Source: Streptomyces sp. AM 4-1-1
Lineage (GTDB): Bacteria > Actinomycetota > Actinomycetes > Streptomycetales > Streptomycetaceae
Assembly (NCBI RefSeq): GCF_029167625.1
Contig: NZ_CP119145.1
Coordinates: forward strand, 5,146,001-5,210,000
DNA length: 64,000 nucleotides
Direction of reading: 5' to 3'
The translations under genes and the position numbers were made by a program. The notes beneath the pieces are model-generated. The model did not search any database and was not told the DNA's origin. It saw only the letters and a program-made list of their open reading frames with translations. The stretch's first letter is position 1. Every line of letters starts with the position of its first letter. Shown here piece by piece: positions 1-64,000 of this stretch.

Positions 1-720
1 TCGACGTACGGCATCGAGCACGGTTCCGTCCTCGCCATCGCCGCGGGCGCCGACGCGCTCTGCGTCGGCGGCGGCCTGGAGGACGAGGGGACCGTACTGC
101 GGCTGCGCGACGCCCTGGTGGCGGCGGTACGCAGCGGTGAACTGCCCGAGGAGCGGCTGGCCGACGCCGCCGCCCGGGTACGGGCCCTCGCGTCCTGGGC
201 GCAGGGGGCCAGGGGGGCTGTCACGGGGCCGGGCGCGGCAGTGCAGGAGGGGACCGCGCCCGGCACCGTCATCAGCTCCGACATCGGTCTGGTGGCCGCG
301 CGCCGCGCCGTGACCGTCACCGGCACCGCCGACCGGCTGACCGGCCCGGCCTATGTCGCCGCGTTCACCCCGGTCCCGAACATCGCGGTCGGCGACGAGA
401 CCCCCTGGGGTGTCGCCGCCGAGCTGACCGCGCTGCTGCCGGGCACCGAGGGAGTCATGTACGGCAGCGACACCGAGGCCCCCGCGGCCGAGGTGCTGCG
501 CGCGGCGGGCGACCGCCGGATCGTCGCGGTCGTCAGGGACGCCCACCGGCACTCCTGGATGACCGACGCGCTCGACGCCCTGCTGGCGGAGCGCCCCGAC
601 ACCGTCGTGGTCGAGATGGGCGTCCCGCAGTCGGAGCCGAGGGGCGCGCTGTACATCGTGACCCACGGCGCCGCCCGCGTCTGCGGTCGCGCCGCGGCGG
701 AGGTCATCACCGGCGTCTGA
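1..720 (+). CDS. dasD: DasD-type glycoside hydrolase family 3 protein, C-terminal part (5' truncated by window edge)
   Basis: The frame is open from base 1 to the TGA at 718-720, giving the last 239 residues of a longer protein. It opens with TYGIEHGSVLAIAAGADALC, the end of a GH3 catalytic barrel where these enzymes enumerate nested nodes. The rest is the smaller alpha/beta C-terminal domain that GH3 sugar hydrolases often carry. Convergence with nagB across paired terminators matches the das locus of streptomycetes, where dasD, a beta-N-acetylglucosaminidase, follows dasABC and helps turn chito-oligosaccharides into GlcNAc. The catalytic Asp/His region lies outside the window, so substrate assignment rests on the neighbourhood. 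Confidence 0.8.
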   Translation, partial: STYGIEHGSVLAIAAGADALCVGGGLEDEGTVLRLRDALVAAVRSGELPEERLADAAARVRALASWAQGARGAVTGPGAAVQEGTAPGTVISSDIGLVAARRAVTVTGTADRLTGPAYVAAFTPVPNIAVGDETPWGVAAELTALLPGTEGVMYGSDTEAPAAEVLRAAGDRRIVAVVRDAHRHSWMTDALDALLAERPDTVVVEMGVPQSEPRGALYIVTHGAARVCGRAAAEVITGV

Positions 721-740
721 CGCCACGCACCACCCTGCCC

Positions 741-822
741 CCGGTCCCGGCCGCGTGCCGGGACCGGAGGCGGGAAGACGCAACGGCCGGGACGCGCCCC
801 TCATCGGGCGCGTCCCGGCCGT
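741..822. terminator. Two tandem hairpins between convergent dasD and nagB
   Basis: The first is a perfect 11-bp stem (741-751 with 757-767, 5-nt loop). The second is a perfect 17-bp stem (783-799 with 806-822, 6-nt loop CTCATC). They lie between convergent genes and probably stop transcription from both sides. There is no U tract, as is usual for Streptomyces terminators. Confidence 0.75.
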
Positions 823-923
823 CGCGCTGTGTCCGTACCGTGGTGTCCGGCGTGCCGCGGCCGATGTGGCCGTACGCGCCGGAGGCCGGGCCCCGTCCGC
901 CTGGGACAGGGCCCGTCGCGCCG

Positions 924-1709
924 CTACAGGCCCTGCCAGGCGGGCTTGGCGGCGAAGGTGGCGCGGAAGTAGTCCGCGAGCTTCAGCTTCGACGCGGCGG
1001 CCTCGTCGACCACGACCGTGGCGTGCGGGTGGAGCTGGAGCGCCGACGCCGGTACGACCGAGGCGACCGGCCCCTCGACCGTCTGCGCCACGGCGTCCGC
1101 CTTGCCCTCGCCGGTCGCCAGCAGGATCGGGTGGCGGGACTCCAGGATGGTGCCGATGCCCTGGGTGATGACGTGGTGCGGCACCTGGTCGATGTCGTTG
1201 TCGAAGAAGCGCGCGTTGTCGACGCGGGTCTGATCGGTGAGCGTCTTGATCCGGGTGCGGGAGGCGAGCGAGGAGCACGGCTCGTTGAACCCGATGTGCC
1301 CGTCGGTGCCGATGCCGAGCAGCTGGAGGTCCACCCCGCCGGCCTCGGCGAGCGCCTTGTCGTACACCTCACAGGCGGCCTGGACATCCTCCGCGGAACC
1401 GTCGGGGCCCATGAAGGACGCCTCGGACAGACCGAGCGGTTCGACGACCTCGCGCAGCACCACGGAGCGGTACGACTCCGGGTGGCCGACGGGCAGCCCG
1501 ACGTACTCGTCGAGCTGGCAGATGCGGGCGCGCGAGGCGTCCACGGCGCCGGAGCGGACCTTCGCCGCCAGCGCCTGGTAGATGGGCAGCGGGGTAGATC
1601 CGGTGGCAACGCCGAGAAGGGCGTCGGGCTTGCGGCTCAGCAGGGCGCCGATGGCCTCCGCGATGAGTTCGCCGCCTGCCTTGGCGTCCGGGACGATGAC
1701 AACTTCCAC
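924..1709 (-). CDS. nagB: Glucosamine-6-phosphate deaminase NagB
   Basis: This 261-residue protein has the NagB signatures: VATGSTPLPIYQAL at the phosphosugar site, QLDEYVGLP, LGIGTDGHIGFNEP carrying the active-site Asp/His, and SRTRIKTLT. The enzyme converts glucosamine-6-phosphate to fructose-6-phosphate and ammonia in the cytosol, the committed step of amino-sugar catabolism. The GTG at 1709 (VEVVIVPDAKAGG) fits the family N-terminus. Longer versions run back through the DasR site and are unlikely. A dre site lies about 30 bp upstream, so DasR repression relieved by glucosamine-6-phosphate is expected. The converging dasD supplies the upstream step. Confidence 0.95.
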   Translation of the reverse strand: MEVVIVPDAKAGGELIAEAIGALLSRKPDALLGVATGSTPLPIYQALAAKVRSGAVDASRARICQLDEYVGLPVGHPESYRSVVLREVVEPLGLSEASFMGPDGSAEDVQAACEVYDKALAEAGGVDLQLLGIGTDGHIGFNEPCSSLASRTRIKTLTDQTRVDNARFFDNDIDQVPHHVITQGIGTILESRHPILLATGEGKADAVAQTVEGPVASVVPASALQLHPHATVVVDEAAASKLKLADYFRATFAAKPAWQGL

Positions 1710-1740
1710 GCTGGGCCTGCCGATCTGAGAAGTGGGATCA

Positions 1741-1756
1741 TGTGGTATAGACCAAT
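1741..1756. promoter_or_regulatory. dre site (DasR operator) upstream of nagB
   Basis: TGTGGTATAGACCAAT closely matches the DasR-responsive element consensus ACTGGTCTAGACCACT, with the TGGT...GACCA arms conserved. It lies 32 bp upstream of the nagB start. DasR is the GntR-family GlcNAc regulator of streptomycetes and nagB is a classic target. Confidence 0.85.
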
Positions 1757-1920
1757 CAAACTCCCAATCTAGCAGAACCGGGTATCGCGCCGGTGGCCGG
1801 TGGCCGTCCCCGGCCGGGGGCCCACCGGGTGCCGCCCCGCTGGCGAGCCCCCGGCAGGCCGTGTTCGACTGAGGAAACGAGGCTCCGGGACGTACGCCGA
1901 GACACCCCATGGGAGGCCCC

Positions 1921-2991
1921 ATGTCCGCCACCTTTCCGGCCGACGAGAGCGAGCGGCCCGGACGCGTCATGTCCGCCGAGATGGCCGAGCAGCCCGCGAT
2001 GCTGCGACGCGTCCTCCAGCGCGGGACGCCCGTCATCCGGGCCGTGGCCGAGGAGATCGCCGCACGGAAGCCGCGGTTCGTGCTCCTGACCGCCCGTGGC
2101 TCGTCCGACAACGCCGCGCTCTACGCGAAGTACCTGCTGGAGGTGCGGCTCGGCCTGCCCTGCGGGCTGACCTCGATGTCCACCACCACGGCGTACGGGG
2201 CGCGGCCCCGGCTGGAGGACGTGCTGGTCGTCGTCGTCAGCCAGTCCGGCGGCTCGCCCGACGTGGTGGCGTCGACCCGGGCGGCCCGCCAGGCGGGAGC
2301 GATCACCCTGGCGGTCACGAACAACCCGGACTCGGCGCTCGCGGCGGTCTCCGAGTACCACATCGACATCCTGGCGGGCCCGGAGAAGGCCCTCCCGGCC
2401 ACCAAGACGTACACCGCCTCACTGCTGGCGCTCTACCTCTTCGTCGAGGGCATGGCGGGCGGCGACGGGGCCGCGGCGGCCGTGCTGCCCGATCTGGCGG
2501 AGCGGGTACTGGCCCGCCAGGAGGAGGTGCGGGGCCTGGCGGCCCGCTACCGCTTCGCCGAGCGCATGGTCATCACCTCGCGCGGCTACGGCTATCCCAC
2601 GGCCAAGGAGGCGGCGCTGAAGCTCATGGAGACCAGCTACATCCCGGCGCTGTCCTACTCCGGCGCCGATCTGCTGCACGGACCGCTCGCCATGGTCGAC
2701 AACATCTCCCCGGTGATCGCGGTGGTCACCGACGGGCGGGGCGGCGAGGCGCTGCAACCCGTCCTGGACCGGCTGCGCGGCCGTGGCGCGGATCTGTTCG
2801 TGGTCGGCCCGAAGGCGCAGGTGGAGGCGGCGTCGGCGGGCTTCGTGCTGCCCACCGGGGGAGTCGCGGAGGAGGTGCAGCCGGTGCTGGAGATCCTGCC
2901 GCTGCAACTGCTGGCGTACGAGGTGACGATCGCCCGCGGCCAGGACCCGGACGCGCCCCGCGCTCTCGCCAAGGTCACCGAGACCAGCTGA
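1921..2991 (+). CDS. SIS-domain phosphosugar isomerase-like protein (GlmS C-terminal half type)
   Basis: This 356-residue protein has two SIS domains and no glutaminase domain. ARGSSDN (about 58-64) and SQSGGSPD (107-114) form the sugar-phosphate site of the first. PTAKEAALKLME and DLLHGP in the second resemble the isomerase half of glucosamine-6-phosphate synthase. The ATG at 1921 is chosen because GGGAGG sits four bases upstream. It may act on an amino-sugar phosphate as an AgaS/FrlB-like deaminase or isomerase, which fits its position divergent from nagB. The 210-bp divergent region holds the dre site, so DasR could affect both genes. The exact substrate cannot be read from the sequence. 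Confidence 0.85.
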   Translation: MSATFPADESERPGRVMSAEMAEQPAMLRRVLQRGTPVIRAVAEEIAARKPRFVLLTARGSSDNAALYAKYLLEVRLGLPCGLTSMSTTTAYGARPRLEDVLVVVVSQSGGSPDVVASTRAARQAGAITLAVTNNPDSALAAVSEYHIDILAGPEKALPATKTYTASLLALYLFVEGMAGGDGAAAAVLPDLAERVLARQEEVRGLAARYRFAERMVITSRGYGYPTAKEAALKLMETSYIPALSYSGADLLHGPLAMVDNISPVIAVVTDGRGGEALQPVLDRLRGRGADLFVVGPKAQVEAASAGFVLPTGGVAEEVQPVLEILPLQLLAYEVTIARGQDPDAPRALAKVTETS

Positions 2992-3002
2992 GACACCCAG
3001 GA

Positions 3003-3036
3003 GGGCCGTTGCCCGCGTCTTCTCGCGGGGCGGCCC
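3003..3036 (+). terminator. Hairpin after the SIS-domain gene
   Basis: A GC-rich near-perfect inverted repeat (GGGCCG...CGGCCC outer arms, CCGCG/CGCGG inner) begins 11 nt after the stop codon. Confidence 0.6.
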
Positions 3037-3182
3037 CGGAAGAACCCACGGGCCGCGGCGCGGGACGGGACCCTCAGCCCGTCCGGCGCCGCGGCCCGGA
3101 GTCGTGCGGCCGGCGGTGTGCGGTGCCCCCGGCCAGGAGAGGCACCGGCGCAGTCAGGGCAGAGAGCGCGGGGTGCCTCGAT

Positions 3183-3207
3183 CCGCTCTCCTGTGCGGGG
3201 AGAGCGG
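3183..3207. terminator. Second hairpin in the SIS/kinase intergenic region
   Basis: CCGCTCTCC pairs perfectly with GGAGAGCGG around a 7-nt loop. It could be a backup terminator or a leader structure upstream of the kinase promoter. Confidence 0.45.
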
Positions 3208-3226
3208 AAGTTCGTGTCCTCAGCAT

Positions 3227-3242
3227 TGTGGACTAGACCATT
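3227..3242. promoter_or_regulatory. dre-like palindrome upstream of the PdtaS-type kinase
   Basis: TGTGGACTAGACCATT keeps the TGG-CTAGACCA core of the DasR element, with one change (A for T) in the left arm. It sits 130 bp before the kinase start and 1.5 kb from the nagB dre site. By position it would act on the kinase rather than on nagB. Confidence 0.5.
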
Positions 3243-3371
3243 CACCCGTGTCCACCGTGGGGACGGCACTTTCCGGGCCCGTCCGCCCTTCTCGCTCCGC
3301 GGGCCCGGCTCCGGCGCCCCGTCCGGTGCCTGTCGGTGTCCATGCCGGTGCCCACGGGTACGCTCGCACCT

Positions 3372-4847
3372 GTGCCCTCCATGAACGACCTCGTACGCCA
3401 GCACACAGCCCTCGGTGACACCGACCTGGAGTGGCTGCACCTGCTGGTGTCGGAGTGGCAGCTGCTCTCCGACCTGTCCTTCGCCGACCTCGTCCTGTGG
3501 GTCCCCACCCGCGACGGCACCCGCTATGTGTCCGTCGCCCAGATGCGGCCCAACACCGGCCCCACCTCCTACCAGGACGACATGGTCGGCCATCTGGTCC
3601 CGCGTGGCCGCAGGCCGCTGCTGGACGCCGCGCTGGACGAGGGCCGGATCGTGCGCGAGGGCGACCCGGAGTGGCGCGAGGAGGTGCCGGTACGGGTCGA
3701 GTCGATCCCCGTACGCCGCGAGGGGCGCGTCCTCGGCGTCATCGCCCGCAACACGAACCTCCTGACGGTCCGTACGCCGTCCCGGCTGGAGCTCACCTAC
3801 CTCCAGTCGGCCTCCGACCTGGCGCAGATGATCGCCGCCGGATCGTTCCCGTTCCCGGGCCAGCAGGTCGACATGGACGCGTCGCCCCGGGTCGGCGACG
3901 GACTGATCAGGCTCGACGCCGACGGGGTCGTCCAGTACGCCAGCCCCAACGGCCTCTCCGCGTACCACCGCCTCGGCCTCGCCTCCGACCTGGTCGGCCA
4001 CCACCTGGGCCGTACCACCGCCGAACTCGCCCCGTCCAGGGGCCCGGTGGACGAGGCGCTGGTCACGGTCGCCAGCGGCTACGCGCCCCGGGAGTTCGAG
4101 GTCGAGTGCGCGAGCGGGGTGATCCAGCTCCGGGCGATCCCGCTCAAACCGAAGGGCGTGCGCATCGGCTCCCTGGTCCTGCTCCGTGACGTGACCGAAC
4201 TCCGTCGCCGGGAGCGGGAGTTGATCACCAAGGACGCCACCATCCGGGAGATCCACCACCGGGTGAAGAACAACCTCCAGACGGTGGCGGCCCTGTTGCG
4301 TCTCCAGGCCCGGCGAATGGATTCCGAGCAGGGGCGCGAAGCGCTCAACGAGGCGGTACGCCGCGTCGGTTCGATCGCGATCGTCCATGAGACGCTGTCC
4401 CAGAATCTGGACGAGCGGGTCGAGTTCGACGAGATCGCCGACCGGGTCATCGCGATGGTCGCCGAGATCTCACCGGGCAAGGTCGTCTGCCGCCGTACCG
4501 GCCGGTTCGGCATCCTGGACGCGGAAGTGGCCACTCCGCTCGCGATGGTGCTCACGGAGGTTCTGCAGAACGCCCTGGAGCACGCCTTCACCGTGGCCGA
4601 GCGGGGCACGGTCGAGGTCTCGGCGGTTCGCGGCGGTTCGCGCACCGACGGACGGCTGCTGATCACCGTTCAGGACGACGGGCGCGGTCTGCCCGAGGGC
4701 TTCGACCCGCAGCGCGCCGGCAATCTGGGGCTCCAGATCGTCCGCACCCTGGTCGAGGGTGAGCTGGGCGGGACGTTCGGCATGGTTCCGGCACCGGAGC
4801 GCGGCACCCGGGTGGTGCTCGACGTCCCGGTCCGCACGGTGAAGTAG
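3372..4847 (+). CDS. pdtaS: PdtaS-family cytosolic sensor histidine kinase
   Basis: This 491-residue protein has no membrane segment. Residues 1-160 match the GAF-like sensor domain of mycobacterial PdtaS (EWQLLSDLSFADLVLWV, MRPNTGPTS). A PAS domain spans about 170-280, followed by a HisKA_2-type domain with EIHHRVKNNLQTVAALLRLQ (phospho-accepting His near 295) and an HATPase domain with DDGRGLP. Such kinases signal to ANTAR-domain RNA-binding antiterminators. No partner is adjacent, and PdtaR-type partners are usually encoded elsewhere. The GTG at 3372 has no Shine-Dalgarno but lies 8 nt after a TACGCT -10-like hexamer, so the transcript may be leaderless. ATG 3381 is the alternative. The convergent whiB1-like neighbour repeats the mycobacterial arrangement. 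Confidence 0.9.
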   Translation: MPSMNDLVRQHTALGDTDLEWLHLLVSEWQLLSDLSFADLVLWVPTRDGTRYVSVAQMRPNTGPTSYQDDMVGHLVPRGRRPLLDAALDEGRIVREGDPEWREEVPVRVESIPVRREGRVLGVIARNTNLLTVRTPSRLELTYLQSASDLAQMIAAGSFPFPGQQVDMDASPRVGDGLIRLDADGVVQYASPNGLSAYHRLGLASDLVGHHLGRTTAELAPSRGPVDEALVTVASGYAPREFEVECASGVIQLRAIPLKPKGVRIGSLVLLRDVTELRRRERELITKDATIREIHHRVKNNLQTVAALLRLQARRMDSEQGREALNEAVRRVGSIAIVHETLSQNLDERVEFDEIADRVIAMVAEISPGKVVCRRTGRFGILDAEVATPLAMVLTEVLQNALEHAFTVAERGTVEVSAVRGGSRTDGRLLITVQDDGRGLPEGFDPQRAGNLGLQIVRTLVEGELGGTFGMVPAPERGTRVVLDVPVRTVK

Positions 4848-4901
4848 TCCTCGTCACGGCGTCCGGGCGCGGGGGAGCGCGGAGGGTGTGGTCGTGAACG
4901 A

Positions 4902-4939
4902 CGGCGAGCCCGGACCGTGGTGACGGTCCGGGCTCGCCG
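4902..4939. terminator. Bidirectional terminator between the kinase gene and wblE
   Basis: A perfect 16-bp stem (4902-4917 with 4924-4939) with a TGGTGA loop lies between convergent genes. Confidence 0.8.
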
Positions 4940-5051
4940 CGTGTTCACGTTGCGATGCGCTTCGGGGGTACTGCGCGCTGCGACTCGAAGGCGGGGTTGT
5001 GCGTACACTCCGTACGCGCCGCCGGGCTGAGGCTTTTCGCGGGGGGCGTCG

Positions 5052-5309
5052 TCAGGCGCTGGCGTTACGCGCCCGGTTGCGGGCGGCGCGGCGCTTCATC
5101 GCGCGGCGCTCGTCCTCGCTGAGGCCACCCCAGACGCCGGAGTCCTGGCCGGACTCGAGCGCCCACTGCAGGCACTGCTCCATGACGGGGCAGCGACGGC
5201 AGACGGCCTTGGCTTCCTCGATCTGCAGCAGCGCAGGACCGGTGTTGCCGATGGGGAAGAACAGCTCGGGGTCTTCCTCACGACAAACGGCGTTGTGACG
5301 CCAGTCCAT
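5052..5309 (-). CDS. wblE: WhiB-like iron-sulfur transcription factor WblE (WhiB1 orthologue)
   Basis: This 85-residue protein has the four WhiB cluster cysteines at C9, C37, C40 and C46 (CRRCPVMEQC), the GVWGG turn at 58-62, and a basic C-terminus (RRAMKRRAARNRARNA) for DNA contact. It should carry an NO-sensitive [4Fe-4S] cluster and bind the principal sigma factor, as its mycobacterial orthologue WhiB1 does. A good ribosome site (AGGAGAGG) precedes the ATG. The roughly 320-bp upstream region leaves room for a long leader. Presence next to the PdtaS-type kinase is conserved between streptomycetes and mycobacteria, which supports orthology. Confidence 0.95.
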   Translation of the reverse strand: MDWRHNAVCREEDPELFFPIGNTGPALLQIEEAKAVCRRCPVMEQCLQWALESGQDSGVWGGLSEDERRAMKRRAARNRARNASA

Positions 5310-5626
5310 GGCTGCTACCTCTCCTTGGTACTACATACGGTGCTTGTGAATGTGAACGCTTTCACGAATCCCCCCGCAGGTGACAGGCCTACGCCCAGAT
5401 GAACTGGGTGTGGTCTGTGTCATGAGGAGGGGTTCTGGCTCTCAGTGGAGGCTGGTGTTGCGGGCCGTCCCGATCGCCATGTAGAGATTCGCAAACCTGG
5501 GCTGCGGATACAACCCCTTCTGGAAAGTTTTTTTTGATTCCTCGGTGTCGGGTAGGTCACAGCCGTACTTCCATGGGGTGGGAACCAGCCCAAACGTTCG
5601 AGTTAAAGGACTTTAGGCCCTCCCAC
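5310..5626. other. wblE promoter and leader region, no gene
   Basis: This 317-bp stretch holds no credible gene. Reading toward wblE it contains a small CCCAG...CTGGG hairpin (about 5396-5410) and an AT-richer run with an A tract complementary to the T7-8 near 5528, unusual for this genome. It should hold the wblE promoter and the end of the diacylglycerol kinase transcript. Confidence 0.5.
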
Positions 5627-6595
5627 TCACACAATCACACGCAGTGCACGGCGAACGCCTGTGAACGTCACACTCGTACGCAGTCCCAGATGGTCGCCGT
5701 CCATCTGAAAGGGCAGTGGGGCCTTTGAATGCAAGGTGAAGTCCGTGAGGTCGTCGAGTGAAACCGCGTGCTTGCCGTGGAGCCCTTTTTCGGGGCTCGA
5801 AGTGAGCAGCTGGGTGGCGTACCGGGTGACCGCCGCGGTGGACAGACGCTTCAGTCCGAGGAAACCCAGGGCCTTGTCGAAAGAGGCCTGCGGAGACGTG
5901 TACAGCGGACGATTCCCCAGGTAGGTCCAGGGCGCGGTGTTGCAGATTATGGAGAGCACGAGATCGGTGACGGGTTCCTGACCCGGCACGTCCAGCGTGA
6001 TCGTGCCCTGCCGGCGGTGCGGCTCGTTCAGGAATTGCCGGATCACCTGGCGTACGTACAACGCGTGCGTCGACCGTTTACCGCGTTCCCGCTGCTGTTC
6101 GACGCGGCCGATCACGCCCGCGTCGAAGCCGTATCCCGCGCAGAAGGTGAACCAGCGCTCCGGGACCGCCTCGTCCTCGGTTCCCGGGGTGCCCGCTGCC
6201 AGTCCGAGGCCGACCGTGCGTTCGCTGCGGTTGGCCAGCGCGTCCAGGATCGCGCCGGTCGCCTCCACCGCGTCGTTGGGCAGTCCGAGCGCCCGTGCGA
6301 AGACATTGGTGGAGCCGCCGGGAACCACCGCGAGGCGCGGCAGCCGGTCCAGGTCGGGCCCCCGGTGCAGCAGACCGTTCACGACCTCGTTGACCGTGCC
6401 GTCGCCGCCGAGGGCCACGACGAGGTCGATGTCGTCGGAGTCCGCGGCCCGCCGCCCCAGGTCCCGGGCGTGCCCCCGGTACTCCGTGGTCACCGCCTCC
6501 AGCTTCATCTCGCTGGCCAGCGCGTGGATGAGTACGTCACGGGTCCGCGCACTGGTGGTGGTAGCAGCTGGGTTGACCACGAGAAGTGCGCGCAT
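5627..6595 (-). CDS. Diacylglycerol kinase / lipid kinase family protein
   Basis: This 322-residue soluble protein has the DAGK catalytic-domain signature: VVNPAA at the N-terminus, ALGGDGTVNEVVNGLL with GGDGT at 63-67 as the nucleotide-binding loop, and VPGGSTNVFARALGLP. It probably phosphorylates diacylglycerol or a related lipid at the inner membrane face. The ATG at 6595 gives the normal family length, and the open frame extends much further upstream without homology. It is transcribed toward wblE from its own region. Confidence 0.9.
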   Translation of the reverse strand: MRALLVVNPAATTTSARTRDVLIHALASEMKLEAVTTEYRGHARDLGRRAADSDDIDLVVALGGDGTVNEVVNGLLHRGPDLDRLPRLAVVPGGSTNVFARALGLPNDAVEATGAILDALANRSERTVGLGLAAGTPGTEDEAVPERWFTFCAGYGFDAGVIGRVEQQRERGKRSTHALYVRQVIRQFLNEPHRRQGTITLDVPGQEPVTDLVLSIICNTAPWTYLGNRPLYTSPQASFDKALGFLGLKRLSTAAVTRYATQLLTSSPEKGLHGKHAVSLDDLTDFTLHSKAPLPFQMDGDHLGLRTSVTFTGVRRALRVIV

Positions 6596-6769
6596 GACCG
6601 CCAGACTACCCACCGGGGGGTACGTGCCCGAAGCGGTGACCCGAGCCCGCCCCCTGGCTCCTACTCTCCGTGACGGATCGGTCGCGCCGGTGCGGCACGA
6701 CCCGCGCGCGGCACACGGGGGAGTGACCCCGGCTTCGCGTTCGCCGCCCGAGGATGCCAACCTGCAAGG

Positions 6770-7222
6770 GTGAGCACTCAGCAGAACGCGTCCCCCGCGC
6801 CGGCCCCGGCCGGACCGGCGAAACGGGACAGGATCACCCTCGTGGCCGGACTCAACGCCCTCGAAGGGGCGGCGCTCGCCGTCGGCGGGATCTACATGCT
6901 GGTCATGGGACTGCTCGGCCGCCCCGACAGTCCGCAGCAGGCGGAGATGGGCGGAATCACCATCATCGCGCTCGGGCTCATCCCGCTGCTCGCGGCCAGG
7001 GGCCTGCTGCTGCGGCGCTCCTGGAGCCGGGGCCCGGCGCTCATCACCCAGATCATCGCGCTGCCGGTGGCGTGGACACTGCTGCGGTCGCACGGCGCCC
7101 TGATCCCGGCCGGGATCGTCCTCGCCGTCGTCGCCGTCACGGGCCTGGTGCTGCTGATCAACCCCACCACCACCGCCGCGCTCGGCATCCGCGCCCCGGG
7201 CGCGCCCCGCGACGACGCCTGA
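6770..7222 (+). CDS. Small four-helix integral membrane protein, function unknown
   Basis: This 150-residue protein has an N-terminal Ala/Pro-rich tail and four hydrophobic segments (about 25-50, 60-80, 90-108 and 113-135). I recognise no catalytic motif. The start is a GTG at 6770 after AAGG, giving MSTQQNASPAPAP. It is divergent from the lipid kinase and convergent with sigH, separated from sigH by a strong terminator. Similar proteins are common next to diacylglycerol kinase and sigH in streptomycetes. A role in envelope stress would be a guess. Confidence 0.75.
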   Translation: MSTQQNASPAPAPAGPAKRDRITLVAGLNALEGAALAVGGIYMLVMGLLGRPDSPQQAEMGGITIIALGLIPLLAARGLLLRRSWSRGPALITQIIALPVAWTLLRSHGALIPAGIVLAVVAVTGLVLLINPTTTAALGIRAPGAPRDDA

Positions 7223-7248
7223 CGGGGGCCGGGCGGGGGCCGGGCGGT

Positions 7249-7292
7249 CCGGTGCGCCGGGGCTGCCGGGCCGACGGCCGCCCCGGCACCGG
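7249..7292. terminator. Bidirectional terminator before sigH stop
   Basis: CCGGTGC(g)CCGGGG pairs with CCCCGGCACCGG across a GC-rich loop, between convergent genes. Confidence 0.65.
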
Positions 7293-7293
7293 A

Positions 7294-8250
7294 TCACTCC
7301 TCGATGAGCAGCCGTTCGCGCAGCTGCGCGAGCGTACGGGCCAGCAGTCGCGAGACGTGCATCTGCGAGATGCCCACCTCCTGGGCGATCTGCGACTGCG
7401 TCATGTTGCCGAAGAAGCGCAGCAGCAGAATCCGCTTCTCCCGTGGCGGCAGGTCCTCCAGCAGCGGCTTCAGCGACTCCCGGTACTCGACGCCCTCCAG
7501 CGCCTCGTCCTCCGAGCCCAGCGTGTCCGCGACCGCCGGGGACTCGTCGTCGGTGTCCGGCACGTCCAGCGAGAGGGTGCTGTAGGCGTTGGCCGATTCC
7601 AGCCCCTCCAGGACCTCTTCCTCGGAGATGCCCAGCCGCTCCGCCAGCTCGTGCACGGTCGGCGAGCGGCCGTGCTGCTGCGACAGCTCGGCGGTGGCCG
7701 TGGTCAGCGAGAGCCGCAGCTCCTGAAGCCGCCGCGGCACCCGGACGGCCCACCCCTTGTCACGGAAGTGGCGCTTGATCTCGCCGACGACCGTCGGGGT
7801 GGCGTACGTCGAGAACTCGACCCCGCGCTCCGGGTCGAACCGGTCCACGGACTTGATCAGCCCGATCGTCGCCACCTGGGTCAGGTCGTCCAGCGGCTCA
7901 CCCCGGTTGCGGAACCTGCGGGCCAGGTGCTCCACCAGCGGCAGGTGCATCCGCACCAGCCGGTTGCGCAGCTCGGCCCGCTCGGGTGAGCCGTCGGGGA
8001 GCGCGCGCAACTCCACGAACAGCGCGCGCGCGTTGCTGCGGTCATGTGGGTCGTGGTGCCCGTGCTCACTCATCCGGCTCGCCCGCTCCGCGTGCTCCAC
8101 CACGGCCGCCCGCCCCTCGCGGCCGTCCGCCCCGTCCGCCCCGCCCTCCGGGTGCGGCAGGGCCTGTTGTTCCGGGATGCCCGATACGGGCACCGCCCCT
8201 GGTCGGATCGTCTCGTCCCGCACAGGCCCGTCCCCGTTCCCGTCGCTCAC
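7294..8250 (-). CDS. sigH: SigB/SigF/SigH-family alternative sigma factor
   Basis: This 318-residue sigma-70 protein of the SigB/F group has region 2 around VRMHLPLVEHLARRF through GVEFSTYATPTVVGEIKRHFRDKGWAVRVPRR, then region 3 and region 4 with the helix-turn-helix QSQIAQEVGISQMHVSRLLARTL. It probably directs osmotic, heat or developmental stress genes. Its GTG start overlaps the ushX stop (GTGA), so translation is coupled to the anti-sigma gene. An internal ATG at codon 60 (MSEHGHHDPHD) could produce a shorter form. Multiple SigH forms are known in S. coelicolor. The N-terminal 60 residues are acidic and low-complexity. Confidence 0.92.
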   Translation of the reverse strand: MSDGNGDGPVRDETIRPGAVPVSGIPEQQALPHPEGGADGADGREGRAAVVEHAERASRMSEHGHHDPHDRSNARALFVELRALPDGSPERAELRNRLVRMHLPLVEHLARRFRNRGEPLDDLTQVATIGLIKSVDRFDPERGVEFSTYATPTVVGEIKRHFRDKGWAVRVPRRLQELRLSLTTATAELSQQHGRSPTVHELAERLGISEEEVLEGLESANAYSTLSLDVPDTDDESPAVADTLGSEDEALEGVEYRESLKPLLEDLPPREKRILLLRFFGNMTQSQIAQEVGISQMHVSRLLARTLAQLRERLLIEE

Positions 8251-8660
8251 GCCGGCCCGGGTCCCGCGCCGCGCTGCTTGTACAGGCTGATGCTGACCGT
8301 CCGGTCAGCGGCGACGGAGGAGTCGACCTTGCCGGCCAGTGCGGAGAGCACCGTCCAGGCGAAGGTGTCGCGCTCCGGTGCCCGGCCGTCCGTCGTGGGG
8401 GCCGAGACCGTCACCTCAAGGGAATCGTCGACGAGCCGGAACACGCAGCTGAGGACGGAGCCCGGCACGGCCTGCTGAAGCAGGATCGCGCAGGCCTCGT
8501 CGACCGCGATGCGAAGATCCTCGATCTCGTCGAGAGTGAAGTCCAAACGCGCTGCGAGACCGGCCGTGGCCGTACGCAACACCGACAGGTAGGCACCCGC
8601 AGCGGGCAGCCGGACTTCCACGAAGTCCTGATTCCCGGGCTCGCCTGCGATCTGGGACAC
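8247..8660 (-). CDS. ushX: Anti-sigma factor of the SpoIIAB/RsbW serine kinase-like family (UshX)
   Basis: This 137-residue GHKL ATPase-type anti-sigma factor has LDEIEDLRIAVDEACAILLQQAV as its N-box region. It should sequester SigH, encoded next in the operon. The GTG at 8660 (MSQIAGEPGNQDFVEVRLP) is chosen because GGAGG lies five bases upstream. Longer starts add an unlikely His/Gly-rich tail with no homology. The stop overlaps the sigH start by four bases. The annotated S. coelicolor ushX-sigH operon has the same order. Confidence 0.9.
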   Translation of the reverse strand: MSQIAGEPGNQDFVEVRLPAAGAYLSVLRTATAGLAARLDFTLDEIEDLRIAVDEACAILLQQAVPGSVLSCVFRLVDDSLEVTVSAPTTDGRAPERDTFAWTVLSALAGKVDSSVAADRTVSISLYKQRGAGPGPA

Positions 8661-8790
8661 CCTCACCTCCAAGGTGGCACAAACTCTTTCGAGGTTCCGG
8701 GAAGAGTCCCCGGAACCATGCGGTTCGTCGTCGGTTCTTCGTCCGGCGACGCTATCGCTCCCCATGATGCCGTGTCGTCGGGACCCGCCC

Positions 8791-8809
8791 CCATGGGTGT
8801 CACCCATGG
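8791..8809. promoter_or_regulatory. 19-bp palindrome upstream of ushX-sigH
   Basis: CCATGGGTG and CACCCATGG form a perfect 9+1+9 inverted repeat about 130 bp upstream of the ushX start. It has operator geometry. BldD is known to control sigH in S. coelicolor, but the match to the BldD consensus is loose, so the binder is unassigned. Confidence 0.45.
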
Positions 8810-8892
8810 TAGAGCCGTGCGCGACACACCGTGGTCGACGATCCGCGTCGCTCAATTACGAAGAACCGGCGCCGGTTTGACGTACCCAGACG

Positions 8893-9153
8893 TCAGACGA
8901 TCGAACCGTCCTCGAAGCACCAGCGCCAGGTCTCACCCGGTTCGAAGCTCCGCATCACCGGATGTCCGGTCTCCCGGAAGTGCGCCGTGGCGTGCCTCAT
9001 CGGTGAGGAATCGCAGCAGCCGACATGGCCGCAGACCAGACAGAGGCGCAGCTGCACGGGATGGCTGCCGGCCGCCAGACACTCCGGGCAGGTGTCGCTC
9101 AGCGCAGTGGGCTCGGGGCGCGGCAGTGCGAGAACATGCGTGCACTCACTCAT
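8893..9153 (-). CDS. UBP-type zinc finger protein
   Basis: This 86-residue protein carries the zinc-binding pattern of a ZnF-UBP domain: CTHV, CPECLAAG, LCLVCGHVGCCDSS, HATAHFRETGHPVMRS. In eukaryotes the fold binds the C-terminus of ubiquitin. Actinobacterial single-domain versions have no established role. The ATG at 9153 gives a compact single domain. It is divergent from the antiporter gene by 35 bp and precedes ushX-sigH on the same strand. Confidence 0.85.
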   Translation of the reverse strand: MSECTHVLALPRPEPTALSDTCPECLAAGSHPVQLRLCLVCGHVGCCDSSPMRHATAHFRETGHPVMRSFEPGETWRWCFEDGSIV

Positions 9154-9188
9154 GAGGGCCAGGTTACGACGGATGCGAGGGCCACGGG

Positions 9189-10796
9189 ATGGACGCACTG
9201 CCGCTGGTGGCACTGGTGGCGGCCAGTGCGGCGGTCGCCGGGGCCGCCCGCCGGACCCCCGTGCCCGCCCCGCTCGTGCTGGTGGCGGCCGGGCTGGTCG
9301 CCGGGTACCTGCCCGGCGTACCCGCGTACACGCTCGACGCGCGCATCGTGCTGCCGCTGCTGCTGCCGCCCCTGCTCCACACGGCGGCCGTGGACAGTTC
9401 GTACCTCGATCTGCGGGCCAACGCCCGGCCGGTCGCGCTGCTGTCCGTCGGCTATGTCCTGTTCGCGACGTTCGCGGTCGGCTGGCTCGCGTATCTGTTC
9501 GTGCCCGGTCTGCCGCTCACCGCGGCGCTGGTGCTGGGCGCGGTCGTCGCCCCGCCGGACGCGGTCACCGCCGCCGCGATCGCCCGACGGGTGGGACTGC
9601 CCGCCCGGGTGACCACGATCCTCCAGGGCGAGTCCCTGGTGAACGACGCCACCGCGATCACCGCCTACAAGGTGGCGCTGGCCGCAGCCGTCGGCGAGGG
9701 GATGAGCTGGGGCGCGGGCATCGGGGAGTTCCTGCTGGCCGCGTTCGGCGGGGTCGGGGTCGGCCTGGTGCTGATGGTCCCGCTGCACTGGCTCCGCACC
9801 CACCTCAAGGAGGCCCTGCTCCAGAACACCCTGTCGCTGCTGATCCCCTTCGTGGCGTACGCGGCGGCCGAACGGGTGCACGCGTCCGGGGTGCTCGCCG
9901 TGGTCGTCGTCGCGCTCTACCTGGGCCACCGCTCCTGGCAGGTCGACTTCGCGACCAGGCTCCAGGAGGCGGCCGTCTGGAAGATGGTCGCCTTCGTGCT
10001 GGAGTCGGCGGTCTTCGCCCTCATCGGGCTCCAGCTGCCCGTCGTGCTGAAGGACCTCGGTGCCTACACCCCCGGACAGGCCGTCGGGTACGCGGTCGCC
10101 GTCTTCGTCACGGTCGTCGTGGTCCGTTTCCTCTGGGTCTACCCGGCGACGTATCTGCCGAGATGGCTGTCGAAGCGGATCAGGGAACGCGAGCCGGGGA
10201 CCGACTGGACCTCGCCCCTGATCGTCGGCTGGGCGGGGATGCGGGGTGTGGTCTCGCTCGCCGTCGCCTTCTCGATCCCGCTGGTCACGCACGGCGGCGG
10301 ACCGTTCCCCTCGCGCAGCCTGCTGCTGTTCCTGACCTTCACGACCGTCATCGGCACCCTGGTGGTCCAGGGGCTCACCCTGCCGCTGCTGGTCCGGGTG
10401 CTGAAGCTCCCCGGCCGCGACCCGCAGGCCGAGACCCTGGCCGAGGCGCAGGCCCAGAGCGAGGCGTCCACGGCCGCCGAGGCGCGGCTGGACGAGCTGC
10501 TGGACGAGGAGCGCAACCGGCTGCCGCCGCCGCTCACCGACCGGCTGCGCTCCGTGCTGGAACGCCGTCGCAACGCCGTGTGGGAACGGCTCGGCGCGCC
10601 CAACCCGGTCACCGGCGAGTCCGCGGACGAGACGTACCGGCGGCTGGCCGGGGAAATGATCGAGACCGAGCGTTCGGTCTTCGTGCGGCTCCGTGACGAG
10701 CGGCGCATCGACGACGAGATGCTGCGGACGCTGCTGCGCAGACTGGACCTGGAGGAGGCGGCGGCCTACCGCGAGGAACCGGACCGGTCGGACTGA
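9189..10796 (+). CDS. Na+/H+ antiporter, CPA1 family
   Basis: This 535-residue protein begins with about 12 membrane helices (residues 1-400) and ends in a charged cytosolic tail of about 130 residues. CPA1 hallmarks include GAVVAPPDAVTAAAIARRVGLP and LQGESLVNDATAITAYKVAL, with the ND and PPD acidic residues of the transport site, and GWAGMRGVVSLAVAFSIP in a late helix. It should exchange cytoplasmic Na+ (or K+) for protons and help with pH and salt stress. That fits its location next to the SigH osmotic-stress locus. The tail is rich in Glu and Arg and may be regulatory. Confidence 0.92.
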   Translation: MDALPLVALVAASAAVAGAARRTPVPAPLVLVAAGLVAGYLPGVPAYTLDARIVLPLLLPPLLHTAAVDSSYLDLRANARPVALLSVGYVLFATFAVGWLAYLFVPGLPLTAALVLGAVVAPPDAVTAAAIARRVGLPARVTTILQGESLVNDATAITAYKVALAAAVGEGMSWGAGIGEFLLAAFGGVGVGLVLMVPLHWLRTHLKEALLQNTLSLLIPFVAYAAAERVHASGVLAVVVVALYLGHRSWQVDFATRLQEAAVWKMVAFVLESAVFALIGLQLPVVLKDLGAYTPGQAVGYAVAVFVTVVVVRFLWVYPATYLPRWLSKRIREREPGTDWTSPLIVGWAGMRGVVSLAVAFSIPLVTHGGGPFPSRSLLLFLTFTTVIGTLVVQGLTLPLLVRVLKLPGRDPQAETLAEAQAQSEASTAAEARLDELLDEERNRLPPPLTDRLRSVLERRRNAVWERLGAPNPVTGESADETYRRLAGEMIETERSVFVRLRDERRIDDEMLRTLLRRLDLEEAAAYREEPDRSD

Positions 10797-10815
10797 GGGG
10801 CCGGGCCCGGCCGCG

Positions 10816-11730
10816 TCAGGCGCGGGACCGTTCGGGATCGCCCCCCGCCGTGATCACGGCAGCGAGCGTGATGCCCGGGGCGAAGGCGCCCTCCGCGGTG
10901 AGGGCGGTGAGCCCGTACAGCAGTTTGGCCACGTACAGCCGCTCGACGGCCAGTCCGTGCCGGTCCTCGAAGTCGTCGGCGAAGGCGTGCAGCCCGGGGG
11001 GTGTGCGGGCGTAGCCGCCGAAGTGGAAGCGCTCGTCCAGGGACCACCGGCCCGCCGGGCCGCCGAACGCGTCCCGTTGCAGCCCCCGGACCGCCTCGCC
11101 CAGGAAGCCGCCGCGCAGCACCGGGACGCCGAGGGCGCGCTGCCCGGGGCCGAGGCCCGCCGCGAGGCCGGCGAGGGTGCCGCCCGTACCGCAGGCGACG
11201 GCGGCCACGTCGGCCCGGCCGCGCAGTTCCCGGCCGAGCGCCGCACAGCCCTGTGCGGCGAGCGCGTTGCTGCCGCCCTCCGGGATCACCTGGCAGTCCC
11301 CGAAGGCGCTCAGCAGCCCGGCCAGGACCCCTGGGTCGGCCTTCGCGCGGTAGGTCGCCCGGTCCACGAAGTGCAGACGCATGCCGTCGGCGGCGCATCG
11401 GGCGAGTGAGGGGTTGAGCGGGCGGTGCGCCAGTTCGTCGCCGCGTACGACGCCGACGGTCGGGAAGCCGAGGAGCCGGCCCGCGGCGGCGGTGGCCCGC
11501 AGATGGTTGGAGTACGCCCCGCCGAAGGTCAGTACGGTTCGGCCGGAGGCGGCGGACAGGTTGGGGGAGAGCTTGCGCCACTTGTTGCCGGGCAGGTCGG
11601 GGTGGATCAGGTCGTCGCGCTTGAGCAGCAGGCGGACGCCGTACCGCGCGAAGCGCTCGTCCTCGGCCGGTCGCAGGGGTGACGGGACCACCGGCCGCAG
11701 CGGGGCTGGAGCGGGCGCTTCGTGGGGCAT
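10816..11730 (-). CDS. 1-aminocyclopropane-1-carboxylate deaminase / D-cysteine desulfhydrase family protein
   Basis: This 304-residue fold-type II PLP enzyme has LLLKRDDLIHPDLPGNKWRKL with the Schiff-base lysine in NKWRK, GGAYSNHLRATAAAGRLLGFPTVGVVRGDE as the Ser/Asn substrate loop, EGGSNALAAQGCAALG, and VACGTGGTLAGLAAGLG binding PLP phosphate. It could deaminate ACC or desulfhydrate D-cysteine, which this family does not separate by simple motifs. The ATG at 11730 opens MPHEAPAPAPLRPVVPSPL. The gene is convergent with the antiporter (19-bp gap). Confidence 0.88.
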   Translation of the reverse strand: MPHEAPAPAPLRPVVPSPLRPAEDERFARYGVRLLLKRDDLIHPDLPGNKWRKLSPNLSAASGRTVLTFGGAYSNHLRATAAAGRLLGFPTVGVVRGDELAHRPLNPSLARCAADGMRLHFVDRATYRAKADPGVLAGLLSAFGDCQVIPEGGSNALAAQGCAALGRELRGRADVAAVACGTGGTLAGLAAGLGPGQRALGVPVLRGGFLGEAVRGLQRDAFGGPAGRWSLDERFHFGGYARTPPGLHAFADDFEDRHGLAVERLYVAKLLYGLTALTAEGAFAPGITLAAVITAGGDPERSRA

Positions 11731-11794
11731 GGCTCCATTGTCGCCGGGGGCGGGACGGGGGCGTCCTCCCGGGGGCGGGGCCCGCCGGTGCCCG

Positions 11795-12385
11795 TCACTT
11801 GAGGCGGCTGTGAATCCGCTCGCGCAGCGAGTCCATGGTGAAGCCGCGCGGATCGGACTTGCCCGGCTGCCACTCCAGGTGGCCGATGACCGAGCGGGCG
11901 CCCCAGTCGTGGTGACGGCAGATCGCGGCCGCCGCCTTCTCGATCGCCTGGATCTGGACGTCGGGCCAGGGGTCCTTGCCGTCGCCGAGGTTCTCGCACT
12001 CGAAGCCGTAGAAGTGGGAGTTGCCGTCGGTGTTGGCCTCGTTGTCCTTGGGGAGGCCCTTCTCGGCGATGACGGCACGCAGTACGTCGTCGTCGCCGAG
12101 CCCGGCGTGGTTGGCGCGGCCGTAGCCGACGAGGTGGACCCGGCCGTCCTTGGCGATCACCCCGTGACAGAGCGGACCGGGCAGGTCCGGATGGCCGTCG
12201 CGGCAGAGCTCGACGGTGGTGTCGGTGCCCCGCGTGACCGTGTGGTGGATCATCACACCGTGCACCGGGCCCCAGGCCCCCGCCTGGTTGCGGTTGTGCG
12301 TGCGCCAGTCACCGACCTGGACGACGGTGAGGCCTTCGCTCTTCAGGATGTCGAGGAACGTGCTCGCGGACATGGGTGAGGACAT
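11795..12385 (-). CDS. Peptidoglycan recognition / N-acetylmuramoyl-L-alanine amidase domain protein
   Basis: This 196-residue amidase_2-type protein has the zinc-ligand motif GVMIHHTVTRG, the middle ligand region YGRANHAGLGDDD and the C-terminal EWQPGKSDPRGF that carries the last ligand. It has no signal peptide and no cell-wall binding domain, which is odd for a cell-wall hydrolase. It resembles prophage or ancillary endolysins and could need a holin or lysis to reach its target. The ATG at 12385 follows AAAGGAG with six-base spacing. It ends 64 bp upstream of the deaminase start and may be cotranscribed. Confidence 0.85.
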   Translation of the reverse strand: MSSPMSASTFLDILKSEGLTVVQVGDWRTHNRNQAGAWGPVHGVMIHHTVTRGTDTTVELCRDGHPDLPGPLCHGVIAKDGRVHLVGYGRANHAGLGDDDVLRAVIAEKGLPKDNEANTDGNSHFYGFECENLGDGKDPWPDVQIQAIEKAAAAICRHHDWGARSVIGHLEWQPGKSDPRGFTMDSLRERIHSRLK

Positions 12386-12577
12386 GACCGGCTCCTTTGC
12401 GCGTCAGGGTGGCTTGCCTGTACTGCGCTTGTACCGGAATGTCGGCCATCGGGCCATGTTCTGGTCTTTTGTTCGGACAGTGTGCGAGTCGTTCCGGTCA
12501 CCTGGCCGGGTCCGCCCGGGTGGCGGGTGGTGGTCCCGGGGCGACGGGGGCGCCCCGGTACCACGGTCCGGGTGGCC

Positions 12578-13774
12578 TCAGCCCTGGGCGAGCCAGAGGT
12601 CGGGGCCGAACACCTCGTAGTGGATGTCGGACGCGGGGACGCCCTTGGCCAGCAGCTGGGTGCGGACGGCCCGCATGAAGGGCAGCGGTCCGCAGAGGTA
12701 GGCGTGGGTGCCGGACGCGACCGGGACGCCGCTCAGATCGACCAGGCCGGTGCGGTCCGCGGGCTGTCCGGGCGCCGGGGTCTCGTACCAGAAGTGCGCG
12801 GTGGCGTCCGGGAGTTTGCCGGTGAGCCGGGCGTGGTCGGTGCGCAGGGCGTGGTCGTCGGGGGAGTGGTCGCCGTGCACGACGGTGACCGGGGCGCGGT
12901 GGCCGGTGGCCGCTAGGTGTTCCAGCATCGACAGCATCGGGGTGCAGCCGATCCCGGCCGACGCCAGCAGCAACGGACCCTCGGTGTCGCTGAGGACCAG
13001 GTCGCCGTACGGGGCGGAGACGCGCAGCCGGTCGCCCGCGCGCAGGCGCGCGTGCAGGTGCGCCGACACCTCGCCGTCGGGGGTGCCCTCGCCGCGCACC
13101 CGCTTGACGGTGATGGAGCGCAGTTCGGAGCCGGGGGCGGAGGAGAGGCTGTACTGGCGTATCTGGTGGGCGCCGTCGGGGAGTTCCAGCTGTACGGAGA
13201 CGTACTGGCCGGGACGGAAGGCGGGGGCGGGGGCGCCGTCGGCGGGGCGGATCTGGAAGGTGGCGACGTCCGCGGTCTCCTCGACCCGGCCGGTCACCTC
13301 CCAGTCGCGCCAGACGTTACCGGCCACGACGCCCTGCTGCGCGTACAGCCGTTCCTCGATGGCGATGAGGGCGTTGGCCATCAGCCAGTAGACCTCGTCC
13401 CAGGCGGCGGCGACCTCCGGGGTGACGGCGTCGCCGAGGACTTCGGCGATGGCGGCGAAGAGGTGGGTGTGCACGACGGGGTACTGGTCCGGGGTCACCC
13501 CGAGCGAGGCGTGCTTGTGGGCGATCCGACCGAGCATCACATCGGGCCGGATGCCGGGGTGTTCGACCAGTTGGGTGGCGAAGGCGGCGATGGAGCCGGC
13601 GAGTGCCCGGCGCTGGGCGCCGGACGCCTGGTTGCCCCGGTTGAAGAAGTCGCGGAGCAGTTCGGGGTGGGCGTCGAACAGCTTGCGGTAGAAGAGGTCG
13701 GCGATGTCCCCGATGGCGGCTCCGACGGCGGGGAGGGTGGCGCGGACGGTGGCTGTGGAGGTCTCGGAGAGCAC
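12578..13774 (-). CDS. hmp: Flavohaemoprotein nitric oxide dioxygenase
   Basis: This 398-residue protein has a globin domain (1-140: FYRKLFDAHPELLRDFFNRGNQ, haem-binding HKHASLGVTPDQYPVVHTHL) and then a FAD/NAD(P)H reductase domain (RPGQYVSVQLELPDGAHQIRQYSLSS, ASAGIGCTPMLSMLEHLA, AYLCGPLPFMRAVR). It oxidises NO to nitrate. The GTG at 13774 (MLSETSTATVRATLP) is chosen because GAGGGG lies six bases upstream and the product aligns with the E. coli Hmp N-terminus. An ATG 36 bases upstream would add 12 unsupported residues. The NO-sensing regulator NsrR is encoded just upstream on the same strand. Confidence 0.93.
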   Translation of the reverse strand: MLSETSTATVRATLPAVGAAIGDIADLFYRKLFDAHPELLRDFFNRGNQASGAQRRALAGSIAAFATQLVEHPGIRPDVMLGRIAHKHASLGVTPDQYPVVHTHLFAAIAEVLGDAVTPEVAAAWDEVYWLMANALIAIEERLYAQQGVVAGNVWRDWEVTGRVEETADVATFQIRPADGAPAPAFRPGQYVSVQLELPDGAHQIRQYSLSSAPGSELRSITVKRVRGEGTPDGEVSAHLHARLRAGDRLRVSAPYGDLVLSDTEGPLLLASAGIGCTPMLSMLEHLAATGHRAPVTVVHGDHSPDDHALRTDHARLTGKLPDATAHFWYETPAPGQPADRTGLVDLSGVPVASGTHAYLCGPLPFMRAVRTQLLAKGVPASDIHYEVFGPDLWLAQG

Positions 13775-13985
13775 AGGGAACCCCTCGGATCGTGAATTGG
13801 TATCTGACATTCATATTATGTGCCGTCCGAAATGTCCCTGAGGGGGCGGGGGGTGGGACGTCGCGGTGGTCCCTCTGTCGCGGGGGCCGGGCCGGGCTCA
13901 GGGGGTGGCATGGCCAACGGCCCCGCAGGGGAGCGGCGTTGGGGTGGGCGGGCGTCGGGGCGGGCAGGCGTCGAGGCGGCGGCGG

Positions 13986-14435
13986 TCAGTCCGCGTCCGG
14001 GTGACGCCTGCTGATGCTGATCAGCAGCGGCCCGGTGGGGGACGCGACGAGTCCGGCGACGGTGAGCGGGTCGAGCGAGGCGTAGAAGGCCTCCTCCGCC
14101 TCGCGCAGGGCGCCGCGCAGCCGGCAGGCGGAACGCAGCGGGCAGGGTGCGCTGCCCTCGCAGTCGACGACGTCACCCGGACCCTCCAGGGTGCGCACGA
14201 GCCCGCCGATCGACGCGGACCGGCCGGCCTCGGTGAGGGTGAGTCCGCCCCCGCGGCCCCGGCGCGCCTCCACCATGCCCAGGTGCTGGAGCCTGGCGAC
14301 GACCTTCGCGGCGTGCGTGTACGGGACCTCCATGGTCGCCGCGACCTCCCGGGTGGTCGGCGGCGCACCGGTCTCCGTGACGGCGAGGCGCATCAGCACC
14401 CGCAGCGCCACATCCGTGAATCTCGTCAACCGCAT
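13986..14435 (-). CDS. nsrR: Rrf2-family NO sensor NsrR
   Basis: This 149-residue Rrf2 regulator has a winged helix at residues 1-70 (MRLTRFTDVALRVLMRLAV, TTREVAATMEVPYTHAAKVVARLQHLG) and three cysteines (CEGSAPCPLRSAC) in the loop that binds [4Fe-4S] in NsrR. NO damages the cluster and releases DNA. The likely target is the hmp gene 211 bp downstream and its own promoter. The ATG at 14435 begins MRLTRFTD, the standard Rrf2 start. Confidence 0.92.
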   Translation of the reverse strand: MRLTRFTDVALRVLMRLAVTETGAPPTTREVAATMEVPYTHAAKVVARLQHLGMVEARRGRGGGLTLTEAGRSASIGGLVRTLEGPGDVVDCEGSAPCPLRSACRLRGALREAEEAFYASLDPLTVAGLVASPTGPLLISISRRHPDAD

Positions 14436-14619
14436 GGAGGCACCGTAAGTAAGTGGCATGAGCGATGCAAATTAACGGGGCTGGTCAACATGGCGCAGCG
14501 TAGTGCCCAGCCCAAAGCCGATTAGTCACACTCTTTTGTGTAATGGCGTGCCGGGGTCCCCCGCTGAAAGGCTTCTTCGCACAGGCCAGCCGATGATCTA
14601 GTGATCGAAAGGGCGTCAG

Positions 14620-16026
14620 ATGTCCGTTGGTGAAGAGGTTCGTGACACACAGGTCCCGCCGCAGCAGAGTCTTGGCACGGCGGCGGCCAGGAACCTCGCG
14701 ACGACCACGAAGTCCGTGCCGCAGATGCAGGAGATCACCTCCCGGTGGCTGCTGCGCATGCTGCCGTGGGTGCCGGTGCAGGGCGGCACGTACCGGGTGA
14801 ACCGCCGGCTGAGCTATCAGGTCGGGGACGGCCGGGTGACCTTCGTGCAGACCGGTGACCGGGTCACGGTCATCCCCGCCGAGCTCGGCGAGCTGCCCGC
14901 GCTGCGTGACTTCGGCGACCACGAGGCGCTCGCCGAACTGGCGCGCCGGTGTGAGCAGCGGGAAGTCGCGGCGGGGGAGGTGCTGGCCGGCGCGGGGGAG
15001 ACGGCGGACCGGGTCCACCTGCTGGCGCACGGCAAGGTCGAGAAGCTCGGCGCCGGGGCGTACGGGGGCGAGATGGTCCTCGGGGTGCTCGCGGACGGCG
15101 CCTACTTCGGCGATCACTCCCTGATCGACGCCGACGCGACCTGGGAGTACACCGTCCGTGCCGTCACCGACTGCACGGTGCTCACCCTGAGCAGGGCCGA
15201 TGTGTTCAACCTCGCCGAGCGCGCCGACTCCCTCCGCGCGCATCTGGCGGGACTGCTCTCCATTCCGCACCAGCGGACGAACAAGTACGGCGAGGCGGAG
15301 ATCGACCTGTCCGCCGGGCATGTCGGCGAGGCGGTCGTCCCGCACACCTTCGTGGACTACGAGGCCGCGCCCCGGGAGTACGAGCTGAGCGTCGCGCAGA
15401 CCGTCCTCAAGGTCCACAGCCGGGTCGCCGACCTGTACAACCAGCCGATGAACCAGACCGAGCAGCAGTTGCGGCTCACGGTCGAGGCGCTGCGCGAGCG
15501 CCAGGAGCACGAGCTGATCAACAACCGCGAGTTCGGGCTGCTCAACAACTGCGACTACGGGCAGCGTCTCCAGCCGCACGACGGCGTGCCCGGCCCGGAC
15601 GACATGGACGAACTGCTCTCGCGGCGGCGCGGCTCCAAGCTGTTCCTCGCCCATCCACGCGCCATCGCCGCGTTCGGCCGTGAATGCAACAAGCGGGGGC
15701 TGGTGCCGGAGAGCGTGGAGGTCGGCGGCCACCGTGTGCCCGCCTGGCGCGGGGTGCCGATCTTCCCCTCCAACAAGATCCCGGTCAGTGACGCCCGCAC
15801 CACCTCGATCATCTGCATGAGGACCGGCGAGGCGGACCAGGGGGTCATCGGTCTCCAGGCGAGCGGCATCCCCGACGAGATCGAGCCCAGCCTCTCCGTG
15901 CGCTTCATGGGCATCGACGAGCAGGCGATCATCTCCTACCTGGTGACGGCCTACTACTCCGCGGCCGTGCTCGTGCCGGACGCCCTCGGGGTGCTGGAGA
16001 ACGTCGAGGTCAGCCGCTGGCGGTGA
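14620..16026 (+). CDS. Family 2B encapsulin shell protein with cyclic nucleotide-binding-like domain
   Basis: This 468-residue protein matches family 2B encapsulins, HK97-fold shell proteins carrying an inserted Crp-like domain. Residues 1-95 form the extended N-arm and start of the HK97 fold. About 100-210 form a cNMP-binding-like beta-barrel ([36 protein letters not shown]). The rest is the HK97 P- and A-domain ([48 protein letters not shown]). It should self-assemble into a nanocompartment that stores a cargo enzyme. The next gene is a polyprenyl synthase, a known cargo class for this family. The sensor-like domain lacks an obvious canonical cAMP-binding Arg/Glu pair, so nucleotide binding is unproven. 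Confidence 0.9.
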
Positions 16027-16078
16027 GCCGAGGGGTCCGGGTGCGTCGTGACACCGCGGTGCGCCCGGACCCGCCCTG

Positions 16079-16139
16079 CCCGGTCCCAGCCCCCGCCCCG
16101 CCAGCCACCGCCCCGCCCGGTCCCAGCCCCCGCCCCGCC
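16079..16139 (+). repeat. 24-bp direct repeat in the encapsulin/polyprenyl synthase junction
   Basis: The same 24 bases (beginning CCCGGTCCCAGCC) occur at 16079-16102 and 16116-16139. The 37-bp offset is not a multiple of three, so the two copies would be read in different frames if this stretch were coding. Confidence 0.85.
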
Positions 16140-16178
16140 CGTCCGCAGCACGCACGCATGCCCGGAGGAAGTCAGAAC

Positions 16179-17228
16179 GTGACCATGACCCGTACGGACG
16201 CCTCGGCCCAAGGCCATGAGGCCGCGGCCCTCCTGGAGCGGACCCGTACCCTCGTCGACCCGCGGCTGCGCTCCGCCGTGGAGTCGCTGCCCGGCCCGCT
16301 GCGCCGGGTCGCGATGTACCACTTCGGCTGGGAGCACGCGGACGGCTCCCCGGCCACCGGACAGTCCGGCAAGGCGATCAGACCCGCGCTCGTCCTCGCC
16401 GCGGGCGGCGCCCTGGGCGGTGCCCCCGACCGTGCCGTGACGGCCGCCGTCGCCGTGGAACTCGTACACAACTTCACCCTGCTGCACGACGACGTCATCG
16501 ACGAGGACCCGACCCGCCGCCACCGGCCCACGGCCTGGACGGTCTTCGGCGTCCCGGACGCCATCATCACGGGCGACGCCCTGCTCGCCCTCGCCCAGCG
16601 GCTGCTCGCGGACGACCCCCATCCGGCGGCGGCGCGGGCGTCCGCCCGGCTGTCCTCCTGCGTCGTCGAACTCTGCGCCGGACAGCAGGCCGACTGCGCG
16701 TTCGAGCGACGCGGACCGGAGGAGGTGTCGCTGGACGAATGCCTCACCATGGCGACCGCCAAGACCGGCGCGCTCCTCGGATGCGCCTGCGCGCTCGGCG
16801 CCCTCTTCGCCGACGCGGGGGACGAGGCGGTGACGGCCATGGACGGTTTCGGCCGGGAGGCCGGCCTCGCCTTCCAGCTGATCGACGACCTGATCGGGAT
16901 CTGGGGCGATCCCGCGCAGACCGGGAAGCCGGTCGGGGCCGATCTGGCGGCGCACAAGAAGTCGCTGCCGGTCGTCGCCGCGCTCACCTCGGGCACCCCG
17001 GCCGCCACCGATCTCGCCACGCTCTACCGGGGCACGATGGACACCCCCGGCGAGATCGCCCGCGCCGCCGACGCGGTCGAGCGGGCGGGGGGCCGGGACT
17101 GGGCGCAGACCGGCGCGGCGGACCGGATGGCACGCGCGGTGCACCATCTGTCCAGGGCGGTGCCGGACCTCGCCGCGGCGGGGGACCTGCTGGCACTGGC
17201 CGAGTTCGTCACCCGCAGGACGCACTGA
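16179..17228 (+). CDS. Polyprenyl diphosphate synthase, probable family 2B encapsulin cargo
   Basis: This 349-residue all-alpha isoprenyl synthase has the first aspartate-rich motif LLHDDVIDEDPTRRHRPT (D104, D105, D108) and the second QLIDDLIGIWGD (D236, D237, D244). KAIRPAL lies near 65 and GKPVGADLAAHKKSLPVVAAL near 249. It should condense isopentenyl diphosphate with an allylic primer. The GTG at 16179 follows GGAGGAAG with 8-base spacing and is preferred. An in-frame GTG at 16023 overlaps the shell-gene stop and would add 52 Pro/Ala/Arg-rich residues. Cargo of this encapsulin family is targeted by disordered N-terminal regions, so the longer form deserves testing. Confidence 0.88.
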   Translation: MTMTRTDASAQGHEAAALLERTRTLVDPRLRSAVESLPGPLRRVAMYHFGWEHADGSPATGQSGKAIRPALVLAAGGALGGAPDRAVTAAVAVELVHNFTLLHDDVIDEDPTRRHRPTAWTVFGVPDAIITGDALLALAQRLLADDPHPAAARASARLSSCVVELCAGQQADCAFERRGPEEVSLDECLTMATAKTGALLGCACALGALFADAGDEAVTAMDGFGREAGLAFQLIDDLIGIWGDPAQTGKPVGADLAAHKKSLPVVAALTSGTPAATDLATLYRGTMDTPGEIARAADAVERAGGRDWAQTGAADRMARAVHHLSRAVPDLAAAGDLLALAEFVTRRTH

Positions 17229-17328
17229 GCGCGGGTCGTGAGCATGGCCCCCGTTCGCCGGGACGGCCGTCAACTCTAGGATTCCGTACGACGGTTGACA
17301 TCGGCCACAACAGGGCGGGAGCCACGCC

Positions 17329-17925
17329 ATGGGCGTACGGGCACGACGGGCGGACCGGGGCGACAGGGCGCAGGTGGTCCGCATCCTGGAAGAGGCGTTC
17401 CACGACGATCCGGTCAGCGGCTGGGTGTTCCCCGACGAGATCCACCGCCGGGCGGTGCACGGCGCGTTCCTCGGCGTCTTCGTCGACGTGGCGCTCGCCG
17501 AGGGGCACATCGACCTGCTGGAGGACGGCACGGCCGCCGCGCTCTGGCTCCAGGTGCCGGAGGGGGAGCCGACGGAGGAGGACCCGACCCCGGCCCTGAT
17601 GCGCCGGACCGCCGATCCCGACAACGAGCGCGCCGAACTGGTCGGGAAGCTCACGGGCGCGGTCCATCCCCATCACCGGGCCCACGAGTACCTGCTCATG
17701 ATCGGTGTCCTTCCCGGCCGGCAGGGCCAGGGTCTCGGCGTCGCGCTGATGGCCGACGTGCTCGACCGCTGCGACCGCGAGGGCGTCCCCGTCTATCTGG
17801 AGGCGAGCAGCGAGCGCAGCCGCGGACTCTACGAACGGCTGGGCTTCGCCCTTATGGACCGGACCGTCGAACTGCCGGAGGGCCCCACGATGTGGCCGAT
17901 GTGGCGCGAGCCCCGCCCGGCCTGA
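17329..17925 (+). CDS. GNAT-family N-acetyltransferase
   Basis: This 198-residue GNAT has YLLMIGVLPGRQGQGLGVALMADV as beta4-motif A, with the RxxGQGLG acetyl-CoA pyrophosphate loop, and VYLEASSERSRGLYERLGF as motif B. The substrate is unknown. It follows the polyprenyl synthase by 100 bp on the same strand. Acetyltransferases accompany some terpenoid encapsulin loci, so a shared pathway is possible, though the gap and the absence of coupling leave it open. Confidence 0.85.
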   Translation: MGVRARRADRGDRAQVVRILEEAFHDDPVSGWVFPDEIHRRAVHGAFLGVFVDVALAEGHIDLLEDGTAAALWLQVPEGEPTEEDPTPALMRRTADPDNERAELVGKLTGAVHPHHRAHEYLLMIGVLPGRQGQGLGVALMADVLDRCDREGVPVYLEASSERSRGLYERLGFALMDRTVELPEGPTMWPMWREPRPA

Positions 17926-18084
17926 TCCGACGCGGCCCCCGCCCGGCCCGATCCGGGGGCCCCGGGCCAGCCTCGTCCCGAAGGCCGGGCCGTCGTACGG
18001 GCGGGGGAGGAGCGGGGGACGCGCGAGGGAGGAAGCGGAGGGCGACCCCCGGACTGTCAGGGGCACGAGCTACAGTCCGTGCCC

Positions 18085-18753
18085 ATGACAGATGAGTCAT
18101 GGGCAGGCTGGTACCGGGACCGCAAGGGTTCCGATGCCGTCATTCTCACCACAGACGGACAGCGACTGAGCATCCGCATACGCGGTGTCGACTTCGAGGG
18201 CGAAAGCTTCGACGATCTCGGACCGGTGGCCGGCATCCCCCCGGAGAGCGGAATGTTCGCCCTGGCGGACGGCGCGCTCACCGACTGCGTACTGGAGTGG
18301 GACCTGCCGCTCCCGGTCGTCGTGGACGGTCTGGTGCACCAGGCGACCCTCAGCTGTCTGCTCTCCCTGCGCCGCGAGGAGCCGGACCTCGGACTCACGC
18401 TGAATCTCGCGGGGGCCGTGTACGAATCCCGCAGGGCCGAGTGCGACTTCGCCGCCGCGCTCGCCACCATCCAGCGGGTGCTTCCGCCCGGTATCCGGCT
18501 CCAGTCCTGCATCGCCTGCGCCTTCTCGGACTACTTCCCGGCCACCGACCGCGGTCTCTCCGGCGGCCTGGCCTGCTTCCGGGGCGCGAAGGACGCCTAC
18601 CGGGGCGCCGCGGGCGAGGACGACGTCCTCGATCTGTGGGACCGGCGGACCGGGTTCGTCCAGGAGATCTGGAGCTGCCGCGAGTTCGAGCCCCGCCCCG
18701 ACGAGGGCGCGGGCACCGGCCACCGAGGGGCGTTCCCCCTCGAAGCGGTCTGA
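18085..18753 (+). CDS. Conserved actinobacterial protein of unknown function (possibly DUF6304)
   Basis: This 222-residue protein, beginning MTDESWAGWYRDRKGSDAV, is acidic and soluble, with no signal peptide or membrane segment. It reads as a compact beta-rich domain with repeated short strands (AVILTTDGQRLSIRIRGVDF, PVVVDGLVHQATLSCLLSL). I recognise no catalytic motif. The resemblance to the DUF6304 family is from memory and unverified. An in-frame GTG six bases upstream is an alternative start. Confidence 0.75.
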   Translation: MTDESWAGWYRDRKGSDAVILTTDGQRLSIRIRGVDFEGESFDDLGPVAGIPPESGMFALADGALTDCVLEWDLPLPVVVDGLVHQATLSCLLSLRREEPDLGLTLNLAGAVYESRRAECDFAAALATIQRVLPPGIRLQSCIACAFSDYFPATDRGLSGGLACFRGAKDAYRGAAGEDDVLDLWDRRTGFVQEIWSCREFEPRPDEGAGTGHRGAFPLEAV

Positions 18754-19345
18754 CGGGTGACGGCCCGGACCCCATGAGCTCGCGATGAGCTCACGCGGAC
18801 GGCTCCGAGCCGCGCCGCCCGCCCTCCAGGGATGACCGTCGGTCAGGGCCCGGGAGCGGGCCGCCGTACGAGCGGTCGTCCACGAGTGATTCCACCGGGC
18901 GGTCCATGGGTTCGTCGGACACGGCCGGTGAGCGCGGCGGCGTACGGCCCGCGATCAGGTCCGGCGTCCGGCCCGCGAAGGGGTCCGGCGTCCGGCCGGG
19001 GTCGCGGCCCGGGGCCCGGTCCGAAGTGTGGCCCGGTGTCCGGCCTGGGGCCCGGTCCGGTGTGTGGCCCGGTGTCCGGCCTGGGTCGCGGTCCGGTGTG
19101 TGGTCCGGCGTCCGGCCGGGGTCGCGGCCCGGGGCCCGGGGCCCGGTCCGAAGTGTGGCCCGGTGTCCGGCCTGGGTCGCGGTCCGGAGCGTGGCCCGGC
19201 GTCCGTCCCGGTGTCCGGCCCGGGGCCCGGTCCGGAGTGTGGCCCGGCGTCCGGCCCCGGTCCCGGTCCGGGGCGCGGCGGTCCGTGCGGCCGGAAGGCG
19301 TTCCACTGATCGTCCTGCCCTGTGCGCACGACATTGCCACAGTCT
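18754..19345. repeat. Non-coding region with a degenerate 36-bp minisatellite (about 18955-19290)
   Basis: No gene is supported in this roughly 590-bp stretch. From about 18955 to 19290 it is built of units near 36 bp starting GTGTGGCCCGGTGTCCGGCC, with at least six recognisable copies and some half-length insertions of GGTCGCGGCCCGGGGCC. Because 36 is a multiple of three, open frames run through it on both strands (PGHTPDRAPGR-type repeats), but they have no ribosome site or homology. Confidence 0.8.
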
Positions 19346-19372
19346 CATTGTTCTACTAACATGCGAACAATG
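19346..19372. promoter_or_regulatory. Perfect inverted-repeat operator for the DUF1648-GntR operon
   Basis: CATTGTTC (19346-19353) and GAACAATG (19365-19372) are exact inverted repeats separated by 11 bp. The right arm touches the GGAGG ribosome site (19372-19376) of the first gene. A dimeric YtrA-type GntR repressor, encoded by the second gene of the operon, is the obvious candidate binder. Confidence 0.7.
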
Positions 19373-19381
19373 GAGGTTTCA

Positions 19382-20350
19382 ATGAACCGCAAGAACCTCG
19401 GTGGCGCGATCCTCGCCGCCCTGCCGTTTCTGCTCGCGCTCGCCGTCGACCTCGCGCTCCTCGTCGCCTTCGGGGACCGGTTGCCGGACCGGCTGGCCAG
19501 TCACTTCGGGGGCACCGGCCAGGTGGACGGCCACGCGAGCCACACGTCGTTCGTCGTCACCACGACCGTGCCGCTCGTCGCGATGGCGGCCCTGTGGCCG
19601 CTCATGATCGCGAAGGGGAGGTTCCACGGCAGGTCGTACCTCTGGATGTTCGCCGGGGGATACGCCTTCGCGGCGTTCTTCGGCTATCTGATGGGCGCCA
19701 CGCTTCTCGCCAACCTCGACGCCCCCGAGGGCGCGGCGGATGTCGAGTTCCCGATGTGGCACATCGCCGTGGCCGTCGGCGCCGCCGCGCTCGGAACGGG
19801 CCTGGGCCTCCTGCTGATCCGGCTGGTCGCCGTACCGGAGCCGCCGCCCGAGCCCGAGCGGGGGGACGCCGAACGGATCACCCTGCGGGACGGTGAGGTC
19901 GCCGGCTGGACCCGGAGCATGGGGGCCTGGTGGCTGCCGCTCGTGGCGCTGACGCTCGTCGCGGTCGCGGTCGTCGTCCTGTTCGTGTCCGGCTGGGCCG
20001 CGGCGCTCGCACCGCTGGTCATCGGCCTGCTGACGCTGAACTTCGTGCGCCTGCACGTGAGCGCGGACCGTCGGGGCCTCACGGTCTCCGGGCTGCTGCC
20101 CTGGCCGCGGGCCCGGGTGTCGCTCGACCGGATCGACGGAGCCGTCAGCCGCGACATCAACGCCCTGGCTGAGTACGGGGGTTGGGGATACCGCGTCCGA
20201 CCGGGCCGCTCGGGAGTCATGATCCGCTCCGGCGAGGGAGTGGTCGTACGGCTGGAGAGCGGCCGGGACTTCGCGGTCACGGTCGACGACTCGGCGACGG
20301 CCGCGGCGCTGCTCAACACCCTCGTCGACCGGCGCAGGGCGGGGCACTGA
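19382..20350 (+). CDS. DUF1648-domain integral membrane protein
   Basis: This 322-residue protein starts with a DUF1648 segment: helix 1 (LAALPFLLALAVDLALLVAF) followed by LPDRLASHFGGTGQVDGHAS. Further helices lie at about 55-78, 92-112, 124-146, 183-205 and 208-225, then a cytosolic PH-like C-terminal region (RVSLDRIDGAVSRDINAL, GYRVRPGRSGVMIRSGEGVVVRLESG). Proteins of this family commonly pair with YtrA-type GntR regulators and are thought to function in the cell envelope. GGAGG five bases before the ATG fixes the start. It ends two bases before the regulator gene. Confidence 0.85.
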   Translation: MNRKNLGGAILAALPFLLALAVDLALLVAFGDRLPDRLASHFGGTGQVDGHASHTSFVVTTTVPLVAMAALWPLMIAKGRFHGRSYLWMFAGGYAFAAFFGYLMGATLLANLDAPEGAADVEFPMWHIAVAVGAAALGTGLGLLLIRLVAVPEPPPEPERGDAERITLRDGEVAGWTRSMGAWWLPLVALTLVAVAVVVLFVSGWAAALAPLVIGLLTLNFVRLHVSADRRGLTVSGLLPWPRARVSLDRIDGAVSRDINALAEYGGWGYRVRPGRSGVMIRSGEGVVVRLESGRDFAVTVDDSATAAALLNTLVDRRRAGH

Positions 20351-20352
20351 CC

Positions 20353-20715
20353 ATGTTGTTCCGCGTCGACCCCACGTCCACCGTGCCGCTCGGCGACCAG
20401 ATCGCGGCCTCCGTCCGCCGGGCCGTCGCCGAAGGCGCGGTGATCCCCGGGGAGCGGCTGCCCGCGGCCCGGATGCTCGCCGAATCGCTGGGCGTCAACG
20501 TGCACACGGTCCTGCGCGGCTATCAGCGGCTGCGCGAGGAAGGGCTGATCGAACTGCGCCGGGGCCGGGGCGCGGTCGTCACCGGCGGGGCGTCCCCGCA
20601 CCGGGCCCGGCTGCTGGAGCGGGTACGGGACGTGGTCTCCGACGCGCGGGAGCTGGGCATGTCGGAGGACGAGCTGCTGACCCTGGTCCGTACCGAACTG
20701 AACGGACGGGCCTGA
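20353..20715 (+). CDS. GntR-family regulator, YtrA subfamily
   Basis: This 120-residue regulator has a GntR winged helix at residues 10-75 (VPLGDQIAASVRRAVAEGAVIPGERLPAARMLAESLGVNVHTVLRGYQRLREEGLIELRRGRGAVV) and a short alpha-helical tail, the YtrA architecture without a large ligand domain. It is downstream of the DUF1648 gene in a two-gene operon and probably represses it through the inverted repeat at 19346-19372. Confidence 0.92.
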   Translation: MLFRVDPTSTVPLGDQIAASVRRAVAEGAVIPGERLPAARMLAESLGVNVHTVLRGYQRLREEGLIELRRGRGAVVTGGASPHRARLLERVRDVVSDARELGMSEDELLTLVRTELNGRA

Positions 20716-20894
20716 GCCGTACCGAACTGAACGGATGGGCCTGAGCCGTACCGACCCGGGGCGGCCGCCCCCGGCCCGTACCCGTGTCCGCGTCGGGCCC
20801 GCTCCCGTACCCGTACCGCCGACACCCGCGAGGGGTCACCCGCTGCCGCGGAGCGACCCCTCGCGTACTCATGCCGACGTCGGCCGATGTGGCG

Positions 20895-21587
20895 TCAGCG
20901 CAGGCTCTTGGCGAGAGCCGCGGCGAAGCCGTTCTGCCACAGGCGGTTCACCTGGTTGCGCTCGGTCGTGTCCGGGTACCGGTTGGTGCACGACGGGCCG
21001 GGGCCGCCACCGGACATCAACTTGCTGCACGGCGCCGAGTAGTTGTCCGGAAGACCGAGCACATGCCCGGTCTCGTGCGCGGTGACCCGGACCGAGTCGT
21101 ACTGCCGGTTCTGCGCGTAGTCGAGGAAGATGTAGCCCCGACCGTGACCGTTCGTGCTCGCGTACGAGCCACGGGAGTCGTTGCCCTCGTAGTAGAGGAA
21201 GTCGGCGTTCGACCCCTCCTGGAGACGGACGTTGGAGACCGAGCTGTTCCAGATCTGCGCGCTGCTCGCTATCTGGCTCCGGAAGCTGGGCGCGTTGGCC
21301 GAGCTGTAGACGACCGTGACCGACTGGGCGCCCGGGTTCGCGGCGCGCTTCTGCGCGACCGACTTCACGACCGCCTGGAAGAACGCCTCGTTCGCGGCGG
21401 CGTCCTCGCGGGAGCCGACGGTCTGTGTGTAGCCGGCGGACTGTATGTAACCGGCCTGGGGAGCCGGTACGGAGGGAGCGGGCACAGCAGGGGCCGGAGC
21501 GGCGATCGCGGGAGTGGTGCCCAGCGCGGCGGCGAGGCCGAGGCCGAGGCCGACGACGGCCGACAGGACTGTCCTGGGGTGTCTCAT
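20895..21587 (-). CDS. snpA: Snapalysin, small secreted zinc metalloprotease (M7)
   Basis: This 230-residue preproprotein has a signal peptide (residues 1-29, cleavage near AIAA), a propeptide rich in Ala/Pro with a duplicated [10 protein letters not shown] element, and the M7 catalytic domain with [14 protein letters not shown]171, H175 and D181 are the zinc ligands and E172 the base. The aspartate third ligand is diagnostic of snapalysin. Two cysteines (C187, C200) can form a disulfide. It is a neutral extracellular protease of streptomycetes, classically transcribed divergently from its LysR activator, as here. Confidence 0.95.
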
Positions 21588-21815
21588 GTGGGGGTTCTCC
21601 TACCAATCCGATGAACCCGTCCGGGTGAGGTCCGGTGAACGGACCCGGTACGGGTGCGGTACGGAGAGAGTGTTGAGGAGATACGGCCGCGGCGGATGAT
21701 GCCAACCCGCGATAACACAACCGTATCGCCCACCCCAACAGCCCATGAATTGGTGGGGTTTCGTGCGATTGTGGCCCCTGGTGCGACGGCCTCGGGCCGC
21801 CCTAGGCTCAGCGGC

Positions 21816-22802
21816 ATGGAGCTTGAGGTGAGGCACCTCAGGGCGCTCTGCGCCATCGCCGACGCGGGAAGCCTGCATCGAGCGGCCCGCAGGCTGGGCG
21901 TGAGCCAGCCCTCCCTGACCACCCAACTGCGCCGGATCGAGCATTCCCTCGGCGCCGAACTGTTCCGACGCGAGCGGACCGGTTGCAGCCCGACCCTCCT
22001 GGGCCGCGCCGTCCTCAGCCGTGCCCGTCCCCTCGTCGACGGAATGACCGCCCTGGTCAGCGAGGCCAAGGCGGAGGCCGACGGCGCGCGCGACGGCGGC
22101 CCCCGGCTGCGCATCGGCTCGACCGCGAGCCGGGTCATCGGCGACTGGCTGCGCCGGCTGCGCACACGGCTGCCCGGCACGGACATCTCGCTGCGCGTCG
22201 ACGTCTCCGCCCACGTCCTGCTGCGCACGGTCGAGGTCGGCAGCCTCGACGTCGCGTTCGTGCACGAGGTGGAGGGCAGTCCGCTCACCATCCCGGAAGG
22301 ACTGGAACAGCGCGTACTGGTGGACCGCGAACCGCAGTTCATCTCCCTGGCCCGGGACCACCCGGCCGCTTCCCTGCCGGTGGTCGACCTCGGTGACCTG
22401 GCCACCGACCGGTGGATGGTCGACCCCACCGTGGACGGCGAATGGGACGGCCTGCGCCGGGTCCTCGGCGCGGCGGGCCTCGCCCCGACCATGCTGCACG
22501 GCGACTACCTCACCGCGGCCTCCCTCGTCGTGCTCGGCGAGGTGGTGGCCCCCTGCCAGCCCACCTCCGGGCCGCGCGACGACATGGCGATCCGCCCCCT
22601 GCGGGACGACCCGCTGGGCGTACGGCTGCTGTTGGTGTCCCGGCCGGGGACCGACATCGACGTGGCGTACGGGGAGTTGGAGTCGGCCTACCGGGACGCG
22701 GCGCGGCGGGCGGCCGAGTACCACCAGTGGCTGCTGCGCCACCGCAGCCCGCTCGCCGACCCCGGGACGGGCGTGACACCGTCCCCGGCGTACAGCCCCT
22801 GA
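21816..22802 (+). CDS. snpR: LysR-family transcriptional regulator of snapalysin (SnpR/MprR type)
   Basis: This 328-residue LysR protein has an HTH at residues 1-60 (LEVRHLRALCAIADAGSLHRAARRLGVSQPSLTTQLRRIEHSLGAELFRRERTG) and a periplasmic-binding-like effector domain. Divergent placement with snpA across a 228-bp region is the standard snpA-snpR arrangement, so activation of snpA is inferred. The ATG at 21816 is the family start, MELEVRHLRAL. The longer open frame upstream lies in the shared promoter region. Confidence 0.9.
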   Translation: MELEVRHLRALCAIADAGSLHRAARRLGVSQPSLTTQLRRIEHSLGAELFRRERTGCSPTLLGRAVLSRARPLVDGMTALVSEAKAEADGARDGGPRLRIGSTASRVIGDWLRRLRTRLPGTDISLRVDVSAHVLLRTVEVGSLDVAFVHEVEGSPLTIPEGLEQRVLVDREPQFISLARDHPAASLPVVDLGDLATDRWMVDPTVDGEWDGLRRVLGAAGLAPTMLHGDYLTAASLVVLGEVVAPCQPTSGPRDDMAIRPLRDDPLGVRLLLVSRPGTDIDVAYGELESAYRDAARRAAEYHQWLLRHRSPLADPGTGVTPSPAYSP

Positions 22803-23092
22803 CGGCACCGGCGCCGGCACCGGCACCGGTATCGGCCAGGGGTCGAGGGGGCCGACAGCCCGGTCGGCCTCTCGGCGGCGGACGACGGCCGGCCCCTGAC
22901 CGGTGGACGACGGATCGGCCCCTGTGGATGACGTCCAGCGCCTGACCGGCGGCGACGGACCGGCCGACACGCCCGCCTGTGCGGAGTTCCGCCGAGGGCG
23001 TCCCGCCGAGGGCATTTCGCCGAGGGCGAGAACCGTTCCGCCGACAGCGAGAACCGTTCCCGCGCGGCCCGGGTCCGGGCAGGGTCGGACAC

Positions 23093-24163
23093 ATGAAGCT
23101 CCTGATGCTCGGCGGAACCGAATTCGTCGGTCGCGCGATCACCGAATCCGCCCTCTCCCGAGGCTGGGAGGTCACGGTCCTTCACCGGGGCCACCACCCG
23201 GCGCCGCCGGGCGTGACGGCGCTGCGCGGTGACCGCACCGCCGACGACGGCCTCGCCGCCCTCACCCCGGGAGGCGGCCGCGGCGACGCCGGGACCTGGG
23301 ACCTGGCCGTCGACACCTGGAGCGGTGCCCCCTCAGCCGTACGGGACGCCGCCCGGCTGCTCTCCGGACGGGTCGGGCACTACACGTACATCTCCAGCCG
23401 TTCCGTGTACGACCACCCGGCCCCGGCCGGGCTGCCGGAGGACGGGCCACTGGTGAGCGGCGCCTCCCCCGATGCCACCGGTGATCTTCCGTACGCGCTC
23501 GCCAAGCGAGGCGGTGAACTGGCCGTGCTCGACGCGTTCGGGAAGCGGGCGCTCCTCGCCCGCGCCGGACTGATCCTCGGCCCCGGCGAGAACATCGGCA
23601 GGCTGCCCTGGTGGCTGACCCGGATCGCCCGCGGCGGCCGGGTGCTGGCCCCGGGGCCGCGCGAGGCGGCCCTCCAGTACATCGACGTCCGCGACCTCGC
23701 GGCCTGGGTCCTGCGCGCCGCGGAGGACGGGCTGCACGGGCCGTACAACCTGGTCGGTCCACCGGGCCACGCCACCATGGGCGAGTTGCTGGACGCCTGT
23801 GCGCACGCCACCGGATCACGGGCCGAGCTGTGCTGGACGGACCCCGAGCCGATCCTCGCGGCGGGCGTCGAACCATGGACCGATCTGCCGGTCTGGCTGC
23901 CGCCGGGGGAGCTGTACGACACCATCCACGCGGGGAACGTCGACAAGGCCCTGGCTGCCGGGCTGACCTGTCGGCCCGTCACGGAAACGGTCACCGACAC
24001 CTGGCACTGGCTGATGTCGCTGGGCGGCACCGCGCCCCGGCGGCCCGACCGGCCGCAGGTGGGGCTCGACCCGCGGACGGAGGAGCGGCTGCTGGCCGGT
24101 CCGGTCACTGGTCACGCGATGGGCACGGGGGAGTCCGCCCGCAGTCGCCCTTCCCCCTCGTGA
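23093..24163 (+). CDS. NAD-dependent epimerase/dehydratase family protein (extended SDR)
   Basis: This 356-residue SDR begins MKLLMLGGTEFVGRAITESALSRGWEVTVLHRG, with the Rossmann GGTEFVG loop. The YALAKRGGE segment supplies the Tyr-x-x-x-Lys pair. The active-site serine probably lies in YISSRSVYDHP. It resembles the bacterial cousins of chloroplast RNA-binding proteins and isoflavone-type reductases more than sugar epimerases. Its substrate is unknown. The preceding 290 bp hold short direct repeats (GCGAGAACCGTTCC twice) and no gene. Confidence 0.85.
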   Translation: MKLLMLGGTEFVGRAITESALSRGWEVTVLHRGHHPAPPGVTALRGDRTADDGLAALTPGGGRGDAGTWDLAVDTWSGAPSAVRDAARLLSGRVGHYTYISSRSVYDHPAPAGLPEDGPLVSGASPDATGDLPYALAKRGGELAVLDAFGKRALLARAGLILGPGENIGRLPWWLTRIARGGRVLAPGPREAALQYIDVRDLAAWVLRAAEDGLHGPYNLVGPPGHATMGELLDACAHATGSRAELCWTDPEPILAAGVEPWTDLPVWLPPGELYDTIHAGNVDKALAAGLTCRPVTETVTDTWHWLMSLGGTAPRRPDRPQVGLDPRTEERLLAGPVTGHAMGTGESARSRPSPS

Positions 24164-24169
24164 CGCGTT

Positions 24170-24190
24170 CTCATGACGCCCCGTCATGAG
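24170..24190 (+). terminator. Hairpin after the epimerase gene
   Basis: CTCATGACG pairs perfectly with CGTCATGAG around a 3-base loop, six bases after the stop codon. Confidence 0.7.
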
Positions 24191-24267
24191 GACAGTAGGC
24201 GGACGCATGGGTGACGCCCGGCGTGGCATGTGCACGAATTGGGAACATAAGATGCATATTGCGCTGT

Positions 24268-25587
24268 ATGGGAACACAAGCGCGTAGGCGCGGCAAAGGA
24301 ACCAGAACGGCGGTGGCGGTCGCGGCGGCCGCGGCACTGGTGGGCATGCTCGCGCCCACCGCCCTCGCCGATCCGCTGCCCGGTGGTCTCGGGCCCTGCA
24401 TCGGCAACTGCCCCTCGGTCTGGCCGGACCCGAACAACGGGCCCGTCACCTACCACGACAGCAACGTCAACGTCTTCGTCGGCGGCGACTTCCTGGTACG
24501 GGAGGCCGCCGCCGAGGCCGAGGGCAAGGTCGTCACCCTCGGCTCGTTCGACATGAACAAGCGCGCGGGCGCGTCGATGATCTACAACGTCGGCGTCGCG
24601 GGAGTGGGTTCACGCGTTCCGCCGCCCAACGACGACGACTACCTGATCGTCGGTGACGACCTGACCGTGGCACCCGGCCAGCGGCTGCTCGCCGAGGAGG
24701 GGACGAACATCGGCGTGGTCAGATACGGGGGGAACCTCTCGGGGACCGTGATCCCGGCGGCCATCCACGACCCGGACGCCGCCGCCCCGTACACATCACT
24801 GCGCCCTGAGCTGACCGAGGCCAGCCACTGCTACGCCTACGACGGCAACCAGCGCCGGGCGGCCACCGGTACGTGGCAGCGGACCGGTTCCGACATCGTC
24901 TTCACCGGGGACGGGCAGTCGGCGATCCAGATCTTCTCCGTCGACGCCGACCTGGTGTCGGCGGCGGACGGGGAAGCGGGCTTCCAGTTCGACGCCATCC
25001 CGGCAGGCGCGACCGTGCTCGTCAACATCTACGGCAGTGACCGCAACATCAAGACCTTCATGGGGAACCTCCCCAACGCCGGTCTGCGCGAACATCTGCT
25101 GTGGAACTTCCCGGACGCCACCTCGATCGGTCTGTCCGGCAGCGGCCAGTTCCAGGGCAGCGTGCTCGTGGGCCAGCAGTCGAGCGTCACATCACTGTCG
25201 ATGAGCGGCACCAACGGCCGCTTCTACACGGCCGGTTCGCTGACCCACACCTCAAGCGGCCAGTCCGGCGGCGCGGAACTTCACGCGTATCCCTTCGAGG
25301 GCGATCTGCCGAGCTGTGCGGCAAGCCCGTCGCCGACCCCCACGGAATCGCCCACCCCCACCCCCACCCCCACTCCCACCCCGACCGAGACGCCCACCCC
25401 GACACCGACGCCGACGCACGGGACGCCGACGCCCCCTGTGACCCCGACCCCGACCCACAGCTCTCCGAGCCTCCCGGACACCGGGCCGCACGACGGTGAA
25501 TGGATTCTCGGTGGCATCGCCGGGACCCTCTTCGCGGGCGGCGCCGCGATGACGATGGCGGCCCGAAGGGTACGCCGCCGTCACTGA
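24268..25587 (+). CDS. Choice-of-anchor A domain, LPxTG-type cell-wall-anchored surface protein
   Basis: This 439-residue exported protein has a signal peptide at residues 1-35 (RRRGKGTRTAVAVAAAAALVGMLAPTALA), a choice-of-anchor A domain at about 50-350 (VNVFVGGDFLVREAAAEAEGKV, NGRFYTAGSLTHTSSGQSGGAELHAYPF), and a Thr/Pro stalk of PTPTPT repeats at about 360-405. The sorting signal is LPDTG followed by a hydrophobic helix and RRVRRRH. A sortase should attach it to peptidoglycan, displaying the domain on the hyphal surface. The motif is LPDTG rather than the LAxTG of class E substrates. Confidence 0.9.
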   Translation: MGTQARRRGKGTRTAVAVAAAAALVGMLAPTALADPLPGGLGPCIGNCPSVWPDPNNGPVTYHDSNVNVFVGGDFLVREAAAEAEGKVVTLGSFDMNKRAGASMIYNVGVAGVGSRVPPPNDDDYLIVGDDLTVAPGQRLLAEEGTNIGVVRYGGNLSGTVIPAAIHDPDAAAPYTSLRPELTEASHCYAYDGNQRRAATGTWQRTGSDIVFTGDGQSAIQIFSVDADLVSAADGEAGFQFDAIPAGATVLVNIYGSDRNIKTFMGNLPNAGLREHLLWNFPDATSIGLSGSGQFQGSVLVGQQSSVTSLSMSGTNGRFYTAGSLTHTSSGQSGGAELHAYPFEGDLPSCAASPSPTPTESPTPTPTPTPTPTETPTPTPTPTHGTPTPPVTPTPTHSSPSLPDTGPHDGEWILGGIAGTLFAGGAAMTMAARRVRRRH

Positions 25588-25927
25588 CGAGTGTGATCGA
25601 GGGGCCGTACGGGGGCGGGGGCGGAGGCGCGGAACTTCCGGGTCGCCGCCCCCGCCTCGTCCCCCTACGGCCTCCGCTCTCCCCGTACGGGAGCCGGCGT
25701 CCCGGCACGCCGGCCGCCCCCGTACGGCTTCGCCTTCGCCGCCCCCGTACGGCCTCCGACACTCCCGCGCCGTACGGTGGGGGGTCCGAAGGGCCGTGGC
25801 ACCCGGGACGGGGAAAGAGCCCCGCCGCCCCACGGAATCCCCGGCCGCGCCCACACCTCGGCCGGGCACGCCCCCGTCGCGTCGCGGCTCCGCCGTGCCG
25901 CGGCGGGACCCGCGAGAGGAGCGTCCC
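25588..25927. other. GC-rich intergenic region with long imperfect inverted repeats
   Basis: This 340-bp stretch contains no gene. CCGTACGGGGGCGG (about 25606) recurs inverted as CCGCCCCCGTACGG near 25714 and 25738, and CCGTACGG occurs several more times. The region can fold into extended hairpins, possibly terminating the anchor-protein transcript. Confidence 0.55.
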
Positions 25928-26869
25928 ATGACCGTGCCCACACCCGCGCCCACCCCGGCTCCCGGGCCCGAGCCCGTGAAAAGCGCGGTCATCGCGGTGA
26001 CCGGTGCGAGCGGCAGGATCGGCGGCCGGGTCGCCCGGCGGATCACCCGCGCCGGCGCCCCCGTACGCCTCCTCGGCCGTGATCCCTCCCGGCTCCCCGA
26101 ACTGCCCGGTGCGGTCGCCGCGCCCCCCGTCTCCTACGCCGACCCGAAGGCGATGCGCACCGCACTCGAAGACGCGCACACCCTGTTCCTGGTCTCCGCG
26201 CGCGAGAGTGCCGACCGCGTCCGCGAACACACCGTCGCCGTGGACGCCGCCGTCGCGGCGGGCATCGAGCGCATCGTGTACGTGTCGTTCCTCGGCGCCG
26301 CGCCCGATGCCACGTTCACCTTCGCCCGCGACCACTGGTACACCGAACAGCACATCCGGGCCACCGGTCTGCGCCACACCTTCCTGCGCGACAGCTTCTA
26401 CTTCGCCGCGCTCGCCGCGATGACGGGCGCCGACGGGGTGCTGCGCGGACCGGCGGGCGACGGCAGGGTCTCCGCCGTGGCCCACGACGACATCGCGGAC
26501 GCCGCCTCGGCGGTGCTGCTGGACCGCGCCGACGGAGGTACGGGCCACGACGGGCGGACGTACGACCTGACCGGACCCGAGGCGCTGACCCTGGACGAAG
26601 TGGCCGGTGTGCTCGGCCGGTTCGCCGGACGCCCGGTCCGCTACGAGGCGGAGACCCGGCCGCAGGCGTACGGTTCACGGATGCGCCACGGCGCACCGGA
26701 CTGGGAGCTGGCCGGCTGGGTCACGTCCTACGAGGCCATCGGAGCGGGGGAGTTGGCGACGGTCTCGGACGCCGTACCCCGACTGACGGGCCGCCCGGCG
26801 AAGGACCTGGCGACGTACCTCCGGGAGAACCCGGACAGCTACGCCCACTTGCTGCCGTCCTCGGGCTGA
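25928..26869 (+). CDS. NmrA-like SDR family oxidoreductase
   Basis: This 313-residue atypical SDR has VIAVTGASGRIGGRVARRITRAGAPVRLLGRDPSRL as the NAD(P)-binding region, after an 18-residue Pro-rich N-terminus. There is no classical YxxxK, so it may be a sensor-like or quinone-reductase-like member, similar to NAD(P)H-binding proteins of the QorB/NmrA group. A FAGRPVRYEAE segment near 240 is typical of these. GAGAGGAGCG before the ATG at 25928 is a good ribosome site. Confidence 0.85.
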   Translation: MTVPTPAPTPAPGPEPVKSAVIAVTGASGRIGGRVARRITRAGAPVRLLGRDPSRLPELPGAVAAPPVSYADPKAMRTALEDAHTLFLVSARESADRVREHTVAVDAAVAAGIERIVYVSFLGAAPDATFTFARDHWYTEQHIRATGLRHTFLRDSFYFAALAAMTGADGVLRGPAGDGRVSAVAHDDIADAASAVLLDRADGGTGHDGRTYDLTGPEALTLDEVAGVLGRFAGRPVRYEAETRPQAYGSRMRHGAPDWELAGWVTSYEAIGAGELATVSDAVPRLTGRPAKDLATYLRENPDSYAHLLPSSG

Positions 26870-26898
26870 CCGCCGGGAAGCCGCCCCTCCCGTACGCC

Positions 26899-27843
26899 TC
26901 AGCGCACGCCCCGGACGGCGGACTCGTACAGGGCCTTGACGTTCCGCCCGAAGTACGCGCTGTACGAGATGTCGTCGGTGGGCCCGCCGGTCCGGTAGCC
27001 ACCGATCACGCCGATGAGGTCACCGCTCCCGGTCCGTTCGTCGAAGTCGGCGAGGAAGGGACCGCCGGACGAACCGCCGCTGTACCCGTCGCAGTCGATG
27101 CGCAGATACGTGCCCGGCCAGCCGGGGAAAGCCGCGGGCCGGGTGCCGCTCGTACAGTTCCTGGGCGGTGGGTCGGCGCCGGGGTAGGCGACCAGACGTA
27201 CCCCGGAGTGCCGGAACCCGGTGTCCGTCCAGAGGCGGTTGCCGCCCACGGTCCGCTCCACCTGCCGGTGGTCGGCGCCCGGTCCCACTTGGAGGAACGC
27301 CACGTCGTACTGGGCGTACCTCTGCTTGTCGGTCGGGTAGCGCCCGTCCATCCAGACCCGCGCCCGGCCGCTGTCCCGCACCACCGTGAACAGACCGTAC
27401 GGGGCGACGAGTCTGCCCGATCCGTCCCTCCGCAGGCCCGGGGCGAACGCGAGCCGTTCGGCGTTCTCGTGCCCGGTCACGCAGTGGGCGGCGGTGACGA
27501 CGAGATTCCGTCCCGGGCTGGACACGACGCTCGCGGTGCAGAAGTAGATGCTCCGCCGCTCCACCCGGAACAGCGTTCCCACGGACGGCGGACCCGCCGA
27601 CCGGCCACTGGGCGTCCCGGCGGCGCCGGACCGCACGACGGCCGACTTCTCGCTCCCCGGCCAGACCCGCGCCGTCGCCATCCGTTCGTCCGTGAGGTAC
27701 GCGGTCGCGTCGGCGGACGACCAGCGGTCGAGATCCGCGGGACGGCTCACCCTGGGCGCGGGTGACCCGGCCGCCCCCAGCACGAGCAGAGCGGCAACGG
27801 ACAGCGCGACCCCCGCGCGGCGGGAAGCGGAGCGACGACGCAT
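26899..27843 (-). CDS. Secreted trypsin-like serine protease
   Basis: This 314-residue protein has a signal peptide (ASRRAGVALSVAALLVLGAAGSPA) and a chymotrypsin-fold domain. The catalytic His is in LVVTAAHCVTG, the Asp in QYDVAFLQV, and the Ser in DCDGYSGGSSGGPFLADF. Four cysteines can pair around the His loop and the Ser region. It should act outside the cell; substrate and activation are unknown. The ATG at 27843 (MRRRSASRRAG) gives a proper n-region. Confidence 0.9.
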   Translation of the reverse strand: MRRRSASRRAGVALSVAALLVLGAAGSPAPRVSRPADLDRWSSADATAYLTDERMATARVWPGSEKSAVVRSGAAGTPSGRSAGPPSVGTLFRVERRSIYFCTASVVSSPGRNLVVTAAHCVTGHENAERLAFAPGLRRDGSGRLVAPYGLFTVVRDSGRARVWMDGRYPTDKQRYAQYDVAFLQVGPGADHRQVERTVGGNRLWTDTGFRHSGVRLVAYPGADPPPRNCTSGTRPAAFPGWPGTYLRIDCDGYSGGSSGGPFLADFDERTGSGDLIGVIGGYRTGGPTDDISYSAYFGRNVKALYESAVRGVR

Positions 27844-28051
27844 GGGCGGACGAAAGCCTTTCGCGGCGGGACCGCCGGGGCCGGGCGGGGCGGTCGGACG
27901 GGGCCGGGCAGGGCGCTCGGACGTGCGGAGAAGTGGCGAGCGGGTGCTCAGTGGACTGTATGCGGACGGCCGCTCGAACCCTGGCCGCGACGCAGCGCAC
28001 ACGACCCGGATGGCCACACACCACACGCGATCGGCGCACCGCGGGCCGCCG

Positions 28052-28225
28052 TCAGGCCGGCTCGTCGCTCCGCGTCAGCCACAGGCCGACCCCGGCGCCG
28101 ATCGCGACGACCCCGCTGCCCACCCGGGCGAGGATCGACGTGGTGCCGGTGAGGTCGGCGAAGTTGGTGAAGTAGAGGCCCGCGGCGAGAGCGGCTACGA
28201 GCAGAATCCAGAGCATGGGCTTCAC
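28052..28225 (-). CDS. Small two-helix membrane protein
   Basis: This 57-residue protein has one clear helix at the N-terminus (MLWILLVAALAAGLYFTNF) and a second (ILARVGSGVVAIGAGVGLWLT), ending RSDEPA. The GTG at 28225 follows AGGAGA with about nine-base spacing. Its function is unknown. It lies upstream of the protease on the same strand with a 208-bp gap. Confidence 0.7.
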   Translation of the reverse strand: MKPMLWILLVAALAAGLYFTNFADLTGTTSILARVGSGVVAIGAGVGLWLTRSDEPA

Positions 28226-28684
28226 GGGGGACGTTCTCCTGTGCGGGGAAGTGACCGGCCGGCCCTGTGCGGGCGGCCTTGCTTGCGTGTTCCACTCTCC
28301 TCGGAGCCCCGGCCGCGCACAGCGGAGCCGGCTCCCGTTTCGGGGGTGTAGCCCGCTACACCCACCGACCGGCGTGGTGCGGACGACGGACGCCGCGTCG
28401 CCCACGGAACGTACCGGCCCGGAGCCCCCACCCACGCCCTCCGGCACCCGTACGCCCTCCGGCCTGCGCGTCCCCCGCCGGCCGGGCGTCACGGCGGCTT
28501 CCCCGGCCACCCGGCGGACCACCGCACACGTATATGTGTGGAAAAACGGTGTTGCGCAGAGTCTGGTGCGGGAGTCGGTGCTTCCCTAAACTGCCGCTGC
28601 TCGACGGCCAGTTCGGCCGTGGGCACGCCATCGGCACGCGCGTTCGACAGCAGCGTCGCCACCGCGCAGAGGGAGGGAACCGCC
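28226..28684. promoter_or_regulatory. Promoter region of the peptide-ligase-protease operon
   Basis: No gene is supported here. CACAC-GTATAT-GTGTG (28525-28540) is an operator-like inverted repeat, followed directly by GGAAAAACGG, an AT-rich patch unusual for the region. It lies about 145 bp upstream of the 22-residue peptide gene and is a reasonable place for its promoter and regulator. Confidence 0.4.
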
Positions 28685-28753
28685 ATGGTCAAGCACTACT
28701 TCAAGTACGCCCTGAGCACGCTCACCGCCGCCATGTTCGTCAGCATGGCCTGA
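28685..28753 (+). CDS. 22-residue cationic-hydrophobic peptide, candidate precursor or substrate
   Basis: This very short gene encodes a peptide starting MVKHYFKYAL and ending TAAMFVSMA. The first eight residues carry Lys/His/Tyr and the remaining 14 are hydrophobic or small, so it could insert in a membrane. A strong GGGAGGG ribosome site lies seven bases before the ATG, better than those of most genes here. It heads an operon with an adenylate-forming enzyme and a presenilin-like membrane protein and is separated from them by a stable hairpin. It could be a modified-peptide precursor, a membrane peptide cut by the protease, or an attenuator leader. No homologue is known to me. Confidence 0.6.
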   Translation: MVKHYFKYALSTLTAAMFVSMA

Positions 28754-28768
28754 TCCCGTCCGGCCCCG

Positions 28769-28800
28769 GCCTGGGCCGGGTGCGTATCACCGGCCCAGGC
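28769..28800 (+). terminator. Attenuator-like hairpin between the peptide and ligase genes
   Basis: GCCTGGGCCGG (28769-28779) pairs perfectly with CCGGCCCAGGC (28790-28800) around a 10-nt loop. It starts 16 nt after the peptide stop and ends just before the AGGAG (28804-28808) of the ligase. It could reduce read-through so that the peptide is made in excess. Confidence 0.65.
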
Positions 28801-28814
28801 TTCAGGAGCCCTCA

Positions 28815-30284
28815 TTGTTCGGTACCGCCCTGAGTCAACTCCGCTACGGCATGGCGATCCTCCGCAACCGGAGCATCCGCCCCCAGGACCTCGACCGGAT
28901 CGCCCGCGACCTGGTCGCCACCCTCGCCGAGTTCGGTGAACCGGGGGCCGACTCGGCGCTGCTCCCCGGCCAGGCCGGGCAGGTCGACCCCGAGATACGC
29001 CGCACCGTCACCAGGAGAAGCCTGCGGGCCACCGCACGCGCGGCCGTCCGGCACACGTCCTACTACCACCGGATCTTCGGTGAACTCGGACTCGACCCCG
29101 ACTCCCTCACCACCGAGACCTGGTCGCAGGTGCCCGTCACACCGAAGAAGGCGCTGCGCGGACTGCCGACCGCTTTCGTCTCCACGGCCGCCACACCCGC
29201 CCTGATGGCGCTGACCACGGGAACCAGCGGAACCCCCACCGCCGTCTGGTACTCCCGCGCCGAACTGGACACCACGATCGCCTTCAGCACCATCTCCGCC
29301 GCGCTGGGACTCGGCCTGCGCCCCCGGCACACCATGGCCTACGCGGGCTGCTCCAGAGCGACCCTGCCGCTGATCAACGCCGAGGAGTCGACCACCCGGG
29401 TCGGCGCCTCGTTCGTCCAGTTCGGCACGATCGACCCCGTGGTCGCCCTCGACCGTCTCGCGGCGCCGCTCGGCCTGCCCGGCAAGGCCCCGCAGATCAC
29501 CCACCTCACCACGTCCGCGTCCTACCTCTCCGCGCTCGTGCAGCACGCCGAACAGGACGGCTGGCGCCCCGCCGACTTCGGGCTGGAGAGCATCGGAGTG
29601 GGCGGCGAGGTGCTGTCCGGACCGTTGCGCGAGCGGGCCGAGGCCGCCTTCGGCGCCCCCGTGTCGACGTCCTACCTGATGACCGAGACACTGCCCTCCA
29701 GCGGCACCCCGTGCTCCCGGGGCCATCTGCACCACACCACCGAGTTCGGGCACCTGGAAGTGCTGGACCCCCTGACCTGGAGCCCGACCGGACCGGGCGG
29801 AACAGGCATGGTCGTGCACACCCCGTACGTCCCGTACCGGGAGTGCACACTCCTGCTGCGGTACGCCACCGGCGACCTCGTCCGCCTGCCCGACGCGGAG
29901 CCGGACTGCGAACTGGCGCACCTTCCGGCCACCTCCACCATCCTGGGCCGTTGGTCGGGACCGCTCAGCGCCACCGTCCCGACCAGGGACGTCCTCGACG
30001 TGATCGAGGCGGAACCGGACGTTCCGCTGCCCGCCCGGTACACCCTGACCGAAGAGCCGGACGGCGGCGTACTGCTGCATCTGCTGGTCCGGACCCTGCC
30101 CGCCGCGACGCTGCGACGGGCCCTGGAGGGGCGGATCGCGGCGTCGGGGATGGCCGTGACCGGCCTCGTGCTGTACGACGACCGGTCGGCCATGCCGCCG
30201 ACCGGCCCGGTCCGCGCGGATCTGCGCGAACACGCCTTCCAGCCGGTTCCGCAGGCCGCCGCACGGATGGGGAGTGGCGCATGA
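28815..30284 (+). CDS. LuxE/PaaK-like adenylate-forming enzyme
   Basis: This 489-residue ANL-superfamily protein has the AMP-binding loop LTTGTSGTPTAVWYS (134-141 core), a second core region around STSYLMTETLPSSGTP near 285-298, and YATGDLVRLPD near 350-360. It most resembles the phenylacetate-CoA ligase/LuxE branch, which activates carboxylates as acyl-adenylates and passes them to CoA or a protein thiol. The TTG start at 28815 is supported by AGGAG six bases upstream. The last codon overlaps the start of the next gene (ATGA), so the two are translationally coupled. Its substrate is unknown. The upstream 22-residue peptide or a fatty acid is possible. Confidence 0.8.
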   Translation: MFGTALSQLRYGMAILRNRSIRPQDLDRIARDLVATLAEFGEPGADSALLPGQAGQVDPEIRRTVTRRSLRATARAAVRHTSYYHRIFGELGLDPDSLTTETWSQVPVTPKKALRGLPTAFVSTAATPALMALTTGTSGTPTAVWYSRAELDTTIAFSTISAALGLGLRPRHTMAYAGCSRATLPLINAEESTTRVGASFVQFGTIDPVVALDRLAAPLGLPGKAPQITHLTTSASYLSALVQHAEQDGWRPADFGLESIGVGGEVLSGPLRERAEAAFGAPVSTSYLMTETLPSSGTPCSRGHLHHTTEFGHLEVLDPLTWSPTGPGGTGMVVHTPYVPYRECTLLLRYATGDLVRLPDAEPDCELAHLPATSTILGRWSGPLSATVPTRDVLDVIEAEPDVPLPARYTLTEEPDGGVLLHLLVRTLPAATLRRALEGRIAASGMAVTGLVLYDDRSAMPPTGPVRADLREHAFQPVPQAAARMGSGA

Positions 30285-31306
30285 ACGTGATCGCGCTCGT
30301 CGCACTGAGCTGCTGCGCGGCCGCGCTGATGGCCGCCGCGGGCTGGTACCTGGTCCGGGTCCGCATGCCCAGACCGCCGGTGGGTGTGTACGTCTCCGGT
30401 GACATCGCCGTACTGAGCGTCTGTGTCGTGCTGGCCCCGCTGCTCTACCTGGCACTGCCGGGGCTGGCGGTCTCGGCCCTGTTCGGTCTGGTCCTGTGTC
30501 TGGCCGCGCAGTTCACACTGGCCCCGGTCTGCGGAAACCGCTGGGCCTGGTGGGTCGCCCTCGCTGCGACGGCGCTGACCGTGGCCCTCGTCGGCCGGCC
30601 CGTCGCGGTGCGCGTGTGCACCGACGTCCTGCTCGCCGTCGCCGTGGTGGGCGTGGCCAACCTGTGGGCGCAGAGCGGGATGCGCTCGGCGCACGTGGCC
30701 GCCTTCGCGGCGGCCCTCTCCTGCTACGACCTGGTGGCCACCGCCCTCACCCACGTCACGTCGGACTTCGTCACCCAGGTGCAGGACCGGCCGTTCGCCC
30801 CGCTGCTCGCCCTGACGGGCGGCCGCCTTCCGGTGGCCGTGGGCCTCGGGGACCTGCTGCTGCTCCTGGTCTTCCCACTGGTCGCGGCCAAGGCTTTCGG
30901 CAGGCCGGCCGCACTGCTCGCGGCGGGCGTCGGAGTGGTCGTGACCAGCGTGATCGGTCTGCTGTTCGCGCTCGGGACGCTGACGGCGGGCTTCCCCCTG
31001 CTGACCGTGCTCGGCCCGCTGATCGTGGTGCAGCACCTGATCTGGACACGACGTACGGGCGGCGAACGCACCACGGCGTCCTGGCGAAGCGGCTCAGCGA
31101 CCCCGTCCACCCGCCCGGACCGCCGCCGCCCCGACCCGCAGATCACGGCTGCACTGGCCGTGAACGTGCCCGAGGAACTGCCGGAGGGCACCTGGCTGGC
31201 CGTCAACGACGGCCGCCTCATCGGCACGGGCAGCACTCCGGGCCTCGCCCGCCGGGACGCCGGACTGCGCGAGACGGAGGTGCCGCCCGTGGTCCGACAG
31301 ACCTGA
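30281..31306 (+). CDS. Presenilin-like (A22-type) nine-helix membrane aspartyl protease candidate
   Basis: This 341-residue protein has nine hydrophobic helices (about 1-23, 41-60, 61-80, 88-106, 107-131, 136-160, 183-203, 206-232, 236-254). Its motifs sit where presenilin and signal peptide peptidase have them: YD at 149-150 in helix 6, GLGD at 188-191 in helix 7, and FPLLTVLGP (238-246) at the PAL position of helix 9. A cytosolic tail follows, with a small domain like DUF5678 (GTWLAVNDGRLIGTGSTPG). Prepilin peptidases also use GxGD but differ in helix count and lack YD. It is translationally coupled to the adenylating enzyme. A specific substrate is unknown. The nearby 22-residue peptide is the obvious candidate. 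Confidence 0.65.
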   Translation: MNVIALVALSCCAAALMAAAGWYLVRVRMPRPPVGVYVSGDIAVLSVCVVLAPLLYLALPGLAVSALFGLVLCLAAQFTLAPVCGNRWAWWVALAATALTVALVGRPVAVRVCTDVLLAVAVVGVANLWAQSGMRSAHVAAFAAALSCYDLVATALTHVTSDFVTQVQDRPFAPLLALTGGRLPVAVGLGDLLLLLVFPLVAAKAFGRPAALLAAGVGVVVTSVIGLLFALGTLTAGFPLLTVLGPLIVVQHLIWTRRTGGERTTASWRSGSATPSTRPDRRRPDPQITAALAVNVPEELPEGTWLAVNDGRLIGTGSTPGLARRDAGLRETEVPPVVRQT

Positions 31307-31553
31307 CGCGCCCACAGGGCCCGCTCCGCGAGTGACGTCCGCGACGCGGGGGGGATGGGGCGGGTGACGGCCGGGCATCCTCGGCCGGCCCTGCCTGTCC
31401 TGCCCGGTCCTGCCCGGTCTTGCCAGTCCTGGTGGTCCTGGCGGTCAGGCGAGGGGTCCTGCCGGCGCAACGCGGGGATGCCGCCGATCCAGTACGTGTG
31501 GGCCACGGCGGTGACGCGAAGCCGTACGACGGCGCTTCCTGCTGTCTGCCGCC

Positions 31554-32102
31554 CTACAACCCGGACCCTTCCCCACCCGCGAACACCTCGTACGGACCGG
31601 AGTAGTCGTCAAGGGTTGTGGATCGTGCTGTTGACGTCCATCGGGACTGCTCCGACTCGTTCCGGGTGAGTTCGTACTCGACTTCACTGTGCACGGAGCC
31701 CTCGATCACCTCCGGCCAGTCACCGGTGAAGGGGCGGACGAAGGACAGTCCCGACTTCTCCATGACGCGACGAGAACGGGTGTTGACGGCCATCGTGTTC
31801 GCCGTGACCCGGTCGACTCCCGGACCCGTGAACCCCTTGTGGATCAAGGCCCGGGACCCCTCGGTGGCGTAACCATGTCCCCACGCTGCCTGGCGCAACC
31901 GGTAGCCGAGTTCGACTACGGCTGTGCTGTGCTCCTCCAACGGCCGGAACGCGAACCAGCCCAGGAAGGTACCGGTGGCCTTCTCCGGGACGGCCCAGTA
32001 GCCGCAGGTCTCCCAGCATGGGTAATCGTGCAGGAGCCGGGGCAGGGTCCACGTCTCGATCGCCTGGCGGCTGGTGGGACGGCCACCGTTGACGAAGCGC
32101 AT
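31554..32102 (-). CDS. GNAT acetyltransferase, N-terminally truncated (RimJ/RimL type)
   Basis: This 182-residue protein starts inside the fold: MRFVNGGRP corresponds to the loop after the first helix of RimJ/RimL acetyltransferases. VVELGYRLRQAAWGHGYATEGSRALI carries the acetyl-CoA loop and VTANTMAVNTRSRRVMEKSGL the motif B helix. The same frame continues upstream as SSFTAADTDHLLALDND, which looks like the missing N-terminus, but no start codon is available and it runs into a 22-bp inverted repeat at 32145-32207. The C-terminal 35 residues after YELTRNE are also atypical. It is probably a decaying gene at the island border. Confidence 0.6.
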   Translation of the reverse strand: MRFVNGGRPTSRQAIETWTLPRLLHDYPCWETCGYWAVPEKATGTFLGWFAFRPLEEHSTAVVELGYRLRQAAWGHGYATEGSRALIHKGFTGPGVDRVTANTMAVNTRSRRVMEKSGLSFVRPFTGDWPEVIEGSVHSEVEYELTRNESEQSRWTSTARSTTLDDYSGPYEVFAGGEGSGL

Positions 32103-32144
32103 GACCGCGTGGTCGTTGTCCAGTGCGAGCAGGTGGTCGGTGTC

Positions 32145-32207
32145 GGCCGCCGTGAACGAAGAGACCTGGCCGCACGAAGCGGTCGGGTCTCTTCGTTCAC
32201 GGCGGCC
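32145..32207. repeat. 22-bp perfect inverted repeat at the island edge
   Basis: 32145-32166 and 32186-32207 are exact reverse complements (arms begin GGCCGCCGTGAACG) around a 19-nt spacer. It interrupts the 5' end of the GNAT gene. It could be the former terminator downstream of sodN or a fold-back duplication. Confidence 0.85.
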
Positions 32208-32237
32208 TGCGGCGCAGCCAGGCCGTCAGAGCGGGAC

Positions 32238-32258
32238 GATCAAGCCTTCTTGGTCTCC
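32238..32258. other. attL: copy of the 3' end of sodN
   Basis: The 21 bases GATCAAGCC...GGTCTCC are identical to 38560-38580, which encode the last residues and stop of sodN. Only this short identity block is shared; flanks differ. It marks the left border of the inserted element. Confidence 0.85.
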
Positions 32259-32371
32259 AAGTAATGGGCCGGGTCGGTGACCTGCGGGGATCTTCCCTGT
32301 GGGCCGCTGACCTGGCCTTTTGTCGTTGGCCAGCGATGGGCCCTGACGGTCCTGATCAGGTGTCCTGCGGA

Positions 32372-32515
32372 CTATGTGCGGACTCGTTCCGGCTCAGAGA
32401 GCGAGAGCTGAGTGTCGGAGAGGGGTACCCGGATGCGGGCGCTGAGTCTGGCTTCTGGGGCTTCGGTGCGGCGGCGGTTGGAATCCTCACGCTCGGCGAA
32501 GCGGCGGTTCTCCAT
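32372..32515 (-). CDS. Small hypothetical protein in the island, doubtful
   Basis: A 47-residue charged product (MENRRFAEREDSNRRRTEA...) follows a G-rich run five bases before its ATG. There is no recognisable domain. The whole 610-bp stretch between attL and darT holds nothing else convincing, apart from an ATGAC-CTG-GTCAT palindrome at 32825-32837 near the darT promoter. Confidence 0.25.
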   Translation of the reverse strand: MENRRFAEREDSNRRRTEAPEARLSARIRVPLSDTQLSLSEPERVRT

Positions 32516-32868
32516 GAGAGCCCCCCTGTGCTGCTGCCCCGGCCACCAGCAGCTTTCCGACGGATGTGCCCTCACCGGTTGCCGACCCGGTCGTTGTTGG
32601 TGGTCGTCACGGGTATGCAGTGGTAGCGAGCCAAGGACGGCCCTGGGTCTGCCGACGCGGTGCCCTTCGGCGGTTCTCGAACCGAAGCGATGTCCGAGCC
32701 ATCAAGTACATTGCCGCACAGGCGCCTTGACTGTGCTGGCCCCACTCGGACGGCTATGGGGCGCCACGTAGCCCCTTGGATGGAGTATTGCGGATCGTGG
32801 TGGGACTTGCACTCTAAGTAGTAGAATGACCTGGTCATGGCGGACAGTTGGCCAAAGGAGTTGCGGAC

Positions 32869-33516
32869 GTGCCAAATGCGGTACCGAACAGGCCAATTTA
32901 TCACATCACGCATATTCGTAACTTACCAAGGATTCTCGCTCAAGGCGGGCTGTTCAGTGACAATTCCGCTGCCCGGCAGAACCTTACCGACACGGATATC
33001 GGAATGCCTGGCATCAAGCAGCGTCGACGCACAACATCGGTCGATTGTGGACCTGGAGGCACGCCTGCAGACTATGTCCCATTTTATTTCTGCAATCGAT
33101 CTCCCATGCTTGCCTCTATTAATTACGGCAATGTTCCGACCTATCGTGAGGGGCAAGACCCGGTCGTCTACTTGACCTCAAGCCTAACTGCAGTAAGAAG
33201 CTCTGGCCTCCCTGCTGTATTTACCGAAGGGAACGCAGGGGCTACATTCGTTGATTTCCATTCCGATGATGTCGAACTCTGTGAGAAGCTCATCGACTGG
33301 CAGCTGATGACTCAGAAGTGGTGGAATGACATACCCGAAGATCCGAACCGGGCGAGTCGACGTCAGGCCGAATATCTAGTGCACAAATTCTTCCCAATCT
33401 CACTCGTGGCTTCAATAGTTGTTCATGACGAGCGCCGGGCCGATGAAGCTCGGGCTATTCTCACCGAACGCGGTGTTTCAATTCCCGTCGTGGTGTATCC
33501 TGAGTGGTACTACTAA
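32869..33516 (+). CDS. darT: DarT-type DNA ADP-ribosyltransferase toxin
   Basis: This 215-residue protein has the DarT fold: IYHITHIRNLPRILAQGGL with the NAD-binding His, DYVPFYFCNRSPML, and RRQAEYLVHKFFPISL with the catalytic Glu near 168. It transfers ADP-ribose from NAD+ to a base in single-stranded DNA and blocks replication. The GTG at 32869 follows AAAGGAG with a 10-base gap and gives the family length. The low GC and a TTA leucine codon (residue 19, so bldA-dependent translation is possible) contrast with the chromosome. The stop overlaps an ATG of the antitoxin frame. Confidence 0.92.
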   Translation: MPNAVPNRPIYHITHIRNLPRILAQGGLFSDNSAARQNLTDTDIGMPGIKQRRRTTSVDCGPGGTPADYVPFYFCNRSPMLASINYGNVPTYREGQDPVVYLTSSLTAVRSSGLPAVFTEGNAGATFVDFHSDDVELCEKLIDWQLMTQKWWNDIPEDPNRASRRQAEYLVHKFFPISLVASIVVHDERRADEARAILTERGVSIPVVVYPEWYY

Positions 33517-33536
33517 TGAGTGGAGGGGTGGCGACG

Positions 33537-34619
33537 GTGATCCAGGAATCGCAAGGCAACCTGCTTGAAGCGGACGCGGAAGCCATCGTTAACACTGTCA
33601 ATACTGTTGGTGTCATGGGGAAGGGTATTGCCCTGCAGTTCAAGCAGGCTTTCCCTGAGAATTTCAAGCAGTACAAGGCTGCCTGTGACCGAAGCGAAGT
33701 GAGGGTCGGTGAAATTTTCGTCCATGACGCTCACCACCTAGGCCCCCGTCGATACGTTCTGAACTTCCCGACGAAACGTCACTGGCGCAGTAAGTCGCGC
33801 ATCGAGGATATTCAAGCAGGTCTCGATGCGCTGGTTGAAGTGGTGAAGAAATACAATATTGAATCCGTTGCGGTTCCCGCTTTGGGGTGCGGGAATGGTG
33901 GGCTTGATTGGGGCGACGTCCGTCCCATGATCCAAGCTGCTTTTGAACCCTTGTCGACGGTTAAGGTGCTGGTGTTCCCGCCAGCGGGTGCACCGGCGCC
34001 TGATTTGATGCCGGTCCATACCGGCGCACCGAATATGACCCGGGGAAGGGCCGCTCTAGTGGCTCTACTGAGTGGCTACGTCGAGCAGGCGAGATCAGAG
34101 CGTGTTGAGGCCCCTGGTGGAGCATCGCTGCTCGAACTCCAGAAACTCATGTATCTGCTTCAGGCTGTCGGAACGCCTATGCGGCTGCGCTATGAGAAAG
34201 CGCAATACGGACCTTACGCCGAGAATTTGAATCATCAGCTTCAGCGTATGGAAGGCCATTTGGTCCGAGGGTATGGCGACCGAACTCAGCGCGTGCTCGA
34301 TTTTCATCCTGTCACGCTTACGCGGGATGCAAAGGCATCTGCGGATTCTTGGATCGAAGAGCATCGCGATGTGCAGCTCAAGGAATCTATCGATAAGGTT
34401 CTTGAGGTGATCGATGGATTTGCCTCTCCGTACGGCCTTGAACTGCTGTGCACGACGCACTGGGTCATTCATGAGCTGGGGGCTGATGCGCCACAAAGTG
34501 CCGTAATTGACACGCTCCAGAAGTGGAGTCGCCGTAAGGCGGAGATCTTTACTGAACGACACGTTTCGATTGCCCGGAAGCGCCTGCAAGAGAAGCAGCT
34601 GGGTGCGCTCTCTGTCTGA
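33537..34619 (+). CDS. darG: DarG-type macrodomain antitoxin (DNA ADP-ribosylglycohydrolase)
   Basis: This 360-residue protein has a macrodomain at 1-150 (GNLLEADAEAIVNTVNTVGVMGKGIALQFK, the catalytic Lys of NFPTKRHW at residue 80, PALGCGNGGLDWG) that removes ADP-ribose from DNA. A C-terminal domain (LLELQKLMYLLQAVG, YEKAQYGPYAENLNHQLQRMEGH) resembles the toxin-sequestering domain of DarG. The GTG at 33537 is preferred because GGAGGGG lies eight bases upstream and the start MIQESQGNLLEAD matches the family. An ATG at 33516 overlapping the darT stop is the alternative. The pair forms a toxin-antitoxin or phage-defence operon. Confidence 0.92.
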   Translation: MIQESQGNLLEADAEAIVNTVNTVGVMGKGIALQFKQAFPENFKQYKAACDRSEVRVGEIFVHDAHHLGPRRYVLNFPTKRHWRSKSRIEDIQAGLDALVEVVKKYNIESVAVPALGCGNGGLDWGDVRPMIQAAFEPLSTVKVLVFPPAGAPAPDLMPVHTGAPNMTRGRAALVALLSGYVEQARSERVEAPGGASLLELQKLMYLLQAVGTPMRLRYEKAQYGPYAENLNHQLQRMEGHLVRGYGDRTQRVLDFHPVTLTRDAKASADSWIEEHRDVQLKESIDKVLEVIDGFASPYGLELLCTTHWVIHELGADAPQSAVIDTLQKWSRRKAEIFTERHVSIARKRLQEKQLGALSV

Positions 34620-34742
34620 GTAGCCCAGATGAGTGGCGGCGGAAGCTGAGTCGTCAACCAAAAGACCAATGACTATCGTTCGCCGCATCGCCATCATGGC
34701 GAAGGGCCATCCTGGCAGCCAGTTGGTCCGCAGTTGACGTTT

Positions 34743-35240
34743 CTAATCCCAGCCGTCGAGGTAGACTTCCGGGCCTCCCGCCAGGTATCGGTAGAGGGCA
34801 CTGGCCGTGGTGTCGACGAAATTCTCGGGTACTGCGTCGGCGTCGACCCACCGGACCTGCGCGTGCTCGCGGGGCTCGCGGTTTTCGGGTTCGCCGGTCC
34901 ATTCGTGGGTGGCGAATACGACCGTGAGGAATCCATTGGGGGACTCAACGCCCCAGGCCCCGTGAATGATGTGCGCGACCTTAAGGGACTCGGGCTTCAC
35001 CGTGAGGCCGGTCTCCTCGTAGAGCTCGCGGACTGCGGTTTCCGTGATGGGCTCGCCTGGTTCGCTCTTGCCGACCGGGAGGTCCCACATGCCCTGGGCG
35101 AACTTGGCGTTCTCGCTGCGCTGGAGGAGGACGACTCGGTTGGTGGCCTTGTCGTGGACGATGACGGCGGCGACCAGCAGGGTCATGGATTCGAGGGCCG
35201 GCTTGAGCGCCTTCGGCTGGTCGTCGGTCTGCTGAGCCAC
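34743..35240 (-). CDS. NUDIX hydrolase
   Basis: This 165-residue protein has a complete NUDIX box, GKSEPGEPITETAVRELYEETGL (G-x5-E-x7-REL-x-EETG). It should hydrolyse a nucleoside diphosphate linked to another group. The N-terminal 18 residues are a Gln/Lys-rich extension. The GTG at 35240 follows GAAGGGAA. The IS lies about 30 bp upstream and may have separated the gene from its promoter. Inside an island with an ADP-ribosylating toxin, an ADP-ribose or nucleotide-repair role is tempting but unsupported. Confidence 0.88.
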   Translation of the reverse strand: MAQQTDDQPKALKPALESMTLLVAAVIVHDKATNRVVLLQRSENAKFAQGMWDLPVGKSEPGEPITETAVRELYEETGLTVKPESLKVAHIIHGAWGVESPNGFLTVVFATHEWTGEPENREPREHAQVRWVDADAVPENFVDTTASALYRYLAGGPEVYLDGWD

Positions 35241-35271
35241 GGGGTTCCCTTCGTGGGTCTGTAAAACGTTC

Positions 35272-36898
35272 GGCTCTGTCTCACATTCGGTGGTGACTCT
35301 GCGTGGTGTTATCCGAGGAGGATGCGGTGGCGAAGGAGGGTGAAGCCTGCTCGTCCGTGCATCTGGCGGGCAATCCGCTTGGTCTTGGTGTTGACGCCCT
35401 CGGTCGGGCCGTTGCTGTACGGGAGTGTGAATGCGGCGATCACAGCGTCGCGGTCTCGCTCGAGACCGCGGGTGAAGGCGTGCAGATACGGCAGATCGGC
35501 CGCGCGGACCTGGGCGACCCATCGGTCGAGTGCATCGGCGTTTTCTGGCTGAGGCTTCAGAAGTAGAGCGAAGGTCCGGATGTGGGTTGCCAGTTGGGTC
35601 AACTCGGGGCAGGCGGCGGTGAGCCGGGCCAGGAGGTCGTGGTGCTCGGCCTTGAGGTTGTCGGGCCTGGTGAGGAGCATCCGGCGAGTCTGCGTGCGGA
35701 GATATGGCTGCGGTCGGCGTCCGCGCGCCCTTGGTTGATGTACTTGTGCAGGAGGTTGAGGCAGCCCGTGAAGCCAAGGGCCTTGATCTCTCCGAAGAGG
35801 TGCTGGACGGGGACGGCGGGGTCGTCAGCCCGGCGTTTGCGCAGGTGCTCGCGGTAGGGATCGACGAGGCTGGCGCGGTATTTCGGGACGCGGAGCATCC
35901 GCTCGGGCCGGTCGGCTCGGGCATAGCGTTTGACGGTATTCAGGGCCAGATGCAGACGGCGGCCGCACTCGAGGAGACCCACGCCCTGGTCGAGGAGGTC
36001 GTGAATCTGGTGCCAGCGCTCCAGGGTGGTCCGTGCGCGGGGCCCGTCATACAGGGGCGCCTCCAGCACGGTGGCCCAGCAGGTGCTGTGCGCCTTGATC
36101 TCGCTCAGGGCGGCTTCGCACAGGTTGTGCCATAAATGCCGGCGGTCACCGACCTGCACTGCATCGGGCAGAGCGCGGCGGATGGCCTCGGCGTAGGTCG
36201 CCGAGCCGTCACGGCACACGATCTCGACGCTCCGATGTTCGCGCAGCCAGGCTTCCAGAGTGTCAGCCGTGCGGTCGGGCAGCACGTCGATCCGCTCATG
36301 GGTCTCGGCGTCGATCACCACGGTGGCATAGCGGTGCCGCCGGCGCAGAGCGAAATCGTCGACGCCGATCACGCGGGGCGCCCGTCCCGTGGGCAACGGA
36401 ATCCGCAACAGGGCCCGCAGAGCCGTGTGACGCGACAGGCCTACCGCGAGTATCGCCAGTACGCGCGTCCCTGCCCGGCCCGCTAACTCCTTGACTACCG
36501 CCTTGACCTGCGCGGTCAGGCGGGTGGTGCGTCGCTGATAACGCTCCAGCACCCCGGGCACCTGCTCGCGGAAGGTGTGGCGGCAGCCGTGTGTCGGACA
36601 GACCAGACGCCGCACCCGTACACGGACCACCACTCGTCGGCCGTCGACCGGTACGTCGGCCACGGTCCGCCAGTGATACCCGTGAACGCGCCCCGACGAG
36701 GCCCCGCACACGGGGCAGGGCGCGGTCTTCTGCGGAGTCCGCGCCCTCACCACGACCCGCTCGCCCTCGTCGACCACATCCTCAATGACCAGCGGAGATA
36801 TCCCCGCAAATACCATCTGCGCAAGCTGGTTGACATCCATCACATCGATGTCAACGACACTCACCACGCAGAGTCACCACCGAATGTGAGACAGAGCC
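35272..36898 (-). mobile_element. ISL3-family insertion sequence
   Basis: A 1.63-kb element is bounded by perfect 37-bp terminal inverted repeats (35272-35308 and 36862-36898, ends GGCTCTGTCTCACATTCGG). Flanking inverted sequence continues for another 17 bp on each side (35255-35271 and 36899-36915), so without the IS the flanks would make a palindrome centred on AACGTT. The two flanks share AACGTT as a possible duplication. It encodes one transposase, now frameshifted. Confidence 0.85.
35309..36840 (-). pseudogene. ISL3-type transposase with a frameshift near the C-terminus
   Basis: The first frame (start near 36840) has a zinc-binding N-terminus (CPVCGASSGRVHGYHWRTVADVPVDGRRV, CPTHGCRHTFREQ), HTH, and a DDE domain (VIGVDDFALRRRHRYATVVID, WLREHRSVEIVCRDGSATYAEAI, GDRRHLWHNLCEAAL). 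Near 35675-35690 it shifts into unrelated Ser/Pro-rich sequence. The missing conserved end (LPYSNGPTEGVNTKTKRIARQMHGRAGFTLLRHRILL, with the last catalytic Glu) lies in another frame ending at 35309. One indel therefore inactivates it unless ribosomes slip. Confidence 0.85.
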
Positions 36899-36967
36899 GA
36901 ACGTTTTACAGACCCAGGCCACGAGGTGGGTCGCACAGTTACTCACAGCTCGCGCCGTCTGACGAAT

Positions 36968-37000
36968 GATGCCCTCGCTGCCACGAGCAGCGAGGGCATC
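36968..37000. terminator. Hairpin between the IS and the lipoprotein gene
   Basis: GATGCCCTCGCTGC pairs perfectly with GCAGCGAGGGCATC around CACGA. Together with the 36899-37216 stretch (no gene) it lies downstream of the lipoprotein gene. Confidence 0.65.
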
Positions 37001-37216
37001 GGGATGCGCTCTGGGCGCGCCTGCGCCACGGAAGAAGTTGCACCATGCCAGTGTGTCCGGGCGTATCCGCTTCCGTGATCAGCCGTCGGAGCTGACGCCG
37101 CCTTCGTCGGCCATTGCCCGCCGGGGCCGGCCTCCGTCGTGTCGACGAACGGTTCGGGCTCCTTGCAGTGTCCGGCTGGCGGGGAGCGATCAGCAGGTCC
37201 GCCGACGTGGTGGCGC

Positions 37217-37756
37217 CTACCCGAGGGCGGCGGCAGCGGCCTTGTAGCCGGCAGCCTGGGTCGGGGTGAGGTAGTGGCTGACGCGGATGAGTACGGTGCC
37301 GCTGACAAAATCGTACTCGGCGAGCGTGGGCATGCCCTTGGTGACGTTCTGGATGTAGTCGGCGCGGGCCTGGGAGTCGGCTGCGGTCGTGAAGACCTCG
37401 ATCGCTCCGCCGAGCCCGACGCTGCCGGGCTCCGCGTCGGCGACGTCGTCGACCTTGATGCGGAGGTCCGTGAACGTGACCTTGCTGGTGTACTGGTTGG
37501 GGCGGCCGAGGAGATGGTTCGGGTCGTCGTCCTCGGTGACAACGCCCGAGAGCTTGGCGGACGCGACTTTGTGGGAAAGGGCCTTGAAGGCGTCGCTGGC
37601 CGTGGGCTCCTTCGCTGCCGGCTTGGTCGGGACGTCAGCGGTTGCAGTGGTGGTGTTCTTCGACTGGTCGTTCGTCTGATCACTCCCCGACTCGCATGCC
37701 GTCATGGCCGCCAAGGCGATGACGAGGGCAACAGCGGACAGGGCGGTCTTACGCAT
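37217..37756 (-). CDS. Lipoprotein of unknown function
   Basis: This 179-residue protein has a lipoprotein signal (RKTALSAVALVIALAAMTAC with lipobox L-A-A-M-T-A-C, Cys at 21), a Thr/Asp/Lys-rich linker and a compact domain (SDAFKALSHKVASAKLSGVVTED...GLGGAIEVFTTAADSQARADYIQ). The domain carries no motif I can name. It is the only membrane-anchored product of the island. The start follows its own promoter region with a GGAG-like site. Confidence 0.75.
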   Translation of the reverse strand: MRKTALSAVALVIALAAMTACESGSDQTNDQSKNTTTATADVPTKPAAKEPTASDAFKALSHKVASAKLSGVVTEDDDPNHLLGRPNQYTSKVTFTDLRIKVDDVADAEPGSVGLGGAIEVFTTAADSQARADYIQNVTKGMPTLAEYDFVSGTVLIRVSHYLTPTQAAGYKAAAAALG

Positions 37757-38404
37757 GACGGCTCCGAAGTGTGGCGGGTTTGAGTGCGTTGATCAGGTCG
37801 CAGAACTATTGCACTGTGATGTCGCAGTGCGTGCGGATACCGGAAGACCGGCTGGTGTCAGTGCCCGGCGGATAGGTGGCGGTGGGCCGGGTACGGAGGA
37901 GCACGTGGGCTTGTCCGCTATCGTCTATCGGCAGTTTCGGACACTCAGACGTGCGGAACAGGGTCGTGGACCGGTGAGGCTGCTTCTGGGAACGGAGGCT
38001 GGTCCCGGGCATGCTCACACCGCGGCCACTGGGTAGCGTCCCTCGGGTGAATGTTCATATCAACGATGTGCCCGACGGACTGACCCGACGAGCACGATCC
38101 TTTGTCGCCGCGCATGGCGTCAGTGTCGTCGTTCGTCCCGTCGAGGGGCACAGGCGTGGTGACTTGAGCGGGACATCCCAGCAGTGGTAATCGATCGACT
38201 GGTGGCCTACGAGAGCGATGGGGCGGTCTGCTCTTGCCGCCCACACCGCAGTGCGACAGAGGCTCCAAGTGCCTCGATTCGGAATCGCCCGAAGCAGATT
38301 CTGCGGGGTGGTGGTTCTAAGAGGATGTCTCACGTGGTTGGTTGCTGATGCGGCATGATGCTGGCTGATCGGTCCGTCTGGTGAGTTCGGTATCCAGGCA
38401 ATAG
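37757..38404. other. Degraded intergenic part of the island
   Basis: No confident gene is seen. A GTG frame at 38047-38190 (47 residues, VNVHINDVPDGLTRRARSF...) is possible but lacks a ribosome site. GGTTCTAAGAGGATGTCTCACG near 38315 resembles the end of an insertion sequence, without a partner. Confidence 0.4.
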
Positions 38405-38560
38405 GTGGGTATAACCCTCCGGATCTACGCGCACCTGCGGCCGGGAGAACAAGACCGCACCCGCTCCGTCATGGACGCCGTTCTCGGCGGCCTGCGGACC
38501 GGGTGCGGACAGGTGGGCGATCTGATCAGCGAAACCGCAGGTCAGACGGCCTGGCCATAG
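38405..38560 (+). pseudogene. C-terminal remnant of a tyrosine site-specific integrase
   Basis: An open frame without its 5' part reads ITLRIYAHLRPGEQDRTRSVMDAVLGGL, the conserved end of Streptomyces phage/ICE integrases (the Tyr of RIYAHL being the nucleophile position), and stops with TAG at 38558-38560, exactly where the attachment core begins. An in-frame stop at 38402-38404 closes it upstream. Integrase genes lying next to the attachment site are typical, so this probably catalysed the original insertion. Confidence 0.75.
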
Positions 38561-38580
38561 ATCAAGCCTTCTTGGTCTCC
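38560..38580. other. attR: sodN 3' end
   Basis: This is the chromosomal copy of the 21-bp core (identical to 32238-32258), covering the last sodN codons and stop. Integration here leaves the SOD product unchanged. Confidence 0.85.
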
Positions 38581-38957
38581 CAGAAGATCTTGTCGATCTG
38601 CGCGATCAGGTCGAGCGCCTTCTGGCCCGTCGCCGGGTCGTTCGAGCCCTTGGCCGCGGAGAGCGCCTTCAGGGTGTCGTTGACCAGCTGGTGCAGCTCC
38701 GGGTACTTCTCGAAGTGCGGGGGCTTGAAGTAGTCGCTCCAGAGCACCGACACGTGGTGCTTCGCGAGCTCCGCGCGCTGTTCCTTGATCAGGATGGCGC
38801 GGGTGCGGAAGTCCGCGTCCTCGTTGGCCTGGTACTTCTCCTGGACGGCCTTGACGGACTCCGCCTCGATGCGGGCCTGGGCCGGGTCGTACACGCCGCA
38901 GGGAAGGTCGCAGTGGGCGCTGACCTTCACCTTGGGGGCGAACAGGCGGGAGAGCAT
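38562..38957 (-). CDS. sodN: Nickel superoxide dismutase
   Basis: This 131-residue Ni-SOD precursor has a 14-residue leader that is removed to expose His15 as the mature N-terminus. HCDLPCGVY is the nickel hook (H1, C2, C6 of the mature protein), and the rest forms the four-helix subunit of the hexamer. It dismutates superoxide in the cytosol or after export. SodX, the maturation protease, is divergent across a 176-bp region. The gene end contains the integration site of the island. Confidence 0.97.
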   Translation of the reverse strand: MLSRLFAPKVKVSAHCDLPCGVYDPAQARIEAESVKAVQEKYQANEDADFRTRAILIKEQRAELAKHHVSVLWSDYFKPPHFEKYPELHQLVNDTLKALSAAKGSNDPATGQKALDLIAQIDKIFWETKKA

Positions 38958-39133
38958 GAGCTGTCCTTCCTCGTGATCGTCTTCTCAGGTGGGACATTAC
39001 TCCGTGAGGCACGCCTTTTCGCGGCTGGCCCATGGGCTTAGGCCAAAAGTCCGGGGCGGATAGGGACTGAGAGGCGCGATGTGCGCAACGGTGTACTGGA
39101 CGGATGTACCGAAGGACCGGGGAGGTGCCGGAG

Positions 39134-39571
39134 ATGCCGGAGCTGACGCAGGAGCCCCGACGCGGGCTGGCGGGGCGAGTGCCGTTCCAGGTGGTGGAGG
39201 TGACGGGGCCGTCCATGGTGCCCACGCTCTACCACGGGGACCGGCTGCTGGTGCAGTACGGGGCGCCGGTGCGCCCGGGTGACGTGGTGATCCTGCGCCA
39301 TCCGTTCCAGCAGGACCTGCTCGTCGTGAAGCGGGCCGCCGAGCGGCGGGAGGGCGGCTGGTGGGTGCTGGCCGACAACACGTTCGCGGGCGGGGACAGC
39401 ACCGACTACGGGGCCGTGCCGGAGGAACTGGTGCTGGCCCGGGTGCGCGTCCGCTACCGGCCGCTGACGTCCGACCGGCGGTCGGTGCGCGCGGTGCTGG
39501 GCTGGGCGGTGTCGGCGCTGCGGCCGGTGCTCGCCGACCGTTCCGTCTCCAGACGCTTGCGGGCCCGGTAG
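39134..39571 (+). CDS. sodX: Nickel-type superoxide dismutase maturation protease SodX
   Basis: This 145-residue S26-type signal peptidase homologue has VTGPSMVPTLYHGDRLLV with the catalytic Ser and DLLVVKRAAER with the catalytic Lys, plus GGWWVLADNTFAGGDSTDYG. It has no clear membrane anchor, as expected for an enzyme that trims SodN. GGGAGG before the ATG at 39134 fixes the start. Its last 118 bases overlap the 3' end of the convergent CGNR gene. Confidence 0.9.
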   Translation: MPELTQEPRRGLAGRVPFQVVEVTGPSMVPTLYHGDRLLVQYGAPVRPGDVVILRHPFQQDLLVVKRAAERREGGWWVLADNTFAGGDSTDYGAVPEELVLARVRVRYRPLTSDRRSVRAVLGWAVSALRPVLADRSVSRRLRAR

Positions 39572-40104
39572 GCGGCGACATTGGCGCGGGTCGCGCAGCG
39601 GTCCGAGCAGTAGCGGCGAGAGCGGTTCGTCGAGGTGTCCAGATAGGCGTTGCGGCACGGGGCCGCCTCGCACAGGCCGAGCCGGTTCACGCCGTGCGTC
39701 GTCAGATGGAACGCCAGGCCCATCGCCGCGATGGCGGCGTACCCGGCCGTCGCGTTCGACGGGTGGTCGGCCAGGTGCATGTGCCAGTCGGGTCTGCCGT
39801 TGTCGTCGCGGACCTCGTGGCCGGAGATCTGCGGGCTGACCGGGAACTCCAGCAGCAGTGAGTTGAGCAGGTCGACGGCGAGTGTCTCGTCGCCCGCGTC
39901 GGCCGCCTCGAAGACCGCGCGCAGCCGCCCCCGTACGGACCGGAAGCGCGTCACGTCCGAGTCGGTCGTGCGCCGGGCCGCCTGGCGGTTGGCGCCGAAC
40001 AGGTCGCGGACCGCCTCGACGGACGTCAGGGAGTCCTTGCCGCGGGCCGGCTCCTCGGTGTTGACCAGGCGCACGGCGTAGTCCGAGTAATAGGCCAGTT
40101 CCAC
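39454..40104 (-). CDS. CGNR zinc-finger transcriptional regulator (ABATE domain)
   Basis: This 216-residue protein has an N-terminal helical ABATE domain and a C-terminal CGNR zinc finger. LCEAAPCRNAYLDTSTNRSRRYCSDRCATRANVAAYRAR supplies four cysteines and the CxN-type spacing. Such proteins are thought to regulate stress-related genes. The GTG at 40104 follows AAGGAC. It converges with sodX, overlapping by 118 bp, and the final 25 residues (after ETERSAS) lie in that overlap. Confidence 0.88.
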   Translation of the reverse strand: MELAYYSDYAVRLVNTEEPARGKDSLTSVEAVRDLFGANRQAARRTTDSDVTRFRSVRGRLRAVFEAADAGDETLAVDLLNSLLLEFPVSPQISGHEVRDDNGRPDWHMHLADHPSNATAGYAAIAAMGLAFHLTTHGVNRLGLCEAAPCRNAYLDTSTNRSRRYCSDRCATRANVAAYRARKRLETERSASTGRSADTAQPSTARTDRRSDVSGR

Positions 40105-40198
40105 TTGTAGTCCTTACGGGCGTCGGTCTAAAGTCGGTACCATCGGTGCTGTAACGGCCGACTGTGCTTCGAGAGTATTACGCTGTGGAGGGTTTCGG

Positions 40199-40960
40199 AT
40201 GACGGCAGCCGAGCAGGGCACCAACTGGCAGTCCTGGCAGGAGAGCTGGGACCGGCAGCAGGAGTGGTACATGCCCGACCGCGAGGAGCGGTTCCGGGTG
40301 ATGCTGGACATGGTCGAAGCCCTCGTGGGGCCCGAGCCCAGGGTGCTCGATCTCGCGTGCGGTACCGGAAGTATCACGGACCGGCTGCTCAAGAGGTTCC
40401 CCCGGGCCACCAGTACCGGCGTCGACCTCGACCCGGCGCTGCTCGCCATCGCGCGCGGTTCCTTCGACGGCGACGGGCGGGTCACCTTCGTCACCGCCGA
40501 TCTCAAGGACCCCGACTGGACCGAGCGGCTGCCGTACGACTCGTACGACGCCGTTCTCACCGCCACCGCGCTGCACTGGCTGCACGCCGAGCCGCTGGCC
40601 GGGCTCTACCGCCGGATCGGGCGGCTGGTCAGGGACGGTGGGGTGTTCATGAACGCGGACCACATGATCGACCCCGAGACCCCCCGCATCAACGCCGCCG
40701 AACGCGCCCACCGGCACGCCGTGATGGACCGGGCCAAGGCGGGGGGCGCGCTCGACTGGGCGGACTGGTGGGCGCTCGCCGCCGAGGACCCGGTGCTGGC
40801 CGGGCCGACCGCCGAGCGGTTCGAGATCTACGGAGAGCACGCCGACGGGGACATGCCCTCCGTGCGCTGGCACGCCGAGACGCTGCGCGGGGCCGGGTTC
40901 GCGGAGGCGCGGACGGTGTGGAGCTCGCCGTCCGACAGTCTCGTACTCGCCGTCAAGTAG
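40199..40960 (+). CDS. SAM-dependent class I methyltransferase
   Basis: This 253-residue methyltransferase has EPRVLDLACGTGSITDRLLKRFP (motif I), TGVDLDPALLAIAR (Asp for the ribose), ADLKDP and AVLTATALHWL. The N-terminus is rich in Trp and Gln (WQSWQESWDRQQEWYMP). It probably acts on a small molecule. Divergent from the CGNR gene across a 94-bp region and facing the TetR gene. Confidence 0.88.
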   Translation: MTAAEQGTNWQSWQESWDRQQEWYMPDREERFRVMLDMVEALVGPEPRVLDLACGTGSITDRLLKRFPRATSTGVDLDPALLAIARGSFDGDGRVTFVTADLKDPDWTERLPYDSYDAVLTATALHWLHAEPLAGLYRRIGRLVRDGGVFMNADHMIDPETPRINAAERAHRHAVMDRAKAGGALDWADWWALAAEDPVLAGPTAERFEIYGEHADGDMPSVRWHAETLRGAGFAEARTVWSSPSDSLVLAVK

Positions 40961-40997
40961 CCGGTCGGGGTCCTTGCCGGGGCATCGGCCGGTCGGG

Positions 40998-41648
40998 TCA
41001 TCTCCTGGTCATCGGCCGCCGGACGGGGGTGGACCGGGCCGGCGGGGCGGGTACGCGCGACGCGGGCGGCGCGGACTCCCGTGCCGGGGGCCAGTGCTCC
41101 AGCAGTACGTGCAGGGCCTCGACCCCCCGCTCCCAGGACGCCCGCACATCACGTGAGTCGTGGAAGGCGCCGTTGGCCTCCAGGGCGCTGTAGCCGTGGA
41201 AGGTGCTGCGCAGCAGCCGTACCGCGTCCGTCAGATCCGGCTCGGGCAGGTCGTACGCGCGCATCATCGAGTACGTGACGTCCAGGGTCCTGGCGTAGGC
41301 CGGGGACGCCGTGGCCACCTCCGGGTCGACCGGGAACTGGGTCGCTGCGTACCGTCCCGGCCGCTCCAGTACGAACGCCCGGTAGGCGTCGGCGAACGCC
41401 ACGAGGGCGTCCTTGCCGGCCCGGCCCGCCACGGCGGCTGAGATGCGGTCGGCGAACTCCGAGGACGCCAGCAGCGCGACCCCGGTCCGCAGGTCCCGCA
41501 GGTTGCTGATGTGCGAGTACAGGCTGGCGTCCTTGACGCCGAAGCCCCGCGCCAGGGCGGACACCGTGACGTTGTCGAACCCCACGGCGTCCGCCAGGTC
41601 CGCCGCGGCCTCCACCACACGGTCTCTCGTAAGACCGGCACGTGCCAT
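40998..41648 (-). CDS. TetR-family regulator
   Basis: This 216-residue TetR protein has an HTH at residues 1-50 (GLTRDRVVEAAADLADAVGFDNVTVSALARGFGVKDASLYSHISNLRDLR) and a C-terminal ligand domain of the WHG type (SPAYARTLDVTYSMMRAYDL, STFHGYSALEANGAF). GGAGG precedes the ATG at 41648 with six-base spacing. Target and ligand are not visible; the upstream 220 bp hold a short ACGTACGGG/CCCGTACGT inverted repeat near 41788-41812. Confidence 0.9.
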   Translation of the reverse strand: MARAGLTRDRVVEAAADLADAVGFDNVTVSALARGFGVKDASLYSHISNLRDLRTGVALLASSEFADRISAAVAGRAGKDALVAFADAYRAFVLERPGRYAATQFPVDPEVATASPAYARTLDVTYSMMRAYDLPEPDLTDAVRLLRSTFHGYSALEANGAFHDSRDVRASWERGVEALHVLLEHWPPARESAPPASRVPAPPARSTPVRRPMTRR

Positions 41649-41868
41649 GCCCCACCTCCGTTTCACCGGGAAACCCGGACGAAAAAACCTAGTAGCTCTA
41701 GGCGGGGGCCCAATATACGTGCGGTGGCGGGCGCCGCGGCCGGGCGGGGAAAGGGGACAGGAGCGGGGATACGGGGACGGGTGGTACGGACGTACGGGGC
41801 GACCCGTACGTCCGTACCACCCGTCCCGCGCCACTCGCGCGCCCGTGTCCGGTGGCCGTCCCGTGCCG

Positions 41869-42636
41869 CTACAGCACCTTCGACAGGAACGACTTCGTCC
41901 GCTCGTGCTGCGGATCGGTCAGTACGTCGCGCGGGTGGCCCGATTCGACCACCACGCCGTCGTCCATGAAGACCAGCGCGTCCCCGACCTCACGGGCGAA
42001 GCCCATCTCGTGCGTCACGACGATCATCGTCATGCCGTCCTCGGCGAGTCCGCGCATGACGTCCAGGACGTCGCCGACCAGCTCCGGGTCGAGGGCCGAC
42101 GTCGGCTCGTCGAAGAGCATCAGCTTCGGCTCCATCGCCAGCGCCCGCGCGATGGCGACCCGCTGCTGCTGGCCGCCGGAGAGCTGGGACGGGTAGTTGG
42201 CCGCCTTGTCGGCGAGACCGACCCGGTCCAGCAACCGCTCCGCGCGGGCCCTGGCGACGGCCCTCGCCTCGCGCTTGACCTGGACCGGGGCCTCCATGAC
42301 GTTCTCGATCGCCGTCATGTGCGGGAAGAGGTTGAAGCGCTGGAAGACCATGCCGATGTCCCGGCGCTTCAGGGAGACCTCGCTGTCCTTCAGCTCGTAC
42401 AGCTTGTCGCCCTTCTGGCGGTAGCCGACCAGCTCGCCGTCGACGTACAGCCGCCCGGCGTTGATCTTCTCCAGGTGGTTGATGCACCGCAGGAAGGTCG
42501 ACTTGCCGGAACCGGACGGGCCGATCAGACAGAAGACCTCACGCGGGGCGACCTCCAGGTCGATGCCCTTGAGGATGTGCGCGGCCCCGAAGGACTTGTG
42601 GACGCCCTCGGCCTTCACCATGGCGGTGGTGGTCAT
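41869..42636 (-). CDS. Amino-acid ABC transporter ATP-binding protein
   Basis: This 255-residue ATPase has Walker [13 protein letters not shown]-loop [14 protein letters not shown], signature [19 protein letters not shown], Walker [16 protein letters not shown] and the H-loop [12 protein letters not shown]. It belongs to the polar amino-acid (GlnQ/HisP) group. The gene overlaps the permease stop by four bases and is the last of a three-gene operon. Confidence 0.93.
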
Positions 42637-43568
42637 GCCATCCCTCCCTTCGGACGGCCCAGCGAGAACACGCCGGCCCTGATCCGCTGCAGCGGGGTCA
42701 GCGGCAGGCTCCGGCTCGAACCGCGTGCGTAGTACCGCTCCAGATAGAACTGGCCGACGCTCAGCACCGAGGTCATGACGAGGTACCAGGCCGCGGCGAG
42801 GAAGTACATCTCCACCGGGGCCCCGGACGTCTGGCCGATGTCCTGGGCGTATCTGAAGAGTTCGGAGAACTGCACCGCCGAGACGAGCGAGGTCGTCTTC
42901 AGCATGTTGATGACCTCGTTGCCCGTCGGGGGCACGATGACGCGCATGGCCTGCGGGATCACGATGCGGCGCAGCGTCCTGCCGTGGCTCATGCCGAGCG
43001 CGTGCGACGCCTCGGTCTGGCCCTCGTCGACCGAGAGGAGACCGGCCCGGCAGATCTCCGCCATGTACGCGGCCTCGTTGAGGCCGAGGCCGAGCAGCGC
43101 CGTCAGGAGCGGCGTCATGAAGCTCGACCAGTAGTCCTTGTAGATCGGACCGAGGTTGATGTACTCGAAGACCAGGCCCAGGTTGAACCAGACGAACAGC
43201 TGGACCAGGACCGGGGTGCCGCGGAAGAACCAGATGTACGACCAGGCGATCGACGCCGTGACCGGGTTCTTCGACAGCCGCATGACGGCCAGCAGGATGC
43301 CGCCGACCACGCCGATGACCATGGACAGCACGGTCAGCAGCAGGGTCTGGCCGACGCCCTTGACGATCCGGTCGTCGAAGAAGTAGTCGGGGACCGCCCC
43401 CCAGTTGATCTTGCCCTGCCCGAAGGCGTAGACGATCGCGACGAGAGCGGCGATGGCGATGACCGCGGAGAGGTATCGCCCGTAGTGCCGGACCGGGACG
43501 GCCTTGATGACCGCCGGTCCGGCGCTCGGGGTGCCTTCCGGGTCCCGTTCGGTGATGTCAACAGACAC
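42633..43568 (-). CDS. Amino-acid ABC transporter permease
   Basis: This 311-residue permease has a charged N-terminal tail, one extra helix ([18 protein letters not shown]), and the HisM/GlnP domain of five helices ([40 protein letters not shown]). The EAA loop is [43 protein letters not shown]. The stop overlaps the ATPase start. Confidence 0.93.
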
Positions 43569-43603
43569 GGGTACTGCCTTTCAGTGACGCGGTACGGGTC
43601 CGG

Positions 43604-44575
43604 TCACTTGCCGCCGTTGACGGCGGCCTCGGTCACCGCTCCGGCCTCGACACCCCATTTGGTGACGATCTTGCCGTACTCGCCGTTCTTGATGATCGCG
43701 TCGAGCGCGGCCTTGATGGCGTCCCGCAGCTTGGTGTTCGACTTGCTGACCGCCATGCCGTAGGGGGCGGCCTGGACCTGGTCGCCGACGATCTCGAAGT
43801 CCTTGCCGCCGCCCGAGGTCTTGACCGCGTACGCGGCGACCGGGAAGTCGGAGGAGCCGACGTCGGCGCCGCCGCCGCGCAGCCGGGTCTGGGCCTGCTG
43901 GTCGTCGTCGAACGGCTCGATGGAGAGCTTCTTCGCACCGCACTTCTTGGCCTGCTCCTTGGCCATGTCGTGCGAGATCGTGGCGCGCTGGACGACGATC
44001 TTCTTGCCGCAGAGGTCGTCCCAGCCCTGGATGGACCGGGTCTTCCCCTTGAGGGTGTAGAGCGACACCCCGGCGTGGAAGTAGTCGACGAAGTCGACAC
44101 CCTCGCCGACCTTCTTGCCGGTGTCGGCGTCGACGCCGTTCTGGCGGGCCGCCGTGTCGGTCATCGCCGACATGGCCACGTCGTAGCGCTTGGACCGCAG
44201 GCCGGTCAGCAGCGCGTCGAAGGTGCCCTTCTCGAACTCGAACCGCACGCCGAGCTGCTTGCCGAGGGCATCGGCCACATCGGGGTCGATGCCGACGGTC
44301 TTGCCGCTGTCGTCCTTGAACTCGACCGGCGCGTACGCGATGTCCGAACCGACCTTGACGACGCCCTTCGCCTTGATCTCGGGAGGCAGCAGATCGGCCA
44401 GCGGGGCGCCCTGGGCGGATGCCTTGCCGGAGCTGGACACCGAGCCGGAGTCCGGGGAACCGCTCTTCGTCTGGTCGCCGCAGGCGGTCAGCAGCATGGT
44501 GCCGGCGACCGCGATCGCGCCGACCGCTGCTATCCGTGACTTCGCGGCCGTGTGACGCCTGGTGCTTGCGGTCAT
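43604..44575 (-). CDS. Amino-acid ABC transporter substrate-binding lipoprotein
   Basis: This 323-residue lipoprotein has a signal (IAAVGAIAVAGTMLLTAC, lipobox LTAC) and an SBP_bac_3 domain (VKVGSDIAYAPVEFKDDSGKTVGIDPDVADALGKQLGVRFEF, RSKRYDVAMSAMTDTAARQ, VDFVDYFHAGVSLYTLKG). It is the external receptor for the importer encoded downstream, probably for a polar amino acid. The ATG at 44575 follows GAGGAAC. Confidence 0.92.
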   Translation of the reverse strand: MTASTRRHTAAKSRIAAVGAIAVAGTMLLTACGDQTKSGSPDSGSVSSSGKASAQGAPLADLLPPEIKAKGVVKVGSDIAYAPVEFKDDSGKTVGIDPDVADALGKQLGVRFEFEKGTFDALLTGLRSKRYDVAMSAMTDTAARQNGVDADTGKKVGEGVDFVDYFHAGVSLYTLKGKTRSIQGWDDLCGKKIVVQRATISHDMAKEQAKKCGAKKLSIEPFDDDQQAQTRLRGGGADVGSSDFPVAAYAVKTSGGGKDFEIVGDQVQAAPYGMAVSKSNTKLRDAIKAALDAIIKNGEYGKIVTKWGVEAGAVTEAAVNGGK

Positions 44576-45111
44576 GGTCGGGTTCCTCCGCGGGTGAGGG
44601 AGACGTTGCCGGTGGGGCGGGTACGCGCCTTCGTGCGCCCGCCACCTGGTGTGATTAGGGCATCTTGCCATTCGGACGGGCTCTTCCAAGGGGCTGACCA
44701 TGTCAAAATCGGATAACGGGCGACCCCCGAACCTCAGGACCCGGTGGACCAGGACCGGATCATCTGTCGGCTTTCGCGTGATCGACGCAAGATCTTCCGG
44801 GACGTCCCGGGCGGTGGACGACTTTGCAGCCTCTCGGTCGACTTGTCGCGACAAGTCGACTATGAGCCATGCCACTGTCATGCGATCGACTCATTATGGA
44901 CTCGTCCATGACACGGTCCTTCGGGTAAGAAAGATCCTTACACCCCTCACCCGGGGCCCAGGACGCGTGTGCGGCGCGTCCGCGCGTGCGTGTCCTTCCC
45001 GCCGCCCGGCGAGCCGATCGGCCGGACGGGACGCGGACGCGGTGCCCGCCCACCCCTCCTCGACCAGGAGCGGCCACCCTCAATCATTGAAGACTTAAGG
45101 GGTTACACACC
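44576..45111. promoter_or_regulatory. Divergent promoter region (ABC importer / malic enzyme) with a 24-bp palindrome
   Basis: No gene is seen in these 536 bp. 44837-44860 is a perfect 24-bp palindrome (half-site GTCGACTTGTCG), and 44896-44909 is a second (ATGGAC-TC-GTCCAT). Both lie between the importer start and the malic enzyme and look like operators. Confidence 0.6.
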
Positions 45112-46392
<1,281 letters not shown>

Positions 46393-46491
46393 CGCCACGC
46401 GGGAGCCGGACGGGTCCGGCTCCCGCCCCGCGGCGCGTGTCACACCGCGGGGCGGTTCCGCGGGACGTCCGGCCGCCCTATGGTCGGTGGC

Positions 46492-47457
46492 ATGTTCGCC
46501 GCCTACGCCGCCCGTATCGACCGCGACCAGCCCCTCGACGGCCTTGAGCTGGGCGAGCGCCCCGCGCCCGGTTCACGCCCCGGCTGGACCACCGTCGACG
46601 TCAGGGCCGCCTCCCTCAACCACCACGACCTCTGGTCCCTGCGCGGCGTCGGCCTCACCGAGGACCGGCTGCCGATGATCCTCGGCTGTGACGCCGCCGG
46701 GACCGACGAGGACGGCAACGAGGTCGTCCTGCACTCCGTCATCGGACAGACCGGGCACGGCGTCGGCCCGGACGAGCCCCGCTCCATCCTCACCGAGCGC
46801 TACCAGGGCACCTTCGCCGAACGGGTGACCGTACCGTCCTGGAACGTCCTGCCCAAGCCCCGCGAGCTGACCTTCGAGCAGGCGGCCTGTCTGCCCACCG
46901 CCTGGCTGACCGCGTACCGGATGCTCTTCACCAACGCCGGTGTCCGCCCCGGGGATTCGGTCCTCGTGCAGGGCGCGGGTGGCGGGGTGGCCACCGCCGC
47001 GATCATGCTCGGCCGTGCGGCGGGCCTGCGGATGTACGCGACCAGCCGGGACGAGACCAAGCGCGAACGGGCCGTGGAACTGGGCGCGATCGAGGCGTAC
47101 GAGCCCGGCGCGCGGCTGCCCCGGCGGGTGGACGCCGTCATCGAGACCGTCGGCGCCGCGACCTGGTCGCACTCCGTCAAGTCCCTGCGCCCCGGTGGCA
47201 CCCTGGTGATCTCCGGCGCGACCAGCGGTGACCGCCCCTCGCACGCGGAACTGACCCGGATCTTCTTCCTGGAGCTGAGGGTCGTCGGCTCGACGATGGG
47301 CACCAAGGACGAGCTGGAGGATCTGCTGGCGTTCTGCGCGACGACCGGGGTGCGGCCCGTCATCGACGAGGTGCTGCCGCTGGACCGGGCCCGCGAGGGC
47401 TTCGAACGGCTGGCGTCGGGCGACCACTTCGGGAAGATCGTGCTGACCTCGGTGTGA
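46492..47457 (+). CDS. Zinc-binding-type alcohol dehydrogenase (MDR family)
   Basis: This 321-residue MDR protein has a GroES-like N-terminal domain (ASLNHHDLWSLRGVGL) and a Rossmann domain (GDSVLVQGAGGGVATAAIMLGRAAGLRMYATSRDETKRERAVELGA). The structural four-cysteine zinc loop is absent, as in quinone-reductase-like members. A GTG/ATG 12 bases upstream is an alternative start. It follows maeB by 99 bp on the same strand but need not be cotranscribed. Confidence 0.88.
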   Translation: MFAAYAARIDRDQPLDGLELGERPAPGSRPGWTTVDVRAASLNHHDLWSLRGVGLTEDRLPMILGCDAAGTDEDGNEVVLHSVIGQTGHGVGPDEPRSILTERYQGTFAERVTVPSWNVLPKPRELTFEQAACLPTAWLTAYRMLFTNAGVRPGDSVLVQGAGGGVATAAIMLGRAAGLRMYATSRDETKRERAVELGAIEAYEPGARLPRRVDAVIETVGAATWSHSVKSLRPGGTLVISGATSGDRPSHAELTRIFFLELRVVGSTMGTKDELEDLLAFCATTGVRPVIDEVLPLDRAREGFERLASGDHFGKIVLTSV

Positions 47458-47504
47458 GCGGACGCGCGACGGACCCGCCCTCGGCGGCTCGCCCCCGACC
47501 TCCT

Positions 47505-47547
47505 GTCAACTTGGATTGACGTAACCGAACTGTCAACGTACGTTGAC
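47505..47547. promoter_or_regulatory. Tandem operator-like palindromes before the HTH/Clp-N pair
   Basis: GTCAACTTGGATTGAC (47505-47520) and the perfect palindrome GTCAACGTACGTTGAC (47532-47547) share GTCAA-N6-TTGAC and lie 27 bp apart, about 2.5 helical turns. The second ends three bases before the ATG, so the mRNA may be leaderless and a bound dimer would block transcription. Confidence 0.7.
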
Positions 47548-47550
47548 GTC

Positions 47551-47760
47551 ATGACCGATGCAACGGATCTCGCCGCACGTGCCGGTGACCGTGATCCCCG
47601 GACCGGGCTGCGCGCCGTCGCCGCGCTGCGGCGGCTGCTGGAGCGGCTGGAGGCGGTACACGTCAGAAGCGCCCGCGCCCAGGGGTGGTCGTGGCAGGAG
47701 ATCGCGGCCGAGTTGGGCGTCAGCCGCCAGGCGGCGCACAAGAAGTACGGGAGGCAATGA
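47551..47760 (+). CDS. Small helix-turn-helix DNA-binding protein
   Basis: This 69-residue protein has an alpha-helical N-terminus and the HTH WSWQEIAAELGVSRQAAHKKYGRQ at its end. It has no other domain and there is no Shine-Dalgarno (the palindrome abuts the ATG). The stop TGA overlaps the next start. Autoregulation through the tandem palindromes is likely. This HTH/Clp-N gene pair recurs in streptomycetes. Confidence 0.85.
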   Translation: MTDATDLAARAGDRDPRTGLRAVAALRRLLERLEAVHVRSARAQGWSWQEIAAELGVSRQAAHKKYGRQ

Positions 47761-48338
47761 TGTTCGAGCGATTCACCCGGGCCGCCCGGGCCGTCGTCAC
47801 CGGAGCCGTGGGCCACACCGAGCGGGCGGGTTCCGGCACGGTCGGCGAGGAGCACCTGCTGCTCGCCCTGCTCGACCGCGAGGGCACCCGCGCCGCGTTC
47901 GCCCTCACGGCCCTGGGCATCACCGACCGCCGCGCCTCGGTGGAGGCCGCCCTCGCGCGGACGCGCAGACGCGGTGGGCTGACCGACGCCGACACCGAGG
48001 CCCTCGCCGAGTTCGGCATCGATGTCTCCGAGATCGTCGCCCGCGTCGAGGAGGCGCACGGCGAGGGCGCGCTCCGGGACGCGGGGGCAGCGGCGCCGCG
48101 CGGGTCCGGCCGCCGCCCGTTCACCCGGGACGCGAAGAAGGTCCTGGAGAAGTCGCTGCGCATCGCCGTGGGACGCGGGGACCGGTCGATCGGCGACGAA
48201 CACCTCCTGCTGGCCCTCACGGCCAGGCCGGGCGGGGTGGTCGCCGACGTGCTCGCCGAACACGACGCGACCTACCCGACGGTGGAGCGCGCCCTGTACG
48301 GAGACGGGGGCGCGGCGGGCCGGGCGAAGGCTGGATGA
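47760..48338 (+). CDS. Clp N-terminal (double repeat) domain protein
   Basis: This 192-residue protein consists of two Clp-N repeats: TERAGSGTVGEEHLLLALLDREGTRAAFALTALGI and FTRDAKKVLEKSLRIAVGRGDRSIGDEHLLLALTARPGGVVADVLAEHD. No AAA+ module is present, so it cannot act as a chaperone by itself. It may be an adaptor that binds substrates or the ClpC/ClpP machinery. The ATG at 47760 follows GGAGG by five bases and overlaps the HTH gene stop. Confidence 0.85.
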   Translation: MFERFTRAARAVVTGAVGHTERAGSGTVGEEHLLLALLDREGTRAAFALTALGITDRRASVEAALARTRRRGGLTDADTEALAEFGIDVSEIVARVEEAHGEGALRDAGAAAPRGSGRRPFTRDAKKVLEKSLRIAVGRGDRSIGDEHLLLALTARPGGVVADVLAEHDATYPTVERALYGDGGAAGRAKAG

Positions 48339-48971
48339 GGCGAGGCGTGGGCGGGGGCAGGCCGGGGACCGGGCGTGGGTGTGCGGGGGCGGCGCTCCGC
48401 CGGGCCTGCTCCCTTGCCGGGGCGGGGTGCGGGTGCGTGACCGGGCCGGGCGAGGGCCGGGTGAGGCGTGGGCAGGCCGGGGACCGGGCGTGGGCGCACG
48501 GGGCGCTGCTCCGCCGGACCGGGCCCCGTGGCGGGAGGGGGCCGGATGGGCGACCGGCCGGTCGGGGCCGGGGCCGGGGCGAGGCGTGGGCGTGACCGGG
48601 GCAGACCGCGTGCCGAGGCGTGGGTGTACAAGGCGGCGACGCTCCGCCGGGCCCGCTCCTTGCCGGGGCGGGGTCCGGGGCGTGGCCAGTCGGCGAAGGC
48701 CAGGTGAGGTGCGGGCGGGGGCGGACCGGGGACCGGGCGTGGGCACGCGGGGCGCTGCTCCGCCGGACCGGACTCCGTGCGGGGAGGGGCCGAGTGGTGG
48801 ACCGGCCCCTGCGGGCCGGGTGAGGCGCGGTGAGGGTCCGGCCGGGAGTGGGGAGACCGCAGGCCGGGCGTGGGTGTGCGGGGCGGCGGCGCTCTGCCGG
48901 GCCCGTTCCCTTGCCGGGGCGGGGTGCGGGTGCGTGGCCGATCACGTGAAGGCCGGGTGAGGCGCGGTGAG
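48339..48971. repeat. Array of 115-130-bp degenerate tandem repeats
   Basis: This roughly 630-bp non-coding stretch is built of five units, each starting near TGAGGCGTGGGC and containing GACCGGGCGTGGG, then GCTCCGCCGG. Odd units have CTTGCCGGGGCGGGG and even units CGCTGCTCCGCCGGACCGG, so a two-unit higher-order repeat of about 245 bp is visible. Open frames run through it but have no support as genes. Confidence 0.75.
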
Positions 48972-49021
48972 GAGCGGGCCGGGCGGTGGCGCACGGGGTG
49001 GCGCCACCGCCCGGCCCGCTC
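48972..49021. terminator. Strong 21-bp-stem terminator
   Basis: 48972-48992 and 49001-49021 are perfect complements (arms starting GAGCGGGCCGGGCG) around an 8-nt loop. It closes the repeat array. It probably ends the Clp-N and the PadR transcripts from both sides. Confidence 0.8.
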
Positions 49022-49133
49022 CCTCAGCGGTAGGGGGCCCGGATGGCGTGAGCGCGCTCCCCGGTGAGGAGACCCGGGTGCGCGAGCGCCCTCCCTCGGC
49101 CAGGAGGCCCAGGAGTGCGGACCTCCTCGCGGG

Positions 49134-50156
<1,023 letters not shown>

Positions 50157-50157
50157 G

Positions 50158-51015
50158 TCAGAGCACCTTTCCGGTCGGCTCGGCCGGTCGCGGATCTTCC
50201 TCGGTCGGTGGGCGGCGCAGCAGGGCGATCGAACCGGAGACCGTCGTCGCCCGGAGCGCCCCGGTCCCGGCCCCGAGCGTGCCGGTGATCTTCTTCGCGC
50301 CCCACTGGCCGCCCACCCGAAGGTCCTCGAACGCGTTGGAGACGGAACCGCTCGCGGTGTTCGCCTCGACCTTCGCGTCCGCCGGGTGCGGCAGCCGGAT
50401 GGCGATCTCCCCGGAGACCGTGGTCAGCCGGATGTCCGTGGGCCCGCCGTCCGGTCCCAGGTCGAGCACCATGCTGCCGCTGACCGACTCGGCCCGCAGG
50501 GAGGCGGCCGACCCCTCGACGACCGTCAGATCGCCGGAGACCGACTTGAAGCGGAGGTCGCCCGTGACGGACTGCGCCTCCAGGTTCCCGGAGACCGTGT
50601 CGGCCCGGACCTCGCCCGAGAGCCCGACGAGGGCGGTGTCGCCGGTGACGCCGCGTACGGCAGTACGGCCATGGATGCCGGAGATCACCGCTCCGGCGCC
50701 GACGACTCCGACCTCCACCGCCGCGCCGGCCGGCACGGTGAGCGAGACGACGGCACTCCGGAGACGCCCCTTGCCCTCCAGCCACTTGAGGAAGCCCTGC
50801 CAGGGCAGGTCCTCGTAGGAGACCGTGAGGACACCGTCCTGCTGGGTCACGATCAGCGGTGGGCCGTCGATCTCGGAGACCTCCAGCCGGGCGGTCGGTT
50901 CCTCGGTGCCCACGACGTTGACCGTACCGTTGACGATCCGCACGTTCAGCGTCGTCACAGGGTCATCGAAGGTGAGCTTCTGAGGCACGGCGACGGCCCA
51001 CGTCGACACAGGCAT
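50158..51015 (-). CDS. DUF4097 family beta-strand repeat protein
   Basis: This 285-residue protein consists of repeated short beta strands typical of DUF4097 adhesin-like solenoids (TVSGNLEAQSVTGDLRFKSVSGDLTVVEGSA, ASLRAESVSGSMVLDLG, TTVSGEIAIRLP). It has no signal peptide or anchor, so it is cytoplasmic. Partnering with PadR regulators is common in actinobacteria. It is the first gene of the operon. Confidence 0.88.
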   Translation of the reverse strand: MPVSTWAVAVPQKLTFDDPVTTLNVRIVNGTVNVVGTEEPTARLEVSEIDGPPLIVTQQDGVLTVSYEDLPWQGFLKWLEGKGRLRSAVVSLTVPAGAAVEVGVVGAGAVISGIHGRTAVRGVTGDTALVGLSGEVRADTVSGNLEAQSVTGDLRFKSVSGDLTVVEGSAASLRAESVSGSMVLDLGPDGGPTDIRLTTVSGEIAIRLPHPADAKVEANTASGSVSNAFEDLRVGGQWGAKKITGTLGAGTGALRATTVSGSIALLRRPPTEEDPRPAEPTGKVL

Positions 51016-51049
51016 GGAACTGACCTCCGGAGAGCGGACGTGACGCAAC

Positions 51050-51077
51050 ATATCGCGTCTCTTCTCGAACACGATAT
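51050..51077. promoter_or_regulatory. PadR-type operator upstream of the DUF4097-PadR operon
   Basis: ATATCGCGT (51050-51058) and ACACGATAT (51069-51077) form a near-perfect 9-bp inverted repeat (one mismatch) with 10-bp spacing, immediately before the DUF4097 start. PadR proteins bind similar AT-rich inverted repeats. It is an AT-rich island in GC-rich DNA. Confidence 0.65.
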
Positions 51078-51166
51078 ATCGCGGATAGGGGAAGTCAAGG
51101 CGAACGTGAACCCGTCGGCCGATCGAATTACGTCATATACGCACAAAGTGCCCTAGCGTGTGAGGC

Positions 51167-52138
51167 ATGAACGCGACACCCGTGGGAGCACTGCTGCTGT
51201 GCCGGGCCGCACCCGAGGCCGTGCGGCCCGTGGCCCATCTGCTGCGCGAGCCGATGCTGCTCGCGCGGGCGGGTGACGGGTGGAGCGTGCTCGTCCCCGA
51301 GGGAAAACCCTGGCAGGACACCTCCGGGGGCAAGCCCTGGCAGGCCGCCCCCGAAGCGCGGCCCCGGCACGGCGGTGACGTGAGCGGCGGCGCTGGGAAC
51401 GGCGGGTACGGGGACGGCCGGGCCGGTGACGGAGTCGCGGACCCGGTCGACCGGGTCCTCGGCGGCTGGGCCACCGCACTCGCGGTCGGCTCCACCTGGC
51501 CGGTCCTGGCCCTGTGGTGGGACGCCGACCGGGCGGGCTTCACCCTCGCCGCCGGATTCCGCCGCCCGGTCGGCTACGTCTGGCTCACCGACGGCACCCC
51601 GGTCGGCGAGGACGAGGCCATGCGGACCTTCGCGGCCCGGCTCGGCCTCGATCCGGTGCTCGACGTCCAGGCCCTCGAAGTGCTGACCCGTCCCGACCCC
51701 GGGACCGACGCCCGCGCCCGGCTGATCGCCCTGCTCGCGCTCCTCACCGGCACCGGTCTCTCCCTCCCGACGGGTCTCACTCCGGGTGAGTCCGCCGATC
51801 GTCTGCACAGCGTCGCGGACGTGCTGCCCGACACCCGGCGGATCGCCTGGGCGGGCTGGCGCGACGCGGTGAGGACCGAACTCGACGCCGTCGAGAGCGG
51901 CAGGGCCGGTCCCTGGATGCGGGGTCCCAGGGCCCGAGCCGTCGCCACGGCACAGCTCGCGGCGGGCCTGCCGCTCACCCTCTGGGGCATCCGTCGCCGC
52001 AGCGGCGGATGGGCCTTCGCGGGGGCGCTGCTGCTGGCGCAGGGAGCGCTCGGACTCGCGTACGACCGGATGCGGGGCGGTGACGGCCCGGAGGACGCGA
52101 CGGCGGCCGGGGCGCGCCATGGCGGAACGTCGTACTGA
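51167..52138 (+). CDS. Conserved hypothetical protein with C-terminal membrane segment
   Basis: This 323-residue protein has a short N-terminal domain, a Gly/Asp-rich linker near 65-90, a central domain around the conserved-looking GFRRPVGYVWLTDGTPVGEDEAMRTFAARLGLD, and two hydrophobic stretches near the C-terminus (VATAQLAAGLPLTLWGI, GWAFAGALLLAQGALGLAYDRM). I recognise no function. The position before the DUF6104 gene and sucA recurs in streptomycetes. Confidence 0.75.
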   Translation: MNATPVGALLLCRAAPEAVRPVAHLLREPMLLARAGDGWSVLVPEGKPWQDTSGGKPWQAAPEARPRHGGDVSGGAGNGGYGDGRAGDGVADPVDRVLGGWATALAVGSTWPVLALWWDADRAGFTLAAGFRRPVGYVWLTDGTPVGEDEAMRTFAARLGLDPVLDVQALEVLTRPDPGTDARARLIALLALLTGTGLSLPTGLTPGESADRLHSVADVLPDTRRIAWAGWRDAVRTELDAVESGRAGPWMRGPRARAVATAQLAAGLPLTLWGIRRRSGGWAFAGALLLAQGALGLAYDRMRGGDGPEDATAAGARHGGTSY

Positions 52139-52214
52139 CCGGGTCGGTACGGGGCTGGCGAGGGGAGCGGTACGGCGTCACGCGTGGGCCGCGGCCGGGG
52201 GAGGGGGCCGCCGA

Positions 52215-52397
52215 CTACTCGTCGTCGTCCTCGTCGTCCAGCCGGGCCAGCCAGGTCGCCAGCCGCTCGACCGGCACCTCGAAGTCGGGATTGAGATCGA
52301 CGAACGTCCGCAACTGCTCGGCCAGCCACTCGAAGGTGACCTCCTCCTCGCCGCGCCGCTTCTCCAGCTCCTCGATGCCACGGTCCGTGAAGTACAT
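52215..52397 (-). CDS. DUF6104-type small protein
   Basis: This 60-residue acidic protein, MYFTDRGIEELEKRRGEEEVTFEWLAEQL..., ends in a DDEDDDE tail. It matches a small actinobacterial family (DUF6104 by memory) of unknown function usually found next to 2-oxoglutarate dehydrogenase. It is mainly helical. Confidence 0.8.
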   Translation of the reverse strand: MYFTDRGIEELEKRRGEEEVTFEWLAEQLRTFVDLNPDFEVPVERLATWLARLDDEDDDE

Positions 52398-52495
52398 GGC
52401 AGAAGCGTATCCGCCGGGGGAGCGAGGAAGACATCCGAGCCGGGCGGCCGGGGAGCCGGGTGGCGTTCCGGGCCCAGCGCCCGCGCCGGCCACGC

Positions 52496-52540
52496 CGAAG
52501 GGTCCGGCCCCCGCGATCACCGCGGGGGCCGGACCCTTCG
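52496..52540. terminator. Terminator downstream of 2-oxoglutarate dehydrogenase
   Basis: A perfect 20-bp stem (52496-52515 with 52521-52540) with an ATCAC loop lies just past the sucA stop. Confidence 0.85.
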
Positions 52541-52556
52541 TGCGTACAACCGCCGG

Positions 52557-55500
52557 TCAGGCCTCGAAGACCTCGGTGACCAGCTGCGCCTGCTCGGCCT
52601 GGTGGCGCTTGGCGGAGCCGACCGCGGGCGACGAGCCGTGCGGACGCGAGATGCGCCGCAGCCGCTCACCGTGCGGGACGTCGGCGCCGACGGCCAGGTC
52701 CAGGTGGTCGATCAGGTTGAGCGCGATGAACGGCCAGGCACCCTGGTTCGCCGGCTCCTCCTGGGCCCACAGGTACTTCGCGGCGTTCGGGTACTTGGCG
52801 ATCTCGGCCTGGATCTCGGCACCCGGCAGCGGGTACAGACGCTCCAGACGGATGATCGCGGTCTCCGTGTCGCCACGCTTCTGCCGCTCGGCGTCCAGGT
52901 CGTAGTAGAGCTTGCCCGCGCAGAAGACGACCTTGCGGACGTCCTCCGCCTTGACCGACTCGTCGCCGATGACCGGACGGAAACCGCCCTGGGTGAACTC
53001 CTCCACCTTCGACGCGGCGGCCTTGAGGCGCAGCATCGACTTCGGGGTGAAGACCACCAGCGGCTTGTGGTGCGGGTTGTGCACCTGCCACCGCAGGAGG
53101 TGGAAGTAGTTCGACGGCAGGGTCGGCATGGCCACCGTCATGTTGTTCTGCGCGCACAGGGTGAGGAAACGCTCCGGGCGGGCGGACGAGTGGTCCGGGC
53201 CCTGGCCCTCGTAACCGTGCGGCAGCAGCAGGGTGACGCCGGACGTCTGGCCCCACTTCTGCTCGGCCGAGGAGATGAACTCGTCCACGACGGTCTGCGC
53301 GCCGTTGACGAAGTCACCGAACTGGGCCTCCCAGATGACCAGGGACTCCGGACGGGCCAGCGAGTAGCCGTACTCGAAGCCCATCGCCGCGTACTCGCTG
53401 AGCAGCGAGTCGTAGACGTTGTAGCGGGCCTGCTCGTCGGAGAGGTAGAGCAGCGGGGTGTAGTCCTCGCCGGTCACCTGGTCGACGAGGACCGCGTGCC
53501 GCTGGCCGAACGTGCCGCGGCGGGTGTCCTGGCCGGCGAGCCGGACCGGGGTGCCCTCCATCAGCAGTGAACCGATGGCCAGGGTCTCGCCCATGCCCCA
53601 GTCGATCGTGCCGTTCTCCACCGAGGCCGCGCGGCGCTGCATCTGCGGCATCAGACGCGGGTGGACCGTGATCTGCTCGGGGATGTTGACCTGGGACTCG
53701 GCGATCCGCTTCACGACCTCCTCGGAGACCGCGGTGGTGACCGCCACCGGGAACTGCGCCTGCGCGTCCGGGACGTGGGTCTGGCCCGGGTGCGAGGTCG
53801 CCTCGCGGACCTCCGCGAAGACCTTCTCCAGCTGCCCCTGGAAGTCCTGGAGCGCCTGCTCGGCCTCCTCCAGCGTGATGTCACCGCGACCGATCAGGGA
53901 CTCGGTGTAGAGCTTGCGCACCGAGCGCTTCTTGTCGATCAGGGTGTACATCTGCGGGTTGGTGAACTCCGGGTTGTCGCCCTCGTTGTGACCGCGGCGG
54001 CGGTAGCAGATGAGGTCGATGACGACGTCCTTGTTGAACGTCTGCCGGTACTCGAAGGCCAGCCGCGCGACCCGGACCACGGCCTCGGGGTCGTCGCCGT
54101 TGACGTGGATGATCGGCGCCTCGATCATGCGCGCCACGTCCGTGGCGTACATCGAGGAGCGGGACGCCTCGGGGGCGGCGGTGAAGCCGACCTGGTTGTT
54201 GATGACGACGTGCACGGTGCCGCCGGTGCGGTAGCCGCGCAGCTGCGACATGTTCAGCGTCTCGGCGACGACGCCCTGGCCCGCGAAGGCCGCGTCGCCG
54301 TGGAGCGCCACGGGCAGGACCGTGAAGTCCGTGCCCGCCTTGTTGATGATGTCCTGCTTGGCGCGGGCGATGCCCTCCAGGACCGGGTCGACCGCCTCCA
54401 GGTGCGAGGGGTTGGCGGCCAGCGAGACCTTGATCTGCTCGCCGTCCAGACCGGTGAAGGTGCCGTCGGCGCCCAGGTGGTACTTCACGTCGCCGGAACC
54501 GTGCATCGACCGCGGGTCGAGATTGCCCTCGAACTCGCGGAAGATCTGCGCGTACGACTTGCCGACGATGTTCGCCAGGACGTTCAGCCGGCCGCGGTGG
54601 GCCATGCCGATGACGACCTCGTCGAGACGGGCCTCGGCGGCCGAGTCGAGCACGGCGTCGAGCAGCGGGATGACGGACTCGCCGCCCTCCAGCGAGAACC
54701 GCTTCTGACCGACGTACTTCGTCTGGAGGAAGGTCTCGAACGCCTCGGCGGCGTTGAGGCGGCGCAGGATGCGCAGCTGCTCCTCACGCTCGGGCGCGGG
54801 ACGCGGGCGCTCCACCCGGTCCTGGAGCCACCTGCGCTCCTTCGGGTCCTGGATGTGCATGAACTCGATGCCGGTGGTGCGGCAGTACGACTCACGCAGC
54901 ACACCGAGGATGTCGCGGAGCTTCATCAGCGTCTTGCCGGCGAACCCGCCGACCGCGAAGTCCCGCTCCAGGTCCCAGAGGGTGAGGCCGTGCTCGGTGA
55001 TGTCCAGGTCGGGGTGCTTGCGCTGGCGGTACTCCAGCGGGTCGGTGTCGGCCATGACGTGGCCGCGGACCCGGTAGGAGTGGATCAGCTCGAAGACCCG
55101 CGCGGCCTTGGTGACGTCGTCGTCGTGCGAGGCGTCGATGTCCTTGAGCCAGCGGACCGGCTCGTAGGGGATGCGCAGCGCCTTGAAGATCTCGTCGTAG
55201 AAGTCGTTCTCGCCGAGGAGGAGCTGGCTGAGGATGCGCAGGAACTCGCCGGACGCGGCGCCCTGGATGACCCGGTGGTCGTACGTCGAGGTCAGGGTCA
55301 TGACCTTCGAGATGCCCAGCTTGTTCAGGGTGTCCTGGGACGTGCCCTGGAACTCCGCCGGGTAGTCCATCGCGCCGACGCCCACGATGAGGCCCTGTCC
55401 GGGCATCAGACGGGGCACCGAGTGGACGGTGCCGATCCCGCCGGGGTTGGTCAGCGAGGCGGTGACGCCGGTGAAGTCGTCCATGCCGAGCTTGCCGTTG

Positions 55501-56411
55501 CGGGCGCGGCGGACGATGTCCTCGTACGCCTGCCAGAACTCGAAGAAGTTGAGCGTCTCGGCCTTCTTGATGGCCGCGACGACGAGCTGGCGGTCGCCGT
55601 TGGGCTTCACCAGGTCGATGGCCAGACCGAGGTTCACGTGCTCCGGCTTGACCAGGGTCGGCTTGCCGTCCTTCAGCGCGAAGGAGTGGTTCATCCCCGG
55701 CATGGCCTTGAGGGCCTGCACCATCGCGTACCCGATGAGGTGCGTGAAGGAGATCTTCCCGCCCCGGGCGCGCTTGAGGTGGTTGTTGATGACGATGCGG
55801 TTGTCGAAGAGCAGCTTCACCGGGACGGCGCGCACGGACGTGGCCGTGGGCAGCTCCAGCGAGGCGTTCATGTTCTTCGCGACGGCGGCCGAGGGGCCGC
55901 GCAGCGTCACGTACTCCGGGCCCGCCGGGGCCTCGGTGGCCGGAGCCTCCTTGGCCGGGGCGGCCTTGGCGGGTTCCGCCGGCTGCGCGGCGGGGGCGGC
56001 AGCCTTGGCGGGCGCGGGCGCGGCCGGAGCGGCGGCGGCCTTCGCCGGAGCCGCCGGGGCGGCGGCGGTGGCCCGCACGGGTGCGGCAGCGGCGGCCGCG
56101 GGCCGGGCCGCGGCGGGCGCCGGTGCCTGGGCGGGCGGTGCGGCAGGGGTGGTGGTCGGTGCGGCTGCGGCCGGGGCCGGGGTCACCGCGGCTCCTGTGA
56201 CCGTGGGCTTGTCCGCCGTGCCGGTCTTACCCGGCTTGTAGTCGGCGAAGAAGTCCCACCAGGCGCGGTCGACCGAATTGGGGTCCTGGAGGTACTGCTG
56301 GTAGATCTCGTCGACTAGCCACTCATTGGGGCCGAAAGCGGCAGCAGGGTTGTTCCCCTGCCCCGTTTGGTCGGTCGAGATGCTCGAGTTACTGGGGGAC
56401 TGAGACGACAC
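52557..56411 (-). CDS. sucA: Multifunctional 2-oxoglutarate dehydrogenase E1/E2 component (OdhA/Kgd type)
   Basis: This 1284-residue protein has the actinobacterial fused architecture. A short N-terminal E1-like helix ([27 protein letters not shown]) comes first, then an Ala/Pro linker at about 75-160, an E2 acyltransferase domain ending [18 protein letters not shown], and the thiamine-dependent E1 domain ([35 protein letters not shown]). There is no lipoyl domain, as in Corynebacterium OdhA. It oxidatively decarboxylates 2-oxoglutarate with separate E3 and lipoyl partners. GarA/OdhI-type FHA proteins usually regulate it. The GTG at 56411 ([13 protein letters not shown]) matches the S. coelicolor form. 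Confidence 0.95.
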
Positions 56412-56668
56412 GGCGGCAACCGCCCTCTTCCGCTTCACAAGGTGATGGACAGCGGAAATCAAGGCTACGCCTCCCCGACCGTTCCACGCAGGCCGGGCCG
56501 CTCTTCGTCGCGCAAGTCACATCTGAAGAAGGGTTTCGGTGCGGGAAATGGCGGGAAACAAGCGGGGTTCCGCTTTGCTTCGGGTACACGACACCACGGT
56601 TACGGCCCGGTGGACCGTCTCCATGAGGGACGACACGCAGAACGTGCCCTTCCGGTTCGAACCCTATG

Positions 56669-57745
56669 TCAACCGCGAGGCTGCGGAATCCCCGGAAGGG
56701 TGACCTGGATGCGGCAGCCGCGCGAGGATTCGGCCACCCCGATGCGTCCGCCGTGCAGATCGACCGCCCAGCGGGCGATGGCCAGGCCGAGTCCCGTACC
56801 GCCGTCGCTGCCGGGACCGTGCGGGGACTGCTCGTCACCGCGGTTGAAACGCTCGAAGACCCGGTGCCGCTCGGCCTCCGGAATGCCCGGACCCTCGTCC
56901 ACCACCTCCAGGTCCAGCGACTCCGGACGCGGCCCGCGCCGGGCCCTCACCGTCACCCGGCCGTGCGGCGGGCTGTGCTTGACGGCGTTGTCGATCAGGT
57001 TCGCGACCACCTGGTGCAGCCGTTCCGCGTCCGCGTGCGCGGTCAGCTCGGGCGGTGAGACGTCCAGATGCAGATGAACATCCGTACGGGTGTGGTTCCC
57101 CGAACCCGAGGACAGCCGGCGGTGCGCGGCGGCGAGGTTCGCCTCCTTCAGCACCCCCGACAGATAGGGCCACACCTCGAAGCGGCGGGCCTTCAACGGC
57201 ATCACGCCGCTGTCGATACGGGACAGGTCCAGCAGCGTCTCCACCAGCCTGCCCAGCCGTTCCGTCTGCTTCAGCGCCGTCCGCATCGTCTCCGGATCAG
57301 CGGCGGACACCCCGTCCACCACGTTCTCCAGTACGGCTCTCAGCGCCGCGATGGGTGTGCGCAACTCGTGCGAGACGTTCGCGACCAGCTCCTTGCGGTG
57401 CCGGTCCACGGCCTCCAGATCGTCCGCCATGCGGTTGATCGTCTGCGCGAGGTCGCCCAGCTCGTCGCGCCGGTCCGCGCCGCTCACCCGTCTGGTGTAG
57501 TCCCCGTGCGAGATGGAGCGCGCCACGGTCGTCATCTCGTCCAGCGGCGCGGTCAGCCCGTGCGCCACGAACTGGGTGATGAGCAGGGTGGCGATCACCG
57601 AGAAGACGGTGATGAACCGAAGCTCCGTCCGGGTCCGCACGGCCACCATCAGCAATCCGGTGGTGATGAACACCGAGACCACGACGAGCGTGCCCAGCTT
57701 GGCCTTGATGGAGAAGGGCCGCAGTCCCGACCGGGGCGGGGTCAT
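56669..57745 (-). CDS. Membrane sensor histidine kinase
   Basis: This 358-residue kinase has two N-terminal helices (LGTLVVVSVFITTGLLMVAV and FITVFSVIATLLITQFVAHGL) with a very short external loop, a HAMP domain (PLDEMTTVARSISHGDYTRRVSGADRRDELGDLAQTINRM), HisKA with VANVSHELRTPIAAL, and HATPase with the N box VVANLIDNAVKHS and GIPEAERHRVFERF. Lack of an extracytoplasmic domain suggests intramembrane or cytosolic sensing. The start overlaps the response regulator stop by four bases. The corresponding S. coelicolor pair lies next to its sucA gene. Confidence 0.93.
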   Translation of the reverse strand: MTPPRSGLRPFSIKAKLGTLVVVSVFITTGLLMVAVRTRTELRFITVFSVIATLLITQFVAHGLTAPLDEMTTVARSISHGDYTRRVSGADRRDELGDLAQTINRMADDLEAVDRHRKELVANVSHELRTPIAALRAVLENVVDGVSAADPETMRTALKQTERLGRLVETLLDLSRIDSGVMPLKARRFEVWPYLSGVLKEANLAAAHRRLSSGSGNHTRTDVHLHLDVSPPELTAHADAERLHQVVANLIDNAVKHSPPHGRVTVRARRGPRPESLDLEVVDEGPGIPEAERHRVFERFNRGDEQSPHGPGSDGGTGLGLAIARWAVDLHGGRIGVAESSRGCRIQVTLPGIPQPRG

Positions 57746-58479
57746 GGAGCGGGTGTCTCCAGGGCGTACCCGACGCCGTGCACCGTACGGATGCGCTCCG
57801 CGCCGATCTTCCGGCGCAGTGCCTTGATGTGACTGTCGACGGTCCGGGTGCCCGAGGCGTCCGCCCAGTCCCACACCTCCGCCAGCAGCTGCTCACGGGA
57901 CAGCACCGCCCGTGGGGTGTTGGCCAGACAGACCAGCAGATCGAACTCGGTCGGCGTCAGATGCACGTCGTCGGCGCGCACCCGGACCCGGCGCTGCGCG
58001 TGATCGATCTCCAGCTCCCCGAGGCGCAGGATGCCGCTGCGAGGCGTCACGGCGGCCAGTGCGGCCCGCTCCACCCGGCGCAGCAGGACATGGACCCGGG
58101 CGGCCAGCTCCCGCATGGAGAACGGTTTGGTCATGTAGTCGTCGGCACCGACCCCGAGGCCCACCAGCATGTCGGTCTCGTCGTCACGCGCCGTGAGCAT
58201 CAGCACCGGCACCGGCCGCCGGGCCTGCACCCGGCGGCACACCTCCAGACCGTCGAAGCCCGGGAGCATGATGTCGAGGACCATCAGATCGGGCTGCCAC
58301 GCGTCGGCCGCGTCGACGGCCGCGGGGCCGTCGAGCGCGGTCTGCACCAGGAATCCCTCGGCCCGCAGCCGGGCGGAGATGGCGTCGACGATCGTCGTGT
58401 CGTCCTCGACCACCAGCACGCGCCGCTGGGCGCCCGGAGTGGCCGCGACGCCGTTCTGGGTGGTGTGTGTTTGTTCCAT
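57742..58479 (-). CDS. OmpR-family response regulator
   Basis: This 245-residue regulator has a receiver domain (RVLVVEDDTTIVDAISARL, phospho-accepting Asp in LMVLDIMLPGFDGL, KPF of switch Lys) and an OmpR winged helix (TEFDLLVCLANTPRAVLSREQLLAEVWDW, GTRTVDSHIKALRRKIG). It is cotranscribed and coupled with the kinase. The first 20 residues are a non-conserved His/Thr-rich extension, so a start at a later codon is possible. Confidence 0.93.
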   Translation of the reverse strand: MEQTHTTQNGVAATPGAQRRVLVVEDDTTIVDAISARLRAEGFLVQTALDGPAAVDAADAWQPDLMVLDIMLPGFDGLEVCRRVQARRPVPVLMLTARDDETDMLVGLGVGADDYMTKPFSMRELAARVHVLLRRVERAALAAVTPRSGILRLGELEIDHAQRRVRVRADDVHLTPTEFDLLVCLANTPRAVLSREQLLAEVWDWADASGTRTVDSHIKALRRKIGAERIRTVHGVGYALETPAP

Positions 58480-58701
58480 CGCCCCGCCCCTGCCCGTTTT
58501 CGCGGGGGTCACTCCCCCCGGAACGCACGGACTTCTCTGGTGGATTTCCGTGGATGATCAGCTGTGCAGATCAGCAGCGTAGAGGCAGCGGACGGGTCCC
58601 GGCTACGCAGGGTGCGGGGCGATCGGAGCCGGCCGTCCCGCACGGCCCTCTGCGCCGCTCGGCCTCGAACGTCCCGCGCGGGGGCGCGTCCGGCGGTCCG
58701 C

Positions 58702-59391
58702 TCAGAGCGGCCGGAGCGCGAGATGCACGACATCGGGCACACCTCGGGCAACGGCGATCTCTTCCGTACGTACCCCGTCGAATCCGGCGTCCCGCAGCGC
58801 CTGCTCGAAGGCGGTGGACGGCCGCGCGGACCAGACGGCGAGCACGCCGCCCGGCGCGAGCCGACGCAGACAGTCCGCGAGACCGGCGGGGGAGTAGAGG
58901 CTGTTGTTGTCCTCGGTGACGGTCCAGTCCGGGCCGTTGTCGATGTCCAGACACAGTGCGTCGTAACGCTCCGTAGTGGTACGGAGGTGGGCGACCAGAT
59001 CCGCGCGGAGGATCGCGGTCCTGGGATCGGCGAGCGCCGCACCGGAGATCGCGGCCAGCGGCCCGTCCAGATGCCAGTCGACAATGGCCGGTTCCCGCTC
59101 GACGACATGGATACGCCCCCACCGGGGCTCCTCGGCGGCCCGTACGAGCGAGAACCCGACCCCGAGCCCACCGATCAGGACGGCCGGAGCCGGTCTCGTC
59201 GCGGGCAGCGCGTCGAGCGCCGCGTCGATCAGCAGCCGCTCCGAGCGGCCGTCGGAGGTGTCCATCAGGAAACAGCCGTTGGCGATGATCTCGAAGTCGG
59301 CCCCACGCTCCCGGAGGACGACCTCGCCGTACGGTCCCTCGCGCCGGTCGAGTGTGACGGGGGCGTAGGCGTAGGGAGGATGATCGGGCAT
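58702..59391 (-). CDS. Spermidine synthase-like methyltransferase-fold protein
   Basis: This 229-residue protein has a spermidine-synthase-type Rossmann fold (AVLIGGLGVGFSLVRAAEEPRWGRIHVVEREPAIVDWH, CLDIDNGPDWTVTEDNNSLYSPAGLADCLRRLAPGGVLAVWSA). The GxGGG/D motif is degenerate and the polyamine-binding domain is absent, so it may not make spermidine. The ATG at 59391 (MPDHPPYAYAPVTL) is the compact start. Confidence 0.82.
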   Translation of the reverse strand: MPDHPPYAYAPVTLDRREGPYGEVVLRERGADFEIIANGCFLMDTSDGRSERLLIDAALDALPATRPAPAVLIGGLGVGFSLVRAAEEPRWGRIHVVEREPAIVDWHLDGPLAAISGAALADPRTAILRADLVAHLRTTTERYDALCLDIDNGPDWTVTEDNNSLYSPAGLADCLRRLAPGGVLAVWSARPSTAFEQALRDAGFDGVRTEEIAVARGVPDVVHLALRPL

Positions 59392-59593
59392 GGCGGCGTA
59401 CTCCGTTCTCCGGTGGCTGACAGACGCTCTCCCGGCCATCCTGGCCGGGCGGCACGACACCGGACAAACGAGTTCGTCACCACGGCCGCGTCCGGCCGCG
59501 TGGGACCTGTGCCGGCCGGTGCGGATCTGATCACGGACGACGGGGCGTGCTTCGGAACTGATCGTTTCGGGGGTTGAACGGAAGGGTCCCCGC

Positions 59594-60679
59594 ATGGTGG
59601 ACGGACGACGCGAGGGGCCCGACGGCGAGGCCCGTATACGGATACCGGCTCCGGCCGCGGCTGCGGCTTCGGCTTCGGCTTCGGACCGGCCCCAGCCGGA
59701 GGCTCAGCCCCAGGCTCCGGTTTCGGGTCCGGGGCCGGGTCCAGCCGGGAGCGAGTCCCCTTCGCTGCTGTCCGCCGTGCCGTGCCAGCGGCGCGGGGCG
59801 GACACCCGCCGCCCGCCCGCAGCCCCACGGCCGCGCCCGGCCGCCGGCGACGTCCGCCCGGGGGGCGGGGCCGGAAGGCGGGGCCTCTTCGCGGACCGTC
59901 CCCTGGCGTGTCCGGCCCGCTCGGCCCGTACACCGGCCCGTACACCGGCCCGCCCGGCCCGTACCCCGGCGCCCGCCTCGGATCGTGCCTCGGCCCGGAT
60001 CTCGACCCGCTGGGCCCGTTCATCGGCCGGTTTCCGGCGTCAGGCGTTTCCGACGCCCCGGGGTACGCCGTTCACCTTCGGCTACCTCCTGGTGCTCCTG
60101 GGCACCTCCCTCTACGCCGCGTACGGCGACCAGGCCACCGTCTCCGCCCTCCTGCGCGGTTCGAGTACCGATGTCGCCCATCTGGCCGAGCGCCCGGCGC
60201 TGGTCCTGGTCGCCAGCGCTCTGTGGATCGCGGGCGGCCTCACCTCCCCGTACGCCCTGGCCTTCGCCCTCGTCCTCACGGCGCTGGAACGTCGCGTCGG
60301 GGCCTGGCGCGCGGCCGGGGTGTTCCTCTTCGGACATGTCACGGCGACCCTCGGCACCGAACTGCCCATCGGCCTCTCCGTGGCGACCGGGCATCTGCCC
60401 GACTCGTCGCTGCACCGGCTCGACTACGGCATCAGCTTCGGCCTGCTGGCCAGTGTGGGCGCGCTCGCGGCGTTCCTGGCCCCGTTGCCCCGCGTCCTCG
60501 TGCCGGCCGTGATCGGCGTGATGCTGCTCCATGACCTGGTGGCCCTGGCCGATCCGCTGACCGACTGGGGGCATCCGCTGGCCCTGCTGGCGGGGCTGGC
60601 CTGCGGGCCGTTCCTCAGGAGGGGCGTCCGGGCGCGGAGCGCGCGGCTGGACCCTGCCCCCGGGCGTGGTTGCTCATGA
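59594..60679 (+). CDS. Rhomboid-like membrane protein with long basic Pro/Ala N-terminus
   Basis: This 361-residue protein has a roughly 150-residue disordered Pro/Arg/Ala-rich N-terminus, then six hydrophobic helices: FGYLLVLLGTSLYAAYG, LVLVASALWIAGGL, ALAFALVLTALERRVG, AAGVFLFGHVTATLGTELPIGL, ISFGLLASVGALAAFLAPL, VLVPAVIGVMLLHDLVAL. It resembles rhomboid-like proteins of actinobacteria. The expected GxSG catalytic serine motif is absent; LPIGLSVATG and FGHVTATLG take its place, so it may be inactive. The start in the low-complexity region is uncertain. Confidence 0.65.
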   Translation: MVDGRREGPDGEARIRIPAPAAAAASASASDRPQPEAQPQAPVSGPGPGPAGSESPSLLSAVPCQRRGADTRRPPAAPRPRPAAGDVRPGGGAGRRGLFADRPLACPARSARTPARTPARPARTPAPASDRASARISTRWARSSAGFRRQAFPTPRGTPFTFGYLLVLLGTSLYAAYGDQATVSALLRGSSTDVAHLAERPALVLVASALWIAGGLTSPYALAFALVLTALERRVGAWRAAGVFLFGHVTATLGTELPIGLSVATGHLPDSSLHRLDYGISFGLLASVGALAAFLAPLPRVLVPAVIGVMLLHDLVALADPLTDWGHPLALLAGLACGPFLRRGVRARSARLDPAPGRGCS

Positions 60680-60883
60680 CGGCGTGGGCGCGCGGTACCG
60701 GCCCATGAGCAGCGAGCAGGGCCGCCGTGCCGCGGTCCGGCGGTCCGCCCGCACGCCCTGCGGCAGCGCCCTGGGCGCTGGGGGCCCGGCGCGGCCCGGC
60801 CGACTCGCTCGTCCGGCCTGGGCCGTTCCGCCGTTCCGCGTCCCGCCGCCCGGTGGCGGGTTCCCCGGGTTTCCTACTGCTTT

Positions 60884-61543
60884 CTACTGCCGCGTTCCAC
60901 ATCCCGGACAGAACGCGGACCCTTGTGGCACGGCCGCGCCGCACGACCCGCACTGCGGGTTCCGGGCGAGCTGGTGGCCGCATCCCGGGCAGAACGCGCC
61001 ACCATGGGTCTCGGTACGGCACTGGGGACAGACCAACTGCCGCGCCGTCCCGACGTCGTAGCCCTGCCCGGCACTCTGCCCGGCGGCATACGCCTGATCC
61101 GTCACAAAGGCGTTGAGCCCGCGCCGACGAGCCGCCTCCGCCTCGGCGGCGGTGTCGGGGGCGCACTGGAGACAGAGCCCCATGTCGGCGTTCCAGCACC
61201 GTCCACAGACGTACGAGGTGCAGCGGGCGCAGCGGTTGAAGTGGCCCTGCGCGTTGCCGATCGCGCGCTTGAACGCCGTGTCCCTGGCCCCTCCCCAGGT
61301 GGCACCGGCCACCCCGTCGACCGCGGTGCCGATGGTGTTGGCGCTGCCGCCCAGGAGCCCCCAGGCGGCGTTGACCCCCTTGCCCACCCAACTGGCCGCC
61401 TGGCCGGATCTGAACGGTTCGAACGGTGAGCGCCAGGTGTCCGAGCAGCGGGAGCACCGGAACTCGAACTGGAACCCGGCCCCGGTTCCGTGCTGCTGGG
61501 ACAGATCGCTGTGGTTGTTGCTGAAGTAGATCTCGTCGCTCAC
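60884..61543 (-). CDS. Zinc-ribbon domain protein
   Basis: This 219-residue protein is rich in CxxC pairs: CSRCSDTW near the N-terminus, CARCTSYVCGRCWNADMGLCLQC in the middle, and CPQCRTETHGGAFCPGCG plus CGSCGAAVPQGSAFCPGCG at the end. A Gly/Ala-rich helical stretch (WGLLGGSANTIGTAVDGVAGATWGG) lies between. The repeated zinc ribbons suggest protein-protein or nucleic-acid contacts. The start codon is a GTG at 61543 (MSDEIYFSNNHSDL). Confidence 0.82.
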   Translation of the reverse strand: MSDEIYFSNNHSDLSQQHGTGAGFQFEFRCSRCSDTWRSPFEPFRSGQAASWVGKGVNAAWGLLGGSANTIGTAVDGVAGATWGGARDTAFKRAIGNAQGHFNRCARCTSYVCGRCWNADMGLCLQCAPDTAAEAEAARRRGLNAFVTDQAYAAGQSAGQGYDVGTARQLVCPQCRTETHGGAFCPGCGHQLARNPQCGSCGAAVPQGSAFCPGCGTRQ

Positions 61544-61979
61544 GTCTGAACCTCGTTCGTACGATCGGAATTTCGCCTCGTATGATGGCAATGATCAGTC
61601 GCTTTGTGATCCGGAGTGGGTCACGGTTCGGACCCGGTCGGTCGTGATCGCGAACTCGCCGCTCACCGTGGAGAATCCGCCGCCGGCCTGCTCGTACGAC
61701 ATCGGCGGTCTTGTCGTCCCTTGCCGGAACGCGTCGTATCCGACGCGCGGTCCCCAGTCGGTCCCTGCGCGGTGGCGTGGTCCGCCCCCGACATGCTCAG
61801 CGGTCGTCTGGCGCCGCCCGAGGTTCCGGGACGCCTCCCCGTTCATGAGAGCGCGAGTCCCCGTCTCCGGTCCTCGTCCGCCGGTCGTGCCCATGCGGAG
61901 TCACGGACAGCCTGACGCGGGCCCAAGTTGATCGCTCAGAGCGAACACCCTGGGGGGAACATTCGAGGGCTCAGGAGCA
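61544..61979. other. Intergenic region upstream of lon, no confident gene
   Basis: This roughly 436-bp stretch holds the divergent promoters of the zinc-ribbon and lon genes. A minus-strand frame at 61595-61894 ending MSYEQAGGGFSTVSGEFAITT... is the only candidate, but it lacks a ribosome site and homology. Confidence 0.4.
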
Positions 61980-61998
61980 TTGAGTCGGTATAACTCAA
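61980..61998. promoter_or_regulatory. HAIR-type HspR operator at the lon promoter
   Basis: TTGAGT (61980-61985) and ACTCAA (61993-61998) with a 7-bp spacer match the HspR consensus CTTGAGT-N7-ACTCAAG, lacking the outer C/G on both sides. It lies 22 bp before the lon ATG. HspR represses lon in Streptomyces lividans. Confidence 0.85.
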
Positions 61999-62020
61999 CT
62001 TGACTGCCGAAGGGGAGATC

Positions 62021-64000
62021 ATGGCTACTGAGTCCAAGCCGTTCACACCGCTCGCCCTGCCCGTGTTGCCGCTCGACGACGAAGTGGTGCTGCCCGGGAT
62101 GGTGGTGCCCCTGGATCTGTCCGACGCCGAGGTGCGAGCCGCCGTCGAGGCCGCTCAGGCCGCCGTGCGGAGCGGTGGGGGCAAGCCCGAGCTGCTGCTC
62201 GTGCCGAGGATCGACGGGACGTACGCGGGGACCGGTGTGCTCGGTGTCGTCGAGCAGGTCGGCCGGCTCTCCGACGGGGACCCGGGCGCGCTCATCCGGG
62301 GCAGGGGCCGGGTGCGGATCGGGGCCGGGACCAGCGGGCCCGGCGCGGCCCTCTGGGTGGAGGGGACCCCGGTCGACGTATCGCTGCCCGAGCCGCCGCC
62401 CGGCGCGGCCGTCGAACTCGCCAAGGAGTACAAGGCCCTCGCCACCAGCTGGCTGAAGAAGCGCGGTGCCTGGCAGGTCGTGGACCGGGTGCAGCAGATC
62501 GACGACCTCTCCGCGCTCGCCGACAACTCCGGCTACTTCCCCTTCCTCACCACCGCCCAGAAGCTCCAGCTCCTGGAGACCCCCGACACCGTCGCCCGGC
62601 TGCGGCTCGCGATCCAGTGGCTCGGGGAGCACCTGGCCGAACAGGACGTCGCCGAGTCCATCGCCAAGGATGTCCAGGAGGGCGTCGACAAGCAGCAGCG
62701 CGAGTTCCTGTTGCGGCGTCAGCTCGAAGCGGTGCGCAAGGAGCTGTCGGAGCTCAACGGCGACCCGGACGACGAGTCCGACGACTACCGGAGCCGCGTC
62801 GAGGCCGCCGACCTCCCCGGACACGTCCGCGCGGCCGCCCTCAAGGAGGTCGAGAAGCTGGAACGCGCCTCCGACCAGAGCCCGGAGGGTTCCTGGATCA
62901 GGACCTGGCTCGACACCGTCCTCGAACTGCCCTGGAACGAAAGGACCGAGGACGCGTACGACATCCCCGGAGCCCGGCGCGTCCTCGACGCCGAGCACGC
63001 GGGTCTGGAGGACGTGAAGGAACGCATCACCGAATACCTCGCGGTGCGCAAGCGGCGCGCCGACCGGGGTCTCGGGGTCGTCGGGGGCCGGCGCGGCGGC
63101 GCGGTCCTCGCGCTCGTCGGGCCCCCCGGGGTCGGGAAGACCTCGTTGGGCGAGAGCGTCGCGCACGCCATGGGACGCGAGTTCGTGCGGGTGGCGCTCG
63201 GCGGTGTACGGGACGAGGCGGAGATCCGGGGCCACCGGCGTACATACGTCGGCGCGCTCCCCGGACGCATCGTCCGCGCCATCAAGGAGGCCGGCTCGAT
63301 GAACCCGGTGATCCTCCTCGACGAGATCGACAAGGTGGGCTCCGACTTCCGGGGCGACCCGGCCGCGGCGCTCCTCGAAGTCCTCGACCCGGCGCAGAAC
63401 CACACGTTCCGTGACCACTACCTGGAAGTCGAGCTGGACCTCAGCGATGTCGTCTTCCTCGCCACCGCCAACGTCCTGGAGGCCGTCCCGGAAGCCCTGC
63501 TCGACCGGATGGAGCTGGTCAGGCTCGACGGCTACACCGAGGACGAGAAGGTCGTCATCGCCCGCGACCACCTGCTCCCGCGCCAGTTGGAGCGGGCCGG
63601 GCTCGAAACCGACGAGGTGACGCTCGACGAGTCCGCGCTGCGCAAGCTGGCCGGTGAGTACACCCGTGAGGCGGGCGTACGGAACCTGGAGCGGTCCGTC
63701 GCCCGGCTGCTGCGGAAGATCGCGGCCCAGCACGAGATGGGTGACCGCGAACTCCCGTTCACCGTCACGGACGGGGACCTGCGCGCTCTCGTCGGACGGC
63801 CGCACCATGTGCCCGAGTCGGCGCAGGACCCGGCCGAGCGCCGTACAGCGGTGCCCGGGGTGGCCACCGGGCTCGCGGTCACCGGGGCCGGCGGTGACGT
63901 GCTCTTCGTGGAGGCGTCGCTCGCCGATCCGGAGACCGGCGCGTCCGGACTGACCCTGACCGGTCAGCTCGGTGACGTGATGAAGGAGTCCGCCCAGATC
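62021..64000 (+). CDS. lon: ATP-dependent Lon protease (3' truncated by window edge)
   Basis: The first 660 residues of Lon are present: substrate-binding N-domain (LPVLPLDDEVVLPGMVVPLDL), helical region (QREFLLRRQLEAVRKELSELNG), and AAA+ module with Walker A LVGPPGVGKTSLGESVA, Walker B PVILLDEIDK and sensor residues (VVFLATANVLEAVPEALLDRMEL). The catalytic Ser-Lys domain lies beyond the window apart from its beginning (GGDVLFVEAS). It degrades misfolded and regulatory proteins and is heat inducible through HspR. AGGGGAG precedes the ATG at 62021. Confidence 0.96.
   Translation, partial: MATESKPFTPLALPVLPLDDEVVLPGMVVPLDLSDAEVRAAVEAAQAAVRSGGGKPELLLVPRIDGTYAGTGVLGVVEQVGRLSDGDPGALIRGRGRVRIGAGTSGPGAALWVEGTPVDVSLPEPPPGAAVELAKEYKALATSWLKKRGAWQVVDRVQQIDDLSALADNSGYFPFLTTAQKLQLLETPDTVARLRLAIQWLGEHLAEQDVAESIAKDVQEGVDKQQREFLLRRQLEAVRKELSELNGDPDDESDDYRSRVEAADLPGHVRAAALKEVEKLERASDQSPEGSWIRTWLDTVLELPWNERTEDAYDIPGARRVLDAEHAGLEDVKERITEYLAVRKRRADRGLGVVGGRRGGAVLALVGPPGVGKTSLGESVAHAMGREFVRVALGGVRDEAEIRGHRRTYVGALPGRIVRAIKEAGSMNPVILLDEIDKVGSDFRGDPAAALLEVLDPAQNHTFRDHYLEVELDLSDVVFLATANVLEAVPEALLDRMELVRLDGYTEDEKVVIARDHLLPRQLERAGLETDEVTLDESALRKLAGEYTREAGVRNLERSVARLLRKIAAQHEMGDRELPFTVTDGDLRALVGRPHHVPESAQDPAERRTAVPGVATGLAVTGAGGDVLFVEASLADPETGASGLTLTGQLGDVMKESAQI

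Follow-up and report, generated by a model that had tools for sequence, protein, structure and literature searches.

A conserved bacterial unit of a short peptide gene, a PaaK-type adenylate-forming enzyme and a presenilin-like membrane protein: a candidate peptide-maturation cassette

Maturation of a RiPP inside the membrane by an intramembrane protease has a precedent in TMcin, although its parts are unrelated to those described below (PMC13252029, in the portions available). TMcin is the closest analogue in concept of the present locus, as a ribosomal membrane-helix peptide is matured there within the membrane by an intramembrane protease encoded next to it. Its protease TmcP, however, is an S2P-clan metalloprotease (DUF3267), and works with a DsbA-like enzyme, the ABC exporter TmcBC and an escort protein, none of which is found in our unit. 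Conversely, a ligase is part of the unit, whereas the available portions of the TMcin paper describe none, and the peptide, compared to that of TMcin, has only 22 to 29 residues. With a protease of predicted aspartyl fold and no Pfam match, the unit falls outside TMcin. A second analogue is the streptococcal SHP/Eep pair, in which a short hydrophobic peptide is matured by a membrane protease with an active site presumed to sit in a transmembrane domain. Eep is nevertheless a zinc metalloprotease, SHPs depend on PptAB for export and act with adjacent Rgg regulators, and no ligase is involved (PMC7564271, as far as the accessible text goes).

Each of the two enzymes also has better known relatives. 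Compared to the signal peptide peptidase (SPP)/presenilin proteases (SPPL2a, PSEN1, archaeal PSH/MCMJR1), the membrane protein reported here is bacterial, matches no profile of the family, carries LGP in place of PAL, and shares its operon with genes for a peptide and a ligase. Compared to the PaaK-family ligases (PaaK1, BT_0428, and the ester or amide ligases NatL2, ClxA and AjiA1), the ligase lacks a conserved counterpart of PaaK Lys422 or NatL2 Lys418, has a peptide-like N-terminal helix, and has a fixed membrane-protease partner. An earlier note on this DNA knew of no described bacterial system with this combination, and we likewise found no description of the operon among the matches listed in a search of the open-access literature, a corpus with most subscription journals outside it. 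Although each enzyme has a known fold, the compact unit as a whole, carried by some soil bacteria, looks like an undescribed route to a modified peptide.

The locus and its signals

The window, meaning the whole stretch of 64,000 nucleotides analysed, belongs to a 7.47 Mb Streptomyces genome in two contigs. P0004, from Streptomyces sp. DT24, is among the closest protein relatives (99% identity). Three genes follow each other on the + strand of the window, to which all coordinates refer, from 28685 to 31306: peptide, ligase and membrane protein. The existence of this three-gene arrangement is confirmed. The peptide gene, of 22 codons (MVKHYFKYALSTLTAAMFVSMA), extends from ATG to stop at 28685..28753 and encodes the candidate precursor or substrate. 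Its Shine-Dalgarno sequence, AGGGAGGG, lies at 28670..28677. The coordinates and gene couplings given in the earlier note hold. The ligase gene (28815..30284, 489 aa) has a TTG start preceded by the Shine-Dalgarno sequence AGGAG at 28804-28808. Its stop overlaps, within ATGA, the start of the membrane protein gene (30281..31306, 341 aa), as the earlier note had read it.

Upstream of the peptide gene, an element at 28562..28592 resembles a promoter, with TCTGGT at 28562-28567 and TAAACT at 28587-28592. TCTRGTG and CCTARACTGCCGCTGC are conserved in this region among the window and loci L003, L023 and L034, and the same four loci have an invariant GAGGGAGG at the Shine-Dalgarno site. Loci of one group share such promoter-like elements; L024, L046 and L049, for instance, have TTGA...TAATGT.

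The spacer between peptide and ligase is 61 nt long in the window and contains a hairpin with arms at 28768-28779 and 28790-28801. The stability attributed to it was borne out: its folding energy (MFE) is −35.6, whereas 100 dinucleotide shuffles average −26.0 (z = −3.3). Values of z below −2 were obtained for 20 of 22 spacers, the exceptions being L023 (−0.5) and L057 (−1.5). The longest stem measures 12 to 15 bp in 21 spacers and 8 bp in L032. Stem letters differ between groups while pairing is kept. A run of at least four T is absent from 21 of the 22 spacers, L028 alone having TTTT. Partial termination or protection of the mRNA, by which the peptide message may exceed that of the enzymes, is therefore put forward as conjecture.

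Conservation and co-inheritance of the three genes

All loci compared were found via the protease, from named records and further genomes, and were called intact when the matched ligase and protease spans contained no stop, as checked in the 21 fetched loci. The earlier note had named two observations that would refute its reading, absence of any conserved peptide upstream of orthologous ligase-protease pairs and independent occurrence of ligase and protease in most genomes. Neither was made, and its interpretation is partly supported. In all 22 intact actinobacterial loci (the window and 21 others), a short ORF with a ribosome site was found 5′ of the ligase, ending 56 to 291 nt before it. 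These loci encode 18 distinct peptides of 22 to 29 residues. Type 1 peptides have 22 residues and begin with MVKHY, L031 (22 residues) and L032 (26 residues) encoding diverged relatives, and type 2 peptides have 28 or 29 residues and begin with MSAIK or MSAIV. A score matrix built from six type 1 sequences placed the peptide ORF first among 77 to 165 small ORFs in each of the 21 fetched intact loci, 11 of which (L031, L032 and nine of type 2) hold diverged peptides that had not entered the matrix. The weakest match, 23.7 (L054), is little above the best background ORF, 21.3 (L025). In the single annotated record examined, the incomplete gene table of the NBC_01324 plasmid, no gene is given at the peptide position; gene finders can thus miss it.

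In Chloroflexota, the peptide was found 5′ of the ligase in one of the three loci with a ligase. This locus, L007 (Thermomicrobiales MAG), has two tandem copies, the second of which scores 16.0 in the held-out matrix, within the background. L005 (Anaerolineales MAG) also has two copies (28.5 and 24.8), but these are encoded by the other strand, downstream of the protease gene and hence outside the ligase operon. No peptide was detected for L006 (Anaerolineae) on its 3.8-kb contig, where some 570 nt precede the ligase.

Within the genus of the window, the protease was found in at least 18 of 295 genomes (E≤1e−5) and the ligase in at least 17 (E≤1e−25), these counts being lower bounds as at most 7 protease and 5 ligase candidates were scored per genome. 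All 17 ligase genomes are among the 18 with a protease; the two genes thus co-occur almost without exception and are not independent of each other. In the additional genome, G023, the protease survives as a fragment. A DNA pattern for type 1 peptides matched 7 of the 295 genomes, exactly the 7 with a type 1 ligase-protease pair, each time directly 5′ of the ligase, and control patterns gave 0 matches among those listed. The intact unit is thus present in at least 16 genomes, 7 of type 1 and 9 of type 2, always with the peptide; in G485 both ligase and protease have decayed. It was also found on two linear Streptomyces plasmids. A class-wide search with P0114 matched its own genome alone (1 of 148), and further searches gave 1 of 61 for the order of G001 and 3 of 298 for the class of G002. 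In G607 (L077), the protease lies close to one end of a 5.5-kb contig on which no ligase was matched, so that this locus is uninformative on neighbours.

Three decayed loci gave no peptide match: L027 (G023), which has no ligase at all, L048 (Nonomuraea gerenzanensis), without the first 261 ligase residues, and L056 (G485), without approximately the first 160. The proteases of the latter two are frameshifted. Pairwise distances of peptide, ligase and protease correlate strongly, which joint inheritance would predict. When type 1 is taken by itself, peptide and protease distances correlate less well (r 0.63, a value reached in 1 of 2000 permutations). Codon differences, as pairwise sums, affect mostly the third position, with 143 of 313 cases for type 1, and 46 of 80 and 45 of 70 for the two type 2 groups. 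Nonsynonymous differences (151) exceed synonymous ones (112) in type 1, so that purifying selection on these peptides would be modest. At the level of sequence comparison, these data establish that the three genes are conserved and co-inherited as one unit.

Genes around the unit were compared at 23 loci, using flanking ORFs of at least 80 residues. A fixed neighbour gene was looked for and was not found across the 23 loci. The best-represented clusters reflect synteny among close relatives, such as an upstream gene in L028, L029, L030, L053 and L055, whose L030 copy is of IclR type. NB-ARC/TPR and BTAD regulators form one loose single-linkage cluster, which is found at 4 less related loci of the 23, in varied orientation and at 0.2 to 2.5 kb (260 nt in L031, 304 nt upstream and 242 nt downstream in L032, 1.4 kb in L023, 2.5 kb in L003). 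As these families are large in such genomes, the cluster was not counted in the unit. We read it, like several two-locus clusters that join unrelated loci, as chance neighbours from large families, a regulatory link at some loci being possible. As far as ORF clustering shows, no family of regulators adjoins a majority of the 23 loci. An ABC ATPase-like gene 2 to 3 kb downstream is common to L028 and L034 alone, and no exporter or receptor is linked to the unit at the loci compared. Since neighbours mostly differ, the unit looks self-contained.

The two enzymes and the peptide

The predicted model of the membrane protein has nine transmembrane-length helices, in agreement with the nine-helix protein with presenilin motifs described before. 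Its YD motif (Y149, D150; 30725..30730) is placed by the model in TM6, with the first putative catalytic aspartate, and its GLGD motif (residues 188-191; 30842..30853) at the start of TM7, with the second. YD as well as G188, G190 and D191 are invariant in 84 of 84 members, and in 30 of 30 of a set including the distant type. The last helix, TM9, carries LGP(L) rather than PAL at approximately the PAL position of presenilins (LGP, residues 244-246; 31010..31018); G245 is invariant, and L244 and P246 occur in at least 90% of the 84 members. The active archaeal MCMJR1 likewise lacks PAL and has PPL (PMC2947513, available sections). A small C-terminal α/β domain (286-341; 31136..31303), absent or shortened in the Chloroflexota proteins, is weakly DUF5678-like, with matches at E≤1 in 21 of 84 members and a best E of 0.0045. 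No SPP/presenilin (A22) model is among the 18 Pfam families with E≤1 for the 84 members, and we therefore place the protein outside Pfam A22, in a bacterial family of its own that shares the fold. Searches for relatives by sequence in Pfam and PDB gave nothing useful, the window protein having no Pfam match, so its relation to SPP and presenilin rests on fold and motifs. These strongly support a predicted SPP/presenilin fold and a putative intramembrane aspartyl protease.

The ligase has the fold and the ATP-binding core motifs of PaaK-type adenylate-forming enzymes. It had been described as LuxE/PaaK-type; the second half of this name stands, and the first is not supported, since nothing in these data ties the enzyme to LuxE acyl-protein synthetases and no Pfam family matches it at E≤10. 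Many of its relatives contain the general AMP-binding domain PF00501. NCBIfam PaaK-type models match it below their cut-offs (57.1 bits for the PaaK model, against 700). No lysine is present at residues 460-470 in any of the 72 aligned members, a stretch that we take to be the A10 region and the equivalent of the C-terminal lysine motif, and 9 of the 72 have one anywhere within residues 455-478. The PaaK C-terminal lysine, which contacts the α-phosphate, has no conserved counterpart, its position being judged by motif and by the end of the PaaK1 alignment rather than residue by residue. Activity of the ligase is accordingly not certain. Its N-terminal helix (residues 7-22; 28833..28880) resembles the peptide core. 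Such a helix need not be specific to this family, as alignments to the structures of HCL and NatL2 begin at residues 8-9; the PaaK1 alignment starts only at residue 42.

The peptides start with a charged stretch, followed by a short core of hydrophobic character and a tail of 4 to 6 residues, the core being better conserved than the ends. In an alignment of 24 peptides, one per locus, all have F with Y or L ten residues earlier, and the core reads [KR]-[YL]-[AVI]-[FLMVY]-[SGA]-[TSAL]-[LMI]-[TASG]-[AGNS]-[AVT]-[MFLAG]-F, or in short [KR]-Y-[AV]-Phi-[SG]-[TSA]-[LM]-x-A-x-x-F. It is kept at the amino-acid level across Actinomycetota and Chloroflexota. The net charge through [KR]Y is +2 to +5 and that of the tail 0 or +1 (26 of 26 peptides). 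The hydrophobic stretch has 12 residues with a mean Kyte-Doolittle value of 1.1 to 2.4; being so short, it might bind the surface rather than insert. Mid-core residues are small or helix-weakening ([SGA], the next one mostly T, S or A). As the tail and the first residues vary between groups, the mature product cannot be read from the sequence.

A possible maturation route and its alternatives

SPP and SPPL enzymes cleave type II-oriented segments; SPP, SPPL2a and SPPL2b apparently favour short ectodomains, helix-destabilizing residues are a determinant for SPPL2a/b, and signal peptides need prior release by signal peptidase (PMC7366577, available portion). The peptides, as far as their sequences tell, resemble signal peptides already cut free. 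Our preferred reading, to which we give a probability of about 0.55, is a self-contained peptide-maturation cassette with insertion of the peptide, a cut by the SPP-like protease and conjugation via an acyl-AMP. As to peptide cleavage and to what the ligase activates, we infer the following course. The peptide would insert N-in/C-out, and the protease, oriented like SPP, would cleave it within the membrane with no prior cut needed. The cytosolic ligase would form an acyl-AMP from a carboxylate, then an amide or ester bond, either by putting a small acid onto the peptide or by activating the C-terminus that cleavage has created. The product would be a small conjugated peptide, a signal or a bioactive metabolite, which might exit without an exporter of its own, and the hairpin would hold peptide mRNA above enzyme mRNA. 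As in RiPP pathways, a putative precursor gene is kept next to dedicated enzyme genes, and in the most likely mechanism protease cut and ligase joining would give a RiPP-like product. More tentatively, at somewhat under even odds, a bacterial SPP would cut a ready-trimmed, signal-peptide-like substrate, and a lysine-less PaaK-type ligase would conjugate the released end or load an acid, making a new class of membrane-made peptides. The short, moderately hydrophobic core counts against certainty on the substrate, and the missing ligase lysine, the missing A22 match, the L005 copies outside the operon, the unlinked exporter or receptor and the modest purifying selection count against the maturation cassette.

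The chief rival, which we consider unlikely, sees in the peptide a permanent small subunit, or else a regulator, that serves the protease or a complex of ligase and protease, with the real substrate elsewhere. Membrane enzymes with very short subunits of a single helix exist, the core is more conserved than the ends, and the similar helix of the ligase looks as if one docking site were common to both. Against this, L005 and L007 each have two diverged copies, the hairpin suggests an excess of peptide over enzymes, and the peptide geometry fits a substrate. Another reading concerns the membrane protein, which could keep fold and aspartates for a different task without cutting any peptide: its activity is putative, no A22 profile matches it, and it has LGP for PAL. 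We hold this to be very improbable, given that both aspartates and the motifs are invariant in the aligned members and that MCMJR1 is active without PAL (PMC2947513, available sections).

A small, cationic-hydrophobic peptide could also be toxic and held in check by protease and ligase, in a toxin-antidote or bacteriocin-immunity unit. The patchy distribution (at least 16 of 295 genomes) and the presence on two linear plasmids would suit such a role, but neither the ligase nor the protease, in the window and in L028, is matched by a PADLOC model, and an antidote role for a ligase is not evident; we regard it as quite unlikely. Decay does not separate this explanation from maturation, because in L048 and L056 the loss took both the peptide and the ligase start, and L027 has no ligase. 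An anti-phage system was discarded on the same PADLOC searches. Finally, the strong hairpin after the peptide, beside the ligase ribosome site, could belong to a cis-acting leader or attenuator tuning translation or transcription of the ligase. The amino-acid core kept from Actinomycetota to Chloroflexota, the inverted L005 copies downstream of the protease gene, and the lack of a run of at least four T in 21 of 22 spacers make this explanation, too, highly improbable.

If the more tentative reading of a new class of membrane-made peptides is true, the membrane protein would be, within the literature searched, the first protease of SPP/presenilin fold with a genetic tie to a single dedicated substrate. 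SPP and presenilin have central roles in human biology, but for prokaryotic members known natural substrates seem to be missing; the MCMJR1 study described physiological substrates in 2010 as unknown (PMC2947513, available sections). With a bacterial SPP-fold protein and a 22-residue candidate substrate in one operon, a small system of simple genetics would be at hand to examine how a substrate is chosen and cut. The known ways to make ribosomal peptides would then gain intramembrane aspartyl proteolysis and ligation of PaaK type.

Flanks of the operon in the window

Directly past the operon, which ends with the protease gene, lies a stretch of low GC content (58.8% at 32001-34000), and it holds a gene for DarT followed by one for a macro-domain protein (32848-34619, plus strand; E values of 2.1e-62 and 2.4e-28, respectively). 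Together, these two genes form a DarTG-like toxin-antitoxin pair. A mobile element is found close to this island, namely an ISL3-family transposase gene on the minus strand (35599-36867). On the upstream side, the protein encoded by the plus-strand gene at 24211-25587 combines a putative ice-binding-like adhesive domain (pAdhesive_15) with a long repeat rich in TP and, at its end, an LPDTG motif.

Regulator genes near the homologous loci

Five close relatives with the type 2 peptide (L028, L029, L030, L053 and L055) have in common a divergent gene upstream of the unit, of IclR type in L030 (6018-6842, minus strand), which is a possible local regulator. NB-ARC/TPR or BTAD (SARP-like) regulators were found close to 4 of the 23 loci compared (L031, 4656-7055; L032, 3554-6532 and 9596-12526; L023, 1972-4635; L003, 862-1980), in two cases within about 300 nt. 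Their presence may be due either to chance or to a regulatory link.

Peculiarities of two loci

At the Anaerolineales locus, L005, a third small ORF, MKKLILDISSMLAWFRELWWKVVRFGRSLN (4410-4502, minus strand), adjoins the two peptide copies and is similar to them at its start and end, while lacking the core. In S. sennicomposti (L034), the spacer 5′ of the ligase is enlarged to 291 nt (about 7434-7724) and contains a GC-rich repeat, and a gap of about 500 nt (about 9198-9697) separates the ligase match from the protease match.

Terminal segments of the protease and the ligase

The C-terminal domain of the protease (window 31136-31303, plus strand) and of its homologues is small; it shows a weak similarity to DUF5678 in 21 of the 84 members and is absent or shorter in the Chloroflexota proteins. 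The N-terminal helix of the ligase (window 28833-28880, plus strand) is similar to the core of the peptide, as though the two had a common binding partner.
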